Source of the DNA: Vicinamibacteria bacterium
Lineage (GTDB): Bacteria > Acidobacteriota > Vicinamibacteria > Fen-336
Length of the DNA stretch: 46,558 bases
NCBI GenBank assembly: GCA_016934575.1
Contig: JAFGSN010000065.1
Span: forward strand, 1 to 46,558
Reading direction: 5' to 3'
Both the position numbers and the translations under genes were made by a program. The notes under the pieces were generated by a model. That model was not told the origin of the DNA, searched no databases, and saw only the letters and a list, made by a program, of their open reading frames with translations. Of this stretch, positions 1 to 46,558 are shown in pieces. How positions within the stretch are numbered: position 1 is the first letter of the stretch; the number at the start of each line of letters is the position of its first letter.

Positions 1-1356
1 GGACTCGCATCAGCCACCAGCATCGTCGTGGCCAACATGGTCGGAGCCGGCATCTTCACGACATCCGGCCTGCTCATGAAGGATCTCCATGACGCCTGGC
101 TGTTGCTCGCTCTATGGCTGATCGGCGGCCTGATCGCCCTTGGCGGCGCGCTCTGCTACGGAGAGTTGAGCGCCGCGATACCGCGCGCGGGCGGCGAATA
201 CGTTTTCCTGTCGAGGATTTTCCACCCATCACTGGGATTTCTCAGCGGTTGGGTCTCGCTGTTTGCCGGATTCTCCGCGCCGATTGCCGCCTCCGCTATC
301 GGCTTCTCCGAATACCTCGATAGCGCCTTCCCGGCTCTGTTCGATTCCGGGCTGTTCGGATTTCCCGTCAAAGCCGCCGTCTTAAAAAAAGCCAGCGCCA
401 TGGCCGTGATCATCGCCTTCACGTTGATCCACCTCCGCGGCATTCGCTTCGGAGCTCGGGTCCAGAATACGCTGACGCTTCTCAAGGTGGGGCTCATCGT
501 CGCGCTCATTCTCTGGGGCTTCACGGCCGGAACCGGCGACTTCGGACATCTCATGGACGACACCGGGGCGACAACCGACAATCGGACCATGAAATCCATC
601 GGCCTTTCCCTGATGTGGATCATGTTCGCCTATGCCGGATGGAACGCGTCAGCCTACATCGGTTCCGAGATCCGCGATCCCGTCCGCAACCTGCCGCGCT
701 CCCTGCTGCTGGGAACCGGGCTCGTCATGGCGTTGTATATCGGACTGAACCTGTTTTTCGTTTACGCCGTTCCGCCGAGAGAGATGGAAGGAGTGATCTC
801 AGTGGCGGGACTTGCCGCCACACGGGCTTTCGGAAGCGCCTCAGGCTCTCTTGTCTCCCTCCTCGCGGCATTTGCGTTGTTCTCTTCCCTGAGCGCCTAC
901 ATCATCCTCGGGCCAAGAGTCTATTTTTCCATGGCGCGGGACGGTTACTTCTTCCGCTTCGCCTGCAAGATCAATCCGCGTTTCCGAGTGCCGTCCCGTT
1001 CCATCGTTCTTCAGGGGGCGATCGCCTTGATCATGGTGCTTTTCGGCGCCTTCGATCAGATCCTCACATATATGGGCTTTTCTCTTGGCATCTTCCCCAT
1101 CCTGGCGACGTTGGCGCTCTTCAAGCTGCGGCGATCGGGACGAAGCGAGCATCGGATGCCCGGCTATCCGCTCGTGCCCGCCGCTTTCGTTCTCGTTTCC
1201 TTTGGAATTCTCGTCCTGGCCTTTCTTGAACGGCCGGTGGAATCCTCGATCGCCATCGCCATGGTTCTCGTCGGCATACCGGTCTTTCTGGTTTTTCGGA
1301 AGGTCAGAGGAACAGCCGCGAACGTCGCTTCACCGGCCGACACGGTCGCCCTGTGA
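1..1356 (+). CDS. APC-family amino acid permease, 5' end outside the window
   Basis: A polytopic inner-membrane transporter of the amino acid-polyamine-organocation (APC) superfamily. It probably exchanges or imports amino acids with protons or another solute. The reading frame is open from base 1, and the first visible residues run straight into the glycine-rich helix-1 motif VGAGIFTTSG, which forms the substrate site in this family. The true start therefore lies a few codons upstream of the window and the GTG at 28 is internal. About 450 residues are visible with roughly 12 hydrophobic segments. A charged loop near residues 210-225 (GSEIRDPVRNLPRS) matches the conserved cytoplasmic loop of the L-type/cationic branch. 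The substrate cannot be named. The stop is at 1354-1356, convergent with the PilZ gene. Confidence 0.9.
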   Translation, partial: GLASATSIVVANMVGAGIFTTSGLLMKDLHDAWLLLALWLIGGLIALGGALCYGELSAAIPRAGGEYVFLSRIFHPSLGFLSGWVSLFAGFSAPIAASAIGFSEYLDSAFPALFDSGLFGFPVKAAVLKKASAMAVIIAFTLIHLRGIRFGARVQNTLTLLKVGLIVALILWGFTAGTGDFGHLMDDTGATTDNRTMKSIGLSLMWIMFAYAGWNASAYIGSEIRDPVRNLPRSLLLGTGLVMALYIGLNLFFVYAVPPREMEGVISVAGLAATRAFGSASGSLVSLLAAFALFSSLSAYIILGPRVYFSMARDGYFFRFACKINPRFRVPSRSIVLQGAIALIMVLFGAFDQILTYMGFSLGIFPILATLALFKLRRSGRSEHRMPGYPLVPAAFVLVSFGILVLAFLERPVESSIAIAMVLVGIPVFLVFRKVRGTAANVASPADTVAL

Positions 1357-1400
1357 TGGTCGTGCCCGACGCATAACGCAAGACGGTCGCCTGACTCGAG

Positions 1401-1742
1401 TCACGCCGACGTGGATTGGCCAAAGAGGCGGCCGAGCTTGGCGCGCGCGTCATCGTCAAGCGCCGTGAATTCCACTCCAATCTCGACGCGACCGTTCTCG
1501 ATCCCACGCTCCCATACCACGCGGGCATGCGACTTCACGACCTCGCGGTTGACCGTGATGAGAAGCTGGAGATGGGCGCCGAGGCCGAAAGACTCATTGC
1601 TCGTGAACATGCAACCGCCGAGACCCATCACCAGGGTCCTGCCGAGCTCCTCCGCGGGCGCATCTCCGAGTCTGTTGACCAGCACCGCGTTGCAGGATGG
1701 AATCCGCGGAAAACGGCGTTTCTTCGAATATTCTGAGCTCAT
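1401..1742 (-). CDS. single-domain PilZ protein
   Basis: A 113-residue PilZ-domain protein. Such proteins usually bind cyclic di-GMP and relay it to motility, secretion or exopolysaccharide machinery. The N-terminal RxxxR motif is present (R9 to R13, RRFPR), and the C-terminal strand ends in IGVEFTALDDDARAKLGRLF, typical of the family. The second ligand motif, normally (D/N)xSxxG, is degenerate: the matching stretch is VMGLGGCMF, lacking both the acidic/Asn and Ser positions, so binding may be weak or absent. The ATG start is supported by GGGAG six bases upstream. A -10-like TACAAT lies just upstream. It appears to be monocistronic. Confidence 0.85.
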   Translation of the reverse strand: MSSEYSKKRRFPRIPSCNAVLVNRLGDAPAEELGRTLVMGLGGCMFTSNESFGLGAHLQLLITVNREVVKSHARVVWERGIENGRVEIGVEFTALDDDARAKLGRLFGQSTSA

Positions 1743-1762
1743 GCCTGTCTCCCGGCCGTCGT

Positions 1763-1768
1763 ATTGTA
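1763..1768 (-). promoter_or_regulatory. candidate -10 box for the PilZ gene
   Basis: Read on the minus strand this is TACAAT (5 of 6 matches to TATAAT). Transcription from it would start roughly 15 nt before the PilZ ATG. No good -35 hexamer lies at the expected distance, so this is only suggestive. Confidence 0.3.
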
Positions 1769-1933
1769 CATCCAGGCGCCGAGGCCAGGGCTGTGTCGCT
1801 CGTCACCGCACAGGATCCAACCTCGTGAGTCGTTCCGGACGTTCGTGATCGAGCGCGAAAACGAGGCGGCGTTGACGCGACTCGCGACCGCAAGCGCGCC
1901 TCGAAAGGGGGGGGGCGCCCAATCGGCGTCCGA

Positions 1934-2926
1934 TCATTCCTCATTGGCCGCGAGGCGAAGCCCGAGTCGATCGATCACGGATTGTGGACCGCCGGTCATC
2001 AACTGCGCGGGCAGACCGGCCACGTCCACCGGGGAGGGCGGATCGAGAGCAAGACGAATCGACTTCGGCTTCTCGATGAAAATGATGAGCGGCTCGCAGA
2101 GCGACCGCATCCACGGCTCCGCTCGTTTGTCGCATTCTCCGCGAAGCCGATCCAGCATCCGGCGGCGCGCTTCGTCCGGCGTGGCGCCCTTATCAGCGGC
2201 CTCCAGGCAGTAGACGACCTCCATCAAGCCGCTGTTCCGCAGAACGATACGGGCTCCATGGATTCTCAGCTCCGCGAGCAACGTCAAGGCGCCCTGCTGC
2301 AACTGCCGATGGACGGCGCCTGTTTGCCGTATCTTGGCGTCGCGGCCCATCTGCTCCAGCTTGGCGAGATCCAATCCGCTCACGTCCAGATCGAGCGACA
2401 GCGCGCCGAGCTGTGCCGACGATACGGAAACGTCCAGTCGGAATTCTTTCTGTTCTTCGGGTTGATAACTGGCGCGGTATTCTCCATCGAAGGTAATCGG
2501 CGCGGCGAGCCGCTTCTTGACGGCCGGAGGCGCCAGAGCGACATGCGCGTCGAGCTGCGGCGAGCTGATCCGATGAAACTCGATTTCCTGCTCGCGCGTG
2601 AAATCGCCGCCGGATCTGATCTGCGTCCATTTCTTGACGTCGATCGCGCCAATGTTGACGATCAGAGGCTCGCGGGTCTTCTTATTGAACTCGAGAGAGA
2701 CGTCATGCAACACGACGCGACGGCCAAACGGGCTGACGTCGACGTCGCCGAGGCCGATCTTCAGCGCGCCCTTCGACTCGCGCTCGATTTTCTCCGCCGT
2801 CCGGTACACGTTGCGCCGGAACGAACGACTCAAACCAATCCACAGTCCGACGGCGGCCATGATCAGGAGCACGACCAGAGACGCTATGGCAATAATGACA
2901 ATCGATCTTCGTTTTTGACTTTTCAT
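1934..2926 (-). CDS. membrane-anchored protein of unknown function, AsmA-like in outline
   Basis: I do not recognise the family with confidence. From the chosen start (MKSQKRRS) the 330-residue product has a basic N-terminus, one transmembrane segment at about residues 9-30, and a long extracytoplasmic region rich in beta-strand patterns (for example LKIGLGDVDVSPFGRRVVLHDVSLEF). That region recalls AsmA/DUF748-type proteins, which have repeated strands and are thought to span or line the periplasm. The start is chosen because GGGGA lies six bases upstream and the hydrophobic anchor follows at once; the frame stays open for 24 more codons upstream. It lies downstream of accD on the same strand, with a possible promoter of its own at 3030-3059. 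Confidence 0.6.
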   Translation of the reverse strand: MKSQKRRSIVIIAIASLVVLLIMAAVGLWIGLSRSFRRNVYRTAEKIERESKGALKIGLGDVDVSPFGRRVVLHDVSLEFNKKTREPLIVNIGAIDVKKWTQIRSGGDFTREQEIEFHRISSPQLDAHVALAPPAVKKRLAAPITFDGEYRASYQPEEQKEFRLDVSVSSAQLGALSLDLDVSGLDLAKLEQMGRDAKIRQTGAVHRQLQQGALTLLAELRIHGARIVLRNSGLMEVVYCLEAADKGATPDEARRRMLDRLRGECDKRAEPWMRSLCEPLIIFIEKPKSIRLALDPPSPVDVAGLPAQLMTGGPQSVIDRLGLRLAANEE

Positions 2927-3029
2927 GAATGTCCCCGCCGGCGAGCGCGCGACCGGGCCGCGCTCGGCCATGATGCTACGGTCTGAATCGCGACTCAAGT
3001 GAACGCCGGTATCACGATCCGACGCGAAC

Positions 3030-3059
3030 AGATTACGTCACGAGCATAAACACCGTCAA
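3030..3059 (-). promoter_or_regulatory. candidate sigma70-type promoter for the 1934-2926 gene
   Basis: On the minus strand TTGACG (3054-3059) is followed after 18 nt by TAATCT (3030-3035). The -35 is good and the -10 weak. The site lies between the accD stop and the next gene, where a promoter would make sense. Confidence 0.3.
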
Positions 3060-3070
3060 TCCAAGGCCTG

Positions 3071-3910
3071 TCAGCCGAGAAAGTACTTCAGACAACAGAT
3101 CAGCGTGGCCTTGAGATCACGCCGGTCGACGATCAGATCGATCATGCCATGATCGAGGAGAAACTCGGAGCGCTGAAAACCGGGCGGCAGTTTCTGGCGA
3201 ATCGTCTGCTCGATCACTCTTGGACCGGCGAAACCGATCAACGCGTTCGGCTCGGCGATGTTCAGATCCCCCAACATGGCGTAGGATGCCGTCACCCCTC
3301 CCGTTGTTGGATCGGTGAGCACGCTGATGAACGGGACCCCCGCCTCGTCCAGATGAGCGAGCGCCGCCGAGATCTTGGCCATCTGCATCAGGGAAAGCGC
3401 GCCTTCCATCATGCGAGCGCCGCCGGAGCAAGAAACGACGATCAACGGCAGCCGCTCATGCGCCGCCTTCTCCACGGCCCGCGCCACCTTCTCGCCGACG
3501 ACCACGCCCATCGATCCGCCGATGAAGGCGTACTCCATGGATGCGATGATGGCGCGCATGCCGCCCATCTCTCCCAGCGCGGAAATCAGCGCATCGCACG
3601 AGTTCGTGCGCGCGCGTCCATGCTTGAGACGCGCGGCATAAGGCTTGGTGTCGACGAAGCGCAGCGGATCGGAGCTCACGAGGCCGCGATCGAACTCCGT
3701 CCACGGGCCGTTGAAAAGGAGCGCCAGTCGTTCGCGAGCCGAGATGCGGAAATGAAAGCCGCACTTGGGGCAGACGTTCTGATTCCGTACGACCTCTTTG
3801 CGATAGATGATTTCCTTGCAGGATCCGCACCTGACCCACAAGCCTTCGGGAATGCGGCTCTCCTGCCCTCCGGAAATCAACGGACTCGGTTCTCGTCTAA
3901 ACCATGACAT
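3071..3910 (-). CDS. accD: acetyl-CoA carboxylase carboxyltransferase subunit beta
   Basis: Beta subunit of the carboxyltransferase half of acetyl-CoA carboxylase. With AccA it transfers CO2 from biotin-BCCP to acetyl-CoA, the first committed step of fatty acid synthesis. The 279-residue product begins MSWFRRE and carries the N-terminal zinc ribbon (CGSC ... CPKC), then the crotonase-fold core with EKVARAVEKA, SCSGGARMMEG, LTDPTTGGVTASYAMLGD and GFAGPRVIEQTIRQ, all hallmarks of AccD. Length is normal. The frame is open for 73 more codons upstream, but these run through a terminator hairpin and do not look like AccD. No clear Shine-Dalgarno precedes the ATG, which follows an A/U-rich leader. 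accA and folC are not in the window. Confidence 0.96.
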   Translation of the reverse strand: MSWFRREPSPLISGGQESRIPEGLWVRCGSCKEIIYRKEVVRNQNVCPKCGFHFRISARERLALLFNGPWTEFDRGLVSSDPLRFVDTKPYAARLKHGRARTNSCDALISALGEMGGMRAIIASMEYAFIGGSMGVVVGEKVARAVEKAAHERLPLIVVSCSGGARMMEGALSLMQMAKISAALAHLDEAGVPFISVLTDPTTGGVTASYAMLGDLNIAEPNALIGFAGPRVIEQTIRQKLPPGFQRSEFLLDHGMIDLIVDRRDLKATLICCLKYFLG

Positions 3911-3949
3911 TTTTAAAAAACACACGCGCTCTTCACGAGCGTGACGCCG

Positions 3950-3978
3950 ATCGTACCAGTCGCAGCCCGGCGGGACAA
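3950..3978 (-). promoter_or_regulatory. candidate promoter for accD
   Basis: On the minus strand TTGTCC (3973-3978), a 17-nt spacer and TACGAT (3950-3955), with TGG just before the -10 giving an extended -10 element. Predicted initiation is about 33 nt upstream of the accD ATG. It sits directly after the terminator of the upstream kinase transcript, consistent with accD being transcribed separately. Confidence 0.45.
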
Positions 3979-4000
3979 CCGGGAGACACGACGTCGTAAA

Positions 4001-4041
4001 ACGAGAAAAAGGACGCCGGGACGAGGCGAATCGCCCCGGCG
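4001..4041 (-). terminator. rho-independent terminator after the kinase/coiled-coil operon
   Basis: A 7-bp stem CGCCGGG/CCCGGCG (4014-4020 with 4035-4041) encloses a smaller GCG/CGC stem. Read leftward on the minus strand it is followed by CCTTTTTCTCGTTTT. The hairpin and T-rich tract fit an intrinsic terminator ending the leftward transcript of the kinase and the 76-residue protein before accD. Confidence 0.65.
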
Positions 4042-4068
4042 AGCCTCGATCGGCCGTTTCGGCCTGCC

Positions 4069-4299
4069 CTACTCTGACGGAGTCTCGTCTTCTTTCTCGA
4101 GGTCGTTTTCGATGCCGAGTATCCGACAAGCGCCGTCATAGATCTGCTTCGCGGCGTTCTTGGCGTTCTGGAGCTCCGCGAGTCGCTCCTTGACCCGGGC
4201 TAGTTCCTCCTCGATCTGACGATTGAGATCGCTGATCTGTTTACGGGTCACGTCCAGCGTCTGTTGATAAAACTGCAACTGTTCCTTGCCGATCGCCAT
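4069..4299 (-). CDS. small coiled-coil protein of unknown function
   Basis: A 76-residue acidic protein, almost entirely predicted coiled coil (residues about 5-60, heptads around QISDLNRQIEEELARVKERL), with no signal peptide or membrane segment. It has a very strong ribosome-binding site (AGGAGG, about 7 nt upstream). Its start lies only 17 nt after the Ser/Thr kinase stop codon, so the two genes are almost certainly one operon. It may be an adaptor, scaffold or substrate of the kinase; that is inference from position. No family is recognised. Confidence 0.75.
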   Translation of the reverse strand: MAIGKEQLQFYQQTLDVTRKQISDLNRQIEEELARVKERLAELQNAKNAAKQIYDGACRILGIENDLEKEDETPSE

Positions 4300-4316
4300 G
4301 CTGATTCCTCCTCAAG

Positions 4317-6044
4317 TCATTTTATCCCAAGCCGCCTCAATAGTTTCTTGACAGACGTCTGTTCATCGAGCGGCTTGGCCGGCCGAGGCGCGGCGGGCGT
4401 GGAATGCGCTTCGAATTCCATCTCCAGCCGGGATTCACGGCCATCCGGAGTCTCGATCGGCTCATCCGCGGGCTGCGGCGCGCCGCGCTCCCGCTCGTCG
4501 AAAAGCACCGTCATGAAGCGGGCCAACTCGGCCATGGTCGGAGGCTGCGGTCGCTCATACAGGACCCGATCGAGGTCTTTGTACATCTCGCCCGCTTCCT
4601 GATAGCGGCTCTCCGGATCGCGCGCGAGAGCCTTCAGGACGATCCGCTCGATGCGGTCGGGGATACGCGGGTTGAACATCGTGGGCTGAGCGATGTCGCA
4701 CTGACGCACGACTTCGAGAATGCCCGCCTGTGAGCCGCCCATGAAGGGCTTCTGCTCCGTGAGCATTTCGTAAAAGATCAGACCCAGGGAAAAAATGTCC
4801 GAGCGGCGGTCCATCGGCTTGCCCCAGGCTTGCTCGGGACTCATGTAAAGCAGCTTGCCGCGAAGAGCGCCGCTGTCGGTCGTGCGCGCCTTGGCGGCCG
4901 CCCTGGCGATGCCGAAATCCGTCAGCTTCACTTCTCCTTCGAACGAGATCAGGATGTTCTGCGGGCTGACGTCGCGGTGAACGATCAGCAGCGCGCGTCC
5001 GTCGTCGTCACGCTTGCGGTGCGCGTACTCCAAAGCCTGGCAGACGCGGCTGACGATGAACACCGTGAGATCGAGCGGAATGCGCATCCCGCGTTCCTGC
5101 GTGCGGCGCACGATCGTCCGCAGGTCGCGGCCGTGGACGTGTTCCATGGCGATGAAGTACGCCTTGCCGATACGTCCCAGGTCGAAGATCTGCACGATGT
5201 TCGGATGGTTGAGACCGGCGACCATCTTGGCCTCGTTGACGAACATCTCCACGAATTCCTGGTTGTCGGAAAGGTGATTCAGAATGCGCTTGACCGCCAG
5301 CACTTTTTCGAAACCTTCGACTCCCGTCCGCTTGGCGCGATAGACCTCCGCCATGCCCCCCGTAGCGATCTTTTCGAGAAGACGGTAGGGACCGAAGATG
5401 TGGTCGGCGCTGGGCGCTGCGCGCACGGAACGTTGAGAGCGGGGGGATGGGCCGAGAGCCTCCTCGACGACCGCCGCGAGGTCGAGGGCGGATTCGTCCG
5501 GTTCGGGAGGCGTCAAGGCATGGAAGCGAACGCCAGGCCGCTTGACGCGTGAGCGGCTGGCGCGCCGATCGTCCCTTCGTCGTGAGCCGTCGCTCGGCGG
5601 CGGAGGCGAGGGATCCCATTGCGGCGAAGTGGCGGCGGACTCGAGCAGTGAAACGAGCGAATCCGACGTGTCGGCAGCGCCGGCTTCCGTTGCTTGATCT
5701 TCCACGAACGGGACGATCGGGCCGGATTCATCCGGAGCCGGATCCAGAGAATCGCTCCGAGGCCCTTCTCCAAGCGCGTCAAGGAGCTTCGCCATGTCTT
5801 GAGGGAGCGCGATTTCGCCGGATGCTTCGCCGTTCGAAGCGCCCTTCGAGTCATTCACTTGAACTCGAATCGGACCGTGACGGGATGACGCGCCTCGACT
5901 CGAGTCCGGGCTAGGAGCGTCCACGAGATCGCCAAACAGGTCGTCGGACGTGTAGAGCGGCTCATCCGTCGCCGACACGGACGAAGGCGCCTCGATGGAT
6001 GCCTTCGAGGACGAACGGCGCGCTCGTCTTGGTCCTGGACTCAT
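4317..6044 (-). CDS. cytosolic Hanks-type Ser/Thr protein kinase
   Basis: A PknB-like eukaryotic-type protein kinase of 575 residues. Residues 1 to about 215 are low-complexity and acidic/Ser-Pro-rich, probably disordered. The kinase domain spans about 218-490: glycine loop KIATGGMAEVY, ATP-binding lysine K252 (AVKRI), catalytic HRD with D358 (VHRDVSPQN), metal-binding D376 (TDFGIAR) and the MSPEQ activation-segment end. All key residues are present, so it should be active. The tail (about 490-575) is again Pro/Glu-rich, and there is no transmembrane segment, unlike classical PknB sensors. GGAGA precedes the ATG. It is divergent from the solenoid kinase gene and co-transcribed with the small coiled-coil gene. 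Confidence 0.92.
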   Translation of the reverse strand: MSPGPRRARRSSSKASIEAPSSVSATDEPLYTSDDLFGDLVDAPSPDSSRGASSRHGPIRVQVNDSKGASNGEASGEIALPQDMAKLLDALGEGPRSDSLDPAPDESGPIVPFVEDQATEAGAADTSDSLVSLLESAATSPQWDPSPPPPSDGSRRRDDRRASRSRVKRPGVRFHALTPPEPDESALDLAAVVEEALGPSPRSQRSVRAAPSADHIFGPYRLLEKIATGGMAEVYRAKRTGVEGFEKVLAVKRILNHLSDNQEFVEMFVNEAKMVAGLNHPNIVQIFDLGRIGKAYFIAMEHVHGRDLRTIVRRTQERGMRIPLDLTVFIVSRVCQALEYAHRKRDDDGRALLIVHRDVSPQNILISFEGEVKLTDFGIARAAAKARTTDSGALRGKLLYMSPEQAWGKPMDRRSDIFSLGLIFYEMLTEQKPFMGGSQAGILEVVRQCDIAQPTMFNPRIPDRIERIVLKALARDPESRYQEAGEMYKDLDRVLYERPQPPTMAELARFMTVLFDERERGAPQPADEPIETPDGRESRLEMEFEAHSTPAAPRPAKPLDEQTSVKKLLRRLGIK

Positions 6045-6065
6045 GTTTCTCCGTCGGATTCTCGG

Positions 6066-6079
6066 AGCCCGTTCGGGCT
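6066..6079. promoter_or_regulatory. perfect inverted repeat in the kinase 5' leader
   Basis: AGCCCG-TT-CGGGCT is a perfect 6+6 dyad between the predicted -10 and the start codon of the kinase gene. It could form a leader hairpin in the transcript or act as an operator. Confidence 0.35.
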
Positions 6080-6089
6080 GATCGGATTG

Positions 6090-6117
6090 AGAATAGCAGG
6101 ATAACCGGCCAAATCAA
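6090..6117 (-). promoter_or_regulatory. candidate promoter for the Ser/Thr kinase operon
   Basis: On the minus strand TTGATT (6112-6117), a 16-nt spacer and TATTCT (6090-6095), preceded by TGC (extended -10). It lies in the 204-bp divergent intergenic region about 45 bp upstream of the kinase ATG. Confidence 0.4.
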
Positions 6118-6178
6118 AGATCTGGATGGCCGAATTCGACGGCGACCGAATCCTGCGCGGCACTCCGAGACCTCCTTC

Positions 6179-6187
6179 TGCTATAAT
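6179..6187 (+). promoter_or_regulatory. extended -10 promoter for the solenoid-kinase operon
   Basis: TGCTATAAT is a perfect TATAAT hexamer with an extended TGn motif. No clear -35 lies 17 nt upstream, as is common for extended -10 promoters. Predicted initiation is near 6194, giving a leader of about 55 nt before the ATG at 6249. Confidence 0.55.
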
Positions 6188-6248
6188 GAGTTAGCGCGTT
6201 CTCTAGGCACGTTCGGGCGTATCGCGGCGATCATTTCGAGAGTCTGGC

Positions 6249-9200
6249 ATGGATTTCCTGATCTCCCGGTTATATCAGCTTCTGGCGCATCCGTATATTC
6301 CATGGTTAATTCTTTTACTCACGCTGCTTGTCATCTATCAGAAGCTCCTGCCCCGTTTGCGTATGCGCATGCCGGGTATGAATCTGAGCGCTCAAGGCCT
6401 GCTCGAGAAGCTGGCGGGAAGCCGTTATACGGAAATCAAGCTCGAAGCCGCGGTCAAGCGCGAGAAAAAGAATGGCAATACTCTGGCTGCCGGCCGGCTA
6501 TATGAAGAAGCGGGTCGGCCGAATCAGGCTGTCGAAGTGTATCTCGAAGGGCAGGAATTCATCGCGGCGGCCGTGGTGATCGAGAAAATGGGACGCGTCG
6601 AACGCGCGGCCGACCTGTACTTGCAGGCGGGCGACTACAAGAAAGCAGCGGCATTGTACGTTCAGGCCGGCAAGGCGGCGCGTGCCGCCGCGCTTTTCCA
6701 GGAACGCGGCAATAACGTCGACGCCGCGCGGCTCTATGCTCAAGCCGGTCACTGGGATAAGTCCGCCGACCTCTACGAGAAGAGCGGCTACGCCCACAAA
6801 GCGGCGGAATCGTATGAAAAGAAAGGCGATTTTCATAAGGCCGCGGAATGCTGGGAACGTCATTTCATGGAAAACGTCACCTTTTCGACGACGTATTCCT
6901 CGACCGCGGTGACTCCCGAACAGAAGAGCGCGCTGTATTCGGGACGCCTTTTCGAGAAAGCCGGCGATCTGGAACGCGCCTTCCAGATCTATGAACGGGG
7001 GAGTTATTTCCGTGAGGCGGCCAACGTCGCCATGGCCCAACAACGGTACTCCAAAGCCGCGGAGTACTTCATGCGCGCGGAAGACGCGGCAAGCGCCGCC
7101 AACGCTTTCGACCAAGCGGGAGATCCCGTCAAGGCCGCCAACCTGCGTGGAGAAGTCGCCCTTAAGGAGGATCGCGTCGCCGAGGCCGCGCGTCATTTCC
7201 AGGAAGGACAGGATTACCTGCGATCAGCGGAGCTATTTGAATCCATCGACATGCTGGCGGAAGCGGCCGCGGCTTACGAGGTCGGCGAAAGCTTCGCCGC
7301 GGCGGGCTCGGTCTATGTTCGCGCCGGCTTGAAAGAGCGCGCCGCCGGGAGCTATGAAAAAGCAGGCGATCTCGAGACCGCGGCCAAGCTCTACGAAGAA
7401 GCGGGGCTGGGGCGCAAGTCGATGGATCTGTACGCGCGCGCCGGACAGAGTTTCAAGAGCGGAGAGGCGGCGGCGAAATCCGGCGATCGAGAGAAGGCCG
7501 TCGCATTACTCCAGAAAGTGCCGCCATCAGATGACAACTACCGCCGCGCCACGGAGTTGCTGGCCGAGATCTTTATCAGAAACAGCCAGCCGGATCTGGC
7601 CATCGAGCGTCTGCAGAAGGTCATCGCCAACGAAAGCATCTCGCAGACGAACATGGACCTCTTCTACTGGCTCGCGGCGGCGTACGAATCCGCGGGTCAG
7701 GGCGAGTCGGCGCTCGACCTCTATCGCAAGATACTGGCCGAAGATCTTCAATACCGGGACGTTCCTCAAAGGCTGAGGAGGCTGGAGTCGGGCGCTTCCG
7801 AACCCGCCGGTGCGGTTGATCGCATCGGCAAGTACCTGCTCCAAGACAAGATCGGGCAGGGAGCCATGGGCGAGGTCTATCGCGCGCGCGACCCCATCCT
7901 GAACCGCGACGTGGCGCTCAAGGTCATCACGGCCAATCTGGCCGCGGATCCCGAGTTGCAGGCTCGCTTCCGTATCGAAGCCCAATCGGCCGCCCAATTG
8001 AATCATCCCAACATCATCACGGTATATGACTTCGGCGAGGAAGGCGGCAAGGCTTTTCTGGCCACCGAGCTGCTTGAGGGAATCGACCTCCGGCGACTCA
8101 TCGGCAAACCGGCGATGCGGGATCTGGATCGCGTCCTCTTCATCGTGGAACAGATCTGCGACGGTCTCGCGTACGCGCATTCGAAAAACGTCGTGCATCG
8201 CGATCTCAAGCCCGGCAACATCCACATCCTTCCCTCCGGCCGCGTCAAGATCCTTGATTTCGGCCTCGCGCGGCTCGGCGCGTCAGAGATAACTCAAGCC
8301 GGACAGATACTGGGAACTCCGCACTACATGGCTCCCGAGCAAGCGATGAGCGGCGCCATCGATCACCGCGCGGATCTCTTCACCCTCGGCAGCGTGCTCT
8401 ATGAGATGCTTGTCGGCCGCAAGGCTTTCGAGGCTGAATCCCTGCCGGGCGTCATGAACTCCGTGCTCACCGAAAACCCGGAACCTCCGTCTTCCAGGCG
8501 ACCCGACATTCCCGTGATCGTGGATGAGCTGGTTCGGAAGGCGCTGGCCAAGGATCCCGCAAGCCGATTCCAGAACGCGGCGGAGATGAAAGCCGCGGCG
8601 GGCGCCGCGCGGCGAGCGCTGGCGGCGGCGCCTGGCGCCGCGCCCGCACAGGCCCAACGCGTCCAGCCAACGGCCCCGCCGGTTGCTCCATTTCGAGACG
8701 CGTCAGAGAGTGCTCCGAGCCCGCCACCCGAGCAACCCGTCGTTGTTACGGCGACACCCGCGGCGCGCTTCCTGCGCCGCGATGAAGTCGGTCGCGGTCC
8801 TCTCGGCGTTGTCTATCGGGGCGAGGATCAAAAAAGCGGCCGTATCGTCGCCCTCCGGTTCTTGCCCGCCGAGTTGCTCGAGCCCGAAGGAACGCTGAAG
8901 GCGGTGGTCGATGACCTGCGTTCGGCTTCCCAAGTATCCCATCCCCACCTGGCTAAAGTGCTCGGCTTCATAGAAATGGACGGTCAACACTGCGTGGTCA
9001 GCGAGCTCGTGCCGGGCAGAGACTTCGCGCAAGCGCTCGCCGCGAAGCAACGCCTGCCGATGGTGCAGATTCTGGCGCTTGGTAAAGTCCTGGCCCAGAC
9101 TTTGTCCGCAATCCATGGTCAGGGCATGATTCACGGCTCGATCCAGCCTTCGAACGTGATGATCGCCTCCGGAATCGTCAAGCTCGTCGACCTGGGATTG

Positions 9201-9488
9201 GGCCGACTCGCGCATTCGTTGAAGCGCTCCCCGAGCTATCGCGCGCCGGAGAACCGGCTCGACGTCGCCGGCGACCTTTTCGCCCTTGCAACCGTTCTAT
9301 ACCATTTGCTCACCGGCATGCACCCGACATCACAGCAAACGCCGCAGGTGCCCGGCAGAATCGTGCCTGGAGTGCCTCCGGCGTTCGACCAGCTCATCTT
9401 CCAGAACCTTCAACCATCGCCTGCGGTTCGCTCGACCACCGCGGAGGAGTTCCTTAAAATCCTGTCTCGCACGGTGATGTCGAGATGA
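6249..9488 (+). CDS. membrane-anchored helical-repeat Ser/Thr kinase with C-terminal pseudokinase
   Basis: A 1079-residue protein. Residues about 15-35 form one N-terminal transmembrane segment. Residues 81-206 and 231-416 are tandem 13-residue repeats with consensus A-A-x-L-Y-x-x-A-G-D-x-x-K, an alpha-solenoid related to TPRs but with unusually short helices. Residues about 417-515 look like ordinary TPRs. Residues about 525-790 are a complete Hanks kinase: glycine loop KIGQGAMGEVYRA, K558, catalytic D652 in VHRDLKPGN, D670 in LDFGLARLG, and APEQ. After a Pro/Ala-rich linker, residues about 830-1079 are a second kinase fold that lacks the ATP lysine (R870) and the catalytic aspartate (HGS at 962-964), though DLG (981-983) remains. 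The start is supported by GAGAG upstream. The stop overlaps the next gene (ATGA). Substrates are unknown. Confidence 0.9.
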   Translation: MDFLISRLYQLLAHPYIPWLILLLTLLVIYQKLLPRLRMRMPGMNLSAQGLLEKLAGSRYTEIKLEAAVKREKKNGNTLAAGRLYEEAGRPNQAVEVYLEGQEFIAAAVVIEKMGRVERAADLYLQAGDYKKAAALYVQAGKAARAAALFQERGNNVDAARLYAQAGHWDKSADLYEKSGYAHKAAESYEKKGDFHKAAECWERHFMENVTFSTTYSSTAVTPEQKSALYSGRLFEKAGDLERAFQIYERGSYFREAANVAMAQQRYSKAAEYFMRAEDAASAANAFDQAGDPVKAANLRGEVALKEDRVAEAARHFQEGQDYLRSAELFESIDMLAEAAAAYEVGESFAAAGSVYVRAGLKERAAGSYEKAGDLETAAKLYEEAGLGRKSMDLYARAGQSFKSGEAAAKSGDREKAVALLQKVPPSDDNYRRATELLAEIFIRNSQPDLAIERLQKVIANESISQTNMDLFYWLAAAYESAGQGESALDLYRKILAEDLQYRDVPQRLRRLESGASEPAGAVDRIGKYLLQDKIGQGAMGEVYRARDPILNRDVALKVITANLAADPELQARFRIEAQSAAQLNHPNIITVYDFGEEGGKAFLATELLEGIDLRRLIGKPAMRDLDRVLFIVEQICDGLAYAHSKNVVHRDLKPGNIHILPSGRVKILDFGLARLGASEITQAGQILGTPHYMAPEQAMSGAIDHRADLFTLGSVLYEMLVGRKAFEAESLPGVMNSVLTENPEPPSSRRPDIPVIVDELVRKALAKDPASRFQNAAEMKAAAGAARRALAAAPGAAPAQAQRVQPTAPPVAPFRDASESAPSPPPEQPVVVTATPAARFLRRDEVGRGPLGVVYRGEDQKSGRIVALRFLPAELLEPEGTLKAVVDDLRSASQVSHPHLAKVLGFIEMDGQHCVVSELVPGRDFAQALAAKQRLPMVQILALGKVLAQTLSAIHGQGMIHGSIQPSNVMIASGIVKLVDLGLGRLAHSLKRSPSYRAPENRLDVAGDLFALATVLYHLLTGMHPTSQQTPQVPGRIVPGVPPAFDQLIFQNLQPSPAVRSTTAEEFLKILSRTVMSR

Positions 9489-10132
9489 CGTGCGGTCTTT
9501 GCGGCAGTCGCAAGGGAAGACGATACTGCCCCGCCGGCCAGAAAAGAATCTGTCCCACGTGCTGCGGATCCAAACGTATCGTGGAAATCAACTGCCCGGA
9601 CGACTGCGTCTATATTAAAGGAGGCCGCGCGGCCGCCTGGGAAGGACGCGTGACCGAGAAAAGGCGTGACGAGCGACGAGTCGCCGTCATCTATACCGAT
9701 CTGAGCGACGCCCAATGCCGCTTGGCCAATAAGACGCTTGTTGGATTGCTCGCGATCCGTTCCCGTCTCCCGGATATCGACGATCGTCTTCTGGCATCGG
9801 CCGTGGGAATATGGCGCAAAACGATCGAAACCAGGGAGCGCGGCATTCTCTACGAGCATCAGGCTGACGACATGCGCGTACAGGTGCTCGTGTCGGCCAT
9901 CAAGGAGGTGTTCGAAGAGGAAATGAAGCGCCTCACGCACTCCGACCGCGACATGCTGGCCGTCCTGCGGGCGGTCGAGCGAAGCCTGACGCGAACGTCG
10001 ATGGAGGAGACGGACCCGCGCGCTTTCCTGGAATCGATATCACGCCTGGTCGGCCGGCTGGTGAAAGAAAATCGCGCGCGGGGCGACGACGCCCTTGACG
10101 AACCGCGAATCATCAAGCCCGACGAATGGTAG
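9485..10132 (+). CDS. cysteine-cluster (probable zinc-binding) protein of unknown function
   Basis: A 215-residue protein of unrecognised family. The N-terminal 43 residues hold eight cysteines (C3, C6, C15, C23, C26, C27, C37, C41) in CxxC-type spacing, including CPTCCG and INCPDDCVY, which suggests one or two bound zinc ions or, less likely, an iron-sulfur centre. The rest (about 55-215) is predicted helical and highly charged, with no transmembrane segment. Its ATG overlaps the stop of the solenoid kinase in an ATGA arrangement, so translation is coupled and the products are likely to work together, perhaps as kinase adaptor or substrate. It is followed 45 nt later by the bactofilin gene. 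Confidence 0.75.
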   Translation: MTCGLCGSRKGRRYCPAGQKRICPTCCGSKRIVEINCPDDCVYIKGGRAAAWEGRVTEKRRDERRVAVIYTDLSDAQCRLANKTLVGLLAIRSRLPDIDDRLLASAVGIWRKTIETRERGILYEHQADDMRVQVLVSAIKEVFEEEMKRLTHSDRDMLAVLRAVERSLTRTSMEETDPRAFLESISRLVGRLVKENRARGDDALDEPRIIKPDEW

Positions 10133-10177
10133 CCGATGACAACAGGCGCCAGCGCCAAAAGAGCAGGGAGGTAACGG

Positions 10178-10882
10178 ATGCCAGTCGATGTCAAGGATAA
10201 TCTGACGCATGCCGGCGCTTGCGTGCTCGGCGAAGATGCGACGTTCACGGGTCGGCTTGAAGGTCGAGACGTCACGATACTCGGACGCTTCAAAGGAACG
10301 CTCCAGATCCTAGGACGCGTGCGGATCGGACGAAACGCGCGCGTCGAGGCCGATGTTCAGGCAGCCATGGTGGAAATCAACGGCGAGTTCGTCGGAGACG
10401 TCAAAACCCAATCTCTCGTTTTCGGCGAGACCGCGCGCGCCAGGGGCGTATTTCATGCCAAGCGGTTGGGCATGAAAGAGGGCGCCTCCGTGACGGGCTC
10501 TTTTCCGCCGGTCGAATCGGCCGTCAAGGAAAACGCCGCGCCTTTCGTCGCCGGGCGCGCCATGCCGGCCGGCAAGGGGCTTCCGAAGGAAGCGCTCGCA
10601 CCGGCGGAGACCATCGCTTTCCAGAAGCCCGCGCCTGCCGCTGCGCCGAGCGACAAGGTGAAACCCACGGATTCCGAATCCTCGAAGCCTTCGTCCTCTC
10701 CAGCCGCCATGGCGAGCGCGTCATCCAACGCCGCCGTTGTGGAGACGCAACAGCCCTCCGAAACCGTCGCCTCGACTCTGACGCAGGCCTCATCGACTGA
10801 AACGCCGCAAGTCGTTCAGAACGACAACGAGAAGCGACCGGAAGCTTCCCCTCCCCCGCCGGAGACGCCTGAAAGCCAGTGA
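10178..10882 (+). CDS. bactofilin (polymer-forming cytoskeletal protein)
   Basis: A bactofilin, which self-assembles into nucleotide-independent filaments that usually line the inner membrane and position cell-wall, polar or signalling proteins. Residues about 10-105 contain the right-handed beta-helix domain with regular turns (GEDATFTGRLEGRDVTILG, KGTLQILGRVRIGRNARVEADV, INGEFVGDV, HAKRLGMKEGASVTGSF). Residues about 110-234 are a long Ala/Pro/Ser/Glu-rich tail, longer than in simple bactofilins and probably disordered. A strong ribosome-binding site (GGGAGG) precedes the ATG. The stop overlaps the methyltransferase start (GTGA). The position behind a membrane-anchored kinase suggests the filament could localise, or be phosphorylated by, that kinase. 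Confidence 0.88.
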   Translation: MPVDVKDNLTHAGACVLGEDATFTGRLEGRDVTILGRFKGTLQILGRVRIGRNARVEADVQAAMVEINGEFVGDVKTQSLVFGETARARGVFHAKRLGMKEGASVTGSFPPVESAVKENAAPFVAGRAMPAGKGLPKEALAPAETIAFQKPAPAAAPSDKVKPTDSESSKPSSSPAAMASASSNAAVVETQQPSETVASTLTQASSTETPQVVQNDNEKRPEASPPPPETPESQ

Positions 10883-12057
10883 CTTCATGCATGAACTGCT
10901 CGACGGTCTTCGTCGGCAGCAAAGGCCAGATCCGTATCAACGCCGGGCACCCCTGGGTCTTCCGCTCCGATATCCGTGCCGCCGGAGACGCCCGTCCCGG
11001 CGACGTCGTGCGCGTATCCGGCCCGCACGGACGGCATCTGGGATTTGCCTTCTTCTCAAGCCGTTCCGAGATCACGCTTCGAATGCTCACACGCGAGGCG
11101 GAGCTGTCCGAGCATTTCCTCGAAGAGCGAATCGCCGCGGCTCTCTCCTGGCGGCGGATCATCGCCGCTGGCGCCGACGCCTATCGCATCATCCACGGCG
11201 AGGGGGACGGCTTGCCGTCATTCATCGTCGACCGCTACGGCGATTTCGTCGTGATCCAGACGCTTTCACAGGCCGGCGAGAGGCTCAAGGCGCGTCTCGT
11301 GGAAGCGCTTTTGACGTCGCTCCATCCCCGAGGCGTCATCGAGCGCAACGATCCGCGCGTGCGCTTGCTCGAAGGCCTTGATCGAAGGGTCGGCGTTCTT
11401 CATGGCACGGTGCCCGAGATCGTCGAGATCGACGAAAGCGGCGTTTTGTTTCAGGCCGACCTGTACCATGGACAAAAAACGGGGCTGTTTCTGGATCAGC
11501 GCGAGAATCACGTATCGAGCCGTGAATATGCCCATGGACGAGTGCTCGACGCCTTCACATACAACGGCGGCTTCGGCCTGCATGCGGCGCGTTCGGCCGC
11601 CGAAGTCGTCGCCGTGGACGTCTCGACCACGGCTGTGGCGCGCGTCGCCCGCAACGCGGATCGCAATGGATTGAACAACGTCGTCGCCCGCGAGGCGAAT
11701 GTGTTCGATCTGCTGCGTGATTTCGAACGGCGCGGAGAGCTGTTCGACACCGTCTTCCTCGATCCGCCCGCTTTTGCCAAGAGTCGTGACGCCGTTGACA
11801 AGGCGCGTCGGGGTTACAACGAGATCAACCGCCGCGCTCTGCGCCTGCTCGCGCCCGGCGGATGTCTCGTCACATGCTCGTGCTCGTATCACGTCTCCGA
11901 GACGGATTTCGAGGCGCTCATCGAGAAAGCCGCGCTCGATGCGGGAGTCTCGCTCCAGTTCGTCGAGAAGCGCCGCCAGGCGCGCGATCATCCGATCATC
12001 ATGGGCGTTCCGGAAACGCACTACCTCAAGTGCTTTATTCTGAGAAGGACGCCCTGA
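10879..12057 (+). CDS. class I SAM-dependent rRNA (cytosine-C5)-methyltransferase, RlmI-like
   Basis: An RlmI/RlmK-type enzyme of 392 residues, predicted to methylate C5 of a cytosine in 23S rRNA with S-adenosylmethionine. An N-terminal PUA-like RNA-binding domain (about 1-75, with GHPWVFRSDI) is followed by a linker (GLFLDQRENH) and the Rossmann methyltransferase fold: LDAFTYNGGFGLHAA (motif I), FDTVFLDPPAFAKS (motif IV) and LVTCSCSYHV, which carries the catalytic cysteine region. The GTG start at 10879 overlaps the bactofilin stop by 4 nt; an in-frame ATG at 10891 is the alternative. It is last in the four-gene operon and probably shares only transcription with the upstream genes. Confidence 0.9.
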   Translation: MTSCMNCSTVFVGSKGQIRINAGHPWVFRSDIRAAGDARPGDVVRVSGPHGRHLGFAFFSSRSEITLRMLTREAELSEHFLEERIAAALSWRRIIAAGADAYRIIHGEGDGLPSFIVDRYGDFVVIQTLSQAGERLKARLVEALLTSLHPRGVIERNDPRVRLLEGLDRRVGVLHGTVPEIVEIDESGVLFQADLYHGQKTGLFLDQRENHVSSREYAHGRVLDAFTYNGGFGLHAARSAAEVVAVDVSTTAVARVARNADRNGLNNVVAREANVFDLLRDFERRGELFDTVFLDPPAFAKSRDAVDKARRGYNEINRRALRLLAPGGCLVTCSCSYHVSETDFEALIEKAALDAGVSLQFVEKRRQARDHPIIMGVPETHYLKCFILRRTP

Positions 12058-12092
12058 CTGTAACTACGCGGCCCGCCACCAAATGAAAAGTC

Positions 12093-12098
12093 TATAAT
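12093..12098 (+). promoter_or_regulatory. candidate -10 box for the glycan cluster
   Basis: A perfect TATAAT between the methyltransferase stop and the sulfotransferase-fusion gene. No convincing -35 is visible. Initiation near 12105 would leave a 35-55 nt leader depending on the start codon used. Confidence 0.4.
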
Positions 12099-12140
12099 TG
12101 TGCCGGATCGCCAGTAAGAGTCGGCTCGCTCGTTCGGGCC

Positions 12141-15100
12141 TTGCTTGTGGAGATCGGATTGGCCATCTGCATCGCCGGCATGCACCGTTCCGGAACGTCA
12201 ATGGTGGCTCGATTGCTCCACTCTTTCGGGCTCGATCTGGGACCGGCTGCCGAGCTTCGAGCCGGCGCTCCGGACAACGAGCACGGCTTCTGGGAGGATC
12301 GCCGGTTTGTCGAGATCAATACGGAGATCCTCGATCGCCTAGGGGGCGGCTGGGACGCTCCGCCTCATATGGAGGCGGGTTGGGAGACTCGACCGGATCT
12401 CGCGGGACTCCGGGAAAGGGCGGCGTCTCTTGTCGCATCTCGATCCCTGCAAGAGACCTGGGGCTTCAAGGATCCGCGTAGCTCATTGACTCTTCCATTC
12501 TGGAAGACTCTGATCCCGAATCTTAAGGTGATCGTCTGTCTCCGGCATCCGCTTGAAGTCCAGGCGTCGCTGTCCAAGCGCGGTCACTCATCGAAAGCGC
12601 TCGGTCTCCGTCTCTGGAAAGAGTATGCGACACGCATTCTTGCCGCGACAGCGCCGTCTCAGCGCGTCATCACGAGCTATGACGTCTTCTTCGAGAATCC
12701 AGTTCCCGAACTGAAACGTCTGTGCGACTTCTCGGGATTGGCGGTTTCCAAAGACCAAATCGACCGGTCTCTGGGTTATATCGCCCGGCGGCTGCGTCAC
12801 GACAGGAATTCGGCCGAGGACTTGCTTCGTGAACGAGTGCCCGGCGACATCATCAAGATCTATTCGAACCTGTGCGGCGAGGCGGGGACGCCTCTTTCGT
12901 TCTCTGAACGATGCGATGATTCCGGCCGCGAGGCTTCGGCCGCGCCATCGCCAGCCACGAATGAGGCTGAGATCGCTCTGAACTTGATCAGGGATCGCCT
13001 TTCGGAGACGACTGCCGCGCTTGGCCAGGCGAGAACCGACGTTCAGGAAGCGGCAGTCCGTTTGAATCAGCGCGAACAAGAGATCGAACGCCTTTCTGAC
13101 GCACTGAAGGATACGGAAGCTCGTCTCGATCAAAGCGAACGACGGGCTCGAGAGTCGCGCGGCGAGATCGACTACATCACGAATAGCCACGGATGGGAAT
13201 TTCTCCAACTGATGAGAAACGTGCGCTTGTTCTTGGCGCCACGCGGCAGCCTTCGCGATCGGACGTTCCAATGGGCTCTTCGCAGGAGTTTGGTGCATCC
13301 TGGAGCGCTCGCAATACAAACGGAGGGGCGACATCTAGAACCGAAGTTGTCCAGGATGTCGCAGGCCGACGCTTCGTTCCAGAATGCCGCTCTTCCTTTG
13401 GGATCGAAATTCGACGTCGTCTGTTTTCCGATCATCGATTGGCATTTTCGCTTCCAAAGACCTCAGCAGCTCCTGACAAGGCTGGCCCGCGATGGACACC
13501 GCGTCTTCTACCTGGCAATGCGCTTTCATGACAACGCCGGCAACCGGATGGAGGTCGTCTCTGAGAACGTCTATATCGTCGGGCTACCGAGTCCGCGCCT
13601 CGATCCGTACCGCGACGATCTCCACGGCGCGGCGGTCGATGCGCTTATGGAAGCGCTGGCCGATCTCCGTCATGGAGCGCAAGTGGAAGCGGCCGTATGT
13701 ATCGTTCAGCTTCCGTTCTGGGCGCCGATCGCATTGGCGGCCCGGCGTCGCTTCGGCTGGAAAATCGTCTACGACTGCCTGGACGACCACCAGGGATATT
13801 CAACAAACAGCACGCGGATGCTGAACGCGGAGCCGACGCTGACGTCGAGCAGCGACTTGGTCGTTGCGTCAAGCCGCAATCTTCTAGACCGTGCCGCCGC
13901 GCTGAATCCTCGACACGTGCTGATCCCCAATGCGGCGGACTTCGGCCACTTCAACCGCCGGGCGTCTGAAACGCCGCTCGACGGCATCCCGCGTCCCATC
14001 ATCGGATACTACGGCGCCATCTCCGAGTGGTTCGACACCGAGATGGTGGCATCCGCGGCGGCGGCTCAACCGAGTTGGCAATTCGTGCTGATCGGCCATA
14101 CGTTCGGCGCCGACACGACGGCCCTCAAACGTTTGCCCAACGTACGTTTGTTGGGAGAGCAGCCCTATTCTTCCTTGCCCGGCTTCCTCCAGGCCTTCGA
14201 CGTCGCCTGCATCCCCTTCCGGCGCACTCCTCTGACCCTTGCCACGAATCCGCTGAAGTTCTACGAGTACCTCAGCGCGGGCAAACCGGTGGTTGCCGTG
14301 ACTCTGCCGGAGCTCGAGCCGTTGCGGCATCTCTTCTATCCGGTGGACCATCCTGACGACTTCGCGCCTCAAATCGCTCGCGCCCTGACGGAGTGTTCGG
14401 CGGATGCCGTGGAAACCAGGCGGCGCTTCGCGATGAGCAATTCGTGGAATGTTCGCGTGCATCGCTTGTCCGAGGAGATTGCGGCCGCGCATGGGAGGAC
14501 CGGAATTGTCATCGTCAGCTACAACAACCTGGGCCTCCTCCGTCAATGCCTTGCCAGCGTGTTCGCCCGGACTCTGTATCCCAATTTCGAAGTCGTGGTT
14601 GTCGACAACGGATCGGAAGAGGACGTGATCTCCTTTCTGCGGAGCGCCGCCTCGAGCGAGCCGCGCCTGCGCGTGATCGAGAACGGCGAGAACCTCGGCT
14701 TTGCTCGCGCCAACAACATCGGCATCGACGCGCTGGGCGGCTTTAGATACCTTGTCCTGTTGAACGACGATACGGTTGTCACGAGAGGCTGGCTTCCCCG
14801 CTTGCTCCGACACGTGGAACGTCCCGAGACAGGCATGGTCGGGCCGATCACCAATTGGTGCGGAAACGAAGCGAGAATTGAAGCGGGATACGACGAGCGG
14901 AATCTCGGCGGCCTGGAGGAGTTCGCTCGCAATCGCATGCGGGATCACGATGGTCGATCTTTCGAAATTCCCATGTTGGCGATGTTCTGTGTGGCCATGC
15001 GACAAGAAGTGCACACGGAAGTGGGTCGGCTCGACGAACGTTTCGGCATCGGGATGTTCGAGGACGATGACTACTCGCTCAGGGTCAAGCGCGCCGGCTA

Positions 15101-15335
15101 TCGAGTCCTGTGCGCCCAGGACGCTTTTGTGCATCACTGGGGCCGAGCAAGCTTTTCGAAGATCGATGAGGAGGATTATCAACGTCTCTTCGAAGAGAAT
15201 CATCGTAAATTTGAGGAGAAGTGGGGAATCGCTTGGGTACCGCACCAGGCGAAGGTCGAGAAAGACGCTGGAAGCAATGAGCGGCGAGCATGCTTCGTCA
15301 CGACTGGCCCAGCCAGCGACACGCGATCAGATTGA
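12141..15335 (+). CDS. trifunctional sulfotransferase - GT4-like - GT2 glycosyltransferase fusion
   Basis: A 1064-residue polypeptide joining three enzymes. Residues about 5-260 are a PAPS-type sulfotransferase with the 5'-phosphosulfate loop GMHRSGTS (13-20) and a KDPR motif. Residues about 270-345 are coiled coil. Residues about 420-785 are a GT-B glycosyltransferase (GT4/GT1-like) with FQRPQQLLTRLA, IGYYGAISEWFD and the sugar-nucleotide signature NPLKFYEYLSAGKPVV. Residues about 787-1045 are a GT2 domain starting IVIVSYNNLGLLRQCLASV, with NDD (875-877) as the metal/UDP site and the ED-containing loop near FEDDDYS. No membrane helix is seen, so it is probably a cytosolic assembler of a sulfated glycan. 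Start uncertain: TTG at 12141, or TTG at 12159, which has GGAG at a better distance. Confidence 0.88.
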   Translation: MLVEIGLAICIAGMHRSGTSMVARLLHSFGLDLGPAAELRAGAPDNEHGFWEDRRFVEINTEILDRLGGGWDAPPHMEAGWETRPDLAGLRERAASLVASRSLQETWGFKDPRSSLTLPFWKTLIPNLKVIVCLRHPLEVQASLSKRGHSSKALGLRLWKEYATRILAATAPSQRVITSYDVFFENPVPELKRLCDFSGLAVSKDQIDRSLGYIARRLRHDRNSAEDLLRERVPGDIIKIYSNLCGEAGTPLSFSERCDDSGREASAAPSPATNEAEIALNLIRDRLSETTAALGQARTDVQEAAVRLNQREQEIERLSDALKDTEARLDQSERRARESRGEIDYITNSHGWEFLQLMRNVRLFLAPRGSLRDRTFQWALRRSLVHPGALAIQTEGRHLEPKLSRMSQADASFQNAALPLGSKFDVVCFPIIDWHFRFQRPQQLLTRLARDGHRVFYLAMRFHDNAGNRMEVVSENVYIVGLPSPRLDPYRDDLHGAAVDALMEALADLRHGAQVEAAVCIVQLPFWAPIALAARRRFGWKIVYDCLDDHQGYSTNSTRMLNAEPTLTSSSDLVVASSRNLLDRAAALNPRHVLIPNAADFGHFNRRASETPLDGIPRPIIGYYGAISEWFDTEMVASAAAAQPSWQFVLIGHTFGADTTALKRLPNVRLLGEQPYSSLPGFLQAFDVACIPFRRTPLTLATNPLKFYEYLSAGKPVVAVTLPELEPLRHLFYPVDHPDDFAPQIARALTECSADAVETRRRFAMSNSWNVRVHRLSEEIAAAHGRTGIVIVSYNNLGLLRQCLASVFARTLYPNFEVVVVDNGSEEDVISFLRSAASSEPRLRVIENGENLGFARANNIGIDALGGFRYLVLLNDDTVVTRGWLPRLLRHVERPETGMVGPITNWCGNEARIEAGYDERNLGGLEEFARNRMRDHDGRSFEIPMLAMFCVAMRQEVHTEVGRLDERFGIGMFEDDDYSLRVKRAGYRVLCAQDAFVHHWGRASFSKIDEEDYQRLFEENHRKFEEKWGIAWVPHQAKVEKDAGSNERRACFVTTGPASDTRSD

Positions 15336-15406
15336 TTGCGGCGACTGATGCTTCTGGGATCCAGGGTTTTTACATTTATGACCTCCGCAATTACACTCCG
15401 CTCAAT

Positions 15407-15529
15407 ATGGCGCGCCCGCTTCGGCCAGAGCATCCCGGCGTCCTTTGGCACGTCACTGCCCAGAACAACGGCCGGAAGGTCGTTGTCCAGGACGATGACG
15501 CAGCGACTCGATCCGAGCGGGACTCGTGA
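15407..15529 (+). pseudogene. N-terminal fragment of a REP-associated tyrosine transposase (RAYT)
   Basis: The 40 codons from ATG 15407 read MARPLRPEHPGVLWHVTAQN, then NGRKVVVQDDD. This closely matches the conserved N-terminus of RAYT/IS200-like transposases (MARPLRxExPGxxYHVxxRGNxRxxIFxDDxD). The similarity stops after DDD, and the HxH metal motif and catalytic tyrosine are absent, so only about one sixth of the gene remains. Its stop overlaps the GTG of the next glycosyltransferase gene (GTGA), so the fragment lies exactly in the junction between two paralogous GT genes. Confidence 0.7.
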
Positions 15530-16869
15530 GCGTCCTAATTCATGATTTGCCGCGGTTACCGCGACGTATCCGCACGCTCGCAGGACGCGCCTTCGGCCGC
15601 GCGGTACGAGCGGTCGCGCGGCAGAGTGATGGGACACGCTGGCGCGCTCTGATTCTTCCGCCCGGCGGCGACCGTGAACGCCGCGTGAGAAAGCTGCTGC
15701 GCCTAACGTCGTCATCGCCGGGCATCGCCGCGCCCACACGTTCCGCCGATGAGATCGTCTCGCGGATTCGATGCTGCCGCGGCTGCGTGATCTTCCCGCC
15801 TTCGATCGGCTGGAACGCCAACCTCTTTCAGCGACCGCACCAGCTCGCACGGGCTTTTGCAAGACGCGGCTGGATTTCCGTGTTCGACTCCAGCAAAGCC
15901 GATGACGGCGTTCGCGGTTTTCAGGAGATCGAGCGGAATCTGTTGCTTTTCAACGGACATCCCGAGATTCTCCATCGCTTTCACGCGCCTCTGCTCTGGA
16001 CGTTTACGTACAACTTCGATCAATCGGATCTCTATCCTTTCTCGGCCACGATCCTCTATGACTGGATCGACGATCTCGCGGTCTTCACCTCCTACGAGCG
16101 CTCGCTGCTCGAGCGTCATCATGAGCGCGCCATGTCCAATGCCGACATGGTCGCGACCGTGGCGCGCTCCTTACACGAGCGGGCTTTGTCCGTGCGCGCC
16201 GACGCCCTCTACTTGCCGAACGCGGCCGACGTCGATCATTTCGCCTCCATGCGTTCTCCGACGCTCAAGGATCGTGATATGGACCGAATTCGCGCCGGAG
16301 ACAAGCCGATCGCCGGATACTACGGCGCGCTCGCGGAATGGTTCGACTACGAGCTGCTCGATCGCGCCGCGCGCTTGCGTCCTGATTGGAACTTCCTTCT
16401 GATCGGCCCGGAATACGATCGCAGCCTGCGTCTCAGTTCCATCCGCAAACGCCCCAATGTCTTCTGGATCGGACCACGCCGATACGCCGAACTGCCCGCT
16501 TATCTTCAACTGTTCGACGTCGCCCTGATTCCGTTCAAGCTGAATGAGATCACGGCCGCGACTTCCCCGCTCAAACTCTACGAGTACTTCGCCGGCGGCA
16601 AACCAGTCGTCACGACGTCCATTCCGGAGTGCATCGTGCATCCCGAAGTGAACGTCGTCTCGAGCGCAAACGAGCTCGCGTCAGCCCTCGATGCGGCCCG
16701 GGCGCAAGGCCGCGATCCCGAGATCTGCCGTCGCTTCAGGGACGTCGCCTTGGCCAATTCATGGGCCGAGCGCGTGCGTCAGGTGGAAGGCGCGATAACA
16801 AGCCGCCGCATTCGGCCCGATAACGCCACGCTTCGATGCACCCTTGGCGATCGATCGGTCGCCGAATGA
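15526..16869 (+). CDS. GT4-like glycosyltransferase, paralogue of the fusion's middle domain
   Basis: A 447-residue GT-B glycosyltransferase that probably adds a sugar to a cell-surface glycan on the cytosolic side. After about 80 basic N-terminal residues, the family core begins at GCVIFPPSIGWNANLFQRPH. It contains NAADVDHF, IAGYYGALAEWFDYELL, IPFKLNEITAATSPLKLYEY and FAGGKPVVTTSIPE. These line up motif by motif with residues about 420-785 of the sulfotransferase fusion encoded just upstream, so the two are duplicates. The start is GTG with only a weak GGGA ribosome-binding site. It overlaps the stop of the RAYT remnant. The long basic N-terminus is not conserved in the paralogue and the true start could be downstream. 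Confidence 0.85.
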   Translation: MSVLIHDLPRLPRRIRTLAGRAFGRAVRAVARQSDGTRWRALILPPGGDRERRVRKLLRLTSSSPGIAAPTRSADEIVSRIRCCRGCVIFPPSIGWNANLFQRPHQLARAFARRGWISVFDSSKADDGVRGFQEIERNLLLFNGHPEILHRFHAPLLWTFTYNFDQSDLYPFSATILYDWIDDLAVFTSYERSLLERHHERAMSNADMVATVARSLHERALSVRADALYLPNAADVDHFASMRSPTLKDRDMDRIRAGDKPIAGYYGALAEWFDYELLDRAARLRPDWNFLLIGPEYDRSLRLSSIRKRPNVFWIGPRRYAELPAYLQLFDVALIPFKLNEITAATSPLKLYEYFAGGKPVVTTSIPECIVHPEVNVVSSANELASALDAARAQGRDPEICRRFRDVALANSWAERVRQVEGAITSRRIRPDNATLRCTLGDRSVAE

Positions 16870-16924
16870 GATCGCGGCCCTCCCGAGCATGATCATCGTC
16901 GAGAGGCGTCAACCGACGTCGCGA

Positions 16925-16953
16925 TTGACAGTTGCCGTCTGATTGGATTAACT
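16925..16953 (+). promoter_or_regulatory. candidate promoter for the sulfatase-like gene
   Basis: A perfect -35 TTGACA (16925-16930) is followed after 17 nt by TTAACT, a weak -10. If used, transcription would start near 16960, which would rule out the TTG at 16932 as start codon and favour TTG 17010 or GTG 17019. Confidence 0.3.
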
Positions 16954-18809
16954 TGCCGTTATCGAGATCGGGCGGTCTGCTCGTCAATCATCAAAACGAA
17001 TATCAGGCATTGGGCGCGGTGCGAATATCGAAAGATGCGGCTCATATCCTCTTGGTCGCTTTTCTCTTTTCATCCACGGCCTCGGTGTTCGCGCCGCTTC
17101 AAATCTACCTGACAAACCGACTCGAGCTTGCGCTCAATCCACTGGAAATCCTGATGACGCTTGTTCCGCTTTTCTTGGGCATTCTGGCCGCGATCACGAT
17201 CTTTCTCGGATCTCTGCGGGCGCGCAGGCGCGACACGGGCCGTTCACTAGTGTTCGCAATCTCAGTGCTCTTGTGGATTCAAGGAAACGTTTTTGTGTGG
17301 GACTACGGACTCCTGGATGGGCACGCTATCGATTGGAGCGCGACCTGGCTCCTGGGATTGATCGATGGCGCCGTATGGATCGCCGGCATTGCATGGGGGG
17401 TCTGGAAAGCGGGATGGGTGTCGAAGAGGCTCGTTACGCCAGTGAGCATCTGCTTCATATGCATGCAGTCGCTGCATCTCTCGATTCTTCTGGCCTCCGC
17501 TCCGGCCATCGCAGTCAAGCATACGCCTTCGAATAGAAACAAGTATTCCTTCTCGATCCAGAAGAACGTTATATTGATCGTGCTTGACACGTTTCAGTCG
17601 GATGTTTTCCAAGAGTTGATCGATGAAGACGCCTCTCTGGCCTCGATATTCAAGGGTTTCGTCTATTTCCGGAACGCAGTCGGCGGTTTTCGAGAATCCT
17701 ACCCGTCGATACCCAACATCCTTACGGCGACTTATTTCGACAATTCCGCTCCTATGCAGCAATACTTGCGCGACGCCTACCTGTCGGATTCGTCGCTGCC
17801 GAAGCTCCTGATTGAGAACGACTATCGAGTCGACGTATTTTCTTCTCGATGCGGCGTCTTCTATCATCCGACGGTCGTCTCGAATATTGACAATGAAGGA
17901 TTCACTTCTCGCCAACGGATAGCTGAAGTCGCTTTTATCGAGGACATGGCGCTGTTCCGCTATCTGCCGCACTGGCTGAAGATGCATGTCTATAACAATC
18001 AACGGTGGCTTCTCTCGAGATGGGCCCGACGACTCCGGGAGAAACGAACCGAGCCTCAGTGGTCCACCCAAGAGGCAAGCAGGGAACTCGCGGACGTTCG
18101 TTTCGTGCACGAATTTCTCGACTCCGCAACGGTGACCCATCGGAGGAACGCTTTCAAGTTCTATCATTTGAAGGGACTCCATCCCCCGCTTCGCATGACC
18201 CGCGATCTTGAATACGAGATCATTGAAGAGACGCGAGACGGAGTCAAGGAAGTGGCGCGCGGCGTCTTGAAACTCGTCGGCATTGTTCTTTCCAGGCTTG
18301 ATGAGCTGGGCCTGTTCGACAGCTCCATGGTTTTTGTGCTTTCCGATCACGGCATCTATGCCGCGAGCATGTCAGGCGTGAGAGTGCCGGATGAGATCGT
18401 GAAAAGGTACGGCAATGGAGGAAATGTGGACAGCCGTCAGCTTCCGGAAAGCAAGGGCGTCGTTTTGCCGCTTGTTCTCGCCAAAAGGCATGGAGCCACG
18501 GGAGAGCTCCTCATATGCGATGCGCCGGTCTCGCTGTCGGATATACCCAAGACAATTGCGTCCGAGCTTGGCCTGGCGAACGACGGTTTCCCCGGAATGT
18601 CCATGTTTAACAGCTCCATGGATGCGCCAAGGGAGAGGAGAGTTCTTTTCAGCACATTTCGACGGAATCCGCCGTATTCATCCCCATACAGAAGCACGAT
18701 GCATGAGTTCATCGTTTCCGGATTTAGCTGGCTGGACAGCTCCTGGACGAAAACCGGCAGAGTCTATGAACCGGCGGAATCCACAAATGATTCGCCTGAC
18801 GAGAAATAG
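16932..18809 (+). CDS. membrane-embedded sulfatase/phosphoglycerol-transferase-like enzyme
   Basis: A 625-residue protein at most. About four or five hydrophobic segments occupy residues 35-210. They are followed by an extracytoplasmic alkaline-phosphatase-superfamily domain: the first metal-binding aspartate in VILIVLDTFQSD, a segment SYPSIPNILTATYFD in the place of the nucleophile loop, and a second metal site in VFVLSDHGIYA. The Cys/Ser of classical CxPxR sulfatases is absent, so a Ser/Thr nucleophile as in LtaS/OpgB-type transferases is more likely. It could transfer or remove a phospho- or sulfo-substituent on a surface glycan made by the two upstream genes. The start is unclear: TTG 16932 gives an odd 30-residue lead, while GTG 17019 (MRISKDAAH) puts the first helix at the N-terminus. 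Confidence 0.8.
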   Translation: MPSDWINLPLSRSGGLLVNHQNEYQALGAVRISKDAAHILLVAFLFSSTASVFAPLQIYLTNRLELALNPLEILMTLVPLFLGILAAITIFLGSLRARRRDTGRSLVFAISVLLWIQGNVFVWDYGLLDGHAIDWSATWLLGLIDGAVWIAGIAWGVWKAGWVSKRLVTPVSICFICMQSLHLSILLASAPAIAVKHTPSNRNKYSFSIQKNVILIVLDTFQSDVFQELIDEDASLASIFKGFVYFRNAVGGFRESYPSIPNILTATYFDNSAPMQQYLRDAYLSDSSLPKLLIENDYRVDVFSSRCGVFYHPTVVSNIDNEGFTSRQRIAEVAFIEDMALFRYLPHWLKMHVYNNQRWLLSRWARRLREKRTEPQWSTQEASRELADVRFVHEFLDSATVTHRRNAFKFYHLKGLHPPLRMTRDLEYEIIEETRDGVKEVARGVLKLVGIVLSRLDELGLFDSSMVFVLSDHGIYAASMSGVRVPDEIVKRYGNGGNVDSRQLPESKGVVLPLVLAKRHGATGELLICDAPVSLSDIPKTIASELGLANDGFPGMSMFNSSMDAPRERRVLFSTFRRNPPYSSPYRSTMHEFIVSGFSWLDSSWTKTGRVYEPAESTNDSPDEK

Positions 18810-18959
18810 GTTGGCGGCGCCTGCACGAATCGATCCCGCAATCATCGCGCAACTATTGGGCGCCGAACAACGATATGCATGATCGACTGGCATTAAAAAC
18901 CGGCTTACCTTGCGCCTTCGTGGGGCGCCCTTGCCATTGCGGCGACTACGCCAAAAGGC

Positions 18960-20699
18960 TCAGTGACAGCCATCGGTTGTGACCTGCATCACTAACGCCG
19001 CCGCCACGCGTCCATTCCGCTCGCGCAGGAAAAAGGACGTGCCGTCTCGCACCCACTTGCCCGTGTCGGCTCTTCCGCTCAACGCCAGGGCGGCAAATAC
19101 CGGCCCTTCGGGGCTATCCACTCTCACCTCGACGGGCCTCGGACTACGCCACTCCAGGGTCGTAATGCCAAGGCCGGTTCCATCGCAAACGCGCACACGC
19201 TCGGGCCGGGCAACGAGAGTCGCCGCCTTGAAATCGAGGCGCTCGAGTGTGGCCAACTCTGGCATCATGAGTCGCGCGTTGCCGTCCGGAGACAAGACGA
19301 TAACTGGAAGTTGGGTCGCGGGCAGGTTCTCGAGCGCCTCGACCTCGACCGCACCGAGTCGTAAAGCGCCCAGAAGCGTGAGAGTGCGCTCGATATACCG
19401 GCTATCAGCAAACACTGTCCAGTCGTTGAGGAAGCCGAGCCGGTTACGTAAATAGAATCCGTCGTTGCCGAACCACGGATTCAGTGGCATGACGCCGACT
19501 ACCCCGACTGTTCTCCAGGGACGTAACGTTGCACCAAGTTCTGCGAGTGTTCGCACGATCTGTCGGTTTCGATTCGCTTCGTTCTTGTACCAGCGGATGA
19601 GCGACGAGCGTCGTGCTTGAGTGGTCGCGGCCCAGAGCGCCGGCGTCAGCACGATCGCAGCGACCAACCACGCGCGTCGCTGGCGCTGCAAGCCCATTAC
19701 GACGGGGCCAAGAGCAAGGAGTGAGGATGCCTGCCAAACGATCCAGTTAAAGGCGTAGTAGGGGAAGAAGTGTCGCGGGAGCGCCGCGTAAGGCACGACG
19801 AGGGCGAGCGTAACGGCTAGCAATCCCATGCTCCTCACACAAGCCGTCGAGTTGCGGGAAAGGGACACGACGACCAGCACCCCGAGCTGGAGTCCGGTTG
19901 CGAAGCAGGCTCCCGGGCTGCATGTCATATATGCGATCGTTGTTCGAACGAGGCTGGAGGGACTGAAGTCAGGCTGGTAGAAGGGCGAGGGTGACCGGAG
20001 GAAGCTCGTTCTTCCGCCGGTGAAGCTCCAGGCCAAGACGAGGACCACGACGACGACCAGCGATCCCAGCGCGACACGTCTCGCAACAGGCCCCCGTTCG
20101 GCGCGCCGCCCTCGCTCGAGGGCGCGAAGGGCGAGCATAAGCACGACCGCCAGAGCGAAGTCTTCCTTCGCCAGCAGGCTTCCGGCGAACATGGCAACGC
20201 CCGAAACGAGACACACGCAACGCACGGTCATCCGTCGAGGCTCGACATCGAGCAACAGGAGCGCGCCGACCGCCATCACAGCCGACACGAGGTTGGTGAT
20301 CAAACCTGAATACAGCGCGTACTCGGGTTCGTATTCGAACATCATCGCGCCAAACAAGGCAACGACTCCGAGAAGCGAGGCCCACCCCACCCCGGATGGG
20401 AAAACGCGCAGTGTGAACCAGAGCACGAGACTGACGTACAGTGCGATCAGCAGATGCAGGGTCGAGTAGTAAGCGCGGCGCCCGGCGATACTGAGAACAC
20501 CAAGCACGAGCGTCGACACGGGACGAACCGTCAGCGACGGAAGATCCTTGAACGAGCGGTAGGAGAGGTTTCGGAAATCGTCGTGGTGAACGGGAAAGCC
20601 CAGAATCGGGCCCTCGGGCGCGCTCAGGTAGAACATCCCCAAGTGCACGGCCACGGCTGCGACCACAAGTCCCAGGAACCGCAGAGGCGTTTTCCGCAT
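18960..20699 (-). CDS. polytopic GT-C-like membrane glycosyltransferase
   Basis: A 579-residue integral membrane protein with about 10-11 predicted helices and a C-terminal extracytoplasmic domain of about 170 residues. The first loop carries HHDDF, and a later loop carries RPVS. This is the arrangement expected of lipid-linked-sugar glycosyltransferases of the GT-C fold, but I cannot assign a family. The start ATG at 20699 (MRKTPLRFLGLVV) places the first helix at the N-terminus; the frame continues upstream through the tRNA gene, which rules out a longer form. It lies 46 nt downstream of tRNA-Val on the same strand with no visible terminator between, so it may be read from the tRNA promoter. 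Convergent with the sulfatase-like gene. Confidence 0.72.
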   Translation of the reverse strand: MRKTPLRFLGLVVAAVAVHLGMFYLSAPEGPILGFPVHHDDFRNLSYRSFKDLPSLTVRPVSTLVLGVLSIAGRRAYYSTLHLLIALYVSLVLWFTLRVFPSGVGWASLLGVVALFGAMMFEYEPEYALYSGLITNLVSAVMAVGALLLLDVEPRRMTVRCVCLVSGVAMFAGSLLAKEDFALAVVLMLALRALERGRRAERGPVARRVALGSLVVVVVLVLAWSFTGGRTSFLRSPSPFYQPDFSPSSLVRTTIAYMTCSPGACFATGLQLGVLVVVSLSRNSTACVRSMGLLAVTLALVVPYAALPRHFFPYYAFNWIVWQASSLLALGPVVMGLQRQRRAWLVAAIVLTPALWAATTQARRSSLIRWYKNEANRNRQIVRTLAELGATLRPWRTVGVVGVMPLNPWFGNDGFYLRNRLGFLNDWTVFADSRYIERTLTLLGALRLGAVEVEALENLPATQLPVIVLSPDGNARLMMPELATLERLDFKAATLVARPERVRVCDGTGLGITTLEWRSPRPVEVRVDSPEGPVFAALALSGRADTGKWVRDGTSFFLRERNGRVAAALVMQVTTDGCH

Positions 20700-20745
20700 G
20701 GGATCTTTCGAGGACGTAGCGCCGATGGGATTTGATGAGCGGTCC

Positions 20746-20820
20746 TGGTGGGCGCTGTAGGACTTGAACCTACGACTTCCACCGTGTGAAGGTGGCACTC
20801 TACCGCTGAGTTAAGCGCCC
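20746..20820 (-). tRNA. tRNA-Val(CAC) with encoded CCA
   Basis: The 75-nt gene folds into a full cloverleaf: acceptor GGGCGCT/AGCGCCC, D-arm ACTC/GAGT, anticodon stem CCACC/GGTGG with loop TTCACAC (anticodon CAC, reading GUG), and T-arm GTAGG-TTCAAGT-CCTAC. The 3' CCA is encoded. No intron. Confidence 0.97.
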
Positions 20821-20835
20821 ATATCCGACACGCCG

Positions 20836-20864
20836 AGTCTAGCCATCTATCGGCATCTCGTCAA
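20836..20864 (-). promoter_or_regulatory. promoter of tRNA-Val
   Basis: On the minus strand TTGACG (20859-20864), a 17-nt spacer and TAGACT (20836-20841), ending 15 nt before the mature tRNA 5' end. Both hexamers and the spacing fit a sigma70 housekeeping promoter. Confidence 0.65.
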
Positions 20865-21073
20865 CCGCGCGTAATGCGGCTTTGTTCCACTCATTCATGG
20901 GTACGACCCGACCGACCCCGCCGGTCGCGGATCAGGGGCCGCGAGGGTCGGGTTGCGGCCCAAGGCCGCGCCAAGCGATACTCGGCAGCGACGTCTTCGA
21001 TTGATGATCCAGACGGCGCGTTGCAGTCGCCGGCCAGCCAAGCGGAGAAGGACTCCGCCCGATATATGAGTCG

Positions 21074-22465
21074 ATGAGTCTCTTCGATCCCATCAACGGC
21101 CAGAGGTTCTTCGCGCCGGATCTCCCCGGCTATGACAAGCTTCTGGGCTGTGTCCGCTGCGGACGGTGCCTGTCCGTTTGCCCGACGTACGAGCTGACGC
21201 GAATCGAGACGTTCTCGCCGCGCGGACGTCTGAGCCTGTTGCGCGCCGTCGAGGACGGCCGGCTTGAGCTGACGCGAGGAGTCGCGGAACATCTATATCA
21301 CTGCCTCGACTGCCGCTCGTGCGACACCGTGTGTCCGCCCGGCGTGGGCATCGGCGAGTTGATCGTGCGCGGCCGCGCCGCCGCCGAGGCGCGTCATGCG
21401 CGTCCCTGGTGGCTGCGGCGCCTGCTCGACGTCTTCTTGGCCAGTCCCGCGCGCGTGGAAACGGCGGCCGCGCCCCTGAGGCTGTTGCAGGCGCTGCGAC
21501 TGGATCGCCTCGTCGTTCTGACGCTCGGCGGGCTGCCCGGCATTGGAGCGACGATTCGAACGCTTCAAGCCTTTGCTCCTCGTTTGAGCCGGCCGCTGCG
21601 TCGCGAGCTGCCGCGCGTCGTTCGCGCATCGGGCGAAGAACGCCATCGGGTGGCGTTTTTCCTCGGATGCCTGATGAACGTCGCCATGCCCGACGTGAGC
21701 CGCGCCACGTTGCACGTACTCGCGCGCGCGGGCTGCACGGTTCTGATCCCTCGGGAACAAGCGTGCTGCGGAGCGCCGCACGACGATCAGGGCCAGCGCG
21801 CCACGGCTTTGCGTCTGGCGCGGCGCAACATCGCGCTTTTCGAGTCGTTGCCGGACGGAATCGAGGCGATCGTCACCGACTGCGCCGGTTGCGGCGCGGC
21901 GCTTAAAGAGTACGCGCTCTGGCTGGCGGACGATCCTGAATGGGCGTCGCGCGCGCGACGCTTCAGCGCGCGCGTACGCGACGTCACGGAATGGCTCGAC
22001 GCGATATGGCCGGAGGAATTGAAGCTCGACCACGAGCCCAGGCTCGCCGTCTATCATGACCCTTGCCATCTCGCCAACATCCAGGGAGTGCGCGCCGCTC
22101 CGCGCTCACTGCTCGCGCGCGTGAGCGGCCTCGAGCTACGGCCGCTCGCGAACGGTTTTCCCGTGGAATGCTGCGGCAGCGCCGGGATCTACAATCTCAC
22201 GCACACGGCTCGATCTCTAGCTCTTTTGGAACGTAAGATGGCCGCCATCGAGGCGGCCGGCGCCGAGATGGTCGTGAGCGCGAATCCCGGCTGCCTGATG
22301 CAGATCGCGTGGGGGGCCCGACGCGCGAATCGCTCGCTTTCGCTTCGGCACGTCGTGGAAATCCTCGACGCGAGCCTCCCGAAGACCGCAGGTCATGATG
22401 ACGATCATGTAATAGGAATGAGCACAAAGGCGCGGAAGCGAGGAGACTCAAAGAACGAATTCTAA
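21074..22465 (+). CDS. glcF: glycolate oxidase iron-sulfur subunit
   Basis: GlcF-like subunit of (S)-2-hydroxy-acid (glycolate) dehydrogenase, which passes electrons from the flavin subunit GlcD towards the respiratory chain. The 463-residue protein has two 4Fe-4S motifs near its N-terminus (CVRCGRCLSVCP and CLDCRSCDTVCP) and two CCG-type cysteine-rich domains (FLGCLMNVAMP ... EQACCGAPHDDQG ... TDCAGCGA; YHDPCHLANIQG ... ECCGSAGIY ... NPGCLMQI). The ATG at 21074 has no strong ribosome-binding site; upstream GATATATGAGTCG offers another ATG in a different frame. glcD follows after 175 nt. glcE is absent here, so the enzyme may be two-subunit or use an unlinked partner. Confidence 0.92.
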   Translation: MSLFDPINGQRFFAPDLPGYDKLLGCVRCGRCLSVCPTYELTRIETFSPRGRLSLLRAVEDGRLELTRGVAEHLYHCLDCRSCDTVCPPGVGIGELIVRGRAAAEARHARPWWLRRLLDVFLASPARVETAAAPLRLLQALRLDRLVVLTLGGLPGIGATIRTLQAFAPRLSRPLRRELPRVVRASGEERHRVAFFLGCLMNVAMPDVSRATLHVLARAGCTVLIPREQACCGAPHDDQGQRATALRLARRNIALFESLPDGIEAIVTDCAGCGAALKEYALWLADDPEWASRARRFSARVRDVTEWLDAIWPEELKLDHEPRLAVYHDPCHLANIQGVRAAPRSLLARVSGLELRPLANGFPVECCGSAGIYNLTHTARSLALLERKMAAIEAAGAEMVVSANPGCLMQIAWGARRANRSLSLRHVVEILDASLPKTAGHDDDHVIGMSTKARKRGDSKNEF

Positions 22466-22640
22466 CGAAGGAAAACGGAATGGAATCATCCTGGGAAGCG
22501 CGGCCCGTCCAAGCGTCTGATCGTGTCGTTGATTCGATCTCCCGGCGACATCCGTGTTTTCGCGCCTTTGATTCTTCGCGATTTTTCCTGTCTCATACGA
22601 TAGTGAAGATCTTCAGTAAGGCCGACCAGAAGCGGGAGCC

Positions 22641-24041
22641 ATGAACGCCGCCATCTTGTCCGAGCTGCGCGCGGCCGTTCAGGACGACATACGCCTGAGC
22701 GTCGCGCCTGAGGATCTCGCGGCCTATGCCTACGACGGGACGTGGGCCGAGACCGCGCCCGCGGTCGTCGTGCATCCCGACTCTAGCGAGCAGACCGCGG
22801 CGGTGCTGCGCGTGGCGCACGCGCGGCGCATCCCTGTCGTGCCGCGCGGTTCGGGCACGGGACTTGCCGGAGGATCGCTGCCCGTGCCGGGCGCGATCTG
22901 CCTCAACCTCGCGCGCATGAATCGCATCATCGAGATTTCGCGAGGCGACTCGCTGGCGATTGCCCAGCCCGGAGTGGTCACGCAAGATCTGCAACAGGCG
23001 GTCGAGAAGCTCGGGCTCTTCTATCCGCCGGATCCCGCCAGCTCCTATCAGTGCACGCTCGGAGGGAATGTCGCCACGAACGCCGGAGGGCCTCGCTGTC
23101 TCAAGTACGGCGTCACGAGCGACTATGTTCTCGGTTTGACCGTGTGTTTGCCGGGCGGAGCGATCATGCGCCTCGGAGGACGCACGATCAAAAACGTCAC
23201 CGGCTACAATCTGTCGCAGCTCATCGTCGGCTCGGAAGGCACGTTAGGCGTGGTGACGGAGATCGTGCTCCGACTGATCCCCAGGCCGGACGCCGAGCGC
23301 ACGGCGCTGGCCACGTTTTCGCGCATGGCCGACGCCTGCGCCGCGGTGGGCGCCATGCTTTCCGCCGGCATCGTACCGTTGCTCGCCGAGTTGATGGACC
23401 GCGCGACGATACGCGCGGTCGAGGAGTTCAGGAGCTTCGGTTTGCCGACCGACGTCGAGGCGCTGCTGCTCATCGCGGTCGACGGCGATCCGGCGCTTGC
23501 GCAGAGCGCGATCGACTCTGCCGCCGATATCTTGCGTGGCGCCGGCGCGCGCGACGTTCGACTATCGCGATCATCCGAGGAATCGGACGCGCTCGGGGAG
23601 GCGCGGCGCAGCGTCAGCCCGGCCATCGCGCGCCTGGCGCCTCACAAGCTCGGCGAGGACGTCGCGGTGCCGCGCAGCCGTATCCCCGAGATGGTCGCGC
23701 GCCTTCAGGACATCGCCCGCGAAAACGCGCTCGATATCGTCGTCTACGGTCACATCGGCGACGGCAACCTTCACCCCACGTTGCTTTGTGACCGACGCGA
23801 CAACGCCGTCATGCGACGTGTCGAACGCGCCGCGGGCCAGATGCTCGAGGCCGCCGTCGCGCTGGGCGGCACGCTCTCAGGCGAGCATGGCATCGGCGTT
23901 TTCAAGCGCGATTACATGCGCCTGGCCTGCGATTCCGAAGCGCTGCGACGGATGGCGGCGGTCAAACGGGTCTTCGATCCGCATGGCATCATGAATCCGG
24001 GAAAGAAGCTGCCGGAGGAGATTGAAAAAGGCGCCGAATAG
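22641..24041 (+). CDS. glcD: glycolate oxidase FAD-linked subunit
   Basis: FAD-dependent subunit that oxidises glycolate (or D-lactate or another 2-hydroxy acid) to the 2-oxo acid. The 466-residue protein has the PCMH-type FAD domain at about 35-215 (VVPRGSGTGLAGGSLP, YPPDPASSYQCTLGGNVATNAGGPRCLKYG read in segments, GSEGTLGVVTEIVLRL) and the C-terminal FAD-oxidase domain with YGHIGDGNLHPTLL and GGTLSGEHGIGVFKR, which holds the substrate and metal-binding histidines. The length matches GlcD. The start ATG has GGGAG upstream. The DUF4846 gene starts 4 nt after the stop, which suggests coupled translation. Confidence 0.93.
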   Translation: MNAAILSELRAAVQDDIRLSVAPEDLAAYAYDGTWAETAPAVVVHPDSSEQTAAVLRVAHARRIPVVPRGSGTGLAGGSLPVPGAICLNLARMNRIIEISRGDSLAIAQPGVVTQDLQQAVEKLGLFYPPDPASSYQCTLGGNVATNAGGPRCLKYGVTSDYVLGLTVCLPGGAIMRLGGRTIKNVTGYNLSQLIVGSEGTLGVVTEIVLRLIPRPDAERTALATFSRMADACAAVGAMLSAGIVPLLAELMDRATIRAVEEFRSFGLPTDVEALLLIAVDGDPALAQSAIDSAADILRGAGARDVRLSRSSEESDALGEARRSVSPAIARLAPHKLGEDVAVPRSRIPEMVARLQDIARENALDIVVYGHIGDGNLHPTLLCDRRDNAVMRRVERAAGQMLEAAVALGGTLSGEHGIGVFKRDYMRLACDSEALRRMAAVKRVFDPHGIMNPGKKLPEEIEKGAE

Positions 24042-24044
24042 ATC

Positions 24045-24920
24045 GTGGCGGAAGCAAAAGGGTCGAGAAATCGATGGTCCGCCGGATTAGCCGTCGCCGC
24101 CTGTGTCCTATTTTCGGCGAAGCCGTCTTCCGCGGATCAGGGCCGTTATCCGTGGCGCTCTGTTGACGACGCGAAACAAGCGCTGTCTCTGCGCGTGCCG
24201 CCGCCGGAGGGTTTTGTTCGAATGGCGACCGGCGGCGGAGATTTCGCCGACTGGCTGCGCGGATTGCCGATGAAGCACGGACGACCGCCGGTGCTGTTGT
24301 TCGACGGGCGCCTCAAGGCGAATCAGAACGCCCACGTTGCCGTCGTCGACATCGACGTCGGTCGCGCGGACCTGCAACAATGCGCGGACGCCGTCATCCG
24401 GCTTCGAGCCGAATACCTCTACGCCTCCTCCCGCATGGACGACATCAGCTTCCGTTTCACGAGCGGCGATGAAGCGCGTTTCACTCTTTGGGCCCGGGGC
24501 TTTCGGCCGCAAGTGCGCGGCTCGCGCGTTCGATGGATCAAAACCTCGCCGCCGGACGCCGGTCATGCCGGTCTCCGTCGTTTCTTGAACGTCGTGTTCA
24601 CTTATGCGGGAAGCAAGTCGCTCGAGCAAGAGCTTTGCCGAGTCGATGATCCGAGCACATTACAGGCGGGCGACGTCTTCATTCAGGGAGGCTTTCCCGG
24701 ACATGCGGTTCTTGTCGTGGACGTCGCTGTTCACCGGAGCACCGGACGCGCCGCTTTTCTACTGGCTCAGAGCTATATGCCGGCCCAGGAAATCCACATC
24801 CTCAAGAATCCCGGAGACGCCCGGCTCTCCCCCTGGTATGTGCTCGACGCCGGCGACGTGCTCGCGACGCCCGAGTGGATCTTCAGGCGCTCCGATCTCA
24901 GACGCTTCTGCGCGCCTTGA
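24045..24920 (+). CDS. secreted DUF4846-type protein
   Basis: A 291-residue exported protein recognised as DUF4846 by the run DFADWLRGLPMKHGRPPVLL, LFDGRLK, DLQQCADAVIRLRAEYLY and a C-terminal GDVFIQGGFPGHAVLVVDVA with a conserved histidine. The end segment (LLAQSYMPAQEIHIL) is reminiscent of the NlpC/P60-like papain fold. An N-terminal signal peptide (hydrophobic core about residues 12-25, cleavage near PSSADQ) sends it to the periplasm. Its biochemical role is not known. The GTG start lies 4 nt after the glcD stop, so it is probably last in the glcD transcript, though a link to glycolate metabolism is not evident from the protein. Confidence 0.75.
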   Translation: MAEAKGSRNRWSAGLAVAACVLFSAKPSSADQGRYPWRSVDDAKQALSLRVPPPEGFVRMATGGGDFADWLRGLPMKHGRPPVLLFDGRLKANQNAHVAVVDIDVGRADLQQCADAVIRLRAEYLYASSRMDDISFRFTSGDEARFTLWARGFRPQVRGSRVRWIKTSPPDAGHAGLRRFLNVVFTYAGSKSLEQELCRVDDPSTLQAGDVFIQGGFPGHAVLVVDVAVHRSTGRAAFLLAQSYMPAQEIHILKNPGDARLSPWYVLDAGDVLATPEWIFRRSDLRRFCAP

Positions 24921-24950
24921 TTGACACGCGCGCTCGGCAATCGATAGAAT
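24921..24950 (+). promoter_or_regulatory. strong sigma70-type promoter for the thrA leader
   Basis: TTGACA (24921-24926, perfect) and TAGAAT (24945-24950, 5 of 6), separated by 18 nt, begin immediately after the stop of the preceding gene. Initiation is expected around 24957, which coincides with the ATG of the putative leader peptide. Confidence 0.75.
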
Positions 24951-24956
24951 CCCCAC

Positions 24957-25025
24957 ATGATCAGGCTGGATGACGTTCGCAACACGCGGCGCACGACCGG
25001 CCCTTCAGGGGGTTTCGTGGCTTAG
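24957..25025 (+). CDS. putative threonine leader peptide, apparently leaderless
   Basis: A 22-codon open frame, MIRLDDVRNTRRTTG followed by PSGGFVA and TAG, between the promoter and the terminator upstream of thrA. Three of its codons at positions 10-14 are Thr (ACG..ACG ACC), in the RNTRRTTG segment. The ATG lies at the predicted transcription start, so it would be translated as a leaderless message. Codons 18-20 (GGG GGT TTC) lie in the predicted antiterminator arm, and the stop is 25 nt before the terminator stem, which fits a ribosome-sensed attenuator like thrL. It is short, low in Thr compared with E. coli thrL, and unproven. Confidence 0.45.
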   Translation: MIRLDDVRNTRRTTGPSGGFVA

Positions 25026-25080
25026 ATTGGAGCGCGCCGTCCAAGCCAAAAACCCCGAGGAGACTCGGGGTTTTTTCTTT
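25009..25080 (+). promoter_or_regulatory. attenuator: alternative antiterminator and terminator hairpins upstream of thrA
   Basis: The terminator stem is AACCCCGAG (25051-25059), loop GAGA, CTCGGGGTT (25064-25072), extended by AAA/TTT and followed by a T-run (25071-25076). The 5' arm (AAACCCC, 25050-25056) can instead pair with GGGGTTT at 25009-25015 inside the leader peptide frame, which would prevent termination. A further hairpin, TTGGA/TCCAA with flanking GGC/GCC (about 25019-25047), lies between. A ribosome stalled at the Thr codons leaves 25009-25015 free (read-through); one that reaches the stop covers it (termination). Confidence 0.6.
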
Positions 25081-25138
25081 CTGGCGCATAAAGAGCCGAG
25101 AACGACGAGCCAATGGAAACGGAATTGGAGGATCGACG

Positions 25139-27643
25139 ATGCCGAACAGAGACACGCCGGGCTTGATCGAGATCTGGAAGTTCGGCGGCGCATCCCTCGC
25201 CGACGCGTCCGCCGTGAGACGCGCGGTCGGTCTCGTCCGCGCGCACCAGGGACCTCTGGTTGTCGTGGTCTCGGCCTTGGGAGGGGTGACCGACACGCTG
25301 CTCGAAGGAGCGCGCGCCGCGGCTTCCGCCGACCTGTCACGAGCGCTTGATGCCGCCGCCGCCTTCGAAAGACGTCATCGCGCTCTCATCCGCCTGTTGA
25401 TTTCTCCGAAAAGACAGCGCGCGTTGCTGGCGCTCACGGCGACGGCGGCGGCCGAGTATCGCGATCTCTTGCGGGCGGTCGCCGCGCTGCGCAATCTCCA
25501 CCCGCGCGCATCCGACGTGCTCGTCTCGCGAGGAGAGAGAACGGCGAGCGCCATCGTCGCCGCCGCGCTGGCGAGCGCGGGTCGCAAGGCCGCCGTCGCC
25601 GACGCTCTCGATCTCATCTCAACCGACGCGCGCCACGGCGGCGCGACGCCCGACGTCGCCGTCTCCCGTCCTCGCGCGCGACGAACGATTCTGTCCCTGA
25701 TCCGAAACGGCGTGACGCCGGTCGTTCCGGGTTTCATCGGCCGCGCCCCCGACGGCACGCTGGCGACGCTCGGGCGCGGCGGCTCCGACCTGACGGCGAC
25801 GGTCCTCGGACGCTGCCTGGACGTCCGGCGCGTCACGCTCTGGAAGGACGTGCCCGGCATTCTCACCGCCGATCCGCGCCTCGTTCCCGACACGCGTCTC
25901 ATTCCGCGCCTCCACCCGCGCGAGGCGGCCGAGATCGCGTATTACGGCGCCAAGGTGCTCCATCCGCGCGCGCTCATTCCGCTCGCGGGCACGCGCGCGG
26001 TCGTTCACGTCCGCTCCTTCTTTCATCCGGAGCGTCCTGGAACCGAGGTCTCGACTCGCGCCCCGATCGCCGAGCATCCCGTCAAGGCGCTGGCGACGAT
26101 CAAGGGCCAGGCGCTCGTCACCGTGGCGGGCAAGGGAATGATCGGCGTTCCGGGCGTCGCCGCGCGCGCCTTCGAGGCCGTGCATGCCGAGAGCCTGTCG
26201 GTCTCGACGATTTTCCAGGCCTCGTCGGAAAGCTCGATCGGATTCACCCTAGCCGAGGATGACGCTCCACGCGCGGTCTCGGCGTTGCGGCGCGCGTTCG
26301 CCGAGGAGCTTGCGCTCGGCCTGATCGACGACGTCGCCGCGCGAGGCGGAATGGCCGTCATCGCGGTCGTCGGCAGCGGAATGGCCGGCACGCCGGGAAT
26401 CGCGGCGCGGGTCTTCGGCGCCCTGGCCGCGGCGGGCGTCAACGTCGTCGCGATCGCGCAGGGCTCCTCCGAGCTGAACATCTCGTTCGTCGTGCGAGCC
26501 GACGAGGCGGCCGAGGCCACGCGTCGCGTCCATGCCGCCTTCCAACTCGCCAAGATCGGCGGCGGCCGCGTCGATGCGCGGCGACATACCGACGTCGTGT
26601 TGATGGGCTTCGGCAACGTGGGGCGGGCGCTCGTCGATCAGCTCGCCGCGCGCGAAGGCGAGGCGGGCGTTCGCGTCGTGGCGTTGACGGACCGCTCGGG
26701 CTGCGTCTTCGATCCCGCGGGCATATCGCGGCGCCGTCTTCTCGATCTGGCGGCGCGCAAGGATCAAGGAGCGTTGCTCGCCGCGCTCGGAGGCTTGCGC
26801 ATCTCGACCGACGCCGCGCTCGCCGAGATCGGCCGTCACGCCGTTTCGCGTCCGATCCTGGTGGACGTCACCGCGGAAGAGACGCACACGACGCTGCTCG
26901 CTGCTCTCGCGCACGGATTCGATCTCGTGCTCGCCAACAAGAAGCCGCTGGCCGGTCCGCGGGAGCGCTATGAGCGTCTGTTCGCCGCGGCAGCGTCGTC
27001 GGGACGGCGCATCCGCTACGAAGCGACGGTCGGCGCCGGCCTTCCGATCATTGACACGTTCCAGAAGCTCGTGGACAGCGGCGATCGGGTGACGCGCATC
27101 GACGGCTGCGTCAGCGGCACGCTCGGCTTCGTTCTGTCGGCCGTCTCATCCGGTCGATTGTTTTCGGCTGCCGTGCGCGAGGCCGTCGCTCGCGGTTACG
27201 CCGAGCCCGACCCCCGAGAAGACCTTGGAGGACGAGACGTCGCGCGCAAGGCCGTGATTCTCGCTCGCCTCATGGACTATCGCGGACCCATGCCGTCTCC
27301 GGACGACCTTGTCCCGCGATCGCTGCGCAACGTTTCACGCGCGGCGTTTCTCGCCCGTCTCGACGATTTCGACGACGCGTGGTCGCGCCGCGTCACGGCC
27401 GCCGCGCGACGCGGCCGCGCGCTGCGCTATGCCGTCGCCGCCACGCGCGCTTCGGTGCGCGTCGGAATGATCGAAGCTCCGATCTCTTCTCCGATCGGAG
27501 CGCTCTCCGGCACGCGCAATCTGATCGCGTTTACATCGCGCCGTTACCGTCACGAACCGCTCGTCGTCACCGGACCGGGCGCCGGAGCCGAGGTCACCGC
27601 GGCCGGGATCCTGAATGACGTCCTTTTCCTGGCGCTCACTTGA
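25139..27643 (+). CDS. thrA: bifunctional aspartokinase / homoserine dehydrogenase
   Basis: An 834-residue fusion catalysing two steps of the aspartate pathway: phosphorylation of aspartate and NAD(P)H reduction of aspartate semialdehyde to homoserine, the branch leading to threonine and methionine. Residues about 5-295 are the aspartokinase (KFGGASLADASAV, GRGGSDLTATVLGR, LWKDVPGILTADPRLVP). Residues about 310-460 are two ACT regulatory domains (TVAGKGMIGVPGVAARAF and VVGSGMAGTPGIAARVF). Residues about 485-834 are homoserine dehydrogenase (LMGFGNVGRAL nucleotide site, LANKKPLAGP, YEATVGAGLPII, DPREDLGGRDVARKAVILAR). The start has GGAGG about 7 nt upstream. ThrA is the likely type because of the ACT pair and the threonine-containing leader, though a MetL role cannot be excluded. 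Confidence 0.95.
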   Translation: MPNRDTPGLIEIWKFGGASLADASAVRRAVGLVRAHQGPLVVVVSALGGVTDTLLEGARAAASADLSRALDAAAAFERRHRALIRLLISPKRQRALLALTATAAAEYRDLLRAVAALRNLHPRASDVLVSRGERTASAIVAAALASAGRKAAVADALDLISTDARHGGATPDVAVSRPRARRTILSLIRNGVTPVVPGFIGRAPDGTLATLGRGGSDLTATVLGRCLDVRRVTLWKDVPGILTADPRLVPDTRLIPRLHPREAAEIAYYGAKVLHPRALIPLAGTRAVVHVRSFFHPERPGTEVSTRAPIAEHPVKALATIKGQALVTVAGKGMIGVPGVAARAFEAVHAESLSVSTIFQASSESSIGFTLAEDDAPRAVSALRRAFAEELALGLIDDVAARGGMAVIAVVGSGMAGTPGIAARVFGALAAAGVNVVAIAQGSSELNISFVVRADEAAEATRRVHAAFQLAKIGGGRVDARRHTDVVLMGFGNVGRALVDQLAAREGEAGVRVVALTDRSGCVFDPAGISRRRLLDLAARKDQGALLAALGGLRISTDAALAEIGRHAVSRPILVDVTAEETHTTLLAALAHGFDLVLANKKPLAGPRERYERLFAAAASSGRRIRYEATVGAGLPIIDTFQKLVDSGDRVTRIDGCVSGTLGFVLSAVSSGRLFSAAVREAVARGYAEPDPREDLGGRDVARKAVILARLMDYRGPMPSPDDLVPRSLRNVSRAAFLARLDDFDDAWSRRVTAAARRGRALRYAVAATRASVRVGMIEAPISSPIGALSGTRNLIAFTSRRYRHEPLVVTGPGAGAEVTAAGILNDVLFLALT

Positions 27644-27690
27644 CGAACCGATGAACCGCGGCAGCGGATGTCCTTGTCGCGCGCGAAAGA

Positions 27691-30600
27691 TCATTCGTCG
27701 AGAACGGCGCGCACCTTTGTGGCGAGCTCGTTGAGAGTGAAGGGTTTTCGCAGCAATGTGACGCCCTCCGCCAGAATGCCTTGCCGCGAAATGACGTCAT
27801 GCGTGTAACCCGACATGAAGAGCACTTTCAGCTTCGGCATCCTTGCCGCCAGCTCCTCGAGCAGCTCTCGCCCGTTCATGCCCGGAAGCACGATATCGGT
27901 GAGCAGGAGCTGAATGTCGCCCTGATGTCGTTCGCTCGCGTCCAGCGCCTGCTCCGCGTCACTGGTCGTGATGACGCGGTACCCGAGGTTCGTGAGCGCC
28001 GTCTGAACGAGTCCACGCACGGAATCGTTGTCCTCGACCATCAAGATCGTCTCGGTTCCGCCGCGCGCAAGCGGCGTTTCGCGCGCGGTGTCGTGCGCCG
28101 GATCGTCGAGCCCGACGCCTGTCAGGACGATCTGGAACGAGGTGCCCCGACCGGGCGACGAATCCACCGAGATCCGTCCTCCGTGACGCGTCACGATATC
28201 GCGCACCGTGGAGAGGCCCAGGCCCGTGCCGCGCTCCTTGGTGGAGAAGAACGGCTCGAAAATCCGTCCCTGAACCGAATCGTCCATGCCGGATCCGTCG
28301 TCGCTCACGATCAGCGCCACGAATTCGCCGTCTCCGCCGGCCTCGCCGTCCGCAGCGCGCGACACAACGCGGGTTTCGATCGTGAAGCGACCGCCGTTCG
28401 GCATCGAATCGCGCGCGTTGGTCGCCAGATTGACGAGAATCTGGTCGATCTGGCCCGGATCGACGCGCGTTCGCGGCAGATCGGGAGCGTTCCGGACGGA
28501 CAGCGCGATATCCTCGCCGATGATGCGTTCAAGCATGCGCTTGGAGCGGAGAACGATCTCGCCGAGGTCCGCGACACGCGGCTCGAAAAGCTGACGGCGC
28601 GAGAAGGCCAGGATCTGTCGCGTCAACGCCGCCGCGCGCTCGGCCGCGTCGATGATCTCCCCGACCTCGCACGACAGGGAATGCTCGCGTCCGAGCTTCT
28701 CCAATACGATCTCGGCGTAACCCAGAATGGCGGTCAGGATGTTGTTGAAGTCGTGCGCGATGCCTCCGGCGAGACGCCCGACCGCTTCCATTTTCTGCGA
28801 CTGGAGAAGCTGAGTCGTGAGCCGCGTCTTCTCTTCTTCGGCGCGTTTCCGTTCCGTGATGTCGACATGCGTTCCGGTCGTTCGAAGCGGCTTGCCGCAG
28901 GCGTCCCGGGCGGTGACCTTCGCGCGGCTCAAGATCCAGGCATGCGATCCCGACTTCATCGTCATTCGGTATTCGAGCTCGTGTCTGTCTCTCAGCCCTT
29001 CGAGGTACTCCTGAATGCATCTCGACACGACGCTCCGATCCTCGGGATGAATCAGGTCCAACAGCGTCTGTTCGGCCTGAGGAAGCTCGTCGTGTTCGTA
29101 ACCCAGCATCGTGAAATACCGCGGGCTGTAATAGATCGTCCGATCCCGCATGTTCCAGTCGAAGAGACCGTCGTTGCTCGCGTCAAGCGCCATTTCCAGC
29201 CGCTCGCGGCTCTTGCGCACTTCCTCCTCGGCGTGCTTCCATTCGGTCATGTCGCTGGCGATGCTCAACAGGACATCCTTTTCCGCCCAACGCGCCTTCT
29301 TGACATGAATGTGGAGCGGAATCTTCGTTCCATCCTTCCGGATATGCTCGGTCTCGAGGGACGCCTCGCCGCGCTCATGGACGGTTCGCATGCGTTCATC
29401 GATCCAACTCCCGTTCTCCGGCGCCGCGAGATCATGCTGGTTCAATCGCATGAAATCCTCGAGCGTGTAGCCGTACAGGGCGAGCGCTTCCTGATTGGCG
29501 AAGAGGAATCCGCCGTCGAGATCATGCACCGTGATCAGAGCCGGAGAAGCGTCAAGCAACGCGGCGAGGACACGGATTCTTTCTTCGGCCTGCTTGCGAT
29601 CGGTGAGGTCGACGACCGTGCCCATCGTCGCCGGACGATGATCATGCTCGACAAGAGAAGCCAGCAGTTCCGCCCATAACGCCGTCCCGTCTCGGCGTAG
29701 AAGCCTCAGCTCGTACTGCGAGGGAACGCGCTCGCCGCGCCCGCGGCGATCGGCGTATTCACGCACGAGAGCGCGATCGTCGGGATGAATGAAACCGATG
29801 TAGTCGGCGCCGATCCATGACTGGTCGTCGGCGTCGTAGCCGAGCATCGTCGCCAGGCGCGCGTTGTAGTAGACGAGCCTTTCGCCCTCCTGGATGAAGA
29901 TGCCCGTGAGCGAGTTCTCGGCCATCGTCCGATAACGCGCCTCGGACTCACGCAACCTGCGGTTCAGCTCGATGGCGCGAATGGCCTCCACGGCGTGATC
30001 GGCGATGATGCGTCCGATCTCGAGGTCCTCCTTGGTGAAGGGCGGTTCGCGTTTGTTATGAAGAGTGATGACGCCGGAGACGTCGCCGTCGGCGTCGACG
30101 CACGGCAGCGCAAGCAACGAGCCGTCACGATAACCCGACCAGCCGGAGGAGCTGAACTCGATGTCCTCGGCGATGTCGCGCACGACGAAGCCTTCCCGCC
30201 GCATGATCACGCGCGCCAGGACCGATCCGTTGCGCGGCGGCAGATCGATCCTTCGCGGCTGGTGATCGGGATCGAGCGAGACGACCAGATCGAGGCGGTC
30301 GTCGCATCGTCGATAGAAGCTTCCGCCTTCGGCGCCCATGTTCTGCGCGAAGAGCGCGAGAATTCGCGGCGCCAGGGATTCGATCTCGCCACAGCGCGCA
30401 AGCTCCTTGGTTTTTTCGGCAATTTGACGCAACCGCTCCAAGTACGTCCGAATCTGAAGCGTACGCGTCTCGACCATGCGCTCGAGATTGTGCTGGTAGC
30501 GGCGGTTCTCGTCTTCAAGGTCTTTCACGAGCGCGGCCGACCCGACGACGCGACAGATCGCGCCTTGAGTCACGGGCTTCGCGATGTAGTCGAACGCGCC

Positions 30601-30882
30601 CAGGCGCACCGCCTCCACCGCCGTCGCGAAAGACGGCTCGCCCGTGATCAGAATGACCTTGGCGCGCGGCGCGCTGTCCCACAGAATACGCACCAGCTCC
30701 ATTCCGTCGGCGCCGGGCATGACGATGTCGGTGACGACGACGTCGGCCGCGCCTCCGTCGAGAAGCGCCTTGGCGCCGGCCACCGAATCGGCGGTGCCGA
30801 CATCGTGGCCTTCGTCGCGAAGAAACTCCGCCAGCGTCTCACGGATGCCGGTTTCGTCGTCGACGACCAGCACGCGCGCCAT
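27691..30882 (-). CDS. soluble hybrid sensor kinase, REC-GAF-PAS3-HisKA-HATPase-REC
   Basis: A 1063-residue cytosolic two-component protein. Order: receiver domain (about 1-120, phospho-acceptor D52 in VVVTDIVMPGADG), GAF (about 170-330), three PAS domains (about 340-690), HisKA with H710 in GIAHDFNNILTAILG, HATPase (about 820-925, with GRGTSF), and a C-terminal receiver (about 940-1060, D996 in LLLTDIVLPGMNG). No membrane helix. The ATG shares one base with the stop of the upstream kinase (TGATG), so the two are translationally coupled; a longer reading upstream would overlap that gene. With receivers at both ends it may be a relay partner of the upstream kinase. The input is unknown. Confidence 0.9.
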   Translation of the reverse strand: MARVLVVDDETGIRETLAEFLRDEGHDVGTADSVAGAKALLDGGAADVVVTDIVMPGADGMELVRILWDSAPRAKVILITGEPSFATAVEAVRLGAFDYIAKPVTQGAICRVVGSAALVKDLEDENRRYQHNLERMVETRTLQIRTYLERLRQIAEKTKELARCGEIESLAPRILALFAQNMGAEGGSFYRRCDDRLDLVVSLDPDHQPRRIDLPPRNGSVLARVIMRREGFVVRDIAEDIEFSSSGWSGYRDGSLLALPCVDADGDVSGVITLHNKREPPFTKEDLEIGRIIADHAVEAIRAIELNRRLRESEARYRTMAENSLTGIFIQEGERLVYYNARLATMLGYDADDQSWIGADYIGFIHPDDRALVREYADRRGRGERVPSQYELRLLRRDGTALWAELLASLVEHDHRPATMGTVVDLTDRKQAEERIRVLAALLDASPALITVHDLDGGFLFANQEALALYGYTLEDFMRLNQHDLAAPENGSWIDERMRTVHERGEASLETEHIRKDGTKIPLHIHVKKARWAEKDVLLSIASDMTEWKHAEEEVRKSRERLEMALDASNDGLFDWNMRDRTIYYSPRYFTMLGYEHDELPQAEQTLLDLIHPEDRSVVSRCIQEYLEGLRDRHELEYRMTMKSGSHAWILSRAKVTARDACGKPLRTTGTHVDITERKRAEEEKTRLTTQLLQSQKMEAVGRLAGGIAHDFNNILTAILGYAEIVLEKLGREHSLSCEVGEIIDAAERAAALTRQILAFSRRQLFEPRVADLGEIVLRSKRMLERIIGEDIALSVRNAPDLPRTRVDPGQIDQILVNLATNARDSMPNGGRFTIETRVVSRAADGEAGGDGEFVALIVSDDGSGMDDSVQGRIFEPFFSTKERGTGLGLSTVRDIVTRHGGRISVDSSPGRGTSFQIVLTGVGLDDPAHDTARETPLARGGTETILMVEDNDSVRGLVQTALTNLGYRVITTSDAEQALDASERHQGDIQLLLTDIVLPGMNGRELLEELAARMPKLKVLFMSGYTHDVISRQGILAEGVTLLRKPFTLNELATKVRAVLDE

Positions 30883-33800
30883 CAGGAGACCGCCCTCTCG
30901 ATCGCCGCTTCGGCGTCCAGCGGCAGATCGAGATGGAAGCGCGCGCCGCTTCCAGACTCGCTCTCGAACCACAAGGCGCCTTGATGATCCCTGGCGATGC
31001 CGTAGGAAATGGAGAGGCCGAGCCCAGTGCCCTTGTCTCTCGGCTTGGTGGTGAAGAAAGGATCAAAGACGCGCTCGCCGACCTCCCGAGGAACGCCGCC
31101 GCCGCAATCCGCGACCGTTATGCGGATCCACGATCGACCGTCCTTCTCCAGGAGGCGCGCCTGGATCCCGACATGCCTCCGCGTCTCGTTTTCGCGACAA
31201 TGCTCATTGATCGCATCGCGCGCGTTCGTGAGCAGATTCAGCATGACCTGCTGGATTTGACGGCTCCGGCACCTGACCTGCGGCAGCTCTTCCGGCACGT
31301 CGACATCGAGCGCGATATGTTCCTTGCGCAGCACGGCGCGAACAAGTCCGACCGCCGAGGCCACGATATCCTGAATGCGAGCCGGGCCGTGCGCCTGACG
31401 CTCCTGTCGCGAGAACGCCAGCAGATTGCGCACGATCTCCGACACGCGCTCGCCCTCCTCGACGATGCGGTCCGCGTAAGCTCGCAATCTGTTTTCCGCG
31501 GGAAGGCGATTCGAGATGAGTTGCGCGTAATTCATGATGCCGTTCACGGGATTGTTGATCTCATGCGCCACGCCCGCCGCCAGCGTGCCGATGGACTCGA
31601 GCTTCTGTTGCTGTCGCAGCTTGATCTCGAAACGCGATCGCTCGTCCTCGGCGCGCCGACGTTCCGTGACGTCCTCGCCGGAGCTGAGCGTGGCGACGAT
31701 CTTCCCGTCGGCATCGTGAAGGACGGTGTTGTGCCAGGAGATGACGCGCTCCTCGCCGCTCCAGGTCAAGACCGGATTCTCGTAATGCGCGGCGGGCTCG
31801 ATGTCGCCGCGCATCAGTTGCAGGAACGTGGCGCGGGCCTTGTCATGAAGCCGTTCGGGCACGAAGCGCTCGATCCAGTGCTTTCCGACGATTTCTCGCG
31901 CGTCGTAGCCCAGAATTTCGCATCCTTTCCGATTGATCAGGCTGACGCGACATTCGGCGTCAAGCACCACGAACATGACGGCCGCAATCTCGAGATAGGT
32001 CCTCATGAGGTCGCGCTCCCGCCGTAGCGCCCGTTCGGCCTGCTTGCGCGCGGTGATGTCGACGGCCGTGAACGTCACTCCGCGGCTTGGGTCCCTCGGA
32101 TCGAGCGGCGTCGAGCTCAGCAGGATGTCGATCAACGACCCGTCCTTGCCGATCCACTTCGTCTCCACCGATCTGGTCCCGTACTCGGCGATCTGGCGGT
32201 ACTTCTCGCGTCCAACATAGTCGTAGTCCTCCTGAGTCGAATACAGGACGCGCGCGCTTCTTCCGATCAGCTCGCCGGCGGAACGTCCGACGAGCTCGCA
32301 TATCCACTCGTTGACCTGCAGCAGGACGCGATCGCGCACCAGGCCGATGCCGACCGGAGCGGCGCGCAGGACGCTTGCAAGACGCGCCTCGCTGTCGCGC
32401 AGCGCCCGCTCCGCGTCCTTACGTTCCGTGACGTCGTCGATCGAGGCCACGACGGCCGTTATCGACTCGTGCTCGTCCTTGAGCGGCGCGGCATTGATGG
32501 ACAAAACCCTGCGTCGGCCTCCGGGATGAACGACGACGATATCCGCCCCGGCGACGGACGCGCCGCCGCGCATGACGCGCGCGAAGGGCAGCTCCTCTTC
32601 CAAGAGCGGCGTGCCGTCCGGAGCGGTGACTTTCCACGAAGCCTCATAGGATCGCCGGCCGAGAATCTCCGAACGAGACACGCCGAGAATCCGCTCCGCG
32701 GCGGAATTGGCGAAAGTGATCGTGCCCCCGCGGTCGATGATGACGATCCCGATCGGGGACGTCTCGACGATACGATTCAGTCGCTCTTCGCTCCGCTCGA
32801 GCGCCCGCTCAGTCGCCGCGCGAGCGATGATGCCGCCCGCCAGCGCCGCGATGGTCTCGAGCGCCACGCGGGCGGTCGCGGCGATGTCATCGGAAGCGTG
32901 CGAGGCGATGTTCATGCAACCCACGATCTGTCCGCGATGGAGCAGAGGAAGCACGGCGATCGCGCGCAAGCCCTCCTTGATCTGCGAATCGCCTTTGACC
33001 ACGTCCAGATCCGCATAGCGCCGATAGACGGGCCGCCCTTCCTGGAGGATTCGATAGTTCGCCGAATCCAGCGCGTCGTTGCGGACCGCCGCGACAAACG
33101 CATCGGACAGGCCGCGATGGCAGTGAAGCGTCACGCCCTCCGATCCTCGTCTTACGTAGACGCCGCCCGAGTCCATGCCGCTCATGCGGATCGCGCTTGC
33201 GAGACACAGATCGAGCAACTCGCTCAATTCGCGCTTCTCATTCGCCGCCATCAACAGATCGAGCTCCGCGCGCAGCAGCTCATCGTCACGCTTGCGCGCG
33301 GTGATGTCGCGCACGACCGAGATAATCGCTTCCTGCCCTTCGAAAACGAACGACCGCGAGCGAATTCCCGCCGGTATGCGGCGGCCGTCGCGATGAATCA
33401 GGACGGCGTCGTAAGCGGCCGTCGTGCTCGCTTCGAGCCGCAGGCGTATCGCCGGCTGGTCGACGCCGCTGTCGCGCGCCGCGAAATCCAGCGCCGACAT
33501 TCCGATCAGCTCGGCGCGGTCGCGGCCGACCAGGCGGCATGCCGCGTCGTTCGCTTCGATGATCGGCGCCGGATGCTCCTTCGTTCCGTACAGGTGAACC
33601 ACGACGGCGTCATCAATGCCCTCGAAGAGCGCTCGAAAACGATCCTCGCTCTTCCGAAGCGCCCGTTCCGCCTCCTTGCGCGCCGTGACGTCGCGGATCA
33701 GGCCGTCATAACCCAGCAGACGGCCGTCCGCGTCACGGTGACAAACAGGCGTATTCTGAATCCAGCGCACGGCGCCGTCTTTCCGCAAAACGCGATGCTC

Positions 33801-34145
33801 GAACGCCGCGCAGCTCTCGCCGCGCATAAGACACCGAGCCTGATCCGCGACCAGCGCGCGATCTTCCTCGACGACCATGCGGTACCAAAGCAAGGGATCC
33901 GCCGCCAGCTCCTGGCTCGAATAGCCGGTGACGGCCTCGCAGCCCGGGCTGTGCCGCGTCCCGACGGCGCGGCCGTCCTCAACGCGCACGCTGTAAATGT
34001 AATCGCTGACGGCTTCCGCAAGCCGCCGATACCGATCCTCGCTCTCGCGGAGCGTCGCTACGCGTAGCCGGAGCGCCTCGTTCTCCTCCATGAGCGCGCT
34101 CGTCGTTTCTTCGGTAAATGCTCGCCTTCGAGGTTCTTGTGCCAT
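30882..34145 (-). CDS. soluble multi-PAS/GAF sensor histidine kinase
   Basis: A 1087-residue cytosolic histidine kinase with no receiver. After a short helical stretch come PAS, PAS, GAF (about 320-480, with [14 protein letters not shown] and [15 protein letters not shown]), then three PAS domains with PAC motifs ([36 protein letters not shown]). HisKA has H861 in [16 protein letters not shown], followed by a HATPase domain with [20 protein letters not shown] and [16 protein letters not shown]. Start ATG 34145 (MAQEPRR) is uncertain because the only GAGG sits against the ATG; ATG 34091 (MEENEALRL) is possible. It is coupled to the hybrid kinase downstream, which supplies receivers. Confidence 0.9.
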
Positions 34146-34193
34146 CCTCGAAATCCACGCCCGGCGACACCGAGATCGCGAAGTACGGAATCT

Positions 34194-34220
34194 ATGATAA
34201 AAGCCTATCACATTCCGTAA
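34194..34220 (-). promoter_or_regulatory. candidate promoter/operator of the twin sensor-kinase operon
   Basis: On the minus strand TTACGG (34215-34220) and TATCAT (34194-34199, 5 of 6) are separated by 15 nt, which is short. An inverted repeat TGATA-N6-TATCA (34195-34210) overlaps the -10 and could be an operator. Confidence 0.3.
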
Positions 34221-34280
34221 CGTGACGGAAAACCACCGTGAATTCAGGCGGCTCGAAACAACGCGGGCAAGCGCTGCTCG

Positions 34281-35153
34281 TCAGAGCTTCAGCGACTTCA
34301 GGTATTCACGGAACGCTTGCCCCAGATCGGGCCGCTTGAGAGCGAACTCGACCGTCGCGCGCAGGAATCCCAGCTTATTTCCCGCGTCATGACGCGTGCC
34401 CTCGAACTCATATCCGTAAACCGCCTGCTGCGAAAGAAGCGCGCCGAGAGCGTTGGTAAGCTGGATCTCCCCCCGATCGTCGGGCGGCGTCCGCTCAAGT
34501 ATCGGAAAGATCTCCGGAGTCAGGACATAGCGTCCGATGATGGCCAGATCGGAGGGCGCGTCCGCGGCCGTCGGCTTCTCGACAAGGTCGCCGACGAGGA
34601 AAACGCGTTCCTCGCCGGGCTGCGGCGTTCCATCGATGACGCCGTAAGCGGAGATCTCTTCTCGCGGAACGCGATGAAGGGCCACGATCGAACCGCCCAG
34701 TCTCTCGAAAACGTCGATCATCTGCTTGATGCACGGCACCTTGCCGTCGATGATGTCGTCGCCGAGCATGACGGCGAAAGGCTCGTCGCCCACCAGGTCC
34801 TTGGCCGCGAGCACCGCATGGCCGAGACCGAGCGTCTCGCCCTGACGCACGTAAGACACCGTAACCATGCTTGACACGGCGCGCACCTGCTCCAGCAGCT
34901 CGACCTTTCCCTGTCGTTCGAGCAGGTGCTCGAGCTCGGTCGAGACGTCGAAGTGGTCCTCGATGGCGTTCTTGCCGCGCCCTGTCACGATGATGATGTT
35001 CGTCAATCCCGACGCCACGGCCTCCTCGACGACGTATTGAATGATCGGCTTGTCGACGAGTGGCAACATCTCCTTGGGCTGGGCCTTGGTCGCCGGGAGA
35101 AAGCGCGTGCCCAGACCCGCGGCGGGGAAAACGGCCTTTCGAATGATTCTCAT
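34281..35153 (-). CDS. galU: UTP--glucose-1-phosphate uridylyltransferase
   Basis: Makes UDP-glucose from glucose-1-phosphate and UTP, a donor for glycan, lipopolysaccharide and osmoprotectant synthesis. The 290-residue protein has the complete nucleotidyltransferase signature: AAGLGTRFLPATKAQPKEML at the N-terminus, DKPIIQYVVEEAV, VMLGDDIIDG, VGDLVEKP, IIGRYVLTPEIFPILE and EIQLTNALGAL. Length is normal for bacterial GalU. Start ATG at 35153. It is divergent from serS with a short promoter region between. Functionally it ties in with the several glycosyltransferases in the window. Confidence 0.95.
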   Translation of the reverse strand: MRIIRKAVFPAAGLGTRFLPATKAQPKEMLPLVDKPIIQYVVEEAVASGLTNIIIVTGRGKNAIEDHFDVSTELEHLLERQGKVELLEQVRAVSSMVTVSYVRQGETLGLGHAVLAAKDLVGDEPFAVMLGDDIIDGKVPCIKQMIDVFERLGGSIVALHRVPREEISAYGVIDGTPQPGEERVFLVGDLVEKPTAADAPSDLAIIGRYVLTPEIFPILERTPPDDRGEIQLTNALGALLSQQAVYGYEFEGTRHDAGNKLGFLRATVEFALKRPDLGQAFREYLKSLKL

Positions 35154-35162
35154 GGTGACAGG

Positions 35163-35168
35163 ATCCTA
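35163..35168 (-). promoter_or_regulatory. candidate extended -10 for galU
   Basis: On the minus strand TGCTAGGAT carries a TGn extension and a 4-of-6 hexamer. If used, initiation falls only about 4 nt before the galU ATG, so the message would be nearly leaderless. No -35 is convincing. Confidence 0.3.
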
Positions 35169-35224
35169 GCACAACTGGGCGGGAGCGGCCGGCGCCCCTT
35201 CCCGCCCGCGCCACGCCGTCACAT

Positions 35225-35254
35225 TTGCGGCCGATGGCCGCGCTAGGCTATCCT
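35225..35254 (+). promoter_or_regulatory. candidate serS promoter with internal inverted repeat
   Basis: TTGCGG (35225-35230), an 18-nt spacer and TATCCT (35249-35254). A perfect inverted repeat GCGGCC-GAT-GGCCGC (35227-35241) overlaps the -35 and spacer, a suitable place for a repressor. Confidence 0.35.
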
Positions 35255-35272
35255 CCCGGCGCGGAGAAGAAA

Positions 35273-36583
35273 GTGCTGGATCGAAAATTCGTCGTCGAGA
35301 ACAAGAACGCATTGATCGACATGCTCGCGCGCCGTGGCATGAAGATCGAGGATCTCGGAGGAACGGCGGGCGAGCCCGCCGACGTCTGGTCGCTCGACGC
35401 CGAGCGGCGCGCCGACTTGAAACAATGCGAGGACCTGCGACATCGGCAAAAGGTCTGCGGCGAGGAAATCGCCCGCCGCGGCCGGGCCAAGCAGGACGTC
35501 TCGACGCTCAAGTCGGAGATGAAAGGCGTGTCCGACGAAATCAAGCGCCTCGATACGCGCCTGCAAGAAATCGACCGGCGTCTACGCGACATTCTAATGC
35601 TGATCCCGAACGTCCCGGACGCGAGCGTCCCCGTCGGCCCCGACGCCTCGGCCAACCGCGAGGTGCGCCGCCACGGCGACTTGCCGCGATTCGACTTCGA
35701 GATCCGCGCCCACTGGGATCTCGGTCCGGATCTGGGCATTCTCGATTTCGAGCGCGCGGCCAAGATCTCGGGCGCGCGCTTCGCTGTCGCCTTGGGAGCG
35801 GGCGCGCGGCTCGAACGCGCCCTGATACATTTCATGCTCGACCTGCAAACGCGCGAACGAGGTTATCGCGAGGTCGTGCCGCCCTATCTCGTCACGCGCG
35901 CCGCGCTCGAGGGCACGGGCCAGCTCCCCAAGTTCGAGACCGACCTTTTCAAGACGGCGGCGGGAGAACGCGAGTTGTTCTTGATCCCCACGGCCGAGGT
36001 GCCGCTGACGAATCTCCATCGCGACGAGATCCTCGCGGCGGATTCGCTGCCCCTTAGATACGTCGCGATGACGCCGTGCTTCCGCTCCGAAGCCGGCTCT
36101 TACGGTAAGGACGTACGCGGACTCATCCGCCAGCACCAGTTCCACAAGGTGGAGCTCGTCAAGATCACGACGCCCGAGTCCTCGATGGACGAGCTCGAGC
36201 GCATGGTCGAGGACGCCGAGGAAGTCTTGCGTCGTCTAGAGATCCCTTATCGCGTCGTCGTGCTCTCTTCAGGCGACATGGGCTTCCAGGCGGCCAAGAC
36301 CTACGACATCGAGGTCTGGCTGCCGGGACAGAACGACTATCGCGAGATCTCGTCGTGCTCGAACTGCGCCGACTTCCAGGCGCGCCGCGCCAACATTCGC
36401 TACCGCCCTGATCCGGGCGCCAAACCGCGCTTTGTGCATACGCTCAATGGCAGCGGCCTAGCCGTTGGCCGCGCGTTCATCGCCGTGATCGAAAATCATC
36501 AACAGGCCGACGGCTCGATCGTCGTGCCGGACGCCTTGCGACCCTACATGGACGGTCAAGGCGTCATCAAGAAAGAGTCGTGA
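35273..36583 (+). CDS. serS: seryl-tRNA synthetase
   Basis: Class II aminoacyl-tRNA synthetase charging tRNA-Ser. The chosen GTG start gives [20 protein letters not shown], which matches the usual SerRS N-terminus, and has GGAG 6 nt upstream; an earlier in-frame ATG would add 16 atypical residues. The 436-residue protein has an N-terminal long coiled-coil arm (about 25-105), then motif 2 [20 protein letters not shown] and motif 3 region [20 protein letters not shown], with [10 protein letters not shown] and [20 protein letters not shown] forming the active site. Complete and normal in length. Convergent with the GT39 gene. Confidence 0.96.
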
Positions 36584-36653
36584 GCCGCGAGCGTGCTCTG
36601 ACCCGGTTGCTCATTTCTCCGTTCCCTGCGCCGAAAACAACGTAACCGTGGGC

Positions 36654-38408
36654 TCACGGAAGCGCCGAAGCGGCGCCCGACGACACCGACGATCGAGACG
36701 CCGCCGCATCCGCAGGGATGAAATAGAGGTCCATCGATCGCCCGACGCGCGCCACCGGCGTGTAGTCTCGCAGCCACGCGTACGAATCGCCCTTGACGAC
36801 CCGCGTCCAGAGACTGATGGCCACCCATCCGGCGACGGGCTGAATCGGTTGCAGCGGGACGGCGCCCGGAACGTGGCGATGTAGGCGAGTCCGCCCGTTA
36901 TATGCGACGTGGATCCGCTCGATGCCGCGCCGCCTCACTTCGGCCGACAGCAGACTCAGATCCTGGCCCCAGTCCAGATCGCCGTTAATCAACACACGCT
37001 CAGGCCTGCGTCCCGCGATGATGTTGAAGTGCGCGACATATTCGGGGTGAGCGGCCACGGATTCCCATGCCTGCCAGGCGAACAGCGCGACCACGACACC
37101 GATCATGGCGCGCGGACGCAAGGCGCCGACCCGATCCCGCAACAGCGTCACGGTTGCATGCCCGGCGGCAATCGCCATCAGCGGATAGAGGATCAAGACA
37201 TGCCGCACTCCGATGTTGATGCGACTCGTCATGGCAAACGCGAGAATGCCCGCGGCGGCAATCACGGGAGCGGCGGGACGCCAATCGCGATCGCGCCACG
37301 ACTGCCGCAGCAGAAGTCCACTGCCCGCGAACGCCAGCAGTAGAAGCGTGACCGGCGTCTTGACCAGAAGCGCGACCGGGTAGTAGTGCCACCAACCGTC
37401 GCTTTCGATCTCGCCCAGCAAGAACGACGTGTGCCCCATGCGATGGTGATGCGCCGCGCTCGCGAGCCCGTTGCGAATGCCGGCAACGAACGTGGGCCAG
37501 ACGGGTCGCTCGGCCAAGGGGACGACGGCCGGCGCGGGTAATGCGCTCGCGCCGCCGTCCGAACCGACCATCGACCGCGGTCGATTCGGAGCGCGCAAGG
37601 GCTCGAGCCCGAATCCATAAACCGCCCAAGCCAGCGCCAGACCCATGAGAAGACCCAGCCCCAATCCCAGCCAGACGTCATGACGAAAAAATGCTTTACC
37701 GCCCGTTCGAGGGCCGACGACGAGGCGCCATCCGATGAGCGCCACGAACGCGGCGATAAGAAACGGCCCGGCCGAGAACTTGCTCAGCACGGCGGCCGCG
37801 GCCGCGATCGACAACAGCACGCCGCCGGCAAGTGTGGGGCGCTCGAACCACACGACGGCCCTGTCGACTGCGACGAGCCCCAATCCGGCAAGAGCCAAGT
37901 CCGTCGTCGCCAGGCCCGCATGACCAAGGAGCGGCGGCGCCGTGGCCAACAGGAAGACGGCGACGAGCGCTGAACGCCTGCCGCTCAGCCGACCGGCCCA
38001 GAGCCAGGTCGTCCAGAGTGTCAGCAGGAAGAAAGGCAGTGTCCCGACCCGTGCCAGCGAGAGCACGCCTACGTAATCGTTCGATCGATAGAGCAGCGCC
38101 AGCCCTTCGTCCCACATGTTGGTCCGCCCGCGTGAACGCAGACCGCTGAGATACGGCGCCAGGGCCACGGCGATCCGCGCCAGCGGCGGGTGCTGGACTT
38201 CGTAGGCGTAGCGGCCGTTTCCGAGGAGCTCGAGTCCGCAGGCGATGTGCGCGGGCTCATCCCAGGTATGACTGAGCACGGAGTAGGTCGAGATGATGCG
38301 TAAAACGGCCACGATGGCGAGCGCGACGGCCAGAATGCCGAACCATCGACGAGAGTCGCCGTCACCTCTGGGCTCATTCACGGTTCGTACGGCTCTCAAA
38401 GCCCCCAT
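36654..38408 (-). CDS. GT39-family (PMT/ArnT-like) membrane glycosyltransferase
   Basis: A 584-residue polytopic protein with about 10-11 membrane helices and a C-terminal extracytoplasmic domain (about 430-584). The first periplasmic loop has the GT-C signature HTWDEPAHIACGLELLGNG followed by HPPLARIAVALAPYL, which in ArnT/PMT enzymes holds the acidic catalytic residue and binds a polyprenyl-phosphate sugar. It probably transfers a lipid-linked sugar to a protein or envelope lipid outside the cytoplasm. The first 25 residues before the first helix are charged and the start may lie slightly downstream. No partner gene is obvious: it is flanked by serS (convergent) and by the propeller receptor (same strand, 256 nt upstream). 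Confidence 0.85.
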   Translation of the reverse strand: MGALRAVRTVNEPRGDGDSRRWFGILAVALAIVAVLRIISTYSVLSHTWDEPAHIACGLELLGNGRYAYEVQHPPLARIAVALAPYLSGLRSRGRTNMWDEGLALLYRSNDYVGVLSLARVGTLPFFLLTLWTTWLWAGRLSGRRSALVAVFLLATAPPLLGHAGLATTDLALAGLGLVAVDRAVVWFERPTLAGGVLLSIAAAAAVLSKFSAGPFLIAAFVALIGWRLVVGPRTGGKAFFRHDVWLGLGLGLLMGLALAWAVYGFGLEPLRAPNRPRSMVGSDGGASALPAPAVVPLAERPVWPTFVAGIRNGLASAAHHHRMGHTSFLLGEIESDGWWHYYPVALLVKTPVTLLLLAFAGSGLLLRQSWRDRDWRPAAPVIAAAGILAFAMTSRINIGVRHVLILYPLMAIAAGHATVTLLRDRVGALRPRAMIGVVVALFAWQAWESVAAHPEYVAHFNIIAGRRPERVLINGDLDWGQDLSLLSAEVRRRGIERIHVAYNGRTRLHRHVPGAVPLQPIQPVAGWVAISLWTRVVKGDSYAWLRDYTPVARVGRSMDLYFIPADAAASRSSVSSGAASALP

Positions 38409-38664
38409 CTTCGTCGACGATGTCTCCGGACGACAGAATCGCTGTAAAAATGACTCGAAGCGCCTTTACGCCTCCAACGCGGGAGAGAGATTATTCGCCT
38501 CAGGAAGCGGCGTCAAGCATTCGCGACTCCCTTGGACATCTGCCAGCGGTTGAATCCCGGCGCCTCGACAAGCCCCGGCGACGTGACGGCCGCCCACGCT
38601 TGATGGCGATCGCCGGCGAAAACGCGCAGAGCTCGGCGTTCACGATCGTCTCCAGCACGTGGTC

Positions 38665-41600
38665 CTACTTGACGACACGATCGATTCTGAAGCGCGAAAT
38701 CGCCGTGGTGAGCTGCTCCGACAGCTTGACGAGGTCGCCGACGGCCGTGCTCGTGCTGCTCGCTCCAGCGGCGGATTCGTGAGTCATGTTGGCCAGGGAC
38801 TGCATGGATCCCGCGACGGTCGTCGTGACCCGGGCCTGTTCGCGCGCCGCGGACGAGATCTGCGCCGAGAGGCTCGCCGAGTCCTGGACCAGCCCGGAAA
38901 TCTCTCCCAGGCTGTCGATCGCCTGATCGGACAGCGTCCGCCCCGTTTTGACCTCCCGCATGGCGCGCTCCATGGCGCCGAGAGCCGTCTTCATTTCTTC
39001 GACCATGGCGTCGACAATCGCCGCAACGCGGTTCGTCGCCTCCTTGGAACGATCGGCCAGCCGCCGGACTTCCTCCGCGACCACGGCGAATCCGCGGCCG
39101 GCGTCGCCGGCGTGGGCCGCCTCGATGGCGGCATTGAGCGAGAGCAACGCAGACTGCGACGCCAGCTCCTCGATGAGCTCGATGATCTCGAAGATCTTGC
39201 CGGAGCGCTCCTCGAGAAGCCGCATCTTCTCCGCCGTCTCCGTGGCGGCGGCGTCGATGCGCGCGGTCCCGGCGTGGACCTCGTTCACGGCCCGCTCGCT
39301 TTGTTCGACGTGCTCGAGCACGAGGCGCGCTTTCTCGGAAGAAGACGCGGCATTCTTGGAGACCTGGGCCATCGAAGCCGCCATCTCCTCGACGGCGGCC
39401 GACGTCGACTCGACCTGCTCGTTTCCATACTGCGCGCCCTTCGCGATCTGTGTCGCGGCCGCGAGAATCTCCGCCGAGGACGACGACATGGCGAAGGCCG
39501 CGTTGTAGACGCCGTCAAGGATCGTCGCGAAGCCCTCCGACATCCTGTTCATCGCCCGCGCGATGCGTCCCAAAGTGTCGTCGCCCTCGACGCCGCGTTG
39601 CGTCAGGTCGCCCTGCGCCACGGCGCTGACGACTTCGAGAAATCTCTGGAGATCCTGCTCCATCCGCTCTTCGGCCTGCTTCCGCTCCGTGATGTCCTTG
39701 GATATTCCGACGAGACCGACGACCTTGCCGGAAGAATCGCGGATGGGAGCCTTCGTCGCCAGGTACCAGCGCGCGTTGCGAGCGTCGTTTTGTAGCTTGC
39801 CCAGGATCGTGCGGCCGGTCTTGAAAAGATCCCGCTCGTCTCTTGACGATGCATCGGCGAATTCCCGCGTGAAGTAGTCAGCGTCGCTCTTGCCGAGAGC
39901 CGCATCGGCGCTGGACGCGCCCAAGGCCCGAGCGAAGCCGGCGTTGACCCGCACGAATCGACTCTGAGTGTCCTTGAAGTAGATCAGGTCCGGAATGTTG
40001 TCCATGAGAGAGTGGAGCAGATCGCGTTCCCTTCCGGCCGCCTCCTCGGCCCGCCGGCGCTCGGCGTTCTCCCGCTTCAGGGCTTCTCGTTGCTCGATGA
40101 GCTCGTCGTTGCTCGTCTTGAGCCTCAAGGCCGACTGGCGGGCCTCCTCCTCGGCGCGCTGGCGTTCCTCGTTCTCCCGGGCCAGCCGTTCCTCCGTTCG
40201 CTTGTGCTCGCCGATTTCTTTCTGGAGGTCGGTCGTCTTTTCCTCGACCCGTTGAGCCAGCTCACGCTCGCGCGCCTTCAGCGCGCCGACGCGCATGCGA
40301 TACAGGCCGACGGCCGCGGCAACGAGCAAGAGTGCGGCGATAATCCGTGTCAACCAACGCTCGTACCAACGCGGAGTGACGTATATCTTGAGGACCGCGC
40401 CCTCCTCGTTCCAGACGCCGTCGTTATTGGACGCCTTGACGCGTAAAATAAACTGTCGCCCCCTGGGGAGATTGGTGTAGGTGGCCGTGTGTAGCGTGCC
40501 CGCGCTGTTCCACTGGCGGTCAAAGCCTTCGAGCTTGTACGCGTACTCGTTCTTGCGCGGAAGTGCATAGCTCAGGGCCGCGAACTCGAAGGTGACGACG
40601 GCGTGCTCGTGAGAAAGAGTCAGTTCCTCCGTGGCGCCGATCGCTTTCGCCAGCGGCGATCCGGCCAGTCCCGGACGGACCGACTCGTTGAAAATTTTAA
40701 GATCCGTGAGCACGACTTTCGGAGGTCGAGGATTCGGCACGACGTTTTCCGGGGAAAAGAAGTTCAAACCCCGGGCGCCGCCGAAGTAGAGTGTCCCCGA
40801 TGGGCTTCTGAAGCAAGCGTTTCGAGCGAAATCCTGGCTTTGCAGGCCGTCATGGGCGTTGAAATTCAGGATCTTGGGCTCACGGGGCGCGTGAACCGCA
40901 TCGACGATCTTGTCGATGCCGCGACCGGTCGAGATCCAAAGGCTTCCCGAAGCGTCCTCGACGATGCCCAAGATGGTGTTGTTGCTCAGGCCGTCCGCCG
41001 TCGTATAGCGAACCCATCGCCTGGCGTTCGCCACGAGGCAGCTCAGGCCGCCCTGGGTCCCGAACCAAACGTTGCCGAGACTGTCGACTAGCACGGCCTG
41101 TGTCCCGCCCGAACCGAGCCTCTCGGGATCCTCCGGATCGCTGCGATAGCGGGCGACTTGACGCGTCCGGCGATTCACCTGTCCGACGAACGTGTTGCCG
41201 ACGATCCAGAGATTGCCCTGCCCGTCCTCGGCGCCGCTGTAGAGCGCGTCCTCGCCCGCCCCTGGGTAGAGGTCCGTGAGATGCGTGAAGACGCCCGCGT
41301 CTCGATCGAACAAATCCGCTCCGGCCTGAGTGACGACGAGCAGCTCGCCGGTGTGAAGCTCCACGATGCGCCAGACGTGGTTGCTGACGATGGACCGCGG
41401 ATCCTTCGGATCGTGGCGAAATCGAGTGACACGACCCGTCGTCCGATCAAAGAGACCGAGCCCCCCATCCCATCCTCCCAGCCAGAGTTTCCGGCGGCCG
41501 TCCTCGCAAAGCGCCCACACGGCGTCCGAGCCGATGGTCGCGGGATCATTCGGATCGCTCCGATAGTATGAGAACGCGCCCGTGCGCGGATCGAATCGAT

Positions 41601-42780
41601 TCAATCCTCCGCCGTCCGTGCCGATCCAGACGACGCCCAGATGGTCCTCGAGAACGGCGCTCACGTGAGGATCGTTCAGCTTTCCGCGCCCCGCTCGGAG
41701 GCGCTGAAAACGCTGGAGATAGGGCGAGAGATAATTGACGCCGCCGTTGAACGTGCCGATCCAGAGAGTGCCCTGATCGTCCAGGTAGAGACTGTAGATC
41801 GAATTGGAGTTGAGGCTCTGGTCGTCGTCGATGTCCGGCATGAAGCCGCGGAACGTGCCCCGCCGCATGTCGAAGATCTTCAGGCCGCCGTTCTCGGTCC
41901 CCACATACATCGTTCCCTTCTTGTCGGACGCGATCCGACTCACGCGAGCATGGCCGATGGAGCGGGGATTGCGGGGATCAGGCAGATACCGAACGTCACG
42001 GCCGGTCTCCGGATCGATTCGATGGAGCCCGGAACCAAGAGTCGCGATCCACAGTCGATCTTCCTCTTCTTGAAAATCCCGGATGTCGGCTCGATGGAGT
42101 CCGAATTGATCGTCGGCCGCTCCGGGCCATCGAGCGTACTTGCCGGTTTCGCGATCGAACTGTAAAAGTCCGCCGCTACTGCCGACCCAGAAGCGGCCGC
42201 GACGATCTTCGAACAGAGCATTGACAATGTCTTCGGGCACGACGCTTTGAGCGTCATTAAGAGGATATCGCTGGATCTTCCCGGATTTTGGATCGAGCGT
42301 GGCGATGCCGTTGTCCGTCCCGAGCCAAATCCGTCCACGACCATCCTCCAAGATGACCCGCACGTTGTTGCCAATCGGCTGGCCGGGGACGGGGAGGAAT
42401 CTCTTGAAACGATCGTGCTCGCGATCATAAAGCGCAACTCCCGCGTTCCCCTGGTGCGATCCGACCCATAAACGTTTCCGAGCGTCCTCATACAGCGCGC
42501 CCGCCACCGGCGAGGGCAGGCTGTTCGGATCATCCGGATCATGCCGATATATCTTGAATCCGGCGCCGTCGTATCGATTGAGTCCGTTCTCGGTTCCGAA
42601 CCAGAGGAAACCCTCGCTGTCTTTGAGAATCGAGAAAACCCAGTTGTTGGAGAGGGCGTCCTCGATCGTCAGGTGGCCGAACCGATAGTGATCTTCAGCG
42701 GCATCCAGCGACACTCCGGCCGAGATGATAAGGAGCGCCGCTAGCGCCATCCTCCAGCGCGCTTTCAATGAACGTGCCAC
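38665..42780 (-). CDS. propeller (Reg_prop/Y_Y_Y) receptor with PAS and methyl-accepting chemotaxis output
   Basis: About 1371 residues from the chosen GTG. Signal peptide/anchor (about 1-28), then about 14 Reg_prop repeats (LWFGTENGLNRYD type) forming two seven-bladed propellers (about 30-720), a Y_Y_Y domain (about 725-800, RFWVG-like to LKIYVTPRWYERW), a transmembrane helix (about 808-830), cytoplasmic coiled coil (about 840-920), PAS (about 925-1035), a HAMP-like segment (GDLTQRGVEGDD) and a full MCP signalling domain (about 1095-1365) with the hairpin tip SLNAAIEAAHAGDAGRGFAVVAEEVRRLADRS. Reg_prop receptors normally end in a histidine kinase or GGDEF domain. Start choice: GTG 42780 gives a normal signal peptide; ATG 42750 has GGAGG directly against it. 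Confidence 0.88.
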   Translation of the reverse strand: MARSLKARWRMALAALLIISAGVSLDAAEDHYRFGHLTIEDALSNNWVFSILKDSEGFLWFGTENGLNRYDGAGFKIYRHDPDDPNSLPSPVAGALYEDARKRLWVGSHQGNAGVALYDREHDRFKRFLPVPGQPIGNNVRVILEDGRGRIWLGTDNGIATLDPKSGKIQRYPLNDAQSVVPEDIVNALFEDRRGRFWVGSSGGLLQFDRETGKYARWPGAADDQFGLHRADIRDFQEEEDRLWIATLGSGLHRIDPETGRDVRYLPDPRNPRSIGHARVSRIASDKKGTMYVGTENGGLKIFDMRRGTFRGFMPDIDDDQSLNSNSIYSLYLDDQGTLWIGTFNGGVNYLSPYLQRFQRLRAGRGKLNDPHVSAVLEDHLGVVWIGTDGGGLNRFDPRTGAFSYYRSDPNDPATIGSDAVWALCEDGRRKLWLGGWDGGLGLFDRTTGRVTRFRHDPKDPRSIVSNHVWRIVELHTGELLVVTQAGADLFDRDAGVFTHLTDLYPGAGEDALYSGAEDGQGNLWIVGNTFVGQVNRRTRQVARYRSDPEDPERLGSGGTQAVLVDSLGNVWFGTQGGLSCLVANARRWVRYTTADGLSNNTILGIVEDASGSLWISTGRGIDKIVDAVHAPREPKILNFNAHDGLQSQDFARNACFRSPSGTLYFGGARGLNFFSPENVVPNPRPPKVVLTDLKIFNESVRPGLAGSPLAKAIGATEELTLSHEHAVVTFEFAALSYALPRKNEYAYKLEGFDRQWNSAGTLHTATYTNLPRGRQFILRVKASNNDGVWNEEGAVLKIYVTPRWYERWLTRIIAALLLVAAAVGLYRMRVGALKARERELAQRVEEKTTDLQKEIGEHKRTEERLARENEERQRAEEEARQSALRLKTSNDELIEQREALKRENAERRRAEEAAGRERDLLHSLMDNIPDLIYFKDTQSRFVRVNAGFARALGASSADAALGKSDADYFTREFADASSRDERDLFKTGRTILGKLQNDARNARWYLATKAPIRDSSGKVVGLVGISKDITERKQAEERMEQDLQRFLEVVSAVAQGDLTQRGVEGDDTLGRIARAMNRMSEGFATILDGVYNAAFAMSSSSAEILAAATQIAKGAQYGNEQVESTSAAVEEMAASMAQVSKNAASSSEKARLVLEHVEQSERAVNEVHAGTARIDAAATETAEKMRLLEERSGKIFEIIELIEELASQSALLSLNAAIEAAHAGDAGRGFAVVAEEVRRLADRSKEATNRVAAIVDAMVEEMKTALGAMERAMREVKTGRTLSDQAIDSLGEISGLVQDSASLSAQISSAAREQARVTTTVAGSMQSLANMTHESAAGASSTSTAVGDLVKLSEQLTTAISRFRIDRVVK

Positions 42781-43305
42781 GGCGAGAATCGAAATTCCTC
42801 CAAACCGCGCCTCGCGATCCTTATCATGACGTTGCCGTTGCAATCCAGTGAACGCCAAGAAACCGGCGTTTCCTCGCCGAACCATCCCATCCGCGCTGTA
42901 CCGGTCATGCTCACCGAGGCTTCGCTTCACTGTCGCGACACGCCTCTTCCGGCCCGCCCATCAATACTATGGAAACACAGGTATCGTGACTCTACAACCA
43001 AGAGTTTGCGGCGACGACACGGAGCGAATACTCCACGTCGCCGTCGATTCGGGCATTCTCAGGTCCGACATGCTCCCGCGAGCGCGTGACGAAATCCTCC
43101 ACACCCAAGCGCCGGCTCGGATCGGGCGGATCATGGTGTAACTCTGTGCGCAGGCGCGACCGTTGGCCTCCGTCAGCTCGCGGCGGGTCTTTTCGTGATA
43201 GAGGCACGAAAGAACCCCCCGGAAAATCCACGTAGCTCATCAGACGCCAGGTCTGGAGACTTGAGCGTGGCGACCCGAAACGACAGCGAGCGGCACCCGA
43301 GCCCG
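42781..43305. other. 525-nt stretch without a confident gene
   Basis: Between the receptor start and the DinB gene. On the minus strand a frame continuing past the DinB gene ends in EHVGPENARIDGDVEYSL and has GC-rich third positions, so it could be a decayed gene end, but it has no start or recognisable family. The right part holds one copy of the 17-nt repeat (43261-43277). No terminator is clear. Confidence 0.4.
43261..43277 (+). repeat. 17-nt direct repeat, left copy
   Basis: TTGAGCGTGGCGACCCG. It recurs in the same orientation at 44642-44658 with one mismatch (16 of 17), and in weaker form at 44612-44628 (14 of 17). The copies lie on either side of the DinB and Tag genes. Confidence 0.6.
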
Positions 43306-43785
43306 TCAGGGCAATTTCTTCCAGCCCCAGATCCGCATGACATCGTCCCCCGAGAGCCGATGACCGAGCGCACGCGCGAGCATCGATATTTGACCGCGGT
43401 GATGCGCGTCGTGCTGAATGAGATAGACCATCATGCTCACGACGCGGCGCGGCATGCCCTTGACTCGTGCGTCCCCGCGGGCGAGAGCGCGGCTGAACAG
43501 ATCCGTCAACGCCGCGCGGCTCTCCCGGAGCGCCCGACGAGCCTCGGACTGCGTCGATCGGGCGCGGTCCAGCGCAATGAAGGGCGGCGCGCCGCCCATC
43601 TTGGCGAAAGTACGCCTCACGCTCTGGATATGCGCCACGATCGCGGCGATGGGCCGGCCGGCCGGCGGCGCCGCGCGCCACAACCGCCGCGGCAGCGCGG
43701 CGATCAGGTACTCGACGACGCGACCGCCGTGGTCGAACTCCGCGAGCAGCTCGCTTCCCGTGTCCAGAGGCCGTCGAACGGACAT
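43306..43785 (-). CDS. DinB-family protein
   Basis: A 159-residue four-helix-bundle protein of the DinB/YfiT superfamily, many of which are metal-dependent hydrolases or thiol (bacillithiol/mycothiol) transferases. The metal-binding histidine triad is present: H52 in IVAHIQSVRR, and H125 and H129 in QHDAHHRGQIS. The substrate cannot be read from sequence. Strong ribosome-binding site GGGGAG about 8 nt before the ATG. Divergent from the glycosylase gene, with which it shares a 213-nt intergenic region and a repeat-bracketed segment. Both names evoke DNA damage, but DinB-fold proteins are not DNA polymerase IV and a repair role is not shown. Confidence 0.85.
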   Translation of the reverse strand: MSVRRPLDTGSELLAEFDHGGRVVEYLIAALPRRLWRAAPPAGRPIAAIVAHIQSVRRTFAKMGGAPPFIALDRARSTQSEARRALRESRAALTDLFSRALARGDARVKGMPRRVVSMMVYLIQHDAHHRGQISMLARALGHRLSGDDVMRIWGWKKLP

Positions 43786-43998
43786 ATCTTTCTCCCCTTT
43801 GCCTCAGCCTTCGCGTGCGGGCTCGCTACACTGCCTCGCCTTGCCCCTTAGGCTCGCCCGACATAACAGATACGGCGTGGAAAACCCGGCGGATTTGACT
43901 ATTGCTCTGCGGCTTGCGGTAAAGGCCTTGGGAAGGGATGATCGCATCAGCGTACCGCGGCGTGGACGGATGCTTGCTCACGACGAGGAGGCGAAGCG

Positions 43999-44601
43999 AT
44001 GAGCCGGAGAGTGACGCGCTGCGGCTGGGCGGAAACCAGCCCGGAGATGCGTGCTTACCACGATAAGGAATGGGGCGTCCCAGTGCACGACGATCGCACG
44101 CACTTCGAGTTCCTCATCCTCGATGGGGCGCAGGCCGGCCTGAGCTGGGCCACGATACTCAAGAGGCGGGAAGCATATCGCCGCGCCTTTGCCGGGTTCG
44201 ACCCCGAGCGCGTGGCGCGCTTCACGGCGCGAGACGAGCGCCGTCTGGCCGACGACGCGGGCATCGTGCGCAACCGGCGCAAGATCGCGGCGGCGATCAG
44301 AAACGCGCGCTGCTTCCTGGCCGTGCGGCGGGAGCACGGCTCCTTTGACAGCTACCTGTGGTCGTTCGTCGGCGGGCGGCCCATCGTCAACCACCGCCGT
44401 TCCCTGCGGGAGATCCCGCCGCGCACGCCGCTCTCGGATCGCATCAGCCGCGATCTCGTCGGGCGCGGCTTCACGTTCGCCGGCTCGATCATCGTCTACG
44501 CGCACATGCAGGCCGTCGGTCTGGTCAACGACCATCTCGTGAGCTGCTTCCGCCACAGGGAGGTCGGCCGCTCCGAGCGCGACGTTCCATTGAACGGGTG
44601 A
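43999..44601 (+). CDS. tag: DNA-3-methyladenine glycosylase I
   Basis: Base-excision repair enzyme that removes N3-methyladenine from alkylated DNA. The 200-residue protein has all landmarks of Tag: CGWAETSPEMRAYHDKEWG at the N-terminus (zinc ligands C8 and H21), FEFLILDGAQAGLSWATIL, the helix-hairpin-helix region with IVRNRRKIAAAIRNARCFL, SYLWSFVGG, and the C-terminal zinc ligands in VNDHLVSCFRH (H-x3-C spacing). The aromatic pair W10/W25 that sandwiches the base is present. A strong ribosome-binding site (GAGGAGG) precedes the ATG. An inverted repeat CGGGT-GA-ACCCG covers the stop codon. No alkylation-response regulator (Ada) is nearby. Confidence 0.95.
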   Translation: MSRRVTRCGWAETSPEMRAYHDKEWGVPVHDDRTHFEFLILDGAQAGLSWATILKRREAYRRAFAGFDPERVARFTARDERRLADDAGIVRNRRKIAAAIRNARCFLAVRREHGSFDSYLWSFVGGRPIVNHRRSLREIPPRTPLSDRISRDLVGRGFTFAGSIIVYAHMQAVGLVNDHLVSCFRHREVGRSERDVPLNG

Positions 44602-44611
44602 ACCCGGAAAG

Positions 44612-44628
44612 TTGAACGCGGCCACCCG
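44612..44628 (+). repeat. degenerate copy of the 17-nt repeat
   Basis: TTGAACGCGGCCACCCG matches the left copy at 14 of 17 positions and is followed by AA as it is. It lies 30 nt before the right copy. Confidence 0.4.
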
Positions 44629-44641
44629 AAGACATCGAATA

Positions 44642-44658
44642 TTGGGCGTGGCGACCCG
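44642..44658 (+). repeat. 17-nt direct repeat, right copy
   Basis: TTGGGCGTGGCGACCCG, 16 of 17 identical to 43261-43277 and in the same orientation. It lies about 30 nt past the 3' end of the truncated transposase frame. Confidence 0.6.
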
Positions 44659-44690
44659 TCACCCGAGACGTGTGTTCGCTGCCATTTTAT

Positions 44691-45020
44691 TCACGAGGGA
44701 AGCAAAGCGACCCTGCCAGAGAGCCAGAGATGGCCGCGCCCGACCTCACGGAATTTGATGCGGCGCGTGAAGCGCCAATGAGCCTCGCCAATGGCACGCC
44801 GCAGGTCGGCCGGATTCCTCGGCACGGCCACGAGGTGAACGTGGTTCGTCATGAGACAATAAGCCAGAATCTTCACGCCGCAAGCTGTGCAGGAGCGGGC
44901 CATCAGCGCCTTGTGAGCATCGTAATCGCTCTCGGTGAAGAAAGTCCGCTGTCGCCGGTTGCCGTGCTGCGTGATGTGATGCGGAACGTCAGGCACAACG
45001 AGCCGCGCGACTCGGGCCAT
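44691..45020 (-). pseudogene. REP-associated tyrosine transposase, C-terminally truncated
   Basis: A 109-codon frame encoding the N-terminal half of a RAYT/IS200-like Y1 transposase: MARVARLVVPDVPHHITQHG, the HxH metal motif in YCLMTNHVHLVAVP, then AIGEAHWRFTRRIKFREVGRGHLW. Functional members are about 220-240 residues; here a stop follows GRVALLPS, just where relatives read GRFASFPMD. The helix with the catalytic tyrosine is missing, and no continuation is seen in any frame past the stop. It is therefore probably inactive. It sits between the repeats at 44612-44658 and the GT39 gene. Confidence 0.8.
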
Positions 45021-45088
45021 GCGTTAAGGCTAGTCCGAGCGCGTGCCAACCGAGGTCCGAAATTGATACGGTGTTGTCACATCGGCCT

Positions 45089-46558
45089 CTACTCGTAATG
45101 CTTGTATTCTGGCCAAGCCTGCTCGATCGGGACACGCCGCTGGCGTGCCACGAAGATGCCGAGATCGCCCTGGTACGGCATGCAGTAGCGACACAGGTGC
45201 CGCCCGGCTGCCAGCACCTCGCCGTAGCTCTCGAGGTAGTCCTCTCGGCTCCCGCCGAGCCGGATGAAGGTCGTGGGGCTGGGTGAACCGACGCCCCAGA
45301 CCCAGTAGGAATTGTGCGCCGAGATCACGCGTGGCAGCGGGTAGTCGCGCGCGAACAGCTCGAGCGCTCCCGCCTCCCCGTAGTTCCCCACGAACGCTAC
45401 CGTGGTCGCCCTCTCCGCCTCCGGGATCGAGAGGTAGACCGCGGAGACCTCGCGAGCTAAATCCTCCCAGCCGTGCATGTCGGCGAAGAACTGTGGCAGC
45501 TCGGCGAGGGCCTTGTCCTCCGCCGTGGTGGGAGAGACGCCCAGGGCACGCAAGTAGCGCACGTAGTCCGCCACGGGCAGGATCGGCATCGCCAACGGAG
45601 CCACCACGACACCGAAGGCGACGAGCAGCGCGATCAGCAGCCCCGCCAGGCCGCGACTGGCGGTGCGCCAGCGGCCGTGAGTCAGACGCGCGAACAGGAG
45701 GCCACCGCCCGCGAAGAGGGGCGGGTAGGCGGCGGCGAGGTACTCCGACTTGCTGTGAGGGTTCAGCAGCAGAATCCCGAACGCCGTCAGGAAGACGATC
45801 CCCAGGATTCTGAAGCGGCGGCCCTCCTTCGAGAACAAGTACCAGGCAAGACCGGCGAGCGCGACCAGCATCGTGGGCGGGTTCATGTTCACGAGCTGGT
45901 CGAGAACGAAACGGAGGCGCGTCAGGGACGAGTACTTGAGGGCCACCGCGTTCTGCATGAACTCGAAGTGGGCCAAGTCGTGGATGAGGTTCCAGATGAG
46001 GTAGGGGGAGAAAAGAAGGAGCGCGAGGGCGGCGGCCAGGTAGGGCCAGCGGGTCTTCAGCTCGGACCGGAGGCCCGTCGCCAGGAGCCCCACGGCGACT
46101 CCCGCCCCCAACCAGAGGACGCTCGTCTTGTTGAGCAGACCCAGGCCGAGCACGATTCCGAGCACCATCCACCCGCGCGGCGTCGGGCGCTCCGCCAGCC
46201 GCAGCAAGACGTACGCCGCCAGCGTCCAGAGCAGGATGTCGAGGCTGTTCATCGAGTAGAAGGTGAAGAAGGCCAGGAGCTGCCCCGAGGCCACGAAGGC
46301 CAACGCCGCGATCACCGTGGCCAGCCGGCCGCCGCCCATCCTGCGGACCATGAGGCAGACGATGAGCACGCAGAGGGCGGAGGCGATGGCTGGAATCAGG
46401 CGGATCGCGAGGATCGAATCACCGAGGAGCAACCGGCCGAGTGCCAGGACCAAGATGGAGAGCGGCGGGTGGTCGACGTATCCGGCGGCGAGGTGATTGC
46501 TGCACGCGAGGTAGTACAGCTCGTCTCGGAAGTAGCCGTAGCCCCCGAAGGCATTGAC
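45089..46558 (-). CDS. GT39-family membrane glycosyltransferase, 5' end outside the window
   Basis: The frame is open to the window edge; 489 residues are visible. The first visible residues, GYGYFRDELYYLACSNHLA followed by VDHPPLSI, form the catalytic first loop of ArnT/PMT-type GT-C enzymes (acidic residue next to the membrane, then HPPL), so only the first helix is missing. About 10 further helices follow, then an extracytoplasmic domain of about 170 residues ending EQAWPEYKHYE. It probably transfers a polyprenyl-phosphate-linked sugar to an envelope acceptor. It is only distantly similar to the GT39 protein at 36654-38408. GGG, AGG and CCC runs appear more often than in neighbouring genes; together with the adjacent transposase remnant this hints at acquisition, not measured here. 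Confidence 0.87.
   Translation of the reverse strand, partial: VNAFGGYGYFRDELYYLACSNHLAAGYVDHPPLSILVLALGRLLLGDSILAIRLIPAIASALCVLIVCLMVRRMGGGRLATVIAALAFVASGQLLAFFTFYSMNSLDILLWTLAAYVLLRLAERPTPRGWMVLGIVLGLGLLNKTSVLWLGAGVAVGLLATGLRSELKTRWPYLAAALALLLFSPYLIWNLIHDLAHFEFMQNAVALKYSSLTRLRFVLDQLVNMNPPTMLVALAGLAWYLFSKEGRRFRILGIVFLTAFGILLLNPHSKSEYLAAAYPPLFAGGGLLFARLTHGRWRTASRGLAGLLIALLVAFGVVVAPLAMPILPVADYVRYLRALGVSPTTAEDKALAELPQFFADMHGWEDLAREVSAVYLSIPEAERATTVAFVGNYGEAGALELFARDYPLPRVISAHNSYWVWGVGSPSPTTFIRLGGSREDYLESYGEVLAAGRHLCRYCMPYQGDLGIFVARQRRVPIEQAWPEYKHYE

Follow-up and report, generated by a model that had tools for sequence, protein, structure and literature searches.

A 13-residue helical repeat array joined to a kinase and a putative pseudokinase in a Vicinamibacteria protein

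The window analyzed here is the whole 46,558-nucleotide stretch of contig JAFGSN010000065.1 (assembly GCA_016934575.1) from a Vicinamibacteria bacterium of the phylum Acidobacteriota. It contains a gene for a large protein in which a predicted N-terminal membrane anchor precedes a solenoid of short repeats and two kinase-like domains (Table 1). The original prediction placed about 24 copies of a 13-residue helical repeat, in a kinase, at positions 6489-7496. These positions are right and correspond to residues 81-416 of the open reading frame 6249-9488(+), where 24 units were counted (10 + 5 + one of 17 residues + 8). The kinase was present too, but a degenerate second kinase domain and the N-terminal transmembrane segment had been overlooked. 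Directly after this predicted segment lies the basic stretch KLLPRLRMRM, and the positive-inside rule suggests a cytoplasmic C-terminus for the 1079-residue protein.

Table 1. Features of the solenoid kinase gene. Positions are those of the window.
Feature	Residues	Position	Strand	Basis or description
Whole gene, open reading frame	1079 aa	6249..9488	+	Predicted TM anchor, then solenoid of 13-residue units, TPR tail, kinase and putative pseudokinase
Predicted N-terminal transmembrane segment	~11-35	6279..6353	+	Hydropathy maximum 2.14 (19-residue window at residue 11)
Array 1, ten 13-residue units	81-210	6489..6878	+	Period, alignment, array-1 model
Linker between arrays, 20 residues	211-230	6879..6938	+	Low model confidence
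Array 2a, five 13-residue units	231-295	6939..7133	+	Period, alignment
Single 17-residue unit AANLRGEVALKEDRVAE	296-312	7134..7184	+	Length same in 41/42 aligned proteins
Array 2b, eight 13-residue units	313-416	7185..7496	+	Period, alignment
TPR-like C-terminal tail of solenoid	417-516	7497..7796	+	Longer helices, without the 13-residue period
Ser/Thr protein kinase domain	527-797	7827..8639	+	Intact VALK, HRDLKPGN, DFG, APE
Putative pseudokinase domain	836-1079	8754..9485	+	VALR, HGSIQPSN, DLG

Directly downstream, a gene overlapping the kinase stop codon (9485-10132) encodes a Cys-rich protein (CGLCG...CPTCCG...CPDDC), for which no Pfam or NCBIfam family scored above cut-off. Three of six same-family relatives also have this gene next to the solenoid gene. 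A bactofilin gene (10178-10882), for a polymer-forming cytoskeletal protein, lies two genes downstream of the kinase gene. At 3071-6044, a gene for an accD-like acetyl-CoA carboxylase subunit adjoins another Ser/Thr kinase gene, and this order beside the solenoid gene is kept in the family of the window. A conserved gene neighbourhood was seen only within that family, and not in distant homologs.

The period was assayed by comparing BLOSUM62 similarity at each lag with that of the shuffled sequence. Over residues 55-520, the signal at lag 13 was far above chance (z = 10.3), with further signals at lags 26 and 39 (7.4 for both) and 52 (6.0), which confirms the predicted 13-residue period. Array 1 by itself gave z = 10.1 at lag 13 and 10.5 at lag 26, and array 2 gave 7.0 at lag 13. 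At lag 34, the TPR repeat length, the arrays gave no signal: z ranged from -1.1 to -2.8, and was -1.1 over residues 55-520. The tail (residues 417-520) served as an internal control: lag 13 was not among its leading lags, and lag 34 reached z = 2.6. Three other proteins of the same genome that matched the query had z below 2 at lag 13. The consensus unit is A-A-x-L-Y-E-K-A-G-D-Y-x-K, and the two arrays are in phase when aligned with each other, with exactly one unit gapped.

At the DNA level, Tandem Repeats Finder did not detect a 39-bp array in the array region. Moreover, the lag-13 excess of array 1 came mainly from codon positions 1 and 2 (0.47 and 0.53, with 0.34 at position 3). Therefore the 39-bp repeat is old, and a recent tandem duplication of DNA was ruled out, with no array detected and little similarity at third positions.

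Conservation of the spacing was followed in an alignment of 42 proteins reaching down to about 25% identity. Fifteen of the 22 unit-to-unit steps were exactly 13 residues in all 42 proteins, and the remaining steps were 13 in 36 to 41 of them. In nearly all homologs the strongest period was lag 13 or one of its multiples, 26 or 39. The linker between the arrays was variable in length, mostly with 29-35 residues separating the starts of the units on either side. Among the 895 units of these proteins, position 9 was Gly in 520 (58%), position 10 was Asp or Asn in 295 (33%), and 105 of the 127 Pro were found at positions 11-12. This is the expected pattern of a C-cap, an N-cap and a helix N-terminus, and it agrees, independently, with the helix start in the predicted model described below. 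Splitting the units into odd and even was no better than other partitions for array 1 (fraction 0.28) and array 2a (0.60), in a low-power test with no positive control; in the same low-power test, again with no positive control, the split was borderline for array 2b (0.057). As this low-power test draws no clear line between odd and even units, the repeat seems to consist of one helix and not of a TPR hairpin. Given the borderline split, array 2b may hold a weak two-helix alternation.

Modelled by AlphaFold2 from its single sequence without alignment, as were all our models (a periodic single sequence may be over-regularised in this way), array 1 alone (residues 63-210) was predicted as eleven regular helices, with a pLDDT of 96.0 and a pTM of 0.81. 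In this model each helix begins at unit position 11 and ends at position 7 of the unit after it, giving 10-residue helices and 3-residue turns; the helix of about 9 residues and turn of 4 proposed originally are amended to these values. The broader proposal, a solenoid of short helices rather than a canonical TPR, was borne out, as the model shows 13-residue helix-turn units without 34-residue packing. For residues 51-516, the mean pLDDT was 81.7, and the linker and part of array 2 were low (52-64 over part). The helix-turn geometry is thus predicted confidently for array 1 only. That both arrays make up one continuous solenoid is assumed, because array 2 and the linker were modelled at lower confidence.

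When the array-1 model was compared with the PDB by Foldseek, the best match was the Gemin5 dimerization domain (6RNQ/6RNS; TMq 0.69-0.72, rmsd about 4 Å), followed by IFT140 (0.64), COPI (0.54) and gamma-SNAP (0.53), whereas designed TPRs superposed poorly (0.33-0.42). The longer, less certain model superposed poorly throughout, with TMq up to 0.29 among the matches listed. The fold neighbours of the predicted array-1 model are protein-protein assembly scaffolds. With its stacked short helices and TPR-like structural neighbours, the predicted array-1 structure falls within the broad TPR-like alpha-solenoid superfamily, to which the solenoids of alpha/gamma-SNAP and COPI also belong; to our knowledge, these are not strict 13-residue arrays. 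The Gemin5 domain (Pfam TPR_GEMI5) has about 19% sequence identity and belongs to a eukaryotic RNA-binding protein of the SMN complex. It is a TPR moiety of 17 helices that forms an antiparallel canoe-shaped dimer (PMC11965781).

Like a TPR domain, the predicted array is a solenoid of stacked, short antiparallel helices, but it repeats every 13 residues instead of 34 and seems to have one type of helix in place of clearly distinct A and B helices. Its unit motif, A-x-x-x-[YF]-x-x-A-G-[DN], resembles helix B and the following turn of the TPR consensus. The array had been expected to be masked as TPR by standard annotation. This was partly the case: Pfam labelled the region only with scattered fragments of TPR_7, SNAP, IFT140/172 and Clathrin. 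TPR_7 reached 49.3 bits, above its cut-off of 27.9, with its best stretch at 121-140 in array 1; TPR_2 and TPR_6 also exceeded their cut-offs, with their best stretches in the tail, and SNAP matched at 3.2e-09. In profile comparisons, the best or near-best sequence neighbours were the C-terminal solenoids of the IFT-A subunits (IFT144, IFT140, IFT122) and of IFT172. The array-1 profile matched IFT172 (1.5e-20) and IFT144 (4.7e-18) ahead of a designed TPR (4.8e-13), and with the array-2 profile designed TPRs ranked first. In IFT172 and IFT144, helices bearing this motif follow one another at 13-residue spacing in short ungapped runs, so the 13-residue unit has precedents in eukaryotic IFT proteins. 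However, in the alignments these runs extend over about three to four units and are interrupted by longer ones. IFT solenoids belong to eukaryotic cilia and are preceded by WD40 propellers, where the window protein has instead a predicted transmembrane segment, a kinase and a putative pseudokinase; no WD40 propeller was found by Pfam in the bacterial proteins scanned. The alpha-solenoid families covered in a review (ankyrin, ARM, HEAT, Sel1, PPR, PUF, TAL and TPR) have repeats of about 30 residues or more, and none of them uses a single short helix as its repeat (PMC11514114). No description of a 13-residue TPR-like repeat was found in the open-access literature searched. The array has a shorter, more uniform and distinct repeat unit within the TPR-like alpha-solenoid fold class.

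The range of the array was assayed by profile search. At E <= 1e-15 the array-1 profile matched in 48 of 199 genomes of the phylum, about a quarter of those searched. At E <= 1e-10, 14 of 60 close relatives had a match, as did 55 of 297 phylum genomes; a tblastn search against plasmids gave no match. The only locus recovered by a contig scan (L056) is not a homolog, but an ordinary TPR protein beside type VI secretion-like genes. Several domains other than kinases accompany the array. Period-13 arrays were fused to cNMP-binding domains (L122, L123), UvrD-like helicases (L113, L120) and a GreA/GreB C-terminal domain (L111), were joined to multi-TM segments (L110, L121), or stood alone (L114, L115). 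A portable binding module would be expected to have such varied partners.

The first kinase domain retains the catalytic Lys, HRD and DFG that mark Pfam Pkinase. It shares all its motifs with the bacterial PknB-type Ser/Thr kinases, but here a predicted N-terminal transmembrane segment and the solenoid come before the kinase and a putative pseudokinase after it. No PASTA domains were found by Pfam in the window protein, and the PASTA kinase model (NF033483) scored 405 bits, below its cut-off of 450 and through the kinase part only. PADLOC matches were generic and confined to the kinase domain, and an anti-phage kinase was dropped as a candidate. The second domain has lost the catalytic Lys (K to R), the HRD Asp (HRD to HGS) and the DFG motif (DFG to DLG), and is probably a pseudokinase with a regulatory or docking role. 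Catalytic motifs varied among homologs. The three same-family relatives checked had the pseudokinase only, without an active kinase, and two relatives from another family kept HRD and lacked the DFG Asp. In two homologs the motifs of the first kinase domain were altered (severely in L075) and an active kinase domain came after it, and most of the distant homologs had one active kinase. Judged from these sequences, the solenoid is kept throughout but catalysis is sometimes lost, and this suggests that the core function is binding or scaffolding. In one protein (L062:3570-6830; also L011), the pseudokinase segment is doubled in near-identical copies, which may reflect a recent duplication or be an artefact of assembly.

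Altogether, we consider it probable that the window protein is a membrane-tethered protein-binding scaffold controlling a kinase module. The arrays would build up an alpha-solenoid with about 24 short helices, each unit being a single 13-residue helix and turn. Each helix would bear the Ala, aromatic, Ala and Gly-Asp motif, which normal TPRs carry in their second helix and its turn; with this motif on every helix, a TPR-type protein-binding surface would be made from one kind of helix. The N-terminal helix would tether the protein to the inner membrane, leaving the remainder in the cytoplasm. The most likely role of the solenoid is to bind a partner protein or peptide, and we infer that this binding could position or gate the adjoining kinase, with the degenerate second kinase acting as a regulatory or docking pseudokinase.

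The matches of TPR_7 and other Pfam TPR models to parts of the array, together with the designed consensus TPRs among its sequence neighbours, might suggest an ordinary 34-residue TPR domain whose spacing of 13 residues has arisen by coincidence. This is very improbable, as the arrays have no lag-34 signal, the predicted helix-turn units are 13 residues long, designed TPRs superpose poorly on them, and the spacing of 13 is fixed across homologs. Descent shared with the eukaryotic IFT, COPI and Gemin5 solenoids, in place of an independent TPR variant, would account for the array-1 profile ranking, the Gemin5 and IFT140 fold matches and the 13-spaced runs of IFT172 and IFT144. We consider it unlikely: the ranking is unstable, whole-chain scores sum many weak repeats, no WD40 propeller accompanied the array in the bacterial proteins scanned, and short repeats converge easily. 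Descent from IFT on sequence alone was set aside, the ranking of neighbours changing with the profile used.

A different reading concerns function. The solenoid could be mainly an oligomerisation device, bringing kinases together for trans-phosphorylation as Gemin5 forms dimers, and not a sensor of a partner or ligand. The nearest fold is indeed a dimerization domain, and kinase-pseudokinase tandems would suit dimer control. However, arrays also occur by themselves or fused to domains other than kinases, and we give this reading a rather low probability. The partner-binding scaffold is the reading that we prefer. More tentatively, the unit could be a distinct, unnamed repeat class: a true single-helix alpha-solenoid without the A/B hairpin, which one phylum would use as an all-purpose scaffold in kinases, cyclic-nucleotide sensors, helicases and membrane proteins. 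Such a class might also show how hairpin solenoids of the TPR and IFT type could originate from one repeated helix. A strict 13-residue unit that persisted through deep divergence would be a natural solenoid of minimal size, of use both to theories of repeat-protein origin and as a design template. The present labelling of the arrays as scattered fragments of known families leaves an annotation gap, which hides a widespread fused module.

Two kinds of array protein outside the kinases had features of their own. UvrD/Rep-type helicases with long 13-residue arrays are encoded at L113:2-3511 and L120:326-4477; they show weak similarity to GajB-type helicases and are possible conflict-system proteins. 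The GreA/GreB-type protein (L111:1385-2428) is short, and its 13-residue array is very regular.
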